The notes under the pieces: generated by a model
What the model was told of the DNA's origin: nothing
The model's database searches: none
The model's input: the letters and a program-made list of their open reading frames with translations, nothing else
Shown: positions 1-36,330 of the stretch, in pieces
How the letters are laid out: the number at the start of each line of letters is the position of its first letter
How positions within the stretch are numbered: the stretch's first letter is position 1
IMG/VR virus record: IMGVR_UViG_3300037200_000156
Location: 1 to 36,330 of that record
Origin: a virus
Strand: one strand, 5' to 3'
Length of the DNA stretch: 36,330 bases
Position numbers and translations under genes: made by a program

Positions 1-90
1 AAGTGCCTATTTGTTCTTGTAGGTTAGGCCTTACACGCTGGTATGCTTATTATAACTTCCGGATTGCTAATGAATCACCCAAGGAAAATA

Positions 91-315
91 ATGGAATGGA
101 TTAGTGTTAAAGATAGACTGCCAGATAACAAAGAACAATTAAATCTAATATGTGGCAAGGATTTTATTCTAACCGCTTACTATCAGAAAAGGTTTAATAA
201 GTTTTCATGGGTTTTTGAACCCCGCCTTTGTTGTGATGATCATCCTTGTATTGAAGCATCTGATATAACTCACTGGATGTCCGTAGCTGAATTGATCAAG
301 GATTTGAATAAATGA
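91..315 (+). CDS. DUF551-like small protein
   Basis: A 74-residue protein that begins MEWISVKDRLP and ends in an ITHWM stretch. This is the layout of the DUF551 family, common in phages and of unknown function. The ATG at 91 is chosen because AAGGA lies about 5 nt upstream; an in-frame ATG at 43 has no such site and adds residues unlike the family. A second member (35696-35926) lies near the other end of the window, so if the molecule is circular the two flank the same junction. Family call from the motifs only. Confidence 0.7.
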   Translation: MEWISVKDRLPDNKEQLNLICGKDFILTAYYQKRFNKFSWVFEPRLCCDDHPCIEASDITHWMSVAELIKDLNK

Positions 316-349
316 AAATAAGAGTAACTTGAATAGATAGTATACTGCA

Positions 350-382
350 TGGAGAGATGGCTGAGCTACCGAAAGATGATAA
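350..382 (+). other. tRNA-Ser-like 5' fragment
   Basis: GGAGAGATGGCTGAG (350-364), followed by CGAAAG, looks like the acceptor and D-arm start of bacterial tRNA-Ser. The D stem then fails to close and no anticodon arm, T arm or 3' acceptor strand follows, because the next gene starts at 383. It may be a tRNA relic, a recombination scar from a host tRNA gene, or chance. No integrase was found that would make it an attachment site. Confidence 0.3.
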
Positions 383-772
383 ATGATACGTCTTATAATA
401 ATATTATTACTTATTGCGCTTAATTGTTTTCCCATGGATATCTTTCGTACGCAATTAGCGGTATATCGTCAGCCATTCTTTCCATGGCAAGCACGGTTAG
501 TTCATTGCGAAAGAATTCCATCAACACAGTTCTATTTCACTGATAGTTTTACTATTACTCCAGGTATTGCTATTGGAGCATATACAGGTAATACTGAGCA
601 ATTTATTACTTTATGGGATTGTGGCCGTTATGGTTTATTAGCAAGTGATAAAGAAAAAGTATACAGACTAGCTCAATTTGAAACTATATTACTATTGCAA
701 TCTTATGATGGATTAACCATTATTAAGGATATTAAAGATGAGATGATGCTACCAGAACCAGATAGTGAGTAA
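383..772 (+). CDS. hypothetical protein with N-terminal hydrophobic helix
   Basis: A 129-residue protein not recognised as any family. Residues 2-15 (IRLIIILLLIALNC) form a hydrophobic segment that could be a signal peptide or membrane anchor; Cys15 could suggest a lipobox but the surrounding residues fit poorly. The rest is soluble-looking, with several aromatic residues and an acidic C-terminus. It sits upstream of a tiny two-helix membrane protein and the large terminase, a position where phages often keep lysis or membrane-acting genes. Lysis function is only an inference from position and topology. Confidence 0.6.
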   Translation: MIRLIIILLLIALNCFPMDIFRTQLAVYRQPFFPWQARLVHCERIPSTQFYFTDSFTITPGIAIGAYTGNTEQFITLWDCGRYGLLASDKEKVYRLAQFETILLLQSYDGLTIIKDIKDEMMLPEPDSE

Positions 773-774
773 TA

Positions 775-939
775 ATGATACGAAGAAATTATATAGATTT
801 AAGTAGCGCAGCTTTATTGAAGCTATTCTTTATTGGTTTAATAATAGTAAAGCTTGCAATTAGTGGCTCGATAACAACTACCTTATTGATAATGCTAGCA
901 ATTGGGACTTGTATAATAGAATTTATGGAAATGAGTTGA
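775..939 (+). CDS. small two-helix membrane protein (holin candidate)
   Basis: A 54-residue ORF that starts at the ATG 775, just after the previous stop, and ends directly before the terminase start at 941. Two hydrophobic stretches are visible, about residues 14-30 (LLKLFFIGLIIVKLAI) and 34-50 (TTTLLIMLAIGTCIIEF), with a basic N-terminus. This size and topology match class II holins, but many small phage membrane proteins look the same and no endolysin lies next to it. The tight spacing on both sides supports a real gene. Confidence 0.5.
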   Translation: MIRRNYIDLSSAALLKLFFIGLIIVKLAISGSITTTLLIMLAIGTCIIEFMEMS

Positions 940-940
940 A

Positions 941-3277
941 TTGAAATTAGCAACCAAAATACATCTTAATAAGTTTTTGCCACGGACTTATCAATTGCCA
1001 ATACTTGATGCTATTCTCAATAAAGGATATAAACGAGTATTGGCAATTCTACCACGCCGTGCAGGTAAAGATATTGTTGGTTTTAATCTATGTATACGAG
1101 CATGTTTACAAAAAGTCTGTACGATTTACTATATATTCCCAACCTACAGTCAAGCGCGCAAGGTTATCTGGCAGGGAATAACTAATACTGGTGAACAGAT
1201 AATAGATTATATACCAGAAGAAATTATCAGCTCTAAGAACTCTCAAGAAATGTCCATCCAATTTACCAACGGTTCACGTCTTCAGTTGGTGGGCTCAGAC
1301 AACTACGATTCTTTGATGGGAACCAATCCCCAAGGTATTGTCTTCAGTGAATATGCTCTACAAGATCCACGGGCATATCAATATCTTAGACCGATTCTCA
1401 CGTCAAACGAGGGTTGGGCACTATTTCTAAGTACACCACGAGGAAAGAATCATCTCTTTGAATTATATGAGATCGCTAAACAACATGACTCCTGGTTCTG
1501 TTATAAACTTACCGTTGAAGATACCAATCATATTTCCTTACATGAGATTGAAAAAGAGCGCCATGATGGAGTAATGTCTGAAGATTTAATTCAACAAGAA
1601 TATTATTGTTTCCCTAGTGACCAACAAGTATTAACTTCTATGGGATGTAAGGGTATTGAGTCTATTGTTCCCAATGATATGGTTGTTTCTCATTCCGGTA
1701 GATTGAGAAAAGTGCTGGATATTATATCGCGCGAATACAAGGGCGATATGTATCAGATTAGCTCTTATGGTTCATGTGAGCCAATAATATGTACTCCTGA
1801 TCACCCAATACGTGTATATGATAGATTGACTCAGAAATATACTTGGAAGAAAGCTAAAGAAATTGATAATGAAGATAGATTGGTATTTCCTAAGATGACG
1901 TTGGGTGATAATGAAATATTGAGAGAAGAATTATGTATGTTGCTGGCCTGGTATATTACCGAAGGCAGTTGTTTTAAGAACGGTGTTCAATGGACGGTCA
2001 ACAAAGAGGAATCTCACATTGTAATAGGTTACTTAGTAAGGCTCGGAATATCTTTTGATGAACAAATTAATGGAAGTGTTATAAATATAGTAATTAATTC
2101 TGTTCAACTCGTTGATTTTTTTAAATCGACTTGCGGCTTACAGGCCAACAATAAGCGTATTCCCTTTAATTTAATTGGTGGACATGAAGATAGATTCTTT
2201 CATGAACTTATTAAAGGTGATGGGTGTCATAATATATCTAAGGGTCATGAGAGATATTGTTATACGACAGTTAGTAAGACACTTGCATATCAAGTTCAAT
2301 TACTAGCTAATAGTCTTGGTCTCGGATATGCGACAGGCATATCTAAACGTGAGGCATATAAGGGTAAAATACAGGGTAGGAATGTTAATTGCCAAGAATC
2401 TTACCAGGTAAATATTTCATTCCCAGGTCTTAGAAGTGGTGGAAAATTAATTCGAGCTAGGAACTGTATAGCCGCTAAAATTACCGACATCACCATCTCT
2501 AAATTTGAAGGAACTGTTCACAATATCAAAGTTCAATACGATGAAAGTTATTTAATTGGGGGAAGAGCTGTTCATAATTGTTCGTTTGAATTGGGTGTAG
2601 AAGGCTCATATTATAGTAAATACATAGATAAGCTTCGATTACGCAACCAGATTGGTGAAGTTCCATGGGAGCCGTCATTTAAGACACACACGGTATGGGA
2701 TTTGGGAGTCAGAGACTCAACTACTATTATATTCTTTCAGATCATTGGACAAACTATAAAGATTATTGATTGCTATGAAAACTCTAAGCATGGTCTTGAG
2801 CATTATATTCAAGTGCTCGACACAAAACCTTATAAAAACTCGTATGGTAAACACATAGCACCGCATGATATTAGAGTGCAGGAATTCGGTTCAGGAATCA
2901 CCAGAATCGAGAAAGCTCGCCAATTGGGTATAAGGTTTACCATTGCAGAAAATATTGCTGTAATGGATGGAATTGAGGCCGTTAGATCAACATTGGCTAA
3001 GGTATGGATAGATGAGCGTAATTGCAAGCCATTAATTAAGGCATTGGAGAACTATCGTCAAGAATATGATGCCAAAAGAAAGATATATAAGAATCATCCA
3101 TTGCATGATATTCATTCTCATTTTGCTGATTGTATGAGATATCTTGCAATATCATTGCCTAAGACACGCGATGGTTTATCTTCTCCTGAAGATCTAGATA
3201 AGCGTTATCGCGATACTGTTTTGGGTACTAATTCTAATATGCCATCTGTCTTTCGAGATGATTTACCACCTTATTAA
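941..3277 (+). CDS. terL: terminase large subunit, interrupted by an intein
   Basis: ATP-driven DNA packaging motor and headful nuclease. The precursor is 778 residues; removing the intein (residues 223-546) leaves about 454, normal for TerL. Visible motifs are a Walker A variant LPRRAGKD (37-44), Walker B GIVFSE (132-137), an LSTPRGKN coupling motif (163-170), and after the intein a nuclease domain with VWDLGVRDST and a C-terminal HDIHSHFAD segment. The exteins join as QQEYY-CSFELGVEG, the usual entry to the nuclease domain. TTG 941 is the only plausible start, since an in-frame TGA lies at 932-934; its Shine-Dalgarno is weak. The small subunit candidate is at 35191-35709. Confidence 0.95.
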   Translation: MKLATKIHLNKFLPRTYQLPILDAILNKGYKRVLAILPRRAGKDIVGFNLCIRACLQKVCTIYYIFPTYSQARKVIWQGITNTGEQIIDYIPEEIISSKNSQEMSIQFTNGSRLQLVGSDNYDSLMGTNPQGIVFSEYALQDPRAYQYLRPILTSNEGWALFLSTPRGKNHLFELYEIAKQHDSWFCYKLTVEDTNHISLHEIEKERHDGVMSEDLIQQEYYCFPSDQQVLTSMGCKGIESIVPNDMVVSHSGRLRKVLDIISREYKGDMYQISSYGSCEPIICTPDHPIRVYDRLTQKYTWKKAKEIDNEDRLVFPKMTLGDNEILREELCMLLAWYITEGSCFKNGVQWTVNKEESHIVIGYLVRLGISFDEQINGSVINIVINSVQLVDFFKSTCGLQANNKRIPFNLIGGHEDRFFHELIKGDGCHNISKGHERYCYTTVSKTLAYQVQLLANSLGLGYATGISKREAYKGKIQGRNVNCQESYQVNISFPGLRSGGKLIRARNCIAAKITDITISKFEGTVHNIKVQYDESYLIGGRAVHNCSFELGVEGSYYSKYIDKLRLRNQIGEVPWEPSFKTHTVWDLGVRDSTTIIFFQIIGQTIKIIDCYENSKHGLEHYIQVLDTKPYKNSYGKHIAPHDIRVQEFGSGITRIEKARQLGIRFTIAENIAVMDGIEAVRSTLAKVWIDERNCKPLIKALENYRQEYDAKRKIYKNHPLHDIHSHFADCMRYLAISLPKTRDGLSSPEDLDKRYRDTVLGTNSNMPSVFRDDLPPY
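1607..2578 (+). mobile_element. intein with DOD-type (LAGLIDADG) homing endonuclease, in TerL
   Basis: A 324-residue in-frame protein intron. Block A begins at Cys1 (CFPSDQQVLTSMGCKG). Block B is CTPDHPIRV, with the conserved T-x-x-H. The two endonuclease motifs are LLAWYITEGS and LIKGDGCHN, resembling LAGLIDADG motifs with acidic residues E and D. Block F/G runs through GTVHNIKVQYDESYLIGG to AVHN, followed by Cys+1 of the extein. All splicing residues (Cys1, His of block B, His-Asn, Cys+1) are present, so it should splice. The endonuclease also keeps its acidic residues and may be active. It sits just before the nuclease domain of the terminase. Confidence 0.95.
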
Positions 3278-3281
3278 TGGA

Positions 3282-3344
3282 ATCCTGCTCAGGATGCCTA
3301 GATCGGACATATCTTCAAATTGTCTCCCATCGGTGCGACAATTT
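3282..3344 (+). terminator. two hairpins after terL
   Basis: Just after the terminase stop are a 6-bp inverted repeat ATCCTG/CAGGAT (3282-3295, 2-nt spacer) and an 8-bp perfect stem AAATTGTC/GACAATTT (3317-3324 with 3337-3344). The second ends in a short T run. Either could end or attenuate late transcription, but the U tract is short. Confidence 0.4.
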
Positions 3345-3404
3345 TGGCATTCAAGTTTTTAAGGCTATTCAGGAATTAATTAAGAGTCGTCGAAGTAGGA
3401 AACA

Positions 3405-3519
3405 TAGGAGAATCTCCTACGGTGGTGTAGGAGAAATAGGAGAAATATGAATGTGCATGTTTTTAAACAACATGAGCATTAAAATCTGAGCGTATGTGGA
3501 TATGGTGGATTATGTGGAT
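3405..3519 (+). repeat. short repeats: TAGGAGAA x3 and (A)TGTGGAT-type x3
   Basis: The gene-poor stretch 3278-3569 holds direct copies of TAGGAGAA at 3405, 3428 and 3437. The first is also half of a palindrome with TCTCCTA (3413-3419). The copy at 3437 is a Shine-Dalgarno for an 11-codon mini-ORF (3447-3482, MNVHVFKQHEH). Further on TATGTGGAT occurs at 3493 and 3511 with a variant (ATGGTGGAT) between them. These may be protein-binding repeats or a leader region. Confidence 0.45.
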
Positions 3520-3569
3520 ATTAAATCATGGGTTGCAAAAATCGTATAACATTTTCTAAAGGAGTGTAT

Positions 3570-3770
3570 ATGCAAAAACAAGGAGCGTTAGAAATAGTCT
3601 TTGGTGATAATATTAGAGTAAAAACTACAGGAGAGATTAATAAGATTAAATTGTTCGAGAGCTATTTAGAAAGAAATGGATTTATCGGAATGTATTCTTT
3701 AGAAGGATTTGGCGATAAATATACATTAAATTTGAAATTAATTAAGTATATTATAGTAAGTGATGTATGA
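3570..3770 (+). CDS. hypothetical protein, 66 aa
   Basis: A small protein starting MQKQGALEIVFGDNI, chosen because AAAGGAG precedes the ATG at 3570 by a good distance; an in-frame ATG at 3528 lacks such a site. It looks like a mixed alpha/beta domain with no membrane segment. No family is recognised. It lies between the terminase and portal genes among other tiny ORFs. Confidence 0.6.
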   Translation: MQKQGALEIVFGDNIRVKTTGEINKIKLFESYLERNGFIGMYSLEGFGDKYTLNLKLIKYIIVSDV

Positions 3771-3803
3771 ATATAATACCATGTTTACAAAAGAATAAAG
3801 GTG

Positions 3804-3959
3804 GTGGAAATAGAGTACTTAGCTTGTAAAGTTCGTTGCGAATCACCACTTCTTTATGATTTTAATGAATGTTCTGACTGTAGAGAACTTACTATTAAAC
3901 TTGGTACTTATGCCGATTGGTGGTGGGTAAATAAATGTCCTAATCATAAAGAAAAATAA
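3804..3959 (+). CDS. small Cys/Trp-rich protein, 51 aa
   Basis: Starts at GTG 3804 (or GTG 3801) after AAAGG. The product has four-plus cysteines (ACKVRC, ECSDC, and a final KCPNH) and a WWW run, suggesting a small metal-binding fold. It is too short to recognise. The start codon is non-ATG, so the call rests on the cysteine pattern and spacing. Confidence 0.45.
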   Translation: MEIEYLACKVRCESPLLYDFNECSDCRELTIKLGTYADWWWVNKCPNHKEK

Positions 3960-4021
3960 TTATATAACTTTCATTGATTCTCATCTTGTACTCGAACAAA
4001 TCACCTACTATTCTTAAATAA

Positions 4022-4118
4022 GCTACCACTACGTAGTCTAAATAAAAGACATGGATATGAATTACGCTTATTTCTTTGTTTATTAATTACGTTCTCCTGA
4101 TTCTGCGTAGTGGTTAGC
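4022..4118 (+). repeat. long inverted repeat in the portal leader
   Basis: GCTACCACTACG (4022-4033) is complementary to CGTAGTGGTTAGC (4106-4118) over 12 bp with one extra T in the second arm. The 72-nt loop is AT-rich. The second arm ends just before the portal Shine-Dalgarno AAAGGAG (4121-4127), so the stem could modulate translation or be an RNA-processing site. The stretch 3960-4136 holds no gene that I can support. Confidence 0.55.
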
Positions 4119-4136
4119 CTAAAAGGAGAAGTAGTA

Positions 4137-6152
4137 ATGATATTTCCCGAATTAGGGCCTCAATATTATAATGAAAAGGACCGTGCTCTTTTATCACGGA
4201 TGGAAACTTTTTACGCGGAAAGCATAACAATAAATCAAGCTTTCTGGTCTGAAGCATTCACAGATACTCGTTTTTTTTGTAATGATCAAACGTTATGGAA
4301 TGATGTATATGGCAACCTTCCAGTAAGTAGGCGCCGTCAATTTAGTTTTAATCGCATTAGACGTATTATAAATATGATCAGCGGTTATCAACGCCGCAAT
4401 CGCATGTCAACAATAGTAGTACCTATAGAAAATGGAGATGCGGAAACCGCTGATCAATTTACTAAGTTATTCTTATGGCTTGATCAACAAGAAGGAATTC
4501 TAGAAACCATATCAGAATCCTTTGAGGGCGCTTTAGTAACAGGCCTTAATTTCCTAGAAGTATGGATGGATTACCGAAGTGATCCTGTTAATGGTGATAT
4601 TAAAGTTGATAACTGTAGTTACGATTCATTTTTAGTAGATCCTTTCTTTAAGAAACTAGATTTCAGCGATTGTAATGCAATATGGAAACGTACATTCTTA
4701 ACAAAGCGCCAATGCATATCATTACTACCAGATCATGAAGAGGAAATTCTTGGTTTAAGTGGTGGTGATAATGGAACAGGTCGAGATGGTAAGTTTCAAT
4801 TCCAAATAGAGTCATATAATTATGGGATGAAGAATTTACTTTCATATGATAATTACTGCTATAGAGACTTTAGAACTCAAAAGATGCTGTGTGATACGCA
4901 GACTGGTGAGACAATGGAATGGCGCAGTCCGGATGATGATTCGCTTAAATACTACCTGAAAACTTATCCACAAGTAACGCTTATTGAGCAGGATATACCA
5001 ACAGTGCGCCAGGCAATTGTAGTGCAAGGTAAGGTTATGTATCACGGGCCACAAGTTAATGGATTAGATACCTACCCATATATTCCTGTTGTTGCTTATT
5101 ATTCCCCAGAGTTAGCAGATTTTGTATACCGTTTACAAGGGGTTGTTCGTTCATTGCGCGATGCACAATACTTATATAATCGGCGTCGTATTATTGAACT
5201 TGATATTCTTGAAAGTCAGATCGCTTCTGGTTGGAAATATAAAGAGAATGCTCTTGTTAATCCTAAGGATGTATTCTTACAAGGCCAAGGTAAAGGCCTT
5301 GCTCTTAAAGAAGAAGCGCAGATGACTGATGTAGAGCAGATTCTACCACCACAAATACCTCCATCAATGATTCAGCTTTCTGAGTTGTTAGCTAAAGAAA
5401 TTACTGAAGTATCAGGTGTTAACGAGGAATTACTTGGCAGTGCAATGGATGATAAGGCAGGCATTCTTGCCGCTCTACGCCAAGGCGCTGGATTAACAAC
5501 CCTTCAAACACTCTTTGATAAGCTTAATTTCTCACAAAAGCTTTTGGGTAAAACTATATTACAGCTTATTCAATTAAACTTTACTCCTGGAAAAGTGAAA
5601 AAGATTCTTGAAGGCAAAGAGCCAACGCCTCAGTTTTATAATAAGGCATTTGGTAAATATGGTATTAGTATCCAAGAAGGTCTTAATACAACTACACAAA
5701 AACAGATGCAATTTGCTCAGTTGCTACAATTACGTGAACTTGGTGTAGCAATACCTGATGATATGTTACTTGAAGCTTCTACTGTCCAAAATAAGAAAGA
5801 ACTTGTTGAAACGATTCAAAAGAATCAACAACAAGCACAACAAATGCAACAACAACAAGCACAATCAGCTCTACAAGAACAACAAGCGAGAATTCAACTT
5901 AGTAATGCTCGCGCTCAAGCTGATATGGGTCTTTACCTTGAACGATCCAGTCGCGTTCAGGAGAATGAAGCGGCAGCTGTTGAGCGTAAACATGCGGCAG
6001 TTAAAGATGATCAAGTTGCATTACTTAATCTGGTAAAGGCACTCAAGGAAATTGATACGGTTGATCTTGAACATATAGAGAAGTTATTATCATTGGCCAA
6101 TGCACAAGTTGCAGGAGAAGTTTCGGAAGGAACAGCGAATGCTCAATACTAA
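4137..6152 (+). CDS. portal protein (P22 gp1-like)
   Basis: A 671-residue protein in the position right after the terminase. Its N-terminus has the P22-type portal pattern (RRRQFSFNRIRRIINMISGYQRRNR and SFEGALVTGLNFLEVWMDY). The central part contains VVRSLRDAQYLYNRRRIIELDI and a SGVNEELLGS segment typical of the portal wing and stem. Residues about 560-600 are very Gln-rich and likely form a C-terminal barrel or coil. It forms the dodecameric DNA gate at one capsid vertex and docks the terminase. ATG 4137 is chosen over 4110 because AAAGGAGAA precedes it. Its end overlaps the methyltransferase start by 14 nt. Confidence 0.92.
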   Translation: MIFPELGPQYYNEKDRALLSRMETFYAESITINQAFWSEAFTDTRFFCNDQTLWNDVYGNLPVSRRRQFSFNRIRRIINMISGYQRRNRMSTIVVPIENGDAETADQFTKLFLWLDQQEGILETISESFEGALVTGLNFLEVWMDYRSDPVNGDIKVDNCSYDSFLVDPFFKKLDFSDCNAIWKRTFLTKRQCISLLPDHEEEILGLSGGDNGTGRDGKFQFQIESYNYGMKNLLSYDNYCYRDFRTQKMLCDTQTGETMEWRSPDDDSLKYYLKTYPQVTLIEQDIPTVRQAIVVQGKVMYHGPQVNGLDTYPYIPVVAYYSPELADFVYRLQGVVRSLRDAQYLYNRRRIIELDILESQIASGWKYKENALVNPKDVFLQGQGKGLALKEEAQMTDVEQILPPQIPPSMIQLSELLAKEITEVSGVNEELLGSAMDDKAGILAALRQGAGLTTLQTLFDKLNFSQKLLGKTILQLIQLNFTPGKVKKILEGKEPTPQFYNKAFGKYGISIQEGLNTTTQKQMQFAQLLQLRELGVAIPDDMLLEASTVQNKKELVETIQKNQQQAQQMQQQQAQSALQEQQARIQLSNARAQADMGLYLERSSRVQENEAAAVERKHAAVKDDQVALLNLVKALKEIDTVDLEHIEKLLSLANAQVAGEVSEGTANAQY

Positions 6153-6879
6153 TGAGGTGTACTTAGGTGACTGCATGGAAGTTATGAGGAATATAGATGA
6201 CGGGTCTATCGACATGATTTTATGTGATCTTCCTTATGGTCTTATCTCGTGTAAATGGGATACTCCTATACCGTTAGAACCATTATGGAACGAATACGAA
6301 CGGATTATAAAAAAGGGCGCTGCAATCGTATTAACGGCAACAATGCCTTTCGGGGCACGTCTCATTATGAGTAATCCAGAGTGGTTTAGGCATGAACTTA
6401 TATGGGAAAAGGATAATTGCTCTAATCCACTAAATGCGAACATACATCCAATGAGAGTTCATGAGAATATATTAGTTTTTTGTGAAAAAGGAACTATTTA
6501 TAATCCACAGAAGACTATAGGAAAACCTTATTTTCATGGACCCACTAAAAATGTTCTGAAAAATCAAAGAGAAACTACCACAATAGGAATTACCACAATA
6601 AGTAATGGCGAAAGATATCCACGCTCTGTTCTTAAATTTAACAAAGACTATGGCAAATTAATTCATTCAACCCAGAAGCCGGTAGCGCTTTTTGAGTGGC
6701 TTATTAAAACCTATAGTCATGAGGGACATCTAATTTTGGACAACTGCAGTGGCTCAGGAACTACAGCAATATCCTGTATAAATACTAAAAGAAATTACAT
6801 TTGCATAGAAAAATATGAACATTATTATAATGCATCAAAAGAGCGAATAGCTAATCATATGAAGGAGATCATTCAATGA
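6139..6879 (+). CDS. DNA (adenine-N6 or cytosine-N4) methyltransferase
   Basis: A 246-residue beta-class methyltransferase (N4/N6-MTase family). Motif IV is D30-LPYG, the DPPY-type catalytic loop. Motif I, the SAM-binding LDNCSGSGTTA, lies near the C-terminus after an STQKPVALFEWLI segment, giving the IV-then-I order of the beta class. Compact size, no long recognition insert and no restriction gene nearby suggest an orphan enzyme that protects phage DNA or times packaging. ATG 6139 follows GGAAGG and overlaps the portal end. Target base and sequence cannot be read from the gene. Confidence 0.93.
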   Translation: MLNTNEVYLGDCMEVMRNIDDGSIDMILCDLPYGLISCKWDTPIPLEPLWNEYERIIKKGAAIVLTATMPFGARLIMSNPEWFRHELIWEKDNCSNPLNANIHPMRVHENILVFCEKGTIYNPQKTIGKPYFHGPTKNVLKNQRETTTIGITTISNGERYPRSVLKFNKDYGKLIHSTQKPVALFEWLIKTYSHEGHLILDNCSGSGTTAISCINTKRNYICIEKYEHYYNASKERIANHMKEIIQ

Positions 6880-7028
6880 CCGAACTTGCATCATTACTAG
6901 AATCAGTAGGTAATCGTCTTACTGAAGACAATATTAGTGAATTTACTGAGCTTTTTGAGAATATGACGCATTTTTCTGAAAGCCTTAAGGGACATGAGAT
7001 GACCCATAAGTGTTCATCTAAGAAATAA
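6876..7028 (+). CDS. hypothetical protein, 50 aa
   Basis: Starts at an ATGA overlap with the methyltransferase stop, after AAGGAGATC, so it is probably translated by coupling. The product (MTELASLLESVGNRLTED...) is acidic and helical, with a basic tail ending SKK. No family recognised. Confidence 0.55.
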   Translation: MTELASLLESVGNRLTEDNISEFTELFENMTHFSESLKGHEMTHKCSSKK

Positions 7029-7121
7029 AGACTCATAACATTGGCTGATATATTCAGCAAAGTAGTTAGAGGATCTTATTAACCTTGCTCTTTTATGGGC
7101 AATTTCTACAAAGGAGCCATA

Positions 7122-7493
7122 ATGGCAAAACGTTACCACAACTCAATGCGCAGCATAGAGCATAATATGGAGCGTCACAATGACGAACGCAAGCATGATG
7201 CTGGAAGGGAACGATTCGGTTCATATCCTTACGACAGGCAGAATACTCGTCCAATGGATGAATACTATGCAGGTTCAGATTCACGCCGCAGGCAAGAACT
7301 TGAAGATGGTGGGATGATTCATGAAGATTATCGCGCAATTGCTAATCTGCCACAAGAAGTAAGAATACAGCCTTATCCTAAAACTGGCCCTTATTTACCA
7401 GAAGGCTTAGATGATACTTTACGCGGAGTTGATCAGCAAATGGATTACGATGACAATCAGCGTCGTAGGAACTTTTTCCCCAAGAAAGTATAA
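7122..7493 (+). CDS. Arg/Asp-rich hypothetical protein, paralogue of 7784-8227
   Basis: A 123-residue charged protein with start ATG 7122 after AAAGGAG. Its C-terminal half shares EYYAGSDSRRRQELEDGG, IANLPQE and a GLDDTLRG segment with the protein at 7784-8227 (EFYAGVDPRRRQEIADAG, MANLPRQ, IDDTRRG). The two clearly derive from a duplication. Tyr/Arg/Asp-rich composition and the head-gene position suggest a virion or DNA-associated protein, but no function is known to me. Confidence 0.75.
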   Translation: MAKRYHNSMRSIEHNMERHNDERKHDAGRERFGSYPYDRQNTRPMDEYYAGSDSRRRQELEDGGMIHEDYRAIANLPQEVRIQPYPKTGPYLPEGLDDTLRGVDQQMDYDDNQRRRNFFPKKV

Positions 7494-7508
7494 ATCTATA
7501 TAGATACA

Positions 7509-7539
7509 TACAGAGATACCCTAAAAAAGTATCTCTGTA
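7509..7539 (+). promoter_or_regulatory. perfect 11-bp hairpin between small genes
   Basis: TACAGAGATAC (7509-7519) and GTATCTCTGTA (7529-7539) form a perfect stem with a 9-nt A-rich loop. There is no T run after it, so it is more likely an RNA-stability or processing hairpin than a terminator. It ends 12 nt before the ATG at 7552 and could restrain its translation. Confidence 0.6.
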
Positions 7540-7551
7540 CAAGTGAGTAAA

Positions 7552-7803
7552 ATGAGATATATAATTCTAATTTTTTGTATGGTTACTTTTACAAGTATTA
7601 GTTTTGATAAGGATCAATTTTTACACAATTATTTTTCTCTAGCTGAATATGAAAGAAGTATTCTGTTGGCTTATTACCAACAGAAAGCTAATCAACGTAA
7701 TCGCGATTGGCGAATTTATGAACAGCAATTAGATCTGATACGCAACGCTCAACAGAATAATGCTCAAGATCATAAGGAACATAATGGCAAAGATACTAAA
7801 TAA
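7552..7803 (+). CDS. secreted or anchored hypothetical protein, 83 aa
   Basis: Residues 2-17 (RYIILIFCMVTFTSIS) form a signal-peptide-like segment followed by a charged, helical region rich in Gln, Asn and Arg ending in KDTK. It could be exported and act at the envelope, for example as a spanin-like or superinfection protein, but there is no family match. GTG 7543 is an alternative start. The 3' end overlaps the next gene by 20 nt. Confidence 0.6.
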   Translation: MRYIILIFCMVTFTSISFDKDQFLHNYFSLAEYERSILLAYYQQKANQRNRDWRIYEQQLDLIRNAQQNNAQDHKEHNGKDTK

Positions 7804-8227
7804 AGGTTTAAAGCCAAGCATCCGCAATCGCGGTGAAGATATTGGTGAACCACGAGGTGGCCCCTATCAATATCAACCTTTTGGAACAGAAGAAGCCTAT
7901 AGCACACAAGAGCGCGCAATTAGACGGCATGAAGTCCGTAATGTATATGACCAAATGTATCGCAACGGTGAACGCCGTGATCAACGAGCATTTCAACGTA
8001 TACGTGACATGGAAAATGAATTCTATGCTGGCGTAGATCCACGCAGACGTCAAGAAATTGCCGATGCTGGGATTATACGTGAAGATCTGAATTGTATGGC
8101 TAATCTCCCACGACAAGCAATTCATCATGAGTATCCTCAGGCAGGTTATTACTCAACTCCTTATATTGATGATACTCGACGTGGATTAGATACTGAGCGT
8201 GATGATGATGGAACAATCAACTTCTAA
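7784..8227 (+). CDS. Arg/Asp-rich hypothetical protein, paralogue of 7122-7493
   Basis: A 147-residue protein with start ATG 7784 after AAGGAAC; the in-frame ATG at 7760 is less likely. The N-terminal half is Arg- and Gln-rich (RRHEVRNVYDQMYRNGERR) and the C-terminal half aligns with the 7122-7493 product. Both start MAK. The pair flanks the exported 7552-7803 gene, so the duplication has been split or a gene has inserted between the copies. Function unknown. Confidence 0.75.
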   Translation: MAKILNKGLKPSIRNRGEDIGEPRGGPYQYQPFGTEEAYSTQERAIRRHEVRNVYDQMYRNGERRDQRAFQRIRDMENEFYAGVDPRRRQEIADAGIIREDLNCMANLPRQAIHHEYPQAGYYSTPYIDDTRRGLDTERDDDGTINF

Positions 8228-8236
8228 GGAGACTCC

Positions 8237-8386
8237 ATGCCCGCAATGCCGCGTCCTGATACCAGAGCTACACGTATTGCCTATAAGATTCTTGGTAAAC
8301 CTGAAAATCAAAAATTCAGACGCACTAAAAAGCAGCAATGGGTTAATAAAAGATTAATTTGGGAAGAAACACAGAGAGTACGATAA
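8237..8386 (+). CDS. small basic protein, 49 aa
   Basis: Starts ATG 8237 after AAGGAGAC. The product MPAMPRPDTRATRIAYKILG... is Arg/Lys-rich with a Trp pair and could bind nucleic acid. Its stop overlaps the next ATG (TAATG). Confidence 0.55.
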   Translation: MPAMPRPDTRATRIAYKILGKPENQKFRRTKKQQWVNKRLIWEETQRVR

Positions 8387-8460
8387 TGATGAAAACTTGT
8401 AAGAAATGTGGCAAAAAGTCTTGCAAATGTGGCGATAAAAAACCACCCATAAAATCATAA
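8386..8460 (+). CDS. tiny Cys/Lys-rich protein, 24 aa
   Basis: An overlapping TAATG start gives MMKTCKKCGKKSCKCGDKK, with CKKC and CKC motifs, likely a metal-binding knuckle. It is very short, but the packed arrangement between two genes with ribosome sites favours a real mini-gene. Confidence 0.4.
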   Translation: MMKTCKKCGKKSCKCGDKKPPIKS

Positions 8461-8469
8461 GGATATATC

Positions 8470-8679
8470 ATGGCTGAAAAGAAAAGTATGACAGAAAAGA
8501 AAAATTGGATTAAAGGCGCTATTAAAAAACCAGATTCATTGCGTAAAGAGCTTGGTGCTAAAAAAGGTGAGAAGATTCCTGCAAAGAAATTAGAAGCAGC
8601 TACCAAGAAAAAGGGCTTAGAAGGCAAACGAGCGCGTCTTGCTGAAACTTTGAAGGGCTTTAAGAAGAAAGGTAAATAA
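8470..8679 (+). CDS. Lys-rich basic protein, 69 aa
   Basis: ATG 8470 after AAGGATAT. About a third of the residues are Lys or Arg (KELGAKKGEKIPAKKLEAA, KGLEGKRARLAETLKGF). The composition is histone-like and suggests DNA condensation or packing in the head. The stop overlaps the next ATG by one base. Confidence 0.65.
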   Translation: MAEKKSMTEKKNWIKGAIKKPDSLRKELGAKKGEKIPAKKLEAATKKKGLEGKRARLAETLKGFKKKGK

Positions 8680-8876
8680 TGCCACTACTTACTAAATCAG
8701 CTCCTAAAAAAGCTAAAAAGAAGCGCATGAAAGACGAAATGCATAAGTTTAAAGAGGGCAAGTTACATAGTGGTTCAAAAAAAGGTCCAGTTGTAACTGA
8801 TCCCAAGCAAGCGATTGCTATAAGTCTCCATGAAGCGGGTCTTTCTAAAAAAAATAAAAAAAAGAAGACTAAATAA
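8679..8876 (+). CDS. DUF6496-like basic protein, 65 aa
   Basis: The segment MKDEMHKFKEGKLHSGSKKG, then VVTDPKQAIAISLHEAGLSKK, matches the DUF6496 pattern (basic phage and bacterial protein with a K-QAIAIALSEAG core). The tail is almost all Lys. Family function is not known; a DNA-binding role is inferred from charge. Last gene of the basic-protein cluster, followed by a terminator. Confidence 0.75.
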   Translation: MPLLTKSAPKKAKKKRMKDEMHKFKEGKLHSGSKKGPVVTDPKQAIAISLHEAGLSKKNKKKKTK

Positions 8877-8878
8877 TT

Positions 8879-8895
8879 GGGGCTTCGGCCCCTTT
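8879..8895 (+). terminator. intrinsic terminator (TTCG tetraloop)
   Basis: GGGGC-TTCG-GCCCC followed by TTT, directly after the DUF6496 gene. A stable UUCG-capped stem, with a short U tract. Confidence 0.75.
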
Positions 8896-8924
8896 AAGAG
8901 GATTGTTTACGCTTTTGTCTAGTC

Positions 8925-8949
8925 GGGCCGACTCGGCCCCCCTTTGTTT
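8925..8949 (+). terminator. second GC-rich hairpin
   Basis: GGGCC (8925-8929) pairs with GGCCC (8935-8939) around a 5-nt loop, and CCCTTTGTTTTG follows. It backs up the terminator at 8879 and isolates the Fic gene downstream. Confidence 0.55.
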
Positions 8950-9048
8950 TGTTGAAAAATTATGGAGAGTTCTGATACTATCCCATTCTATTATTTTATA
9001 TTTGCTCTTTAGTGAAGTCGTGACAAAATGTCACGGGAGGATCAGTTG

Positions 9049-9510
9049 ATGAATAATATAGAAGAATTTATTAGAGAAAGTAATAAGATTGAAAATATAC
9101 ATAGAAATCCTACCCAAGAGGAAATAAGTGAATTCAAAAGATTTATAGCTTTGGACAGTGTAAGTATTGAAGATCTTGAAAGATTCGTAAAAATATATGA
9201 ACCTACGGCATATTTGAGAGATAGTTACTCACATTGCAATGTAAGGGTAGGTTCATATTACCCACCATTTTCTGGCCCTCAAATAAGGTCTGATCTAATT
9301 AAAATTCTCAATTGTGAAAAAAGTCCATTTAGTCTTCATGTGGAATACGAAAAACTACATCCATTCTCAGATTGTAATGGCCGATCTGGCAGGGCTCTTT
9401 GGGCGTGGAAGATGAAGCAGTTTCCTTTGGGTTTTCTTCACCATTTTTATTATCAGACTTTGGGGGGGTTTTATGAATCGCAAGAAGACTATTTCTGCAA
9501 AAAAAGCTAG
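9049..9510 (+). CDS. Fic-domain protein
   Basis: A 153-residue single-domain Fic protein; most family members AMPylate or otherwise modify protein hydroxyls. The motif is H104-PFSDCNGRSGR (consensus HPFx-D/E-GNGRxxR) with Cys109 where Gly is usual. SNKIEN at residues 11-16 fits the S/T-xxx-E-G/N inhibitory motif, so an N-terminal regulated (class II) arrangement is likely. ATG 9049 follows GGGAGG; 9028 is a possible alternative. It lies between terminators and head genes and could modify host targets or defend against other phages. Activity with Cys109 is uncertain. Confidence 0.88.
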   Translation: MNNIEEFIRESNKIENIHRNPTQEEISEFKRFIALDSVSIEDLERFVKIYEPTAYLRDSYSHCNVRVGSYYPPFSGPQIRSDLIKILNCEKSPFSLHVEYEKLHPFSDCNGRSGRALWAWKMKQFPLGFLHHFYYQTLGGFYESQEDYFCKKS

Positions 9511-9591
9511 TTAGGAGATAAGAGATGGTACAGGAATTTTTCCTATGATCTATTAGAAAATATGGAGAGTAGTTATGAAAGGAGAGTAGTT

Positions 9592-10077
9592 ATGGAGCGA
9601 GATACTGTCGGTAAAATATCATCTGTCCTTATTCAAAAAGAACCCGATACTTATTCCCCTCTTGAACAGATGAGTGAACAACTTAGTGATTATGATAAAC
9701 ATATATTTGATTGTATTGAATTATTTAAAAAAAGCTTACAAGTAAATAGTGATTTTTATATAGTTGTAATAACTAAAAAAGAACCCTTAATGAAAAATGT
9801 TCTTAGAAGTTATTTCGCTGCGCGACTATCATGTCCAACTCCTGATTATGATCAAGCAGTTTATAAATATAATTATAAAGATGAATCAATTAATTTCTTA
9901 TGGGTTATACCCTCAAAGGATACCTGTCAATTGTTACGTGATAATGCATTAATAGTCCATGATTCAGAAAAAGGACTACTTGCATTTGTTTTAGATTTCT
10001 ATGATGACACATTACTAAGAAAAGCTAAAAAATTAAATAATGAAATATATGATTCGCCTTTGTTGGCCATTAAATAA
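9592..10077 (+). CDS. hypothetical protein, 161 aa, upstream of scaffold
   Basis: No family recognised. Soluble mixed alpha/beta protein with an acidic N-terminal half and a run SINFLWVIPSKDTCQLL. Start ATG 9592 follows AAAGGAGAG; 9562 is an in-frame alternative. It lies 8 nt before the scaffold gene, so it is probably a head-assembly or virion protein of the same operon. Confidence 0.7.
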   Translation: MERDTVGKISSVLIQKEPDTYSPLEQMSEQLSDYDKHIFDCIELFKKSLQVNSDFYIVVITKKEPLMKNVLRSYFAARLSCPTPDYDQAVYKYNYKDESINFLWVIPSKDTCQLLRDNALIVHDSEKGLLAFVLDFYDDTLLRKAKKLNNEIYDSPLLAIK

Positions 10078-10085
10078 GGAGAGCA

Positions 10086-10931
10086 ATGAGTTTTGATATG
10101 AAATATAATCGTGATGGTCAGCCAATTACTCCGATATCAGAATTAGGCTTAGAGCCACAAATAACTCTTACGCCTAAAATTACAAATATACAAGAACCTG
10201 AAGCACAAGATTCTGAACAACATATGGAAGCAACTGAACTACAAGAACAAGTTGAGAATAGTAATGCTTCTGAAGTCATCGTAACACAAGAACCGTCTGA
10301 AACATTACAGCAAAAGAATTTTAGATCACTGCGACAAGCAAAAGAACAGATTGAGCGTGAGCGTGATGAAGCTTTAAGGATCGCACAAGAGATGCAATTG
10401 CGCCTTCAAAATCAAACACAGCCGAATGTTTCTAAGGAAGATGATGATATACATCTTAATCCAGATGATATTGCTGAAGGAAAGCATTTAAGTAAAGTTG
10501 CTCAAAAGATTAAACGCCTAGAGGATCAACTTAAGGGATATCAACAGCAATCTAATGAAGTTGTTATTGAATCACGATTAAAGAATGAATGTCCTGATTT
10601 TGATAAAGTGGTATCAAGAGATAATATAGAACATCTTAAACTAGCTTATCCAGAATTATTACAATCATTACAATCAACACAGGATCTTTATACAAAGGGC
10701 AAGTCTGCCTATACACTTATAAAAAAACTTGGTATATATCAAGAGGATACATTTATGAATGAACGAGCAAAAGCACAACAGAATTCATTAAAGCCTAAAC
10801 CTTTGGCAAGTGTTACCGGGCAACAAAGCGATAGCCCACTTACAAAAGCTAATGCATTTGCAGGCGGATTAACCGATGAACTTAAAGCGCAACTTGTTAA
10901 AGAAATGTATGCAGCTAGAAAATCAATGTAA
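10086..10931 (+). CDS. scaffolding-like protein
   Basis: A 281-residue highly charged, Gln/Glu-rich protein directly upstream of the capsid gene. Residues about 80-115 (LRQAKEQIERERDEALRI) and 135-155 are strong coiled coils. The tail is basic (KAQLVKEMYAARKSM), as expected for the coat-binding end of a P22-type scaffold. It would direct procapsid assembly and leave before or during packaging. The call rests on position, composition and coiled coils, not on sequence identity. ATG 10086 follows AAGGAGAG. Confidence 0.75.
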   Translation: MSFDMKYNRDGQPITPISELGLEPQITLTPKITNIQEPEAQDSEQHMEATELQEQVENSNASEVIVTQEPSETLQQKNFRSLRQAKEQIERERDEALRIAQEMQLRLQNQTQPNVSKEDDDIHLNPDDIAEGKHLSKVAQKIKRLEDQLKGYQQQSNEVVIESRLKNECPDFDKVVSRDNIEHLKLAYPELLQSLQSTQDLYTKGKSAYTLIKKLGIYQEDTFMNERAKAQQNSLKPKPLASVTGQQSDSPLTKANAFAGGLTDELKAQLVKEMYAARKSM

Positions 10932-11005
10932 GGTACTATAGTTCAGCTGGCTAGAACATCGGATAAATAATCAGAAGGTCGTGGGTTCGACTCCCGCTAG
11001 TACCA
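10932..11005 (+). tRNA. tRNA-like gene, Ile-type body with abnormal anticodon loop
   Basis: The cloverleaf is complete: acceptor GGTACTA/TAGTACC (7 bp), D stem GTTC/GAAC, T stem GTGGG/CCCGC with TTCGACT loop, discriminator A. The anticodon stem TCGGA/TCAGA has one G-A mismatch. The 7-nt loop is TAAATAA, so the invariant U33 is A and the nominal anticodon is AAT, which would read Ile AUU but is not normal in bacteria. No CCA is encoded (ATCA follows). It may be decayed, or its function may not be decoding. Confidence 0.8.
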
Positions 11006-11027
11006 TCAAGCGTTCACTTCCTTTGGG

Positions 11028-11060
11028 CCCGTCTATATTAATTTATGGGCGGGTTTATTT
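11028..11060 (+). terminator. intrinsic terminator after tRNA
   Basis: CCCGTC (11028-11033) pairs with GGCGGG (11048-11053) and is followed by TTTATTT. It separates the scaffold and tRNA transcript from the capsid transcript. Confidence 0.65.
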
Positions 11061-11259
11061 ATAATTCATCTATATTTTACTTGTAGTAGAACTGTTTTTA
11101 TATTTTACTATAGAGAGCGTCATCTAAGGAATCGCTAACCTTATCAAATCCCTTCGGGCGTATAGTGAGATTCGTCCACTCATAGACGTTAGTGAGTTCT
11201 CGTCAAACTTAAAGAGAAGCACTTTATTGTGCAAAAGAATTCTTATTTGAGGAAGATGT
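11061..11259 (+). promoter_or_regulatory. capsid leader region
   Basis: 199 nt with no gene. It begins AT-rich (a weak promoter candidate: TTGTAG at 11081, TACTAT at 11106, 19-nt spacer) and then has a GC-richer segment with CCCTTCGGG (11152-11160), suggesting a folded leader. The capsid Shine-Dalgarno GAGGAAG ends 6 nt before ATG 11260. A strong promoter is expected here but none with good consensus is visible. Confidence 0.35.
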
Positions 11260-11496
11260 ATGGCAATAACTACCACATCTACTTTGCCGTCACCAGTACA
11301 GCAAAGTTTCAGTTATAAGCTTTTATCGGTGCCGGTCCCCAATATGATCCATAAAATACCTGCGATGAAAAAGAATATGCCCCGTAATGGTGGTAATACT
11401 CTTAGAATGCGTAGGTATAATCCGTTGTCTACAGCTATGGTACCACTAGGAAATTCTGGTGTTACGCCTCCTGCTCAAAATCTGACAGCAGTGGAT
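11260..11496 (+). CDS. capsid exon 1 (N-terminal 79 residues)
   Basis: Encodes the N-terminal arm (MAITTTSTLPSPVQQSF...) and the MPRNGGNTLRMRRYNPL segment typical of N4gp56 proteins. The exon ends at GTGGAT; translation beyond it into the intron gives 20 spurious residues and a stop at 11559. Confidence 0.9.
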
Positions 11497-14077
11497 AGAC
11501 TTTATGTCCACGTTAAATTTTCTCTGATAGACTTGGAAACCGTAGTGGCAATAGGCTAACCGGCAACAAGGGGCAAGAATGAATAAACCTAATTGTGATA
11601 AATGTAATGTTTTAATAACTTGGGGACTTAATAATAAACATTTCGGCTATTTTAATAAATATATTACCTGTGAAGATTGTGTTATTAAGCTCGAAAATTT
11701 ATTAAAGATTGAAAAAGAAATCACAATAGATAATTTCTTTCAGCCTGAACGCAGCAAGCGAGAAGACGCAACTAATTGTAGATGGAATGAAAGATTTAAA
11801 GAAAAATGTAATTCCAAAAATAAGTATGCGATGCGGTGCTCTGAACATTGTGGAAACACAGTGAGTGAGGCTCAATAAACCTTACCGCCTAGAAATAGGT
11901 CATAAAAAGTAACAGAATTGATAGATGCGAAGATCTCGTTTTACGGTAAACGTGCCGTAACAGTTTATTTGGCATAAGACGTACGTACAAATAAACGAGC
12001 AGGTTAATTTGGCCTGCTTTAAACCCACTCTGATTGACTTGGACCTCCTTATAGGAAGACAAGGCGGAAGCGAAAGCACCGTGAACGACTAAGTGAGAGG
12101 GCGCGAAAGCGAAGCGATAGTCTGAACTCTATAGCAATATAGAGAGGAATCTCCGAAGAGGGAATCCCGCTCGAAAGAGTCATAAAAGTAACAGATTTGC
12201 ACTTTACAAAACCAAGACCCTAAAATGGATGGGGTCTATAAATTTTCTCTGATTGACTTGGAAGCCTACGGCATTTGCTAAGGTGACAGGGGCCAAGGAC
12301 GAGATTTAAACATTATGTTTCATAGGATGAAGATGCCAGCGAGAATTAAGTTTACGAATAGATTCAAGACACTCTTGACGAATAGCTATAGCTTCAGAAG
12401 AAAGCTTATTGCTACCCAATTGCGTGTTATAAGTCTTTCTGAACTTAATCATAATTTCGCATTGTTCTTTTTTGATAACCAGATATGGAAGCAATTGTTC
12501 GCACAGATCCAACAATCGATCTCCGGTAGCTGTCCAAGTGAAAACTTCTCTCTCGAATTTTCTACTAGAAGTAGATCGACAACGAGCAGAAGAAGTTCCG
12601 CTGAAAACAGTATCAATCCAATCGAGCAGTCTCACATCAGTGTTATCAATTTTAAGAAGCCCTCTGTAATGCTCGGTGACATATCCGTCGCCAGCCTTCT
12701 TGGGCAACTTACACATAAAGAAACAACCTTCTCCATCGACAATTCCAGCCATATAAGCCAAATCAATTGGTCTATATTCGGCAGGAACATAATCTTTAGA
12801 TCTTTTATAGTATTTTCTTCTTTCTTGCATAGTATCCTTAATAAAGTTAAGCAGTATTACTATATAAGTATAAATGAAGCAGAACTATTTGTCCAGGCTG
12901 AACGACTAAGTGAGAAAACCCTATTTAGGGATGCGATAGTCTGACCTCCAATCGAAAGTTGGAGAGGTGAATCCGAAGAGGTTTGCCCGCCTAGAAATAG
13001 GTCATAAAAAGTAACAGAATTGGTTCTTAATGAATGTGCGGCTCGTTTGGGTGTTTCGCTAAGGCAAACAGAAGATCAGTTGACTCGTGATATGTTAGCC
13101 TCCACGGCAAGTTTTATTAACTGTACAGGGGGTGTCGATGGCGACAATCCTACAGAAATAACAGCTGCCGATGTTAGTACAGTTGTTCGGGCTTTACTGA
13201 ATAACAATGCTTACACCATCATGGATAACATTGAAGGTGAAGATAAGTTCGGCACAGCTCCAGTTCGTGATGCATATTTTGCATTATGTTCAACTCAACT
13301 AACTGGCAGCTTGGATGGCGTTCCTGGATTTATTCAGAAGAATCAATATCCAGCTCCAATGAATGCGTTGCGTTCAGAATGGGGCAGCATTGGGAATCTC
13401 AGATTCTTGATTTCGTCTATTGGTTCTGTGTCTCAAAATGCATCTGCTAATGGCAATGATATTTATAATATCTTCTGCGTTGGCATGGAGGCTAAAATGT
13501 TAGGTCTCCTTAAATTTCTTCTGATTGACTTGGAAACCCCACGGGGCGACAGGGCGGAAGTAGCACTCGCTACACCGTGAACGACTAAGTGAAGAAACAC
13601 CGAAAGGTGAAGCGATAGTCTGAACTCTATGGAAACATAGAGAGGAATCTCCGAAGAGGGAATCCCGCCACGAAAGTGGTCACGAAAGTAACAGAATTGT
13701 ACGCATGTATTGAGCAGGATGGTTATTCTGCTTCGTTCATAAACAAATATGTGAACGTTAAATCTTCTCTGATTGACATGGAAGCCCAAGCTTAAGAGCG
13801 GGTGACATGGGGCAAGCGAAAGCAGCCTAAACGACTGAGTGAGAAGACCTCGAGAGAGGATGCGACAGTCTGAACACTACGGATAACGTAGTGAGGGAGA
13901 TTCGAAGAAGTTTCCCCGCCACATGAGTGGTCACAAAAGTAACAGAATTGATATAGACCGCCAATTTATGACGGACCTTTGGCATTAAATGCTTCAGTTG
14001 GCTATAAATTTGCGGAAGTGCCAAGGATTACTAATGATCTCTGGGTTACCAATCTACGTTGTACATTAGTATCTTAA
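11260..14077 (+). CDS. major capsid protein, N4gp56 family, split by five group I introns
   Basis: Exons: 11260-11496, 11921-11947 plus 11979-12004 (with a 31-nt interruption between), 12200-12221, 13023-13493, 13700-13740, 13951-14077; total 951 nt, 316 residues. Each boundary fits a group I P1 helix ending in U.G, an intron ending in G, and reading-frame continuity. The joined protein reads LTAVD-IDAKISFYG-TYVQINEQV-TLQNQDP-VLNECAARLG, matching the N4gp56 pattern (YGD..E.TD...EDPVL) without gaps, and ends PRITNDLWVTNLRCTLVS. Forms the icosahedral shell (HK97 fold by family). Expression needs all introns, and the 31-nt element, to be removed or bypassed. Unspliced ORFs in the region are not separate genes. 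Confidence 0.9.
11497..11920 (+). ncRNA. group I intron 1 of capsid gene (424 nt)
   Basis: P1 is exon GTGGAT with internal guide GTCCAC, last pair U.G. A P10 AUAGA/UUUAU with exon 2 is possible. The conserved start TTCTCTGATAGACTTGG and end GTAACAGAATTG, with a P9 hairpin CCTA-GAAA-TAGG, match the other four introns. The core is the most diverged of the five and holds an insert in the P6 area that encodes a small ORF. It interrupts the codon series after Asp79. Confidence 0.9.
11579..11878 (+). CDS. intron 1-encoded zinc-ribbon-like ORF
   Basis: A 99-residue reading frame. Its first 55 residues (MNKPNCDKCN... YITCEDCV) come from an insert not present in the other introns and have two Cys-x2-Cys pairs spaced like a zinc ribbon. 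The remaining residues are translated intron core and may be non-functional. AAGGGG precedes the ATG, but this is also conserved intron core. It lacks LAGLIDADG, GIY-YIG or HNH motifs. Confidence 0.4.
   Translation: MNKPNCDKCNVLITWGLNNKHFGYFNKYITCEDCVIKLENLLKIEKEITIDNFFQPERSKREDATNCRWNERFKEKCNSKNKYAMRCSEHCGNTVSEAQ
11948..11978 (+). other. 31-nt intervening element in capsid exon 2 (core-less group I-like mini-intron or bypass)
   Basis: Located exactly between the Gly codon of ...ISFYG and the Thr codon of TYVQINEQV. It breaks frame (31 nt) and has an in-frame TAA (11975-11977). P1 UUACGGU/GCCGUAA has 7 pairs ending in U.G at the exon boundary. A P10 pairing ACGU (11950-11953) with exon ACGU (11979-11982) is possible. 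The element ends in G. A 9-bp stem GTTTATTTG/CAAATAAAC (11963-11971 with 11988-11996) spans the 3' boundary. There is no space for a catalytic core. Internal GTAACAG matches the 3' ends of the real introns. Confidence 0.75.
12005..12199 (+). ncRNA. group I intron 2 of capsid gene (195 nt)
   Basis: P1 is exon GCAGGT with guide GCCTGC, ending U.G. The conserved start CTCTGATTGACTTGG, the P7 strands GACTA and TAGTC, the P9 stem CTC-GAAA-GAG and the 3' end GTAACAGATTTG are all visible. It is a minimal ORF-less ribozyme, closely similar to intron 4, and is flanked by very short exons (26 nt upstream, 22 nt downstream). Confidence 0.92.
12222..13022 (+). ncRNA. group I intron 3 of capsid gene (801 nt)
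   Basis: P1 is AGACCCT with guide GGGGTCT, ending U.G. A weak P10 GUUC/GGAU is possible. The ribozyme halves are 12222-12305 and about 12885-13022, with a large insert in the P6 loop that carries an antisense homing endonuclease. The 3' half keeps GACTAAGTGAG, GCGATAGTCTGA and a P9 CCTA-GAAA-TAGG. Confidence 0.92.
12306..12830 (-). CDS. LAGLIDADG homing endonuclease, antisense inside intron 3
   Basis: 174 residues. The motif LAYMAGIVDGEGCF (residues about 24-37) is a LAGLIDADG helix with the acidic residue, followed by a typical beta saddle (YRGLLKIDNTDVRLLDWI) and a LLPYLVIKKEQCEIMIKF segment. With one motif it should act as a homodimer and cut the intron-less capsid gene to spread the intron. 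It runs opposite to the intron, with its own AAGGATACT ribosome site and an AT-rich upstream region on the minus strand, so it can be expressed without capsid transcription. Confidence 0.93.
   Translation of the reverse strand: MQERRKYYKRSKDYVPAEYRPIDLAYMAGIVDGEGCFFMCKLPKKAGDGYVTEHYRGLLKIDNTDVRLLDWIDTVFSGTSSARCRSTSSRKFEREVFTWTATGDRLLDLCEQLLPYLVIKKEQCEIMIKFRKTYNTQLGSNKLSSEAIAIRQECLESIRKLNSRWHLHPMKHNV
13023..13493 (+). CDS. capsid exon 4 (central 157 residues)
   Basis: Largest exon, beginning VLNECAARLGVSLRQTEDQL and ending FCVGMEA. It carries the core of the shell protein. The apparent start at 13020 belongs to the intron end, not a real initiation site; the exon joins exon 3 in frame as DP-VLNE. 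Confidence 0.92.
13494..13699 (+). ncRNA. group I intron 4 of capsid gene (206 nt)
   Basis: P1 is GGAGGCT with guide GGTCTCC (one G.U inside, last pair U.G). The core shows CTTCTGATTGACTTGG, GACTAAGTGA and GATAGTCTGAAC, a P9 stem CCAC-GAAA-GTGG, and the end GTAACAGAATTG. It is ORF-less and shares a long identical stretch with intron 2 (about 29 nt around GAATCTCCGAAGAGGG), so one probably arose from the other. Confidence 0.93.
13741..13950 (+). ncRNA. group I intron 5 of capsid gene (210 nt)
   Basis: P1 is GTTCAT with guide GTGAAC, ending U.G; P10 AUAU/AUAU with exon 6. The core shows TTCTCTGATTGACATGG, GACTGAGTGAG and GCGACAGTCTGAAC (P7 pair changed in both strands). P9 is CCAC-ATGA-GTGG, without the GAAA loop of the others. 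ORF-less. The exon joined upstream is only 41 nt. Confidence 0.93.
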
Positions 14078-14086
14078 GGAGAAATC

Positions 14087-15340
14087 ATGGATGGAACTAT
14101 ACTCGGACAAGGTACTTTTGTCGCCTCTTCGCTTGGTTTGGTTAATCCAAATCTAGGCGTTGCATCTGTTGGTACAGCTAATATTGCTTATTTAGTCATA
14201 CCATCTGGTGTTGATTGGATTAGTGTTAGAAACTATACCCAAGCAGGAACCAATGGAACAAGTGGTGCTTATTTTGGTGTCACCGCGAATGCCTATACAG
14301 GATATGAATTTTTCTGGCAGCGCGGCATGGCTCCAGGAACTGGTATTGTAAAGTACAAGTCTAATACTGCATCAACCGTTAATGAAGATACTTTAGTAAG
14401 TGGTGGCTTTACCTTATACGATCCAAGTGGTCAAACACCTGGGGCATTGCCATTATTGAGTGCTCCTGTTACTACTACTGCAATTACCAATGCGACAAGA
14501 CCCGTTGTAAGTACCGCTTCAACTGCGGGTCTTGCTGTTGGAAGTATTGTAAGATTGTCTACTCTAAATACAAGTGGAATGACACCCACCGAGATTATAG
14601 GACCTCTTGCTGGAGTTGATTTTGTTGTCGGTGCAGTTACTGCTAATACCAGTTTTGAGCTGTTAACAGCTAGTAATCCATTGGCAAATACTGTTGGAAC
14701 TGGATTTTTTACGGGATATGGATCATATAGAATTGTTAACTATAATCCTCTCTTTTATCCACGTGTTCGTAGAATTGTAAATATTACTCAGGCTGTAAAT
14801 GGTCAAGTAAGTACTTCAATTCCTCATGGATTAACACCTGGACAAGAAATACGGTTTAATATACCGGCTGTTTCTGGAATGATACAGTTGAATCCAAATC
14901 CATTGAATAACTATTATCCAACGGGTACTTCAACTCCTGCTATTATTCAAACTGTTGTAGATGACTACAATTTCACGATTAATATTAATACATTGTCATA
15001 TACAGCATTTACTTATCCAACAGTTGCTCAGCAGCCAAGTTCGTTCCCGGAAGTTACTCCTTTTGGGGAAGATACTGCCACTGCTTTGGCCAGTCCAACT
15101 ATACAAGTACCAATGATTGCGGGTGTACAAATCTACAATACAAATACAGGTATATTGGCTGATTCAACAGTAAATACAGGATTCTTAGGAATGATTCTCG
15201 GAATTGGCGGCAATGGCCTTGCATTGACCACACCAATTATTGGACCAGCTGGATCTATTGCCTATGCGGTTACAACTAATATACCGACACCTGACACTTT
15301 ATATTGGGTCGCTGGTAAATCTACTTATGGCGGACAGTAA
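14087..15340 (+). CDS. structural protein with repeated FCCH-like domains
   Basis: 417 residues, low charge, rich in Gly, Thr, Asn and Ala. Residues about 250-330 contain IPHGLTPGQEIRFNIPAVSG, then a DYNFTININTLSYTAF strand pair. This is the 'HGL-x-GQ-x-V ... F-I-T-x-Y-x-A' pattern of FCCH-like modules in phage virion proteins. A second, less clear copy is near residues 135-200. It lies right after the capsid gene (AAGGAG 5 nt before ATG), so it is probably a head-decoration, vertex or tail-attachment protein. Confidence 0.75.
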   Translation: MDGTILGQGTFVASSLGLVNPNLGVASVGTANIAYLVIPSGVDWISVRNYTQAGTNGTSGAYFGVTANAYTGYEFFWQRGMAPGTGIVKYKSNTASTVNEDTLVSGGFTLYDPSGQTPGALPLLSAPVTTTAITNATRPVVSTASTAGLAVGSIVRLSTLNTSGMTPTEIIGPLAGVDFVVGAVTANTSFELLTASNPLANTVGTGFFTGYGSYRIVNYNPLFYPRVRRIVNITQAVNGQVSTSIPHGLTPGQEIRFNIPAVSGMIQLNPNPLNNYYPTGTSTPAIIQTVVDDYNFTININTLSYTAFTYPTVAQQPSSFPEVTPFGEDTATALASPTIQVPMIAGVQIYNTNTGILADSTVNTGFLGMILGIGGNGLALTTPIIGPAGSIAYAVTTNIPTPDTLYWVAGKSTYGGQ

Positions 15341-15352
15341 TTAATTGATTAT

Positions 15353-15376
15353 GGGGTGGGATATCCTACCCCTTTT
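15353..15376 (+). terminator. intrinsic terminator
   Basis: GGGGTGGG (15353-15360) pairs with CCTACCCC (15365-15372) around ATAT and is followed by TTTT. It follows the capsid and structural gene and can lower expression of the genes downstream. Confidence 0.75.
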
Positions 15377-15407
15377 AAAGGATTTAAATCTTATAGCGGA
15401 GTTAGTA

Positions 15408-15881
15408 ATGCAAGCACATACAAATGAACATGAAGTTAACAATAATAAATCAATAAAAGAAATAAATCATCCTCATACTACCTTTGATAAAGGTTTAGAG
15501 AAGAAGAAAGTTACTAAAACAAATTTGCGCTATCAACGCGACAAAGATCGTGAGCCAGTTAAAGGGATCTTTCGTTTTTATGAAGTACCAGGTGGCCGTT
15601 TGGAGTTTGTTTTTAAGGCTTATAAGGAAGATCCTGTTGAAAAGTTTGATCTCTTTGATGGTCACGTTTATACATTACCTTTGGGCGTAGCTAAACATCT
15701 TAACAAGAATGGTTCTTATCCTATTCATTCTTATATGATGGATGAAAATGGCAAACATGCTATGAAAATAGCCCAAAGAGTACGTAGATTTGGATTCCAA
15801 AGCTTGGAATTTGTAGATATTGATGATCTTGGTGAAGTTGGATCGCCAATAATCACCGTTGAATCTACTGGAATATTATAA
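15408..15881 (+). CDS. hypothetical head protein, 157 aa
   Basis: Starts ATG 15408 (GGAG upstream); an in-frame ATG at 15345 overlaps the terminator and is unlikely. The first 45 residues are polar. A central segment (FRFYEVPGGRLEFVFKAYKEDPVEKF, then DGHVYTLPLGVAKHLN) looks like a beta domain that recurs in podovirus head operons, though I cannot name it. The stop overlaps the next ATG. Confidence 0.7.
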   Translation: MQAHTNEHEVNNNKSIKEINHPHTTFDKGLEKKKVTKTNLRYQRDKDREPVKGIFRFYEVPGGRLEFVFKAYKEDPVEKFDLFDGHVYTLPLGVAKHLNKNGSYPIHSYMMDENGKHAMKIAQRVRRFGFQSLEFVDIDDLGEVGSPIITVESTGIL

Positions 15882-16273
15882 TGGCAGCTCCCTGTTTCTC
15901 TTATCCACATCCTCGGTATCAACCAGCTATGCGTATTATAGCAGCTATTACTAACTCTAATCCTGCTATAGTTACTACAACTATTGACCATTTGTATTTA
16001 ACCGGGATAATAGTTCGCTTAGATATATTTAAGGGTAATGGTATGCCCCAAGCGAATCAGCAAGTGGGAGCAATAATAGTTACAGGGAGTACTACATTTA
16101 CTATTGATATAGATACAACGCAGTATGATCCGTTCTTTATACCAACACCATTGCCATATGCAGCATATACTTGCTCGCAAGTGGTTCCTGTGGGAGAGGT
16201 TAATAGTACGCTATATGCTGCTGTTCAGAATATTTCACCAGGCACTTTATTGCCTTCTTCATACTCTAATTAG
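15881..16273 (+). CDS. small FCCH-like domain structural protein
   Basis: 130 residues. AIVTTTIDHLYLTGIIVRLDI, then TGSTTFTIDIDTTQYDPFF and a PYAAYTCSQVVPVGE ending, repeat the module seen in the proteins at 14087-15340 and 18122-20422. Here it is a single stand-alone copy. Probably a tail or connector component. Confidence 0.7.
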   Translation: MAAPCFSYPHPRYQPAMRIIAAITNSNPAIVTTTIDHLYLTGIIVRLDIFKGNGMPQANQQVGAIIVTGSTTFTIDIDTTQYDPFFIPTPLPYAAYTCSQVVPVGEVNSTLYAAVQNISPGTLLPSSYSN

Positions 16274-16281
16274 GGGTTGAA

Positions 16282-17454
16282 ATGCTTAATCCGCCAGCAT
16301 CGATATCACAACTTTCAGCCATACAGCAAAAGGTTAGACGTTTAACCAGAAGTCCATCAGCTGCACAGTTATCTGATACTGATCTTAATAATTATATTAA
16401 TACATTTGTGGTATATGATTTCCCTGAGCATTTAAGAACATTTAATTTACGTACAACATTTACTTTTGAAACCAATCCACTGCAATCAGAATATCCAACT
16501 GATATTCTTTCCTTTGGTGCGGCTACAAATGCAATGGCTAATCCATTATATGATTTTCAGAATAAGTATTTAACCGTTCATCCACCAGTATATATTGCTG
16601 GATATCATTCTTTATATACACAATCACGTGAACAGTTCTTTAATATCTATCCTAAAACTAATAATATTGCTTCTATCAATAATATAGGTGATAACATTGC
16701 TACTAAATTTAGTGGCAATATTCTATTAAATATTCAGGGGCAAACATTAGTTAATGCCAATTTAGTTAATATACAATCAGCATGCATATTACAGAATGAA
16801 GTTCTTTTTAGTTCAGTAGATCTTAATGGTAATGGTTTAGCAATGGTTGATGTTCCAGTACTTGATGGAGGAACAGGAAATCCAACAATATGGGGTAATT
16901 TATATCCACCTACCGAATTACCAACAACACCACCATTAATAACTGACTATGGAACTCCAGGAAGTATACCAACAGGAGTACAATTAACTAACTATATAAA
17001 TTATTATACGGGACAGTTTGTTGTAACATTTCTAGCGGCACCAGGTAATGGATTAGCAATTAATAGTCAGTGTGTTCCGACATCGGTTGGATTGCCACAA
17101 ATGCTGCTCTTTTATGATAATCATTTTGTTGTAAGACCAGTTCCTGATCAACCATATCGTGTTCAGTTTGAAGTTTATGTACGACCCGATGCTTTATTGG
17201 CAACAAACCAACAACCTCAATTAAATGAATATTGGCAATATATTGCATATGGCAGTGCTCGTAAAATTCTTCAAGATCGGATGGATATTGAAACAGTTAA
17301 TTTAATTGAGCCAGAATACAAAAAACAAGAGAATTTATGTTTACGTAGAACCATTGTTCAGTATACCAATGAACGTACGGCAACAATCTATGCAGCTAAT
17401 GTTGAAGGTCATAGTAATAATGGAAATAATGGTCAAGGTTCTGGAGCATTTTAA
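16282..17454 (+). CDS. head-tail connector or tail-tube protein A-like
   Basis: 390 residues, located in the order expected for a P22 gp4 or T7 gp11-type adaptor. The N-terminus LSDTDLNNYINTFVVYDFPEHLR resembles the helical start of these adaptors, and the C-terminal half (EYWQYIAYGSARKILQDRMDIET) contains a helical segment with an acidic connector pattern. The middle is beta-rich. The assignment is from gene order and those segments only. Confidence 0.65.
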   Translation: MLNPPASISQLSAIQQKVRRLTRSPSAAQLSDTDLNNYINTFVVYDFPEHLRTFNLRTTFTFETNPLQSEYPTDILSFGAATNAMANPLYDFQNKYLTVHPPVYIAGYHSLYTQSREQFFNIYPKTNNIASINNIGDNIATKFSGNILLNIQGQTLVNANLVNIQSACILQNEVLFSSVDLNGNGLAMVDVPVLDGGTGNPTIWGNLYPPTELPTTPPLITDYGTPGSIPTGVQLTNYINYYTGQFVVTFLAAPGNGLAINSQCVPTSVGLPQMLLFYDNHFVVRPVPDQPYRVQFEVYVRPDALLATNQQPQLNEYWQYIAYGSARKILQDRMDIETVNLIEPEYKKQENLCLRRTIVQYTNERTATIYAANVEGHSNNGNNGQGSGAF

Positions 17455-17481
17455 TTAGTATATAAACTTTAGGAGATAGTA

Positions 17482-18120
17482 ATGCCAGTTTTACCAAGTG
17501 CATATAATCCAATTATACCGCAACCAAGTGATGATCTTTCTTTTTCTCAACCTCAGATATTAAATAACTTTGGTGCTATCCAATCATTAATAGATGTTAA
17601 TCATTATGATTTTACAGGAGATATTCTTGCTACTGGATTTAATACTAATGCAGGAAAACATTTCTTTGTTGAAATGCCACAAGTTACAACTGCTCCAACT
17701 ACGCTAGCTAATGAGGTTGGTTTTTATTGCCAAGCAGATCCTATAACAGGAAACCCTGCGATGTTTCTTGCAAAGAAAAGCAGTTCTGCTGGTTCAAATG
17801 CCTATTCATTTAGTGAATTTGTTGCGACACCATGGGTAACTCCTGGAGCATTTGGATGGACAAGATTGGCTTCGGGAATGCTTATTAAATTTGGAACAAA
17901 TAATGGTGCAGCAGGACCAACAATCAGTATACCTCTTAATGGTAGTGGCCTAGGTCCTGATTTTGTAAGTGTCTATACCGCTCTTATTACCGCATCTACT
18001 TTTGGCAGTAGCGCCACTCCTAATTTTCCAGCAGCATTTGCGGGATTTTCGGGCACATTTAATTTAAATGTCTACACAAATTTAGTTATTGGATTTAACT
18101 GGCTCGTTATAGGGAGTTAA
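17482..18120 (+). CDS. tail fibre-like protein with gp53-type C-terminus
   Basis: 212 residues. The N-terminus is extended (MPVLPSAYNPIIPQPSDDLSFSQ...). The C-terminal domain reads GWTRLASGMLIKFG, then a Gly/Ser/Thr-rich region and a final FNWLVIGS. This is the arrangement of the receptor-binding tip domain at the C-terminus of several phage fibres (gp53-like), in which the last residues often are W-x-AIG. Sits between tail-tube genes. It starts after AGGAGATAG. Confidence 0.7.
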   Translation: MPVLPSAYNPIIPQPSDDLSFSQPQILNNFGAIQSLIDVNHYDFTGDILATGFNTNAGKHFFVEMPQVTTAPTTLANEVGFYCQADPITGNPAMFLAKKSSSAGSNAYSFSEFVATPWVTPGAFGWTRLASGMLIKFGTNNGAAGPTISIPLNGSGLGPDFVSVYTALITASTFGSSATPNFPAAFAGFSGTFNLNVYTNLVIGFNWLVIGS

Positions 18121-18121
18121 T

Positions 18122-20422
18122 ATGCCATTCGATCGCTTCTTAATAGCACCCTTAAATACTGGTTTGCAAACAGATTTGCGTCCCTGGATAATACCCGATG
18201 ATGCATTTGCTCAATTAAATAATGCTTATGTTTTTCGAGGAAGACTTCGCAAAAGATTTGGATCTGTATTAATGGGTGTTGGAAGTGATAGTGCCCAAAC
18301 AGCTCCTTTATTTTCAAGATTACGCGTACGAGTTGGAACTACTGATGGTTCAGGAAATCTTGTCTTTACTTCACTTCCCGGAACTATACTAAATCCAGGG
18401 GCAGCATTTTCTGCTGGTAATATTATATTTACCGTCACGACAGTGCCCTCTGTAGTTGGAAATGCCGCTACTTTATCTACTGATCAAGGTCCAGGAGGGC
18501 CAGCAATAGGGACTGTACGTCTCAATTCTACAGGGCCCAATGTCTATCAATTCAGAATAACTGGCGGTCAAACTACTATAGCAACTACAGCGGTATGGTT
18601 TTATCCAGCGCTTCCTGTAATGGGAATAACCCAATACGAAACAGGCGCAATAAATAATCATCCAACGTATGCATTTGATACACAATTTGTCTATATTTTT
18701 GCGGGAGGATTTTGGCAGCGATCGGCAAATGGTGATCCAATTTGGCATGGAGATAATCTTAATTTCTTTTGGGCAACCAATTGGCAGGGATTGACAGTAA
18801 ATATTATTGTTCTTTTTGTAACAAACTTTCAAGTTGCCAATCCCAATGGAACGCCTACAGGGACAGATGATCCCATATGGTATTTTAATGGATCAACATG
18901 GGTTGATTTTTCTCCTTCAATAATAGTCAGAACCGATGGAACATTTGTACAAACATGTAGAATAATATTGCCCTATAAAGGTAGATTGGTTCTATTGAAT
19001 ACAATTGAAACAACTTCTGGAACTAATTCAGCATTTCCACAAAGATGTAGATTTTCTCACAATGGAAGTCCATTAGCAACAAATGCATGGCTTGAGCCGA
19101 ATCAAACTACAGGGGGCACCTTTGCCGATGGTGGTAGTTATATAGATGCGGCAACAGAAGAACAAATTATCAGCGCACAATTCATAAAAGATAGGTTAAT
19201 TGTTTATTTTGAACGTAGTACATGGGAATTAGCTTATACAGGTAATGAACTACAGCCATTTGTTTGGCAGAAGATAAATACTGAACTTGGCTCTGATGCA
19301 ATGCTTTCTTCGGTAGTATTTGATAAACAAATTCTTACTGTTGGAAATACAGGGGTTCATGCATGTTCAGGTGCAAATGTTATCCGAATAGATGAAAAAA
19401 TACCTGATCAAATATTTAAAATAGAAGATGAAAATTCAGCTACCGAAAGAGTGGCGGGTATAAGAGATTTCTTTACTGAAATGGTCTATTGGTCATATCC
19501 TCAGAATCAGGAAGAAGATAGTTTCTATGTATATCCAGATAAGGTATTAGTATATAACTATCGTAATGGAACATGGTCAATAAATGATGATTGTATTACA
19601 GCTTTTGGGTATTTTGAACAACAAATAGGTACTACATGGGCATCATCTAATACTACTTGGGAACAATCTAATTTTGCATGGAACGAGGGAACGGTTCAGG
19701 CAAACTTCCGTCAGATAATAGCAGGAAATCAAGAAGGATTTCTGTTTATTGTCAGCCCAGATGTTTCAAGAAATGCTCCAAGTTTACAGATAACTAATAT
19801 GGCAATAGATGCTACTACGGGACAAGTTACTTTAACGGTAGTGGATCATACATTAATGGTTGGCGATTATGTAGCAATAGAAAATCCTAGTGGTATAACT
19901 CTTACTCAAGTCATTTATCAAGTTGTTAGTGATCCTGCGCCGACCGCTGATACATTTGTAATAATTGCTCCAGATATTGTTGGAGATTATTTGGGGGGAG
20001 GAACTATAGCACGAGTTTCTAATTTAGGTATTTATTCAAAGCAATGGAATCCCTATGTTGATAAAGGTAGAAATGTCTATCTTGCAAAAATAGATTTCTA
20101 TATTGATAAGACTGCACTTGGACAAGTTACGGTAGATTATTATCCATCATATACGACCCTATCTATGTTACAAGCTGGCACGGGAACTGGAGCAATAATG
20201 GGAACTGGTGTTTTAGAAACATTTGCCTATCCCGATATTCCTTTAGAATCATTCCAAGAGCGTTTATGGCACCCTGTATATTTTCAAACAAGTGGCGAGT
20301 CTATACAGATATTTATATCATATAGTCCCAATCAGATTACCAATTCATCTATTGCTTGGGCAGATTTTCAACTTGGTGCTATTTTGCTTTTTGTTCAACC
20401 TACAACTGCAAGGTTGCAATAA
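18122..20422 (+). CDS. tail-tube/nozzle protein (P22 gp10 or T7 gp12-like)
   Basis: 766 residues. The N-terminus DLRPWIIPDDAFAQLNNAYV, then FRGRLRKRFGS, is characteristic of the propeller-type tail hub proteins of podoviruses. The centre has RDFFTEMVYWSYP and YNGTWS-like blades. A FCCH-like module lies near residues 560-650 (VDHTLMVGDYVAIENPSG). It would form the tail tube below the connector. It starts 1 nt after the previous stop. Confidence 0.75.
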   Translation: MPFDRFLIAPLNTGLQTDLRPWIIPDDAFAQLNNAYVFRGRLRKRFGSVLMGVGSDSAQTAPLFSRLRVRVGTTDGSGNLVFTSLPGTILNPGAAFSAGNIIFTVTTVPSVVGNAATLSTDQGPGGPAIGTVRLNSTGPNVYQFRITGGQTTIATTAVWFYPALPVMGITQYETGAINNHPTYAFDTQFVYIFAGGFWQRSANGDPIWHGDNLNFFWATNWQGLTVNIIVLFVTNFQVANPNGTPTGTDDPIWYFNGSTWVDFSPSIIVRTDGTFVQTCRIILPYKGRLVLLNTIETTSGTNSAFPQRCRFSHNGSPLATNAWLEPNQTTGGTFADGGSYIDAATEEQIISAQFIKDRLIVYFERSTWELAYTGNELQPFVWQKINTELGSDAMLSSVVFDKQILTVGNTGVHACSGANVIRIDEKIPDQIFKIEDENSATERVAGIRDFFTEMVYWSYPQNQEEDSFYVYPDKVLVYNYRNGTWSINDDCITAFGYFEQQIGTTWASSNTTWEQSNFAWNEGTVQANFRQIIAGNQEGFLFIVSPDVSRNAPSLQITNMAIDATTGQVTLTVVDHTLMVGDYVAIENPSGITLTQVIYQVVSDPAPTADTFVIIAPDIVGDYLGGGTIARVSNLGIYSKQWNPYVDKGRNVYLAKIDFYIDKTALGQVTVDYYPSYTTLSMLQAGTGTGAIMGTGVLETFAYPDIPLESFQERLWHPVYFQTSGESIQIFISYSPNQITNSSIAWADFQLGAILLFVQPTTARLQ

Positions 20423-20979
20423 TGTCAAATCCATTACAAACTGGCGTATTTGTACCGTCATCAAATATATGGGATATATCAGAGTTATATTCTGTTGATT
20501 TATCTAAGCCTGAACAATTACGAGAATTATTGGTTCGTCTTTATCAAAACCTTAACAGAATGTCTCTTGCGATTAATGTAAAAGATACAGGTTATTATCC
20601 ACGGCAAGAATTAGTTAATAGTCAATTATGGTTCCCTAATCCAGCACTTAATTCATCGACAACTACATTTCCTGCCTATCGTCAGGTATATAGAAAAGTG
20701 ATTAATATGGGTGCTTTGCCTAATGGATCTACTGGAACTGCTACAACTATACAGCCTCATTTTATTCCTATTAATAGTTCATATACTTTTACTAGAATAT
20801 ATGGTGCTGCAAGTGATACTACTGATTTGGAATATATACCTATACCCAATGGAGGTAATTCTCCTGATGAATCGGTTAACTTATTGGTGGATGCCACTGA
20901 TGTTATTATCACCGTAGATGGCGCAGACTTTTCAAATTATAATATATGTTATGTCGTACTTGAGTACATAACTAGCTAG
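20422..20979 (+). CDS. hypothetical tail protein, 185 aa
   Basis: Starts at ATG 20422, overlapping the stop of the nozzle gene (TAATG). N-terminal helix EQLRELLVRLYQNLNRMS, then a beta-rich region with AYRQVYRKVINMGALPNG. It probably forms a tail-needle- or plug-associated trimer, but no family is recognised. In the tail operon. Confidence 0.65.
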   Translation: MSNPLQTGVFVPSSNIWDISELYSVDLSKPEQLRELLVRLYQNLNRMSLAINVKDTGYYPRQELVNSQLWFPNPALNSSTTTFPAYRQVYRKVINMGALPNGSTGTATTIQPHFIPINSSYTFTRIYGAASDTTDLEYIPIPNGGNSPDESVNLLVDATDVIITVDGADFSNYNICYVVLEYITS

Positions 20980-20987
20980 GAGATACA

Positions 20988-21704
20988 ATGGCATATGGCC
21001 AATCAATAGGATCAACAATAGGAAGTCTTGGAGGAAGTGCAGCTGCTTCGTTAATACCAGGAGCCGGTCCATTTATAGCGCCATTCGCATCGGCGGCAGG
21101 CGGAGCAGCTGGTGGCTATCTTGGAGGGTTGTTTGATTCCAATGGCAATTCAAATATGAATCAACAGAACCAGCAAAATCAATACCCGCAAGGTCCGTAT
21201 GGTGTTCAGAGATTCTCACCAGAAGTTCAATCGCAGCTTATGCAATTGCTTCAAGGCGGTGGTGCGCAAGGTTTCCAAGGAATAGAACAAGATGCACGTC
21301 ATAAATTCAATACACAAACGATACCGACTTTAGCTGAACGATTTACCGCAATGGGAGGTAGCAATAGAAGATCGGGTGGTTTTGAGGGCGCTATAGGTCA
21401 AGCTGGTGCAGGATTAGAGCAGGGATTGAGAGCATTGCGCGGCCAACATGGTTTACAATTATTGCAAACATTATTGCCTTATCTTGAACAGAATTACCAA
21501 CAAAGACAACCAGGATTTGGTGAGAATTTTGGAGTAGGGGCAGCATCCAGTTTGGGAACTATATTACCCCTTCTTTTTATGTATCTTTCTCAACAAGGTG
21601 GTAATAATTCTGGTGCTACTGGAACGAATGTAACTCCTAACTTTAATACGGGAACTGTTCCGCAAAATCCAAGTGCGTTTAATAACTTTAACTTAGGAGC
21701 ATAA
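20988..21704 (+). CDS. ejection-protein-like, Gly-rich, 238 aa
   Basis: N-terminal Gly/Ala-rich amphipathic segment (GSTIGSLGGSAAASLIPGAG...) could insert in membranes. The middle is Gln-rich and the segment TIPTLAERFTAMGGSNRRSG is followed by GAIGQAGAGLEQGLRAL. Such proteins in this position of podoviruses are ejected before DNA to form a trans-envelope channel. Tentative, by position and composition. Confidence 0.65.
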   Translation: MAYGQSIGSTIGSLGGSAAASLIPGAGPFIAPFASAAGGAAGGYLGGLFDSNGNSNMNQQNQQNQYPQGPYGVQRFSPEVQSQLMQLLQGGGAQGFQGIEQDARHKFNTQTIPTLAERFTAMGGSNRRSGGFEGAIGQAGAGLEQGLRALRGQHGLQLLQTLLPYLEQNYQQRQPGFGENFGVGAASSLGTILPLLFMYLSQQGGNNSGATGTNVTPNFNTGTVPQNPSAFNNFNLGA

Positions 21705-21705
21705 T

Positions 21706-22797
21706 ATGCAAGTAATAAATCCAGGTGAATCCGCTTCAGGACGTTTGGGTACTGCTTTAGGTAGTGGTTTATCAACTGGACTGCAAAATCTAGCACAGAT
21801 GAAGCTACAACAAATACAGCAAAGGCAACAGCAGCAACACAACCAATCCGCCTTACAGGCTTTAAATTTTAATCCAGAGCAGGCTAAAGCCCTATCCCCC
21901 CTTAGTGATACCCTTTTGAAAGATATTATTAAGCAGCAACTCTCTGCACCTTCTAATAATCTATATAATCAGGCCCTAGCTTCCGCCGTAAGAGGTGGTG
22001 ATATAAGCCAGCAGACTAATGCCCAACAAGCAACTGAAGCAACTCAGTCGGTTAATCCATCAAGTAATGTTGCTAATTTAATAGCACAGGGTAATTTTAA
22101 GCCTCAAGAAGCAAAGCAGTTAGCTGATGTAGAATTGCAACGGCAGCAGAATAAAAGAGCTATCTCAAAAGAAGCACGTGAATATCTAGCCCCCTATGAG
22201 GAACGAGCTATTGCTTCAAGAAATAACATACGGGATTATGATTTATTGCAAGAATTGGCCAAGGGTGGTGATTTAAGAGCTGGAAATGCAAGACAGTTGC
22301 TGGATAGCGTTGGCCTAGGAGAATTTAATAGAAACTATGAAACTCAACTTGGAGATAAAATAGTTGCTCGACTTGCTCAAAATGCACAATCCGCATTCGG
22401 TAAAGGAACCCGTATAACTAACTTTCTAGAAAAGACCTTTCAAAGATCGCTTCCTTCTTTATGGAATACACCAGAAGCCATTATAGGTATATCTGAATTT
22501 AATAAGCTCGCAGATCAAGCGCAGGAATTGGCCTATCAAGAACGCATCAAAATAATAGAAGAAAATAATGGCGAAATACCCTTCAATATTGCTAGTCGAG
22601 TTGATAAAAGAATAGGAAAAGAAATAGAGCGCATAGAAAAACAAGCATTTGATGTTATTAGAAGAGCAGAACATGGTAAGACTAAGCCTGAAAAGTCCTT
22701 TAATGATTTGCCTGATGCATCTGCTTATGTTGGTAGAAAATTACGCAACAAGGCAACTGGCCAAATAGTAACAAGTGATGGACAGGAATGGATATAG
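21706..22797 (+). CDS. ejection-protein-like, Gln-rich, 363 aa
   Basis: A largely helical protein with a Q-rich coiled coil near residues 28-50 (LAQMKLQQIQQRQQQQH) and many Ala/Gln/Asn repeats. It resembles P22-type internal ejection proteins in composition and place. It ends 9 nt before the next gene, which has AGGAG. Confidence 0.65.
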   Translation: MQVINPGESASGRLGTALGSGLSTGLQNLAQMKLQQIQQRQQQQHNQSALQALNFNPEQAKALSPLSDTLLKDIIKQQLSAPSNNLYNQALASAVRGGDISQQTNAQQATEATQSVNPSSNVANLIAQGNFKPQEAKQLADVELQRQQNKRAISKEAREYLAPYEERAIASRNNIRDYDLLQELAKGGDLRAGNARQLLDSVGLGEFNRNYETQLGDKIVARLAQNAQSAFGKGTRITNFLEKTFQRSLPSLWNTPEAIIGISEFNKLADQAQELAYQERIKIIEENNGEIPFNIASRVDKRIGKEIERIEKQAFDVIRRAEHGKTKPEKSFNDLPDASAYVGRKLRNKATGQIVTSDGQEWI

Positions 22798-22806
22798 GAG
22801 TTTTGT

Positions 22807-24162
22807 ATGTGGGAATTACTTAAAGAAGAACAACCTGAATCAGCTTTGGGAACTATTGGCCGCGGTGGCGCTAGGGCATTAGCTCGAAGCGCAGAAACTA
22901 TTTTAGGGTTACCAGGGGATATAGCTAATACGGCGCTCGGCCTAACTAATTTTGGAATAGAAAAGGCTACAGGCAAACCTTCTCCGCTACCAGCTAAGGT
23001 GCCTATAATACAGGGATCAGAAGATATAAAAGAAAATGTAACCGAACCTCTAGCGAAAGAGTTTCTGCCGAAAGACTATATCCAGCCTCAAGGAGAAGGC
23101 GAAAAGTTCTTCGATGAAATAGCGAGTGATGCTGCTGCTTTATTCTTTCCTGCTAAAGGGAGTATTCCATTTAAGGGCATTGCTGGTAGGGCTTTAAAGT
23201 CTATTGGTAAGTCTGCTTTGGCCAATACAGCAAAATGGGGAGCTGAAGCACTTACCGATTCACCACTTGTAGGATCAGCTGTTAAATTAGGTACTCTGCT
23301 CTATACAGATCTGTTCGGCTCTAGAAAAGAACTAGGATCGATCAAGGACAATTTTTATAAAGAATCCAAGGCGAAGATACCTACTGCAGCAAAGATAAAT
23401 GTTAAGCCTGAAAAACTAGGTATAGAAAAGATAATTACTGAACTTGATAGGGGTGATTTGCCTGATAAAAAGTTTTTATTAGACAGGGCTAAATCATTCG
23501 AAGATATAGTAAGTAAGAATATTCCATCAAGAAAAGAAGCTAGTAGTATTATTAATGAAGCCGGCAAGCCATACACTAAGGTTATTCCTGGTAAACGAGG
23601 GGGTGAAGCATTAGTTAATCAAATAATAAAAATTAAACAGGATTGGAATCAGCATTTATTAGACCCTAATTTAGGTTCCAAGTCAAAAGATGTTATTAAA
23701 AGACTTGTAGGTACTGCTAATTCTGCTATACAACGCTATGGCACGACTAATCCTGAATTCTATGAGCCATGGAAAGCAGCTGAAGAACTTCACGGTGCCC
23801 TTAATACAAAGGGATTAATTCAAAACATCTTATCTAAAAATCCATTGTTAGAAAATTCCATAAAGAATCCCCTTGTTAAATATTTATTAGCTCCTGGTAT
23901 AGTAAAGGGAGGCATAACAGGTATCACTAAGATAGGATTGCCCAAATCACTAGGTATAGCTGCTGGAGCTAAAGGTGCCTACGATGCGTCACGTGCAATA
24001 CAACTCATGGCATCAAGTCCTCTTGCTCGTAAATATTATAAAGATTTTGCTCAAAGCGCACTTAAAAATGATTCTAAAGCAATGCTAAGGGATATAAGAA
24101 AACTGAATCATGAAGCTGATAAATTAACATCATCTGAGGAAGGGTGGGAATTAATAGCTTGA
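22807..24162 (+). CDS. ejection-protein-like, 451 aa
   Basis: Third of the series. It begins MWELLKEEQPESALGTIGRG, continues with a membrane-active-looking helical part (LARSAETILGLPGDIANTAL), a KFFDEIASDAAALFFPAKG stretch and a Lys-rich C-terminus. The distribution fits P22 gp16-like ejection proteins. Its 3' end converges on the minus-strand operon with 12 bp of overlap. Confidence 0.65.
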   Translation: MWELLKEEQPESALGTIGRGGARALARSAETILGLPGDIANTALGLTNFGIEKATGKPSPLPAKVPIIQGSEDIKENVTEPLAKEFLPKDYIQPQGEGEKFFDEIASDAAALFFPAKGSIPFKGIAGRALKSIGKSALANTAKWGAEALTDSPLVGSAVKLGTLLYTDLFGSRKELGSIKDNFYKESKAKIPTAAKINVKPEKLGIEKIITELDRGDLPDKKFLLDRAKSFEDIVSKNIPSRKEASSIINEAGKPYTKVIPGKRGGEALVNQIIKIKQDWNQHLLDPNLGSKSKDVIKRLVGTANSAIQRYGTTNPEFYEPWKAAEELHGALNTKGLIQNILSKNPLLENSIKNPLVKYLLAPGIVKGGITGITKIGLPKSLGIAAGAKGAYDASRAIQLMASSPLARKYYKDFAQSALKNDSKAMLRDIRKLNHEADKLTSSEEGWELIA

Positions 24163-24237
24163 TCCATAGATAAGTTTCATTACACCATAAACTATTGCGA
24201 AATCTGCTACAAAGTTTAATGAAGATAGTATATCCAT
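24151..24237 (-). CDS. tiny hydrophobic protein, 28 aa
   Basis: MDILSSLNFVADFAIVYGVM..., one transmembrane helix and no family. It converges with and overlaps the end of the ejection gene. Ribosome site AAGG is poorly spaced, so confidence is low. Confidence 0.3.
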   Translation of the reverse strand: MDILSSLNFVADFAIVYGVMKLIYGSSY

Positions 24238-24272
24238 AAATATTTAACCTTAAGTAATTTATTAAAATCAAC

Positions 24273-24401
24273 TCAATTGCAATAGTAATTATTAAAATAA
24301 TCAGGTGGAAATATAAAATTTAATAGCGATTTTAATATTAAAACAGGTACCATTAATACTGTTCCAAAAAAAGCTACCATCAATGGTATTAAAAATATCA
24401 T
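24273..24401 (-). CDS. small membrane protein, 42 aa
   Basis: MIFLIPLMVAFFGTVLMVPVLILK... is one long hydrophobic segment followed by an aromatic tail. ATG 24401 follows AAGG, and the gene starts 10 nt after the previous stop. A holin or envelope-protein candidate. Confidence 0.5.
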   Translation of the reverse strand: MIFLIPLMVAFFGTVLMVPVLILKSLLNFIFPPDYFNNYYCN

Positions 24402-24410
24402 AGTGCTACC

Positions 24411-24797
24411 TTATAGACTTCCATAAGAAGGGATAATTATTTCGCCCTTCTTATCTTGTTCTTCTTTATATAATCTATTTAATTCTTCGATAATTTGTTT
24501 AGTATCTATTATGCAGCATTCATTGATATACAAATAGAACATTTCATTGTGATGTCCTATTATTTGTATTGAAGCAACGTCTAAATTATTTTTCTTAATA
24601 AATAAATATACTGCATTAGAAAATTTTTTATACAATAACGGCCAATCTAATCTATTGGCGTGAGTATTGTTTTTTAAATCATTATATTCAAGCCATAAAT
24701 CTACATTTAGATCTTGAATATATAGAACTTCGCAATTATATTTGCTAAATACATTTGTACAAACCGCTAATAACAAACTTAATAATATTTTTTTCAT
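24411..24797 (-). CDS. secreted hypothetical protein, 128 aa
   Basis: Signal peptide MKKILLSLLLAVCTNVFS, cut probably near residue 18, followed by a mature alpha/beta protein with a Cys pair (ECCIID). No family match. Its location in an operon of small exported proteins suggests envelope or lysis action, possibly a spanin or superinfection-exclusion protein, but nothing in the sequence proves it. Confidence 0.7.
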   Translation of the reverse strand: MKKILLSLLLAVCTNVFSKYNCEVLYIQDLNVDLWLEYNDLKNNTHANRLDWPLLYKKFSNAVYLFIKKNNLDVASIQIIGHHNEMFYLYINECCIIDTKQIIEELNRLYKEEQDKKGEIIIPSYGSL

Positions 24798-24814
24798 TAT
24801 ATCCTAATAATATT

Positions 24815-25006
24815 TTAGTTTTGATCCATCATTCTATTATAATTTATATAATCATTTGAATCTGGTCTTGTATTGCTATTGCCATCAAGCCATTCATCTC
24901 GTGCTCTATCATGACAGTCTCTTTCTTCGCGAGTACTATCATACTGATGAGCAACTGCTGCTACTGGCATAGATAAAAGTAGTGCAAAATAAATAATTCT
25001 TTTCAT
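24815..25006 (-). CDS. secreted hypothetical protein, 63 aa
   Basis: Signal peptide MKRIIYFALLLSMPVAAVA with an AVA-H cleavage site; the mature part of about 44 residues is acidic and polar (REERDCHDRARDEWLDGN). Start ATG 25006 after AAAGGATG; the longer in-frame reading has no site. Periplasmic or extracellular role inferred. Confidence 0.7.
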   Translation of the reverse strand: MKRIIYFALLLSMPVAAVAHQYDSTREERDCHDRARDEWLDGNSNTRPDSNDYINYNRMMDQN

Positions 25007-25007
25007 A

Positions 25008-25136
25008 TCATCCTTTGGTGGTAGATTTGTTGTTTTTACAATAGTAATATTCATATACAAAGTTTGCCATAGCAGCGATTATGCATACTATGATACTTAA
25101 TGTTCCAAGCACTTCTTTTAATACAATGTTTTCCAT
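25008..25136 (-). CDS. small one-helix membrane protein, 42 aa
   Basis: MENIVLKEVLGTLSIIVCIIAAM... has one hydrophobic helix (about residues 10-27) and a basic tail with Cys. GGAG precedes the ATG. First gene of the minus operon and stops 1 nt before the next start, so coupled. Holin-like topology but uncertain. Confidence 0.55.
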   Translation of the reverse strand: MENIVLKEVLGTLSIIVCIIAAMANFVYEYYYCKNNKSTTKG

Positions 25137-25156
25137 AAAGCTCCTAAGAGTTTAAG

Positions 25157-25211
25157 TTATATAAACATACTATATACTTGTAATATACAGCATGTTTATA
25201 TAAATGTCCAA
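25157..25211 (-). promoter_or_regulatory. promoter with inverted-repeat operator for the minus operon
   Basis: On the minus strand TTGGAC (rc at 25206-25211), 18-nt spacer and TATATT (rc at 25182-25187). A perfect 12-bp inverted repeat TTATATAAACAT/ATGTTTATATAA (25157-25168, 25192-25203) overlaps it, with a 23-nt spacer, and should bind a dimeric regulator such as one of the two small DNA-binding proteins upstream. Confidence 0.65.
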
Positions 25212-25240
25212 TTATTATCTAAATTACTCTTTTATTTCTA

Positions 25241-25429
25241 TTAATAAATGTCAATCCATGTTTTGTTAAGTTTAATACATGAAATTGTTGTTCGGTGAAC
25301 CTGATGGATTCGTGCAATTTCTGAAACACTTATTCCCTCATTAATCTGCTTTCTAATATTTACTACTTGATCAATTTTTAATTTGGCATTCGGGTTTTTC
25401 TCTCCGCGACTTTTATCTTGTTGGCTCAT
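25241..25429 (-). CDS. small helix-turn-helix protein, 62 aa
   Basis: MSQQDKSRGEKNPNAKLKID..., with a C-terminal HTH (GISVSEIARIHQVHRTTISCI) of the resolvase/Hin-like shape. Also resembles the HTH part of phage homing endonucleases (NUMOD-like), but the nuclease domain is absent. Overlaps the RHH gene end and is likely co-transcribed with it; start is internal to a longer frame. Confidence 0.7.
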   Translation of the reverse strand: MSQQDKSRGEKNPNAKLKIDQVVNIRKQINEGISVSEIARIHQVHRTTISCIKLNKTWIDIY

Positions 25430-25580
25430 CCCACTTCCTCTCTTTTTGTAGCCTATCAAACAATAATCTTAAGACGTATGTAGTAACCGTACTATTATAT
25501 TTTTTTGCCATCTCCTTGAGTTCATTATGAACATGTACCGGCACATCCATTGCAAGTCGCTTTCTGTTTTTGCGTTGCAT
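25413..25580 (-). CDS. ribbon-helix-helix (Arc/MetJ-like) regulator, 55 aa
   Basis: RKRLAMDVPVHVHNELKEMA, then KKYNSTVTTYVLRLLFDRLQKER gives the RHH order: strand, helix, TxxTYVxRLL helix. The ATG at 25580 follows GGAGG. It would bind the inverted repeat in the divergent promoter region just upstream (25613-25632), controlling itself and the fibre operon. Confidence 0.85.
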   Translation of the reverse strand: MQRKNRKRLAMDVPVHVHNELKEMAKKYNSTVTTYVLRLLFDRLQKERKWDEPTR

Positions 25581-25608
25581 ACCACCTCCAATTTTGTGTA
25601 CACCGCTA

Positions 25609-25668
25609 TTGTAGTCGAATAGTTGTTCGACTGTAATGGTATATATGAGATTTAGTAATGAAGCACAA
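25609..25668. promoter_or_regulatory. divergent promoters sharing one operator
   Basis: Plus strand: TTGTAG (25609-25614), 17-nt spacer, TGTAAT (25632-25637). Minus strand: TTGTGC (rc at 25663-25668), 17-nt spacer, TATATA (rc at 25640-25645). The 7-bp inverted repeat AGTCGAA-6nt-TTCGACT (25613-25632) fills the plus-strand spacer and abuts the minus -10. A repressor there would switch off both sides. Confidence 0.65.
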
Positions 25669-25679
25669 AAGGAAAAAAT

Positions 25680-26441
25680 ATGTCTGTAAATACACGTCGC
25701 AATGTTGCATATACTCTGGGGCAAGGTCCATTGAATGAAATGTATCCAAATCCAATAGTAGCAAATCGTGCACCAACAACTGCTGATATGGCACAAATTG
25801 GTCAATTATGGATAACTACAGCAGCTGCTCCAACTTCTCCAAGTTCTGTTTTTATTGAACAATCAGTAGTCAATAATGCGGCTAATTGGATTAATTTAAC
25901 AGCTACTTCTGGAGCTTTCACAGCTCTTACGGTAACTGGACCATCTACATTTATTGGATCATTAACACAAACAGATGGTAATGTTTCAATGGGTGCCGAT
26001 GCTACTACACAAACTGTAGCTATTGGTACAGGAGCTGCTGCTAAAACAGTAACTATTGGCAGTACTAATACCACATCAACAACAACCATACAAGCAGGTA
26101 CGGGTGGGTTATCACTTAGTGCAGCAGGTAATGTAGCCGTTACTCCTGTCACAGCAACAAGTGCTACTACCACAGCAGTAGCTAATGGTCGTGTTGTTCA
26201 AGCTACCTATACAGGGCAAACAACAGCAGCAGCTGGTACATTAGTTTTAACATTAACAAACTCATCAATAACGGCGACAAATGCTTTATTAATGACAATA
26301 ACTAATGGCGGAACAAATTCAGCTGAAATGACAGTGCAAAGGATTCAACAAAATGCTGGATCTGCAACTATTACACTATTAAATAATGGTGCAGCAGCTC
26401 TTAATGGAAATGTATTGGTTACTTCTTGGTCACTAAATTAA
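25680..26441 (+). CDS. tail fibre-like protein
   Basis: 253 residues, Thr/Ala/Ser-rich repeats (TIGSTNTTSTTTIQAGTG) of a trimeric beta-helix fibre shaft, with an N-terminal QGPLNEMYPNPIVANRAPTT attachment-like part. Start after AAAGGA. First gene of the fibre cluster. Confidence 0.8.
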   Translation: MSVNTRRNVAYTLGQGPLNEMYPNPIVANRAPTTADMAQIGQLWITTAAAPTSPSSVFIEQSVVNNAANWINLTATSGAFTALTVTGPSTFIGSLTQTDGNVSMGADATTQTVAIGTGAAAKTVTIGSTNTTSTTTIQAGTGGLSLSAAGNVAVTPVTATSATTTAVANGRVVQATYTGQTTAAAGTLVLTLTNSSITATNALLMTITNGGTNSAEMTVQRIQQNAGSATITLLNNGAAALNGNVLVTSWSLN

Positions 26442-26450
26442 AGGGTAATA

Positions 26451-26684
26451 ATGAATATTAGAGCAACTATTAATTTAGAAATTAATAAAAATGATAAACC
26501 TTATGTTTTGTCGCTGCAACAAGGATGTCCATGGGATGAGATCTATGTAGCGCTAGAAGAATTTTCTTTAGGTCTTAAGGAGATGCAAAAGCAATCACTA
26601 GAACAAGTGCAAGATGCTACATCTGAATCACAAGTAGTACCTCAAGATACTACTGCGCCAGTTACAACTGATTCGGGTGAGTAA
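26451..26684 (+). CDS. small hypothetical protein, 77 aa
   Basis: N-terminal part predicted beta/alpha (MNIRATINLEINKNDKPYVL), C-terminal part polar and Gln/Thr-rich. Its start follows AAGGG and its stop overlaps the next gene. Possibly a fibre chaperone or adaptor; function unknown. Confidence 0.65.
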   Translation: MNIRATINLEINKNDKPYVLSLQQGCPWDEIYVALEEFSLGLKEMQKQSLEQVQDATSESQVVPQDTTAPVTTDSGE

Positions 26685-27022
26685 TGGCTTATAAGAATAC
26701 AGTAGCTGCTATACCGATGATAGCATTTGCTTCATCGGGAATAACTGCTGACTATTTACCATTGAATCCATTAGGACTTACCGCTGCTTGTTTTTTTGTA
26801 AAAGTTATAAATACTTCAACTGAAGATATAACAATAAGTTATGACGGTGTAAATGATGGTGATTATATAGTTTCTGATAGCACTTTGTTTTTACCATTAC
26901 AAAGCAATTCTGCTCCAAATAATTACTTGGCAAATTTAGCCCAGGGAACACGAATATATGCTAAGGGTACAGCAGGAACAGGCAATATATATGTAGTTGG
27001 TTATTATCAGCCAATGCAATAG
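26684..27022 (+). CDS. tail-associated beta protein, 112 aa (paralogue of 27030)
   Basis: The sequence FFVKVINTSTEDITISYDGV, then LAQGTRIYAKGT and a NIYVVGYYQP end, aligns with the next gene (HITNTTDVLLTFSFNGV, GEGTTIYVMGS, VYLASFYG). They share one beta-sandwich-like fold. Probably virion accessory pieces that cap fibres. Confidence 0.7.
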   Translation: MAYKNTVAAIPMIAFASSGITADYLPLNPLGLTAACFFVKVINTSTEDITISYDGVNDGDYIVSDSTLFLPLQSNSAPNNYLANLAQGTRIYAKGTAGTGNIYVVGYYQPMQ

Positions 27023-27029
27023 GAGTAGT

Positions 27030-27365
27030 ATGTCGTTAGGTATTAAAATATTGCCCGAACCATTGCGTACTTTGGAATTTGATTCAATATCGGGAACATA
27101 TGCTCCGATGGGTGCATTTTCACACCCTATTAGAATTATACACATAACAAATACTACAGATGTCTTATTAACCTTTTCATTTAATGGTGTAACTAATCAC
27201 TTTGTGGTGCCATCGGGTAGCTTTATATTACTTGATATAACTGCAAATAAAACATCACGTGGTGAAGGATTCTTTATTGGAGAAGGTACTACTATTTATG
27301 TGATGGGCTCTCCAACGCTTGGCGCAGTATATCTAGCATCATTTTATGGATATGACATTATTTAG
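27030..27365 (+). CDS. tail-associated beta protein, 111 aa (paralogue of 26684)
   Basis: Same fold as the previous gene and only 7 nt downstream, so a tandem duplication. ATG 27030 follows AGGAG. Sequence identity is low, but the order of strands and the GT-x-IY-x-x-G segment are shared. Confidence 0.7.
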   Translation: MSLGIKILPEPLRTLEFDSISGTYAPMGAFSHPIRIIHITNTTDVLLTFSFNGVTNHFVVPSGSFILLDITANKTSRGEGFFIGEGTTIYVMGSPTLGAVYLASFYGYDII

Positions 27366-27373
27366 GAGATAGT

Positions 27374-29362
27374 ATGTCGCAGGCGGGAAGTTTTATATCA
27401 GGTTCAGGACCAGGCTCAGGAACTGTTAAGACACTTACAGGCAATACAGAAGGAGCTGTTCCACCAAATGGTGCGGGCAATATTGATGTTGTTGGCAATG
27501 GTACTACTACAACAGTAGTGGGTGATCCTGGAACTAATACTCTTACTATTAATACAACAGGTGCAGTTGCTGCTTCATTTCCAACTGATTCTAACACAGC
27601 AATTCCATCAGGTGGAGCATTAACTATTCATGGTGGCCATGATATTAATACATCAGGGGCTGGTTCTACGGTTACTATTAATTTAAATAATGCTATTACT
27701 TTAGGTGATCTTACTCCAATAGCAGCAGGATCTCCTGCCATGACAGCTGTTACTGGCGATGTTGATATAGAAGCTGGAAATCTCAATCTACCCTTAACAA
27801 ATACAGGCGGGACTCAAGGAGTTATAACGATTGGCGCTGGTTCGCCAAGTGGCGCTATGCGTATACATAATTATAATCCTAATTCTGCTTATAATAATAA
27901 TAATATCTTTATAGGCAATACAGCTGGAAACTTTACATTAAGTACACCAGCAAACGCTAATGTTGGCGTAGGATCTTCTTGCTTTATTTCATTAACTACA
28001 GGGCATGACTCAGTTGCTTTTGGATACGCAGCCTTGGCTTCTAGTACTGCAGATGTCGGCAATACCGCAATAGGGTGTAATAGTTGCGCTTTGTTAAATG
28101 GAGGCAGCTTTAATACTGTCTTAGGATTTGAGACCCTTGGTAATGGATCAGCATCATTATCAGGTAGTTATAACTTATTAGCTGGTTATCAGGCAGGAAT
28201 TAATTATACAACCAGTGAGAGCAATAATATTATTTTTGGATCACCAGGAACTATTGGACAGTCAAATGCTCTCGTTATAGGTAATGGTACGGGCACTGGA
28301 ACCCAACAACTATCTAGTGCAACTATAGCAGGTATTTATGGCTCAACTGTTGGAGCAACAAATGCGGCTGTTTTTATTGACTCTACAGGCCTTTTAGGTA
28401 CAGTTGGTGGTTCTGGTGGTTCAGGTATTGTTACTATAGATGGGAATACTGCATCAGTAACGGGATCAACGGTAACCATAGAAGCAACTGAAAGCAGCGG
28501 CGGATTCACTGGGTCAGGCACGACTATGACGCTTACATTTACTCAGGGCACTCAAAATACTTTTGTAGGAGGGTTTTCTGGTAATTTAGGGGCTAGTCCT
28601 ACAGGATCTTTTAATAGTGGTTTTGGCTTTAATAGTTTGGGATCGATTACAACATCTAGTGAAAATTCAGCATTTGGCAGATATGCTTTAGCAACACTTA
28701 GTGGTGGTTCTGGCGACAATACAGCGGTAGGTTATTCTGCAATTCAGCAATTAACTTCTGGAGTTCAGAATACGGTCGTTGGATCCCGATCTTTTGCAAA
28801 TGCGGTAACATCATCAGATTGTACAATTCTAGGTTATAGTTCTGGTAGTTCATATACAGGTGCTGAATTTAATAATATTATTATTGGTGCAAGTGTTGCT
28901 GGTACTACTGGTGAATCTAATGTGACTAGAATAGGTAATACTTCAACTGATAATGTTTTTATAACAGGAATACATGGTGTTACTGTTACTGGAACTGCAG
29001 TTTTATGTGACACCAATGGACAATTGGGCACAGTCGTATCTTCAGAAAGATATAAAGAAAATATAGAAGATATGGGAATTTCAAGTGATCATATTTATGA
29101 TTTGCGACCTGTAGCATTTACCTATAAAAAGGATGAATTAAAAACATTACAATATGGTCTTATTGCGGAGCAAGTACAACAAATAATGCCTTCCTTGGTT
29201 CTTTATGGACAAGATGGCCGACCACAAGCGGTTAAATACCAAGATCTGCCCGTATTATTACTTAATGAATTACAGAAGCAACAAAAGATCATCGACAAAC
29301 TCAGTAAGAAAGTTTCATTATTAGAAGAAGAACTTTATAAATGGGATAATAAAATGTTTTAG
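27374..29362 (+). CDS. tail fibre with S74 intramolecular chaperone
   Basis: 662 residues. A Gly/Thr-rich N-terminal shaft is followed by YadA/haemagglutinin-like repeats (TAIGCNSCALLNGGSFNTVLG, NTAVGYSAIQQLTSG) forming a beta-roll adhesin. Residues about 552-662 (SSERYKENIEDMGISSD, DLRPVAFTYKKDE) are a peptidase S74 domain, which trimerises the fibre and cleaves itself off at the Ser of the SSERYKEN segment; the Ser-Lys pair is visible. A C-terminal coiled coil follows. This is likely the receptor-binding protein. Confidence 0.9.
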   Translation: MSQAGSFISGSGPGSGTVKTLTGNTEGAVPPNGAGNIDVVGNGTTTTVVGDPGTNTLTINTTGAVAASFPTDSNTAIPSGGALTIHGGHDINTSGAGSTVTINLNNAITLGDLTPIAAGSPAMTAVTGDVDIEAGNLNLPLTNTGGTQGVITIGAGSPSGAMRIHNYNPNSAYNNNNIFIGNTAGNFTLSTPANANVGVGSSCFISLTTGHDSVAFGYAALASSTADVGNTAIGCNSCALLNGGSFNTVLGFETLGNGSASLSGSYNLLAGYQAGINYTTSESNNIIFGSPGTIGQSNALVIGNGTGTGTQQLSSATIAGIYGSTVGATNAAVFIDSTGLLGTVGGSGGSGIVTIDGNTASVTGSTVTIEATESSGGFTGSGTTMTLTFTQGTQNTFVGGFSGNLGASPTGSFNSGFGFNSLGSITTSSENSAFGRYALATLSGGSGDNTAVGYSAIQQLTSGVQNTVVGSRSFANAVTSSDCTILGYSSGSSYTGAEFNNIIIGASVAGTTGESNVTRIGNTSTDNVFITGIHGVTVTGTAVLCDTNGQLGTVVSSERYKENIEDMGISSDHIYDLRPVAFTYKKDELKTLQYGLIAEQVQQIMPSLVLYGQDGRPQAVKYQDLPVLLLNELQKQQKIIDKLSKKVSLLEEELYKWDNKMF

Positions 29363-29464
29363 TTATCTTTTATTGATAAATATTGTAAGATATTTTGGTT
29401 ATTAAAGTAAGATATTTTATAATTTAGTGCTGGATTTAGGTGCTTTAATAACATGTATTATTTC

Positions 29465-29502
29465 AACCTGCAAGTTATTCATCCTTTCTTGCAGGTTTTT
29501 TT
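29465..29502 (+). terminator. strong intrinsic terminator after fibre operon
   Basis: AACCTGCAAG pairs perfectly with CTTGCAGGTT (29465-29474, 29488-29497), followed by a T run. Ends the fibre operon just before the converging minus genes. Confidence 0.92.
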
Positions 29503-29659
29503 AGATAGGCTTTATGTTATTAAGCAATTGTTCAAGATCTTCTTTTTTATAAAGACGGTATTTGTTTATCTGGTTACGATATACCTTAATCTTTTTATCT
29601 TTTTCCCAATTCCGTAATGAAAAACTGACAACACTGTTGTCAGAAATTAGTTGGAGCCA
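29501..29659 (-). pseudogene. MerR-like DNA-binding protein, 3' fragment
   Basis: The open frame (52 residues, no ATG, GTG or TTG start in frame) reads SFSLRNWEKDKKIKVYRNQI, then NKYRLYKKEDLEQLL. This is the wing and second half of a MerR/excisionase-type domain. The 5' half is missing; the frame is closed by a stop at 29660-29662. It may be a decayed copy, or the tail end of an interrupted gene whose 5' half is at 30135-30245. Confidence 0.65.
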
Positions 29660-29688
29660 CTATGTGCCGTTTTATTGGCCTATTCCAT

Positions 29689-30078
29689 TTATTTATTCTT
29701 GCTGGCAGACATCGGAGAATGAGCTGGTGCACCAATAGACTTACTATTTATTTCTGGAGCATTTACGTTAATATGTGGTGCTCTATCTGCGGCAATTCTG
29801 GGAGTAATGTTGATAGCAATATCCTGTCCAAGGGTATGCAAAAATCGGAAAAGCCTTTGAATGGAGAAAGCTGCTAGTTGTCCAGTGTAAAGGGCAGAGA
29901 TTTTTGGCTGATCAATACCTAGAAGTTTCGCAGCATCTTTTTGATTAAGCCCGCGCTCCTCAATAATAAGATTAATCTGCATAGCAAGCTTTACCTTCGC
30001 TAGTCGCTCTTCGGGGTTTGGCATGCCAAGATCTGCAAAAATATTGCCGGAACTTGTTTCAAAATCTTTATTTTTCAT
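29689..30078 (-). CDS. XRE-family HTH regulator
   Basis: 129 residues. An N-terminal SGNIFADLGMPNPEERLAKV segment precedes the HTH (GLNQKDAAKLLGIDQPKISAL), the arrangement of HigA/COG5606-type antitoxin-like regulators. No toxin gene is adjacent, so a stand-alone regulator is likely. Lies between two MerR-like fragments. Confidence 0.85.
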   Translation of the reverse strand: MKNKDFETSSGNIFADLGMPNPEERLAKVKLAMQINLIIEERGLNQKDAAKLLGIDQPKISALYTGQLAAFSIQRLFRFLHTLGQDIAINITPRIAADRAPHINVNAPEINSKSIGAPAHSPMSASKNK

Positions 30079-30134
30079 AATTTCACTTCTGATTTAAGTA
30101 TTTCTCGTTATAAATGCTTTCAGCAATTTTCAGC

Positions 30135-30245
30135 CTACTTTTTATAAGATCCATCTCTTTCTGACGTACTTAATAACGTATTTTCCGTAACGCCAATAAA
30201 TTTCGCAGCATCTTGTATTTTAAAATAGTCAGTTATTTTAGCCAT
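30135..30245 (-). pseudogene. MerR-like DNA-binding protein, 5' fragment (36 aa)
   Basis: MAKITDYFKIQDAAKFIGV, then TENTLLSTSERDG is the start of a MerR/excisionase HTH, ending after ERDG with SYKK-stop. It has a good start (AAGGAG upstream) and may still be translated. The missing half resembles what the 29501-29659 frame has. Confidence 0.55.
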
Positions 30246-30290
30246 CGATGTATATCTCCTTATTGTATACCGTTCCATATATTTTTAGGG

Positions 30291-30328
30291 AAAAAACCCT
30301 GTGATGTACCAGTCAAGGGATCACAGGG
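30291..30328 (-). terminator. intrinsic terminator of the ERF operon
   Basis: On the minus strand CCCTGTGAT pairs perfectly with ATCACAGGG and is followed by six T (plus-strand A at 30291-30296). It ends transcripts from the ERF gene. Confidence 0.85.
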
Positions 30329-30382
30329 CAATATATCCTACTAGGAGGATAGACCCAGTAGTTTTTTAGAGTCTTATCTCTT

Positions 30383-31108
30383 TTATTGTATACCTTCTCG
30401 AGCATTTTTAATACTACGGATGCGATTTATAGATACCTGGAACTTGCTCTTAGGCATATCTGCAAGAGATTGTATCCGCAATCCATTAAGAACTTGTTCT
30501 CCGATATCTGGATATTCTCCAAGTTCATATTCCAATTGCTCAATTTGCTCTTTAGTTATAGTATCAATGGAATTTTCTTTTGGATTATATTTAGTATTTA
30601 AAGATGTTCCCTTAGCTGCTATATGGCGTACATCAGTCATTGTTTTTTCACCATCATCATCATCCATATCTGAATCTATGGTAACTCCCAACAATGCTCC
30701 GGCGGTATAACGTCTATAATAGGTCATCAAAGAACCAAATGTTTGCGGATCATTTTTTATGGGTATAATTCTCACACGGGATTCAATCCATTGGCCACTA
30801 GCATGCATTAAGCGAGAATGTAATGACATTGCTCCTTCATCTGTGCTGCGTAATTGTTGCGTGAAAGCCAAACCATGTTTTGTGAGAGCTTTTCGGGTGG
30901 ATTGTATAATAGCATCAAGATCAGCGTAACGGGATTTAAAGTAGGGGTTGTCACGATTGTAGCCAACAATTTCATATTCACCTTGCGCTTTGGCAAAAGC
31001 CGCTGCTAAATCTTTGATATCATCGGACTCATATTTTGAACTGGATGGGATATGCTTCAGCTGATTTACTGTCTGAAGTATTTCTTGAAGTAATTGATTT
31101 GTTTCCAT
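30383..31108 (-). CDS. erf: ERF-family single-strand annealing recombinase
   Basis: 241 residues. The N-terminal domain KDLAAAFAKAQGEYEIVGY, then KSRYADLDAIIQSTRKAL, and the central SLMTYYRRYTAGALLG match the ERF family (P22 Erf). It coats ssDNA, anneals homologous strands and supports circularisation and repair of phage DNA. The C-terminus is more variable. It lies in the early-type minus operon. Confidence 0.93.
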   Translation of the reverse strand: METNQLLQEILQTVNQLKHIPSSSKYESDDIKDLAAAFAKAQGEYEIVGYNRDNPYFKSRYADLDAIIQSTRKALTKHGLAFTQQLRSTDEGAMSLHSRLMHASGQWIESRVRIIPIKNDPQTFGSLMTYYRRYTAGALLGVTIDSDMDDDDGEKTMTDVRHIAAKGTSLNTKYNPKENSIDTITKEQIEQLEYELGEYPDIGEQVLNGLRIQSLADMPKSKFQVSINRIRSIKNAREGIQ

Positions 31109-31138
31109 AGATCTCTCTTTTTAGGTGCTTCATCGACT

Positions 31139-31657
31139 CTACGACAGAAGACTATTATTATCCTTACAAGTTTCTTCTATAATCTGATCCACTAATTTAT
31201 GTAATTCGTTTCTAACAAATTCAATATTTTTATAAGTTGGTTTAAATTCTAATAAGAAGGCTTCTTTTATTTTTAATAAATAATATAAATCTGGAAAGTG
31301 ATAACAAATGATATCCAAGTTTCGGTTACATGAATTTATACTAGGTAGTATATCGCTAGAGTGAGCACAATCGAAACCAATAGTTACTGTTCCATCTTCT
31401 TTATTTTCTTTATTGTAGGTTATTCCACCGTGCACCTGGAAATCCTCTCTATCATCTTCATCTAGTAACTTTACTTCTTCAGCGCCAATAGTTACATAAC
31501 CACACAAATGACCCAAAGGATGCCGCTTTATTGAGCATCTATAGTTCCTATATTCAAATTCTTCTCTATCTGGTTCATTCTGCCAAGGTCCATTGCCCCA
31601 ATTCTTTTTATCTCTAGAATCTTCCAGGGGACCCAAGGTTAATTTTATTTTATCCAT
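31139..31657 (-). CDS. hypothetical protein, 172 aa
   Basis: No known family. The start MDKIKLTLGPLED overlaps the previous stop in ATGGATAA (coupled); earlier in-frame Mets are possible. The fold is beta-rich in the first half (SIKRHPLGHLCGYVTIG) and helical in the second (FLLEFKPTYKNIEFVRNEL). Lies directly upstream of ERF in its operon. Confidence 0.65.
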   Translation of the reverse strand: MDKIKLTLGPLEDSRDKKNWGNGPWQNEPDREEFEYRNYRCSIKRHPLGHLCGYVTIGAEEVKLLDEDDREDFQVHGGITYNKENKEDGTVTIGFDCAHSSDILPSINSCNRNLDIICYHFPDLYYLLKIKEAFLLEFKPTYKNIEFVRNELHKLVDQIIEETCKDNNSLLS

Positions 31658-31763
31658 TGTAATTACTTTCATAAAAATCCATAAAACAGATATAACAGAT
31701 ATCTTTCCATGAATAGACGCTTTCTTTACCGCAATAAGTACACTCACTCAACTCACTCAGCAT
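31650..31763 (-). CDS. zinc-knuckle-like mini protein, 37 aa
   Basis: MLSELSECTYCGKESVYSWK, then DICYICFMDFY has two C-x2-C pairs 15 residues apart, a treble-clef or ribbon pattern. It overlaps genes on both sides, typical of coupled small ORFs. The exact start is uncertain. Confidence 0.5.
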   Translation of the reverse strand: MLSELSECTYCGKESVYSWKDICYICFMDFYESNYNG

Positions 31764-31923
31764 CAAAACACCCACAATCATGCTCGCTATAATGATCTTC
31801 ACATTTATTGCCTTTATATTGTGCATGGCCATCAAGACCATCAATGATGCATGAGCACATGGGCATACATAGTCCATTAAAATCGTGGCAATGTTCTTCT
31901 ATTATGGTGCATAGGTTATTCAT
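31753..31923 (-). CDS. Cys/His-rich mini protein, 56 aa
   Basis: Start ATG 31923 follows AAAGGATG. Nine cysteines and several histidines (EEHCHDFNGLCMPMCSC, then CEDHYSEHDCGCFD) suggest metal binding. First gene of the operon after the divergent promoter. It is 57 codons with stop and not a shadow. Confidence 0.6.
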   Translation of the reverse strand: MNNLCTIIEEHCHDFNGLCMPMCSCIIDGLDGHAQYKGNKCEDHYSEHDCGCFDAE

Positions 31924-31956
31924 GTTCATCCTTTAGTGTGGTTTAATACTTATAAT

Positions 31957-31984
31957 AGTATAACATGGACAAAATATAAATCAA
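31957..31984 (-). promoter_or_regulatory. promoter for the minus early operon
   Basis: On the minus strand TTGATT, 16-nt spacer, TATACT, ending about 30 nt before the first gene of the operon. AT-rich intergenic region 31924-32070. Confidence 0.55.
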
Positions 31985-32003
31985 CATTAACTTTAATAAT
32001 ATA

Positions 32004-32032
32004 TTGATAAATAACATTATAAATGGTATGAT
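32004..32032 (+). promoter_or_regulatory. promoter for the plus early genes
   Basis: TTGATA (32004-32009), 17-nt spacer, TATGAT (32027-32032). Near consensus for sigma70, about 38 nt before the HTH gene at 32071. Back to back with the minus promoter. Confidence 0.75.
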
Positions 32033-32070
32033 TTATATAATTACATCAAATAAATATGAAAGGATAGGTA

Positions 32071-32286
32071 ATGCAATCATTTAAAGAATTAATAAGAAAT
32101 CAACAAGAAATACGCTATCAATTAACAAAATTACTAACAAATGAGCCAATGACATTTCGTGAATTATCCCGCGTTATTGGTATTGCGACAAGTACTTTGA
32201 CAGATTTTTTAAAGAAAGAGAAGGATGTAGCATTTAAGCCATTATTTAAGATTAAAAACTATATTAATAAAAGGGGATTAGTATGA
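32071..32286 (+). CDS. small HTH protein, 71 aa
   Basis: HTH segment MTFRELSRVIGIATSTLTDFLKK, then a basic C-terminal part (KIKNYINKRGLV). Cro/regulator-like size and position next to divergent promoters. ATGA overlap with the next gene. Confidence 0.75.
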   Translation: MQSFKELIRNQQEIRYQLTKLLTNEPMTFRELSRVIGIATSTLTDFLKKEKDVAFKPLFKIKNYINKRGLV

Positions 32287-32369
32287 TCTGTGATTATATT
32301 GTTATGGCATTAATGATAGCGATATCTTTTATTGCGGGCTTTATTTACTGTTTCATCAGATACAATTAA
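32283..32369 (+). CDS. tiny membrane protein, 28 aa
   Basis: MICDYIVMALMIAISFIAGF... is one transmembrane helix. Overlaps the HTH gene end (ATGA), so translated by coupling. Unknown role. Confidence 0.5.
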   Translation: MICDYIVMALMIAISFIAGFIYCFIRYN

Positions 32370-32380
32370 TTGGAAGTGTA

Positions 32381-32665
32381 ATGACAGAAAAATCTTATAA
32401 ATGTACGAATTGTAGTTTTGTTATTAATGAAGAAGTAGTTGGATTAGACTATTCAAGTAGATTGATTGAAGATCTAAAACAAGTTAATAGGCAAGCAATT
32501 AACTGTTTAAAAACAAATAATGTAAACACCATTGGTGATTTATTGAATACTAATAGAGAATTATTATTTAGTCTACGGGGGTTAGGTATAAAGGGATTAA
32601 CTCAAATATATGACTCATTGCTTAAATTAGGTATAAAGCCACACTTTAATCCACAACACAGATAA
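32381..32665 (+). CDS. RNA polymerase alpha-CTD-like protein
   Basis: 94 residues. The C-terminal 55 residues (LKQVNRQAINCLKTNNVNTI, then GDLLNTNRELLFSLRGLGIKG) follow the pattern of the alpha-subunit C-terminal domain, including the helix-hairpin-helix RGLGIKGLTQI that contacts DNA. The N-terminus has KCTNC, possibly half of a metal site. It is not an alpha subunit, since the assembly domain is missing. It may compete for UP elements or be a transcription factor acting on host polymerase. Confidence 0.8.
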   Translation: MTEKSYKCTNCSFVINEEVVGLDYSSRLIEDLKQVNRQAINCLKTNNVNTIGDLLNTNRELLFSLRGLGIKGLTQIYDSLLKLGIKPHFNPQHR

Positions 32666-32685
32666 TAGACATGTATTGAATTATC

Positions 32686-32714
32686 TTTACATGGAACAAT
32701 TTCTACGGTATAAA
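32686..32714 (+). promoter_or_regulatory. promoter for the replication gene
   Basis: TTTACA (32686-32691), 17-nt spacer, TATAAA (32709-32714), predicted start near 32721, about 110 nt before the next gene. Confidence 0.65.
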
Positions 32715-32741
32715 ATTAATATTATATTTTGAAAAACAAAA

Positions 32742-32770
32742 CCCCCACTCTACACAGGGTAGAACAGGGG
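32742..32770 (-). terminator. hairpin in the leader; terminator-like on the minus strand
   Basis: CCCC/GGGG and TCTAC/GTAGA pair around ACAGG. Minus strand gives TTTTGTTTTTC after it, so it can stop antisense transcripts. On the plus strand it is a stable leader hairpin. Confidence 0.55.
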
Positions 32771-32831
32771 CCTTGAAATTTAAACGCTTACCAGTAACGA
32801 CTTTTCTTCTCTTCCCAGGGACTGTTCGTTA

Positions 32832-34346
32832 TTGGACAAGCTAACAAAATGGTACTTTTGCATGAATAAGTGTAAGCGCAATCCCTCGGAAAATCAAGTA
32901 AATCTTAAAAGTTTAATTCCACTTGCGCCGAAATTCATAAAATGTCCGGGTTCTTATCGAGTAGCGTTATCTAAAACAGAGAAAAAGATCTTAGATATTA
33001 TTGTTAAGATCAGAAAAAATGGCACCAAGATACGTAATGGCTACATAGCAACTCTTGCCAATTGTAGTATCCGCACCATACAACGAGCAACCGCAAAGTT
33101 CCAACGCGACGGTATCATTTCTAAAGAACAGGATAATACATACGCACCCAATAGATATTACAATAATATCCCGCGCCATATATCACAGACTTTATGGTTG
33201 AATTCCCAAACCAAAGAACAACAAACTCTCTATACAACCCATGGTATTATCAAGCGCCATGATGGAAGTATTAAATTCTATATTCCAGAGCCAATCAAAG
33301 AAAATGTCATACAGTTAAATAGTTATATTAATTATATACCCTTCTTACAAACCCTTACCCCTTTAGTTAAACAAGTAAAGTCACTTAATCTAAGTAAGAT
33401 AGAACCTGTTGCGCATAATTATCAGAATTATCAGAACCATAAGGGTAATAATTTAATTAAAGAGCTATCATCACAATTTAAGGGGAACATGCTTACTGAT
33501 ACTCAGAGGAAATGGATATTTAAAGCGGATGAGATGAAAGATCCTCGTTTGAAAGATATTGTTTGTGGTGTTAGTGTTCAATCACAATTAATTACGCCGA
33601 TTGTTGAATCTGTGGCAAAATTACTTGAATTGGATTTAAAAGATCAGTTAAAAGTAGCAATTTATCCTGATAAGGCATTAGAATTTGCTTACAAAGAAGC
33701 GCAAGATATAATTTCTGGAGAAATAGTTTATACGAAACAAATCCATGATAGGACAGGATGGTTTTTGGGAATTGCTAAAAAGTTTTGTACTGATAATCAT
33801 CTTTCAGCAGACTGGCCATTGTTTTATCAAATTTGTAAGATTATGGATATTGATGCAAATGAAAAGCACATTCCCAAGCCCTTAAAAATAAACCACAAAA
33901 AGGGTAACAGATCATTAACCCCCCCATTAAAAACATATATAAAAACTCATAGCAATAAGAAACAGAATCAAACATCAAATCCTTCTGGCTCAGAAATATC
34001 ACCAGAAGAACATGCTTTGTATATTAAATCAATTAACGGCCTCGAAGAACAGATCAAGCATATAGAAAAATATCTAAAGAACCCCTTTTTATGGCACAAA
34101 CTAGAAGAGGCCAAAAAGCAGATCGAAGAAGAATTTAAGTTTCCTATGCCAAGTGATGATGTATTATACCGCTCAGCAGCAAGAACTCAGCCTGTCATGA
34201 TTAAAGAGTTGGCGGATAAAAAAGTTGAATTAGTTGAATTGGTAGAAAAATTAAAAAATACTCCGATAGAAACTGATACTATTGCTGATGTTGATATTGA
34301 TATTGATGAAATCGGTATGCACATTGATTTCGATACTTTCTCTTAA
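32832..34346 (+). CDS. probable replication initiator or helicase-loader-like protein, 504 aa
   Basis: The N-terminal winged-helix region (SKTEKKILDIIVKIRKNGTK, then IRNGYIATLANCSIRTIQRA, RYYN) is of the type found in phage replication initiators. A basic linker and coiled-coil C-terminus (KSINGLEEQIKHIEKYLKN) follow, ending acidic. No helicase or nuclease motif is visible. TTG 32832 is a possible start; ATG 32862 is an alternative. Position with RusA suggests DNA replication. Confidence 0.6.
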   Translation: MDKLTKWYFCMNKCKRNPSENQVNLKSLIPLAPKFIKCPGSYRVALSKTEKKILDIIVKIRKNGTKIRNGYIATLANCSIRTIQRATAKFQRDGIISKEQDNTYAPNRYYNNIPRHISQTLWLNSQTKEQQTLYTTHGIIKRHDGSIKFYIPEPIKENVIQLNSYINYIPFLQTLTPLVKQVKSLNLSKIEPVAHNYQNYQNHKGNNLIKELSSQFKGNMLTDTQRKWIFKADEMKDPRLKDIVCGVSVQSQLITPIVESVAKLLELDLKDQLKVAIYPDKALEFAYKEAQDIISGEIVYTKQIHDRTGWFLGIAKKFCTDNHLSADWPLFYQICKIMDIDANEKHIPKPLKINHKKGNRSLTPPLKTYIKTHSNKKQNQTSNPSGSEISPEEHALYIKSINGLEEQIKHIEKYLKNPFLWHKLEEAKKQIEEEFKFPMPSDDVLYRSAARTQPVMIKELADKKVELVELVEKLKNTPIETDTIADVDIDIDEIGMHIDFDTFS

Positions 34347-34451
34347 TTATAGATAATGCAGTAGTATGCGATTCTTAGTTGCCTTATTTCTTTTTTAGTG
34401 TTATTAGTAAACACAACCAATTATCGATCCTGGTGAACGAAAGAGAGTAGC

Positions 34452-34952
34452 ATGGATCAACATATTGAGGAATCATATAAACATTCGTCTAAATCAATCC
34501 TTGAGTCATATCCCCGCACCAAAATATATACTGTTCACGGCGATCCCTTAGCATTAGCACGACCGAGATTTACCACAGGACGCGTTTGGGATTGCCAAAA
34601 ACAATTAAAATTTACTTTCAGCTTAGCATTACAAGAACAACATAATAATGAACCCCTTTTTACAGGACCATTACATATAGACATGGTTTTTTATATGCCT
34701 ATGCCTAATATAAGTATTTCTAGAAAAGTAAAACTTAATAATACCTATCATATTTTTACACCAGATCTTACAAATCTAGAGAAGTTCGCAGAAGATGTTG
34801 CAACTGGAATTATTTATGCAAATGATTGTATAGTTTCATCTTTTTATTCATATAAGATTTACGATAATAATCCGCGTACTGATATTATTGTTACAGAATT
34901 AAAGGGATTTCAGTTAGTAATGAAAAAAGAGTTTGTTGTACGAGGAGAGTAG
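34452..34952 (+). CDS. RusA-like Holliday junction resolvase
   Basis: 166 residues. FTPDLTNLEKFAEDVATGII, then YANDCIV has the layout of RusA (PDxDNLxK, then DD region). The first Asp (D105) and the later Asp (D125) are present but the usual second Asp of PDxDN is Thr107. RusA needs several acidic residues to bind the catalytic metal, so activity may be changed. It would resolve branched DNA before packaging. Confidence 0.85.
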   Translation: MDQHIEESYKHSSKSILESYPRTKIYTVHGDPLALARPRFTTGRVWDCQKQLKFTFSLALQEQHNNEPLFTGPLHIDMVFYMPMPNISISRKVKLNNTYHIFTPDLTNLEKFAEDVATGIIYANDCIVSSFYSYKIYDNNPRTDIIVTELKGFQLVMKKEFVVRGE

Positions 34953-34955
34953 TCA

Positions 34956-35213
34956 ATGGATGTTAGAATATTGCCACCAGATATGACACCACAGGATTTT
35001 CAAGAGTTTAAAGAGAAGAATATTTATCTCGGGACAAAGGCTGCGGCACAATTTCTTGGAATATCAATATACCAATTAAAGAAATACCATAAAAAGGGGT
35101 GGGTTCGCGTCAGTCATGAGCCCATGAATGGTTACCGCTGTTTCAAAATAGAAGATTTAGAAGAGCTTATTTCGTTTTTGGATGCCAATCATGTCAAAGA
35201 AAAAAACTACTAA
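34956..35213 (+). CDS. MerR/excisionase-like HTH protein, 85 aa
   Basis: The segment LGTKAAAQFLGISIYQLKKY, then HKKGWVRVSHEPMNGYRCFK and IEDLEELI matches MerR-type winged HTH with the 'GYR-F-x-x-DLE' wing. Starts after GGAGAG. Overlaps the start of the small terminase gene. Same family as the two fragments at 29501 and 30135. Confidence 0.8.
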   Translation: MDVRILPPDMTPQDFQEFKEKNIYLGTKAAAQFLGISIYQLKKYHKKGWVRVSHEPMNGYRCFKIEDLEELISFLDANHVKEKNY

Positions 35214-35709
35214 TACTACTAAAATTTCTATTCCTACATCTATAAGCGATGATCATGAGTGGGAAGATTATCTTTCTACTATTTCTTTTCAGATGCATCC
35301 GGCAAATAATGCAACAAAGCTACGACTTGCCATTGAATTATGTACTTGGGTTCGAGAGAATGAAAGAGCTTATACGATATCACAATTTTATACTATGAAG
35401 GGTATATCTGAGACTACTTTTAAGAAATGGATCGATGATTGTCCACAATTAAGAGAATCATATACTACTGCATTATCTATTTTAGGGGATCGCCGGGAAG
35501 TCGGCGCACTCGAGAATAGATTGAATGGAACCATTGCAAGATTTGTTTTGCCGTACTATTCTGGCGTTTGGAAAGAACAAGAGTTGTGGCGTGCTTCAAT
35601 CAGAAAAGATGAGAATGATCGTCCTGGAATAGTTACTGTTGTTCTTGATGCTATTGAGAGTTCGCCATTGGTTCCAGAATTACCGAAAGACAATAATGGA
35701 ATGGATTAG
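35191..35709 (+). CDS. terS: terminase small subunit candidate
   Basis: 172 residues with ATG 35191 (35182 also possible). The HTH (FYTMKGISETTFKKWID) and helical middle SYTTALSILGDRREVGALEN, then NRLNGTIARFVLPYYSGVWK is the pattern of phage small terminases that recognise DNA through an N-terminal HTH and then oligomerise. Position ahead of the large terminase (if circular) agrees. The end overlaps the DUF551 gene. Confidence 0.8.
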   Translation: MSKKKTTNTTKISIPTSISDDHEWEDYLSTISFQMHPANNATKLRLAIELCTWVRENERAYTISQFYTMKGISETTFKKWIDDCPQLRESYTTALSILGDRREVGALENRLNGTIARFVLPYYSGVWKEQELWRASIRKDENDRPGIVTVVLDAIESSPLVPELPKDNNGMD

Positions 35710-35926
35710 ATTTTCAGATAAATTACCGCCTAAAAATACTATGTTTATTATCTATCATAATATTCATAGTGATGGCTGCCGCAAGGCTGGCAAACAGAAA
35801 TATTATCTTATTGAGGGGAATGATGAAGAGCGGAAGTTAAGTGATTTTAAGTATGCTGAACATATGTGGTGGCTAGCAATAGAGAAGCCATGTGATGATA
35901 TTATTTCTAAACCAGCATTGTGTTAA
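35696..35926 (+). CDS. DUF551-like protein, second copy
   Basis: 76 residues beginning MEWIRFSDKLPPKNTMF and ending HMWWLAIEKP. Same family as 91-315, with the W-I-x-x-x-D-x-LP start. It overlaps the terminase small subunit by 14 nt. Function unknown. Confidence 0.75.
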   Translation: MEWIRFSDKLPPKNTMFIIYHNIHSDGCRKAGKQKYYLIEGNDEERKLSDFKYAEHMWWLAIEKPCDDIISKPALC

Positions 35927-35935
35927 GGAATTGAA

Positions 35936-36330
35936 GTGAAATGGATTGAAGTTGAGAATTTAAAATCAATTTATAGTAGTGGTTATATGGGCGTAATTAA
36001 TGTAAGGGATTCTGGACAAGTGTATCTCGCTAAATATAATGTGGATAAGCAATGTTTTGCTCTAGATTTTGATACATATGGATTCAGTGTTCCTTTTGAG
36101 GCAACTCATTATTTTGTATTGCCTTCAATTGATTCTAGTTCTACATACTTGCATCAGATTGAAAAAGAGCTAGAAATGCAATGGCAAAAAGCCAGCAAAT
36201 ATCTTCCTTATAAAAGTACCCTTGTATGTATAGTAAATTATATTGATAAAAATAATAAAGTTTCATTAGTTACTTATAATGCACATAAAGAAGCATTTTT
36301 TGGTTTTCAAGATTTTAAAGAGGAGAATCC
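35936..36330 (+). CDS. hypothetical protein, cut by the window end
   Basis: Open frame of at least 131 residues from GTG 35936 (AAGGAA about 7 nt upstream), starting VKWIEVENLKSIYSSGYMGV and still open at the edge. If the molecule is circular it would close at base 22 of the window. No family recognised; ATG 35941 gives an immediate stop and is not used. Confidence 0.55.
   Translation, partial: MKWIEVENLKSIYSSGYMGVINVRDSGQVYLAKYNVDKQCFALDFDTYGFSVPFEATHYFVLPSIDSSSTYLHQIEKELEMQWQKASKYLPYKSTLVCIVNYIDKNNKVSLVTYNAHKEAFFGFQDFKEEN

Follow-up and report, generated by a model that had tools for sequence, protein, structure and literature searches.

How can a phage gene be restored to one reading frame when one of its interruptions is too short to hold a ribozyme? 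The major capsid gene in the window analyzed here (viral DNA of 36,330 nt; IMG/VR record IMGVR_UViG_3300037200_000156, positions 1-36,330) raises this question. An earlier note on this DNA had read the gene as carrying five group I introns, with one exon of 53 nt composed of 27 and 26 nt. The five introns stand, but between the two parts of that exon a further 31 nt (11948-11978) had been removed without comment. The exon sum of 951 nt requires their removal, and the gene therefore has six interruptions, not five (Table 1). Joined in this way, the exons form one open frame of 316 residues, as claimed, and profile searches place the product among major head proteins (PHROG 1357, 1.4e-33; Pfam Phage_capsid_4, 2e-6). 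A protein search of isolate phages returned a single distant capsid (26% identity) and no cultured relative with RNA data.

Table 1. Coordinates of the capsid gene, its predicted introns and the elements of the 31-nt insert
Feature	Position	Strand	Remarks
Major capsid gene	11260..14077	+	seven exons, 316-aa product
Capsid exons	11260-11496, 11921-11947, 11979-12004, 12200-12221, 13023-13493, 13700-13740, 13951-14077	+	
Group I intron 1	11497..11920	+	424 nt; P1 GTGGAT/GTCCAC; carries the 99-aa ORF
99-aa cysteine-rich ORF	11579..11878	+	in intron 1
Mini-intron P1, 5' strand	11942..11947	+	TACGGT, final exon bases, U.G closing pair; pairs with 11954-11959 in the MFE fold
Putative core-less mini-intron, codon 88.0	11948..11978	+	31 nt; P1, P10, terminal G and H2 conserved or covarying
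P10 strand	11950..11953	+	ACGT; pairs with 3' exon 11979-11982 (ACGT)
Mini-intron internal guide sequence	11954..11959	+	GCCGTA
Helix H2, 5' strand	11963..11971	+	GTTTATTTG; within the mini-intron; 9 bp with 11988-11996
Helix H2, 3' strand	11988..11996	+	CAAATAAAC; exon sequence; abuts intron 2 P1
Intron 2 P1, 5' strand	11997..12004	+	GAGCAGGT, 8 nt; pairs with 12012-12019 (GCCTGCTT)
Group I intron 2	12005..12199	+	195 nt; covarying core; proposed to excise itself and the mini-intron
Group I intron 3	12222..13022	+	801 nt; P1 AGACCCT/GGGGTCT; minus-strand homing-endonuclease ORF
Homing endonuclease ORF, LAGLIDADG-type	12306..12830	-	174 aa; in intron 3
Group I intron 4	13494..13699	+	206 nt; P1 GGAGGCT/GGTCTCC; RF00028 26.3 bits, E 5.7e-4, below gathering; covarying core
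Group I intron 5	13741..13950	+	210 nt; P1 GTTCAT/GTGAAC

Five long introns with related cores

The positions and lengths of the five long introns agree with those first proposed, and the 5' site of intron 5 (13740/13741) is set by the intronless relatives L022 and L010 (...SASFIYRPPIYDG...). As the earlier note had also described, P1 is closed by U.G at the splice site in all five, and a common segment, TCTGATTGACTTGG, recurs five times at no more than one mismatch, each time within these introns, against a chance expectation of 0.24. Their 3' ends and cores are likewise common to all. In an alignment of 22 family members that includes introns 2 and 4, P3, P7, P8 and P6 covary (98.1% paired; double changes at 16 of 19 pairs; 0 of 500 shuffles), and introns 1, 3 and 5 are assigned the P3-P7-P8 core by sequence similarity to these two. 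The Rfam covariance model proposed as a check did not recover them: at the gathering score a tRNA alone was reported for the whole window, and relaxed E-values gave only weak RF00028 matches, the best of which (intron 4, 26.3 bits; introns 2 and 3, 13-15 bits) stays below the gathering score of 50 bits. Since the core covaries and the model gives 70 bits to a related intron that a relative (L211) has at codon 88.0, we attribute this to the sensitivity limit of the model and do not read it as a refutation. The assignment of the five as group I introns, predicted to be self-splicing, is thus supported.

Introns 2 and 4 had been called near copies. They are the most similar pair, but at 79% identity over 182 nt they are relatives rather than near-identical; intron 3 is 74% identical to intron 2 over 124 nt, intron 5 is 76% identical to intron 4 over 121 nt, and the last 36 nt of intron 1 are identical to those of intron 3. 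Spread within the gene, to which the near copies had been taken to point, is plausible in view of the shared 3' ends and cores. Phage genes with multiple introns are already known in kind; outside the capsid gene, a screen of the relatives' loci gave two candidate introns only. Two of the introns carry reading frames. The product of the intron 3 ORF matches PHROG 5046 (labelled HNH endonuclease; 1.4e-24), and its match to Pfam LAGLIDADG_1 (0.007) falls under the cut-off. The 99-aa ORF of intron 1 has no family match in Pfam or PHROG and possibly encodes a small endonuclease.

A conserved insert between codons 88 and 89

The 31-nt insert has the features of a group I substrate, namely a P1 with U.G, a terminal G and P10. 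It has no catalytic core P3-P9 of its own, because 28-55 nt, the length range of such inserts, are too short to hold one. Judged by its splice-site features it is a putative mini-intron; lacking a core, it does not count as a group I intron proper. Homologous inserts, 48 of them distinct although drawn from related phages and hence partly non-independent, lie exactly between codons 88 and 89, with lengths that vary modulo 3. All 48 end in G, and the codon that follows is invariably ACN (ACC 32, ACA 6, ACT 5, ACG 5), so that the GGU|ACN junction restores the conserved FYG-TYV. Assembly collapse as the origin of the 31-nt piece was rejected, as relatives conserve it. MFE folds of 48 of 48 carriers hold three helices: P1mini, H2 and the P1 of the downstream intron. 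P10 adds covariation with the third base of the following codon (G-C, U-A, A-U and C-G in 16, 4, 3 and 2 of 25 distinct type-A rows), with 99.2% of cells paired and a covariation of 0.172 versus 0.048 in shuffled data (0 of 500). P1mini is invariant among carriers and so contributes no covariation support; TACGGT is found in 25/25 carriers versus 5/87 non-carriers. Deviations include a P10 of only 2 bp in L238 and a bulged or shortened H2 in about seven carriers.

These features bear on how the insert is passed over. Programmed bypassing, in which the ribosome hops the 28-55 nt gap in the style of T4 gene 60, would suit a non-coding, hairpin-bearing gap inside conserved coding sequence whose length is not a multiple of three. 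However, the take-off GGU agrees with the triplet that precedes landing in 0 of 48 inserts (AAG, TTG, ATG, TAG, GAG and others), and no stop follows take-off, the first insert triplet being AAA, AAT, ATA, AGA or TTT. Bypassing predicts neither the U.G closure, the terminal G in every insert and the P10 covariation, nor a site homologous to that of full-length group I introns, nor a helix placed by an intron 5' splice site. Rejected after the matched-codon and adjacent-stop tests, it is improbable. Removal by a protein endonuclease and ligase, as in bulge-helix-bulge (BHB) introns, is extremely improbable: an insert this short and structured would fit, and the proposed ancestry of BHB introns in group I introns (PMC6125680) counts for it, yet the geometry is absent, with the two splice sites in different hairpins, and this route accounts for neither P10 nor the link with a group I intron downstream.

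Full-length group I introns with the same guide sequence occupy 88.0 in L211, L237 and seven loci of a sister clade, all seven lacking a mini-insert, which makes core deletion the likely origin of the insert. The full-length introns at this site also count for reading the insert as a decaying remnant, an assembly error or a pseudogene that is never removed. Retention, however, would break the capsid frame, and the 48 distinct inserts come from many metagenomes, show compensatory changes and lie between conserved exons, which renders this very improbable.

Coupling to the neighboring intron

The 3' strand of H2 ends 8 nt (9 in a few carriers) upstream of the 5' splice site of the downstream intron, abutting its P1. 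Over the 48 carriers, H2 pairing reaches 89% in one register (3-nt linker, 8 nt from the splice site) and 24-54% in all others, and arms exchanged among carriers of the same type pair worse (maximum 0.817 in 2000 swaps). The rule applies whether the downstream intron lies at 96.2, 104.2 or 116.2, with arm sequences that differ; in L245 and L111 the arm matches the exon beside a 104.0 intron instead, L245 bypassing a nearer intron. The association of insert and downstream intron is essentially perfect: among 124 unselected loci 24 have both, one is a rewired exception, none has the downstream intron only and 99 have neither (Fisher 1e-24; 3e-21 after 97% clustering), and of the 80 unselected nearest relatives, all 20 that carry the mini-intron also have an intron at a coupled site. 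Co-conversion during homing could carry the two jointly without functional coupling, but the exact abutment of H2 and P1 at several sites means that by itself it falls short as an explanation.

We consider it probable that the insert is a sixth, core-less mini-intron excised by the ribozyme of the adjacent group I intron. H2, formed by the 3' half of the mini-intron and the small exon, would bring the mini P1 beside the downstream P1, so that the downstream core could treat it as its own, with H2 and the intron's true P1 hairpin occupying the usual place of P2/P2.1. The mini-intron would leave first, by guanosine attack at GGU| and exon ligation at the terminal G, after which the core would turn to its own P1 and splice itself out. 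Excision at the RNA level, the adjacent core as catalyst and this order of events are what we infer from sequence. The same P1, P10 and terminal-G anatomy is equally expected if any free group I core, from introns excised from the same transcript, cuts the insert in trans and H2 only presents the splice sites; several related cores are present in the window, and engineered ribozymes act in trans (PMC4094466). We rate this as unlikely, as it leaves unexplained why the 3' strand of H2 stops 8-9 nt upstream of a single, specific 5' splice site, and why pairing with specific downstream introns is near-perfect when introns at many other sites are insufficient.

Excision by the adjacent core may extend to a still shorter insert. 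The 4 nt TATG at codon 118.0 occur in L103, L248 and L255, each of which also has a 144.0 intron, and the guide comes from the exon upstream of that intron (CUCCGU/GCGGAG, U.G-closed), abutting its 8-bp P1. This is possibly the 4-nt extreme of core-less introns; apart from it, no other small frame-breaking inserts were found. A pattern search for intronless or spliced alleles gave four loci, none with the 88.0 insert and one (L248) with the 4-nt case. Whether such inserts make up a class of group I-type introns that occurs in nature without ribozymes of its own is, in our judgment, evenly balanced; its members, from about 55 down to 4 nt, would keep only the splice-site pairings and be excised by the core of a neighbor via a helix stacked on its P1, one ribozyme removing two introns.

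Comparison with known systems

By definition, every group I intron brings its own ribozyme, and theories of spliceosome origin postulate that group II introns lost autonomy and came to depend on a shared catalyst. If our reading is true, a core-less intron still removed by the core of its neighbor would let such a step be seen among group I introns, in stages (full-length, shortened and perhaps 4 nt) found at defined phage sites, and would offer a natural cis-acting design for excision-splicing ribozymes. A short insert that breaks the frame close to a group I intron may then be an intron and not an error. A literature search of open-licence papers yielded no description of group I introns that lack a core and rely on that of a neighbor.

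The five long introns resemble those of other phages (T4 td/nrdB, Twort, SPO1, Bastillevirinae; RF00028) in the P1 with U.G, the P3/P7/P8 core, the terminal G, the homing ORF and the short intervening exons. The mini-intron has P1, P10 and the terminal G in common with these, but is without P3-P9, its proposed catalyst being another intron. It is also akin to T4 gene 60, where a phage coding sequence likewise contains a short gap that is not translated, but it differs in lacking matched codons and an adjacent stop. In euglenid plastids, group III introns and twintrons are degenerate: their catalytic domains are lost and they need other factors. They resemble the mini-intron in core loss, but derive from group II introns; we know of no evidence there for catalysis by the core of a neighboring intron.

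In twin-ribozyme introns, extra elements are placed in the P2 region. Extra RNA elements are described for the twin-ribozyme group I introns of Didymium and Naegleria (PMC1464144). There, each intron has two ribozyme domains, whereas in the present gene a single core would work for two introns. Excision as proposed here would be a natural counterpart to that by engineered group I ribozymes, which remove internal segments from short substrates, up to 28 nt in length, via P1, P9.0 and P10 (PMC4094466). In such trans-excision-splicing ribozymes and spliceozymes, as in the mini-intron, P1 and P10 mark the limits of the internal segment, which in the mini-intron is also delimited by a 3' terminal G. 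They are engineered and act in trans, the ribozyme bringing the guide, whereas the mini-intron is natural and brings its own guide, with a conserved helix as its proposed tether in cis.

The capsid gene and its introns

The major capsid gene of this uncultured virus (36.3 kb, IMG/VR) contains five introns, which were recovered at the lengths proposed in an earlier note. All five have a U.G-closed P1, share the TCTGATTGACTTGG segment and end in GTAACAGA..G, and the spliced product of 316 residues is a major head protein. Against the Rfam group I model, suggested there as a check, they reach 26.3 bits at best, under the gathering score. Despite this, comparative sequence analysis indicates that the five long introns are group I introns, because P3, P7, P8, P6 and P9 covary across 22 cores from the window and its relatives: 98.1% of cells in the alignment are paired, double-sided changes occur at 16 of 19 pairs, and none of 500 shuffles matched the core pairing.

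This capsid gene family is a hot spot for introns: roughly 30 apparent insertion sites occur across loci L006-L085, L201-L246 and L269-L348, and just two members of this intron family were seen elsewhere than in the capsid gene of the fetched loci. The terminase large subunit ORF encloses an intein (Intein_splicing 8e-7, LAGLIDADG_3 6.9e-5), so the phage has an intein in addition to introns. Just upstream of the capsid gene lies a tRNA-Ile with anticodon AAU, unusual in a bacterial system. Four capsid relatives (L265, L266, L267, L268) come from metagenome bins that carry the labels Thermotoga, Parachlamydiaceae, Methanomicrobiales and Saccharibacteria, which may be contaminated.

Features of the window and of related capsid loci (L-numbers); 88.0 and 118.0 are capsid codon positions
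Feature	Location	Details
Terminase large subunit ORF	window 941-3277	intein inside
tRNA-Ile	window 10932-11005	anticodon AAU
Major capsid gene	window 11260-14077	five introns: 424, 195, 801, 206, 210 nt
Mini-intron	window 11948-11978	31 nt
TATG, 4 extra nt at 118.0	L103 near 7337, minus strand of locus	CTCCGT/TATG/CAAACAG
TATG, 4 extra nt at 118.0	L248 near 7274	CTCCGT/TATG/CAAACAG
TATG, 4 extra nt at 118.0	L255 near 1737	CTCCGT/TATG/CAAACAG
Full intron at 88.0	L211	330 nt; Rfam 70 bits
Full intron at 88.0	L237	731 nt
Full introns at 88.0	seven sister-clade loci	212-1109 nt

A small insert between codons 88 and 89

The exon arithmetic of the earlier note is right about the five introns, but it sums only if 31 more bases, here called the mini-intron, are taken out of exon 2. 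The capsid protein was aligned by a purpose-written spliced-alignment program to loci collected by protein similarity, blind to intron content, of which 124 were usable. An insert of 28-55 nt was found in 25 of these unselected loci, always exactly between codon 88 (Gly, always GGU) and codon 89 (Thr, ACN). A pattern scan, with its P1 letters fixed, extended the set to 48 distinct inserts, whose lengths leave remainders of 0, 1 and 2 on division by three (10, 18 and 20 cases); a fixed frameshift therefore does not account for them. No small insert was found in 78 sister-clade capsid loci, and the background of frame-breaking inserts is therefore near zero.

The first helix, P1mini, pairs UACGGU with GCCGUA, the U at the 5' exon end facing the first G of the guide sequence; it does not vary among carriers, which is meaningful in the unselected set only, because the scan fixed these letters. 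Every one of the 48 inserts ends in G, and the loop preceding the guide forms P10 with the start of the 3' exon. All four Watson-Crick pairs occur at the variable P10 position, so third-base changes in ACN are matched inside the insert. As read from sequence, P1mini, the terminal G and P10 are the substrate features that group I introns have. The inserts show no trace of a catalytic core and are too short to hold one.

Coupling to a downstream intron

A second helix, H2 (9-12 bp), follows the guide after a linker of 3 nt and joins the insert to exon sequence. Its exon strand stops 8 nt upstream of the point where a full group I intron has its 5' splice site, and the intervening 8 nt are the P1 strand of that intron. 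In this register 89% of positions pair, against 24-54% in each other register. The coupled intron varies in site (96.2, 104.2 or 116.2), and the insert arm differs to suit. The arm of L245, aligned by eye, passes over the closest intron downstream and fits the exon next to a 104.0 intron, at a spacing one base longer; L111, too, is coupled to a 104.0 intron, with the same spacing. In the minimum-energy fold of each of the 48 distinct carriers, P1mini, H2 and the downstream P1 follow one another, and the fold of the window sequence alone gives z = -3.35.

The unselected loci comprise 24 with insert and coupled intron, one with insert and 104.0 coupling, and 99 with neither; an intron at 96.2, 104.2 or 116.2 without an insert was found in none of the 124 (Fisher 1e-24, the carriers being related sequences). 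The distant L267, from a metagenome bin, has a 116.2 intron and no insert, and 104.2 introns exist without it in the sister clade; the downstream intron is therefore not dependent on the insert. In L267, GGT ACC is unbroken at codons 88-89, exactly what precise loss of a mini-intron would leave. These comparisons establish, at the level of sequence, the structure and conservation of the mini-intron and its coupling to a downstream intron.

A more extreme case may occur at codon 118.0, which holds full introns in L129 and L221 and four extra bases, TATG, in three other loci. All three carry a 144.0 intron, and in the exon upstream of it a guide-like GCGGAG pairs with CUCCGU, with U.G closing, and adjoins the intron's 8-bp P1 (UUAACGGU/GCCGUUAA); GCGGAG is missing where the 144.0 intron occurs without TATG. 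Possibly TATG is a 4-nt intron following the mini-intron rule, three related sequences being too few for a firm claim.

Origin and putative excision of the mini-intron

Full-length group I introns occupy the 88.0 boundary in other relatives, and their guide sequence is identical to that of the inserts or nearly so. The inserts of L245 and L238 (53 and 55 nt) retain a P1-loop hairpin like that of these introns, and L211 has a 104.0 intron as well as a full one at 88.0, as would be expected immediately before the upstream core is lost. Given these three observations, the mini-intron would most simply be a group I intron minus its lost core.

We infer that the core of the downstream intron excises both the mini-intron and itself. 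The RNA order 3' of the mini guide, P1mini, H2, downstream P1 and P3 core, would correspond to the group I order P1, P2, P2.1; thus, the core could dock P1mini, with H2 and its own P1 stacked as the P2 region, and release the mini-intron before turning to its own P1. Removal of the mini-intron would necessarily come first, because the downstream intron takes the core with it when it departs. Ribozymes engineered from group I introns excise such segments, of up to 28 nt, through P1, P9.0 and P10 recognition (PMC4094466).

What the first reader, a model, noticed from the sequence alone, without database searches (positions are those of the whole stretch)
11921..12004. A 31-nt core-less intron-like element inside a capsid microexon
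Protein alignment to the N4gp56 pattern fixes the exon ends: ISFYG up to 11947 and TYVQINEQV from 11979. The 31 nt between them shift frame and contain an in-frame TAA. They show a 7-bp P1 ending in U.G exactly at the exon edge, an ACGU/ACGU P10 with the next exon and a terminal G, i.e. the splice-guide features of a group I intron, but no catalytic core. A 9-bp stem spans the 3' boundary. Possibilities: (a) a degenerate intron, with GTAA/GTAA microhomology deletion of its core, spliced in trans by one of the five neighbouring ribozymes; (b) ribosome bypassing, as in T4 gene 60; (c) a +1 frameshift at GCA-UAA-G that inserts about ten residues; (d) a sequence error. Option (a) has, as far as I know, no described counterpart in phages. 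Because the gene is essential, some mechanism must cope with it.
Basis: partly seen in the sequence, partly recalled or inferred. Interest (0 to 1): 0.95.

Follow-up and report, generated by a model that had tools for sequence, protein, structure and literature searches.

The report
Core-less mini-intron served by neighbouring ribozyme
In a phage's coat-protein gene sits a 31-letter intron too short to cut itself out; about 90 related phage sequences carry similar ones, each built to fit the self-splicing intron just downstream, so one RNA enzyme probably removes two introns, an arrangement I could not find described in nature.

Summary
Intronless relatives read FYG-TYV without a break, so 11948-11978 is a true 31-nt insert with a P1 hairpin (U.G at the 5' splice site), P10, a terminal G and no catalytic core. 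It is not an error. 92 other IMG/VR loci (about 70 distinct sequences) carry a 28-41 nt insert at the same codon. Lengths fall in all three frames, 65 of 69 contain an in-frame stop, and P1 and P10 are kept by compensatory changes. In all 91 testable loci a full group I intron follows, nearly always 26, 50 or 86 nt downstream. The tail of the mini-intron pairs (~9 bp) with the exon segment that ends 8 nt before that partner's 5' splice site, whichever site it is. In 33 complete genes the partner is the only other intron. Best reading: a non-autonomous group I-type intron, excised by the partner's core acting in cis; one ribozyme removes two introns around a microexon. Frameshift, ribosome bypass, sequence error and generic trans-splicing fit worse. 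There is no RNA evidence yet. Engineered 'spliceozymes' are the nearest analogue; I found no natural one.

The parts
11260..11496 (+). Capsid exon 1 (residues 1-79)
   Evidence: spliced alignment; PHROG 1357 major head protein, E 1e-33 for the spliced protein
11497..11920 (+). Full intron at site 79.0, with a 99-aa ORF without Pfam match
11921..11947 (+). Exon 2a (27 nt, IDAKISFYG), ends in U at the mini 5' splice site
11948..11978 (+). The 31-nt core-less mini-intron, terminal (omega) G at 11978
11941..11960 (+). Mini P1: 11941-11947 (UUACGGU) with 11954-11960 (GCCGUAA); U.G at the splice site
   Evidence: pairing kept in 69/69 over 6 bp, with UAC/GUA and UAU/AUA alternatives; in MFE
11950..11982 (+). 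Mini P10: IGS 11950-11953 (ACGU) with 3' exon 11979-11982 (ACGU)
   Evidence: third P10 position Watson-Crick in 69/69 with all four pair types; shuffled 0.50 +/- 0.04
11963..11996 (+). Tail helix: mini tail 11963-11971 (GUUUAUUUG) with microexon 11988-11996 (CAAAUAAAC), ending 8 nt before the partner 5' splice site
11979..12004 (+). Exon 2b, 26-nt microexon between mini-intron and partner
12005..12199 (+). Partner: full group I intron at site 96.2, proposed source of the catalytic core
11997..12019 (+). Partner P1: 11997-12004 (GAGCAGGU) with 12012-12019 (GCCUGCUU)
   Evidence: sequence; MFE
12024..12122 (+). Partner core: P3 12024-12030/12095-12101; P4 12038-12041/12060-12063; P5 12046-12048/12054-12056; P6 12064-12067/12079-12082; P7 12087-12091/12118-12122; P8 12102-12104/12109-12111
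   Evidence: P3 and P7 covary across about 50 full introns of this family; positions and the sequence
12200..12221 (+). Capsid exon 3 (TLQNQDP)
12222..13022 (+). Full intron at site 104.0 with an antisense LAGLIDADG-like ORF (12306-12830, minus strand)

Best explanation
The 31 nt are a non-autonomous group I-type mini-intron removed from the capsid pre-mRNA by the catalytic core of the full group I intron 26 nt downstream, acting in cis. Shown by sequence: the mini-intron has its own guide sequence forming P1 with the 5' exon and P10 with the 3' exon, a terminal G and no core; its tail base-pairs with the exon stretch that directly abuts the partner's P1; a partner is always present. Inferred: in a first round the mini P1 docks in the partner core, with the tail helix and the partner P1 hairpin stacked beside it roughly where P2 lies in ordinary group I introns; GTP cleaves after GGU and the freed exon attacks after the mini's terminal G. 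Loss of the mini-intron dissolves the tail helix, the partner P1 can dock, and the same core then excises its own intron. The order of the two rounds is the least certain part.
For: Recurrence: 92 loci besides the window, 28-41 nt, about 70 distinct sequences, identical minis in separate metagenome assemblies. All end in G; lengths in all frames; 65/69 hold an in-frame stop. P1: UAC/GUA 65, UAU/AUA 4. P10 position 3: CG 47, TA 10, GC 6, AT 6, no mismatch; shuffled match 0.50; exon and guide base each change 15 times on a tree and go together in every independent pair. Tail helix mean 8.9 contiguous bp against 3.7 +/- 0.24 shuffled; starts 3 nt after P1 in 67/69; best complement lies exactly 8 nt before the partner 5' splice site in 67/69; tails meant for another partner site pair in only 1.6-4.8 of 8 positions against 7.4-8.0 for their own. 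A fourth partner site (104.0 in L274) follows the rule to within one base. Partner present 91/91; 33 complete genes have only mini + partner. MFE of 59/69 contains all three helices. Partner family has covarying P3 and P7. A full intron with the same guide sequence sits at the same site in L233.
Against: No RNA or protein data. The introns score below Rfam's cut-off for group I (26 bits against 50; none reached it in 20 loci), so core identity rests on P3/P7 covariation and anatomy. A 3' splice site inside the loop of a helix upstream of the core is unusual. Partner-site introns without a mini exist (L213/L238, L227/L242, L369), so the partner does not need the mini. The scans that found most copies required the GGU...GCC part of P1, so those columns say nothing; P10, tail, terminal G and partner were not required.
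Confidence: 0.8

Rival explanations
1. The mini-intron is removed in trans, or by any neighbouring full intron, without a special role for the downstream one.
For: P1 and P10 are all a group I core needs to recognise a splice-site pair; the window has five cores.
Against: Always a downstream partner, and the tail is matched to that partner's position; 33 genes have no other intron.
Confidence: 0.12
2. Ribosomes bypass the insert, as in T4 gene 60 or the insert-bypassing of yeast mitochondria.
For: Similar size, a hairpin at the take-off edge, a glycine codon before the gap.
Against: Bypassing in gene 60 lands on a codon matching the take-off codon (PMC5009743); here take-off would be GGU and the triplet before ACN is AAG, TTG, ATG, TAG and the like. 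Bypassing explains neither the P10 covariation, nor the terminal G, nor the obligatory partner intron and its tail helix.
Confidence: 0.03
3. A protein nuclease and ligase, or another unknown RNA-processing system, removes the insert, and the helices are its recognition signal.
For: No reaction has been shown.
Against: P1 with U.G, P10 and a terminal G are the group I splice-site signature, and the partner is invariably a group I intron.
Confidence: 0.04
4. Sequencing or assembly error, or a dead gene.
For: The window is a metagenomic contig with repeated introns.
Against: 92 loci from many data sets, about 70 distinct versions, identical copies in separate assemblies, conserved reading frame of all exons.
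Confidence: 0.005
5. A +1 frameshift at the stop inserts about ten residues.
For: GCA-UAA-G resembles a shifty stop.
Against: Other copies are 28-41 nt in all three frames with different sequence and stops; no relative protein has such residues.
Confidence: 0.005

Closest known systems
Group I self-splicing introns of phages (for example T4 td, Twort, Bastillevirinae; PMC11878797)
   Same: P1 with U.G at the 5' splice site, P10, terminal G; phage gene; a small exon between neighbouring introns and exon skipping are reported there.
   Different: Those carry their own core. The mini has none and depends on a neighbour.
Engineered spliceozymes (PMC4094466, PMC4509937)
   Same: A group I ribozyme removes a core-less intron from another place in the RNA.
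   Different: Artificial, in trans, about 100-nt targets; here natural, in cis, and the guide is in the substrate intron.
Group III introns and twintrons of euglenoid plastids (PMC8393795)
   Same: Degenerate introns that lost domains and need outside help.
   Different: They derive from group II introns; twintrons are nested or tandem introns each with a core.
Split, trans-spliced group I introns of organelles (PMC3873408)
   Same: Parts of a group I intron are physically separated.
   Different: There one intron is broken in pieces; here one core serves two complete splice-site pairs.
T4 gene 60 bypass and mitochondrial bypass inserts (PMC5009743)
   Same: Short inserts of similar length in coding sequence.
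   Different: Act at translation with matched or near-matched codons; no P10, no partner intron.

Membership tests
Group I intron (the mini-intron alone) | Conserved catalytic core P3-P8 with a G-binding site in P7 | tested here: not met
   Only 28-41 nt; no room for a core.
Group I intron (the mini-intron alone) | P1 between 5' exon and internal guide, U.G at the splice site | tested here: met
   69/69; UAC/GUA and UAU/AUA both occur. The GGU/GCC part was required by the scans, but copies found by an unrelated pattern have it too.
Group I intron (the mini-intron alone) | P10 between guide and first bases of the 3' exon | tested here: met
   All four Watson-Crick types at position 3, 69/69; 15 changes of each side on a tree, in step.
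Group I intron (the mini-intron alone) | Last intron base is G | tested here: met
   69/69.
Group I intron (the mini-intron alone) | Excision by two transesterifications started by guanosine | not testable with these tools
   Needs RNA work.
Group I intron (the partner 12005-12199 and its relatives) | P3/P7 pseudoknotted core | tested here: met
   P7 GACUA/UAGUC, GACUG/CAGUC and GACUU/AAGUC; P3 6.4 of 7 pairs against 5.1 shuffled.
Group I intron (the partner 12005-12199 and its relatives) | Match to Rfam RF00028 at the curated score | tested here: not met
   Best 26.3 bits, E 6e-4 (window 13465-13642), cut-off 50; none in 20 loci.
Ribosomal bypass element | Landing codon matching the take-off codon | tested here: not met
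   Take-off GGU; last triplets AAG, TTG, ATG, TAG and others, never GGN.
Twintron | An intron inserted within, or directly abutting, another intron, each with its own core | tested here: not met
   A coding microexon of 26, 50 or 86 nt lies between them and only one core is present.
Phage major capsid protein (host gene) | Match to a capsid family profile | tested here: met
   PHROG 1357 major head protein E 1.4e-33; PF25209 E 2e-6.

The most novel reading that the evidence does not exclude
A natural class of non-autonomous 'satellite' group I introns: splice-site modules of about 30 nt that lost the ribozyme and are processed by a neighbour, so one catalytic core carries out two successive splicing reactions around a microexon by a programmed exchange of P1 helices. 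It would be a group I counterpart to group III introns and a natural example of a shared RNA splicing engine.
Probability: 0.7. Interest if true: 0.95.

Novelty: new variant of a known kind. Interest (0 to 1): 0.93.

Why it matters
All group I introns I know of, and those in the papers I found, carry their own catalytic core. Here core and splice sites have come apart in nature, in an essential phage gene, in many lineages. That makes the passage from self-splicing introns to introns served by shared machinery directly testable in a minimal RNA-only system, and gives natural designs for spliceozymes. It also warns annotation: a 28-41 nt insert with a stop would usually be called a frameshift, an error or a dead gene.

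Tried and rejected
Generic scan for the P1 hairpin alone gave mostly unrelated hits; adding the exon context fixed it. Search for spliced, cDNA-like contigs of a mini-bearing strain: L052 and L077 are intronless and about 96% identical to spliced L290 and L306, but carry GGC at the site and differ in a block there, so they are intronless strains, not transcripts; no RNA-level evidence was found. The idea that the mini protects the element from its own homing endonuclease was not supported: the partner ORFs I read look like LAGLIDADG proteins (by eye from the sequence), which usually cut at the intron site (own knowledge). Rfam group I at the curated threshold finds nothing. Apparent 19-20 nt introns in L239 and L267 are small indels, not minis. 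GTAA/GTAA microhomology as origin: not needed, since minis of the 104.2 and 116.2 types lack it. Genome collection: only three relatives, one in a Parachlamydiaceae MAG; host unsettled. Literature: nine full-text searches found no natural counterpart; the library lacks most subscription papers, so absence is not proof.

Full report
What is there. The window is an IMG/VR virus contig. Its major head protein gene (PHROG 1357) is broken by five full introns ending GTAACAGAWTTG and by the 31-nt insert at 11948-11978. A spliced protein-to-DNA alignment written for this purpose recovers all six. Relatives without introns encode IDAKISFYGTYVQINEQVTLQNQDPVLNE without a break, so the junction FYG|TYV is not a guess.

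Not an accident. Scans of viral contigs found the same kind of insert at the same codon in other phages. Aligning 207 capsid loci gave 92 with a mini-intron of 28-41 nt at residue 88 phase 0. Lengths cover all residues modulo 3 (30, 23 and 16 of 69) and 65 of 69 have an in-frame stop. Identical minis come from separate assemblies. That excludes sequencing error and a common frameshift.

Group I splice-site anatomy, kept by compensation. Over 69 distinct mini + microexon pairs, the first six P1 pairs are intact in all, with UAC/GUA (65) and UAU/AUA (4). P10 position 3, a silent codon position in the exon, is CG, TA, GC or AT and always matched by the guide (69/69; 0.50 +/- 0.04 when shuffled). 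On a tree made without these codons the exon base and the guide base each change 15 times, and go together in every independent pair. Every mini ends in G. The scan pattern fixed GGT and GCC (and the downstream exon words) but none of the other features.

A third helix tied to the next intron. From three bases after P1, the tail of the mini pairs with the exon for about nine base pairs (mean 8.9 against 3.7 in shuffles). The partner is a full intron at 96.2, 104.2 or 116.2 (26, 50 or 86 nt away), and in all three cases the paired exon segment ends exactly 8 nt before the partner's 5' splice site, where the partner's P1 starts (67/69). Tails of one partner class do not fit the exons of another. 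L274 has its partner at a fourth site, 104.0, and follows the same rule to within one base. Minimum-energy folds of 59/69 contain mini P1, tail helix and partner P1 side by side; in the window this is exact.

The partner is obligatory. Of 92 loci, 86 show a downstream full intron at one of these sites. Of the other six, two were extended and have it, three show the partner's start before the contig ends, and one ends after 50 nt and cannot be judged. In 33 of 65 complete genes mini and partner are the only introns. The reverse does not hold: introns at partner sites without a mini exist. The full introns of this family have covarying P3 and P7, although they score below Rfam's threshold.

Mechanism. 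I conclude that the partner's core, in cis, removes both introns. The tail helix and the partner P1 lie where P2 elements lie in other group I introns (own knowledge), between mini P1 and core, which suggests that the mini goes first, the tail helix vanishes with it, and the partner P1 then docks. Order and docking are inference; the helices, the terminal G and the partner rule are shown.

Origin. L233, a 46%-identical relative, has a complete 650-nt intron at the same site with the same guide (AAAATGTGTGCCGTA, P10 UGU/ACA), so the mini is probably what remains of such an intron after a nearby core could serve it. Nucleotide differences between some mini-bearing and intronless close relatives cluster around the cassette (L290 against L052: 15 of 33 differences between nt 254 and 317 of 921; averages, small n), consistent with mini, microexon and partner moving together by co-conversion. 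Presence of the mini changes 42 times on the tree.

Known counterparts. Nine literature searches found engineered spliceozymes (PMC4094466, PMC4509937), split organellar group I introns (PMC3873408), twintrons and group III introns (PMC8393795), and phage introns with small exons and exon skipping (PMC11878797), but no natural core-less group I intron. By the rule of this exercise the mini alone is not a group I intron (no core); it works like one, and mini + partner together are a new variant of the group I kind.

Noticed in passing
window 941-3277: Terminase large subunit carries an intein with a LAGLIDADG domain (PF14890, PF14528).
   Followed up: partly
window 9028-9510: Small Fic/DOC-family protein (PF02661) upstream of the capsid region.
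   Followed up: no
window 10932-11005: tRNA-Ile-like gene with the unusual bacterial anticodon AAT.
   Followed up: no
L233:543-1192: Full 650-nt intron at the same codon as the mini-intron, with the same guide sequence; likely ancestral form.
   Followed up: partly
long partner introns at 96.2, e.g. in L296, L317, L326: Their P1 loop holds a conserved stretch like ATCTTTGAAATTTCTTGGTTTTGTAAGCAGATA of unknown role; short partners such as the window's lack it.
   Followed up: no
L290 versus L052; L306 versus L077: Synonymous differences between mini-bearing and intronless close relatives cluster in the codons around the mini/microexon/partner cassette, suggesting it moves as a unit.
   Followed up: partly
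L357: 87% identical capsid in a Parachlamydiaceae MAG contig: possible host or binning contaminant.
   Followed up: no
L267, around 7329: A 4-nt insert TATG (ending in G) at codon 118, an intron site in L342 and L286; an intron remnant or an error.
   Followed up: no
Faustovirus capsid gene, PMC6247863: Seven introns there were called spliceosome-like with AA/TG borders; full introns of the present family often start AA and end TG, so those may be group I introns missed by Rfam (inference).
   Followed up: no

Follow-up and report, generated by a model that had tools for sequence, protein, structure and literature searches.

The ORF at 32381–32665 (+) encodes a genuine stand-alone C-terminal domain of the RNA polymerase alpha subunit (alpha-CTD). 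It lies in a 36,330-base IMG/VR entry, analysed over its whole length and hereafter referred to as the window, which represents an uncultured tailed phage with a P22-type portal. The protein belongs to a known but little-studied kind and is not unique. Its 94 codons run from ATG to stop exactly at these positions, and GGAAG stands a few bases 5′ of the ATG. The features of the gene and its surroundings are provided in Table 1.

Table 1. Features at and around the alpha-CTD gene, in window coordinates.
Feature	Position	Strand	Basis
Promoter-like site TTGATA-17-TATGAT, TG before −10	32004..32032	+	Consensus scan
71-aa small HTH (Cro/XRE-like), first gene of presumed operon	32071..32286	+	Weak HTH matches
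28-codon hydrophobic (membrane) peptide ORF	32284..32370	+	Read from sequence; ATG overlaps HTH stop (ATGA)
94-aa alpha-CTD-domain protein	32381..32665	+	ORF, PF03118 34.9 bits, AF2 model, PDB matches
CxxC pair, C8-T-N-C11	32402..32413	+	Translation; tail pLDDT <50 at residues 1–8, 11–21
Alpha-CTD domain proper, residues 26–86	32456..32638	+	PF03118, PDB sequence matches, pLDDT 77–93 over 21–90
Hairpin between alpha-CTD and replication genes	32737..32775	.	T-run tail on minus strand
504-aa HTH protein, probable replication initiator	32832..34346	+	HTH matches; position common to relatives
RusA Holliday-junction resolvase	34452..34952	+	PF05866 4.4e-15

Domain assignment

The PF03118 profile (RNA_pol_A_CTD) matched residues 26–80 with an E-value of 1.2e-8 and a score of 34.9 bits, exceeding the 23.8-bit cut-off, and the generic HHH_5 model scored the 94-aa protein at 15.3 bits, under its cut-off of 27. 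Nearly all matches of a phmmer search against PDB chains were RNA polymerase alpha subunits, with a best E-value of 2.3e-6. With a profile built in this analysis, the alpha-CTD ORF scored 43.7 bits and the next-best ORF of the window 5.8, and 5,000 residue shuffles of the former peaked at 15.7 bits. Identity to the other alpha-CTDs compared was 21–32%. The NCBIfam rpoA equivalog was matched only by its final ~60 positions (36.2 vs 227.8 bits), and the alpha N-terminal assembly domain is missing from the protein. Because the rpoA models match through C-terminal positions only and far under cut-off, the protein represents the domain and not the complete alpha subunit.

An earlier, sequence-only reading of the window had described an alpha-CTD module with a Cys pair. 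The module was borne out by the PF03118 profile, the match to solved alpha subunits and the predicted structure, and the pair is present as C8 and C11 within YKCTNC, in an N-terminal tail that AlphaFold2 (AF2) predicts to be disordered. The N-terminal part contains this single CxxC rather than the two Cys/His pairs of a zinc ribbon, and C8/C11 would at best constitute half a metal site.

Predicted structure

An AF2 model was built from a nine-sequence alignment, with a mean pLDDT of 77. By blocks of ten residues, pLDDT was 77–93 across residues 21–90 and mostly below 50 over residues 1–21. Helices were predicted at residues 37–45, 51–56, 59–64 and 70–82, which form a compact helical alpha-CTD fold with an HhH-like hairpin. 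Among the best 50 rows of a Foldseek search against the PDB, every one was an alpha chain of RNA polymerase, alone or within a complex, and VIA-align comparison with the E. coli alpha-CTD yielded a Z of 11.2 and an rmsd of 1.4 Å over 66 residues. The best unrelated HhH protein in the VIA list was yeast Dmc1 (Z 8.6), the list comprising only the chains ranked highest by Foldseek, so that the absence of other HhH families from it proves nothing. Structural superposition had been suggested in the sequence-only reading as a check on its assignment; in the structure comparisons, the leading match was the alpha-CTD and not an unrelated HhH protein.

DNA-contact residues

DNA binding by the alpha-CTD depends critically on R265 (PMC11434276), as does its contact with UP elements and activators (PMC2988021). 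In a contact-residue alignment numbered by a Methylococcaceae RpoA, the window protein retains D259, N268, C269, K271, G296 and K298, with N41, G69 and K71 corresponding to N268, G296 and K298, residues looked for in a UP-element reader. The altered columns are 265 (Q), 297 (I), 299 (G) and 302 (Q), and E273 is changed as well. The residue aligned with R265 is Q38. Of the 22 phage and plasmid copies compared, 21 have arginine in this column and the window copy is the sole exception; the five RpoA sequences have arginine as well. A one-residue insertion lies just before the contact helix, and R37 directly precedes Q38; the latter is favoured at the 265 site because the AF2 helix starts at 37. 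The changed R265, S299 and E302 columns weaken the earlier suggestion that the protein could bind UP elements, and classical UP-element binding appears doubtful as judged from the aligned residues.

Genome neighbourhood

The plus-strand cluster consists, in order, of the HTH gene, the membrane peptide, the alpha-CTD gene, the 504-aa replication-type protein, RusA, a MerR-like gene and the small terminase. In relatives, the order ERF, HTH, replication protein, RusA, TerS, TerL and portal is kept, and several have small HTH ORFs at the place matching that of the window. The alpha-CTD slot is vacant in several of these relatives (e.g. L011), which marks the gene as an accessory one inserted among the early genes. 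Going by gene order only, it would be expressed with the early genes. In the consensus scan, the total count of promoter-like sites in the region was not above chance. Two terminator-like hairpins were found vs 0.4 expected, with a fold z of −2.5 for 32660–32840; no obvious minus-strand gene ends at the strong hairpin that follows the alpha-CTD gene. Reading through the ORFs of the whole 36 kb revealed no RNA polymerase gene, and the phage should therefore depend on the host polymerase.

Elsewhere in the window, the large terminase ORF (941–3277, 778 aa) includes intein splicing and LAGLIDADG domains, and many relatives possess a 450-aa terminase without them. A LAGLIDADG-type endonuclease ORF at 12306–12830 (−) runs antisense and adjoins a capsid-like ORF (13020–13580); in Chlamydiota locus L222, the ORF matching it overlaps a 388-aa capsid-type ORF on the opposite strand. 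The window further encodes a tRNA-Ile (10932–11005, +), whose predicted anticodon AAT is unusual for bacterial tRNA-Ile, and a short Fic-domain protein (9028–9510, +; PF02661, 26.0 bits vs a cut-off of 24).

Host of the phage

A scan of species genomes detected portal relatives in one Chlamydiia MAG and one Methylococcaceae MAG. In the follow-up scan, 4 of 116 Chlamydiota genomes had matches vs 1 of 151 genomes from the order to which the Methylococcaceae MAG belongs. One of the Chlamydiota matches is a remnant in which TerL and a fragment of the portal are left, amid ordinary bacterial genes of a 125-kb contig. These data suggest that tailed phages of Chlamydiota exist and, on the basis of draft genomes, the window phage likely has a chlamydial host. 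Portal/terminase relatives of the window phage in Chlamydiota genomes are found at loci L221, L222 and L223.

Short-frame alpha-CTD proteins (<~360 aa) were absent from 79 Chlamydiota genomes, so a host donor of the lone domain was not found among them. Some Chlamydiota have a second protein, of ~370–420 aa, that contains an internal alpha-CTD (L111:860-2128 (−), L112:1296-2480 (+), L113 and L114); the copy aligned is without the R265 arginine and has H in this column.

Distribution of alpha-CTDs in phages

No whole-protein relative of the 94-aa protein was confirmed in IMG/VR, so conservation of the gene as a unit has no support. Within the portal-defined phage group, PF03118 was detected in 2 of 83 records, a lower bound given that many of these are fragments. 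In the siblings IMGVR_UViG_3300028800_000207 and _000306, the alpha-CTD gene is located between TerL and portal.

The mixed alpha-CTD alignment was too variable for scanning use. A DNA motif scan of IMG/VR for NCL-x6-TIGD[L/I] matched 33 stretches, and an alpha-CTD ORF was found at E <1e-9 in 24 of these loci, some of which may be host fragments. A motif variant with 20 instead of 19 free bases matched 14 stretches, none with an alpha-CTD ORF, and thereby acted as an unplanned negative control. Pfam confirmed near-lone domains of 100–101 aa (L184, L214), a sigma-70 region 4 joined to an alpha-CTD (L201), and an XRE HTH followed by sigma-70 region 4 and alpha-CTD (L203); by inspection, Cys-rich N-terminal parts precede the domain in L200 and L192. 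Phage hallmark or phage-type replication/integrase genes lie close by in L184, L200, L201 and L203. The proteins that combine sigma-70 region 4 and alpha-CTD (L203:256-1149 (−), L207:3152-4045 (+) and L201:3058-3696 (−), with an XRE-type HTH in front in L203 and L207) have a domain arrangement that would be striking in a transcription factor of a phage.

The sequence-only reading had called such a free-standing module uncommon in phages, which proved too strong, as public entries carry the name and the motif scan retrieved the loci described above; BFVD already holds phage proteins named for the alpha-CTD, as found by structure matches. Phage alpha-CTD proteins are under-described rather than uncommon, and the literature searched, mostly without subscription journals, yielded no publication about an alpha-CTD in free form from a phage.

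Two sets of tblastn matches were rejected as free alpha-CTDs. The fecal “Bacteriophage sp.” matches that were translated corresponded to ordinary bacterial rpoA, as did three of the four plasmid matches examined. A real plasmid exception is Pantoea pPA-MXU-90 (L166:2945-4234 (+)), with a 429–430-aa protein that has a C-terminal alpha-CTD.

Proposed role and alternatives

We tentatively propose, at somewhat less than an even chance, that the phage-captured alpha-CTD acts as a small, trans-acting early regulator on host transcription. The main argument is that elsewhere in phages the domain is fused to HTH and sigma-70 region 4, which points to its use for transcription. The profile score, the structure matches, the retained contact columns, the lack of a polymerase gene among the ORFs read, and the small HTH gene and the replication genes as neighbours were also counted for this reading. 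The hairpin G67-L-G69, which resembles a generic HhH, counts against it, as do the changed R265, S299 and E302 columns and the failure to find a whole-protein relative in IMG/VR. Beyond the observed identity, fold and sporadic accessory presence of the domain, we infer each functional step. The protein would be made from an early plus-strand operon, its alpha-CTD-type surfaces would bind promoter-upstream DNA, contact sigma region 4 or further holoenzyme partners, or do both, and the host polymerase would thereby be biased at promoters of the phage or of the host. Two copies may be joined by the CxxC tail via a metal ion or a disulfide, or the tail may provide a docking site for a partner. With the R265 position altered, contact with proteins is no less likely than UP-element binding of the classical type.

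A serious alternative in view of the neighbouring genes and the altered DNA-contact residues, though on the unlikely side in our estimation, is that the domain is a general HhH module that binds DNA or junctions in replication or recombination, not transcription. The gene sits inside a replication/RusA cluster, and the alpha-CTD genes of L200 and L203 are also near helicase and polymerase genes. The GLG hairpin, the sub-threshold HHH_5 score and the Dmc1 N-domain superposition point in the same direction. However, in sequence as in fold, the alpha-CTD is clearly a closer match than any of the HhH proteins tested.

Alternatively, a free alpha-CTD might serve as a decoy that titrates host activators off the polymerase and silences activator-dependent host genes. 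This would fit the occurrence of the domain on its own, as a protein that lacks the alpha N-terminal domain should not assemble into polymerase, and the retention of K271 with a changed E273, but the low identity to the alpha-CTDs compared makes well-conserved host-activator surfaces unlikely. We consider this role decidedly improbable. That the gene is a decaying captured fragment, now functionless, is very improbable: it is an orphan in IMG/VR and sporadic in the phage group, the key contact residue is lost and the possible zinc site is only half present, but the frame is intact, the start context is good, the domain fold is predicted with confidence, and useless genes are quickly lost from phage genomes.

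Returning to the early transcription regulator, a broader version that we consider unlikely holds that phages repeatedly capture the alpha-CTD as a portable polymerase-recruiting module, in fusions with MerR, XRE, sigma-70 region 4 or Cys-rich parts, and that the window version, in a chlamydial host, has exchanged DNA contact through R265 for contact with proteins only, these being host sigma or polymerase. If phage alpha-CTDs work in trans, they would provide non-enzymatic steering of the host polymerase via the very domain that T4 Alt and ModA modify enzymatically. The proteins collected, which range from near-lone domains up to fusions with sigma-70 region 4, offer ready constructs for testing a detached alpha-CTD, and a copy without R265 would allow contact with DNA and contact with proteins to be told apart.

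Comparison with known systems

The window protein resembles the C-terminal domain of bacterial RpoA (PF03118; PDB 1lb2, 1z3e and 3n97) in profile, fold and domain length, and differs from it by the missing alpha N-terminal domain, the changed R265, S299 and E302 positions, and the CxxC tail. Phage action on the host alpha-CTD or alpha is documented for T4 Alt and ModA and for phiKMV Rac (PMC2988021, PMC7824862), which are alpha-modifying enzymes and not homologues of the window protein.

Among phage proteins, the alpha-CTD was matched by structure in four UniProt entries annotated as “RNA polymerase, alpha subunit, C-terminal”, namely A0A6J5MNY7, A0A6J5L490 and those of Mycobacterium phage Mithril (A0A5Q2WLP1) and Rhodococcus phage Finch (A0A2P1JY10). 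These four entries differ in length (98–240 aa) and flanking regions, with 19–27% identity. Bacillus phage Goe8 (QDP42789.1) and Microbacterium phage Mazun gp26 (QNL30328.1) are small proteins with a C-terminal alpha-CTD like that of the window, but they have other N-terminal regions and keep R265. The two siblings share a portal-defined group with the window (68–71% portal identity) and likewise contain a C-terminal alpha-CTD, preceded by a MerR HTH and a coiled coil in _000207 (262 aa) and by a Cys-rich segment in _000306 (182 aa). In contrast to the window gene, theirs are located between TerL and portal rather than beside a replication gene, and their partner domains are different.
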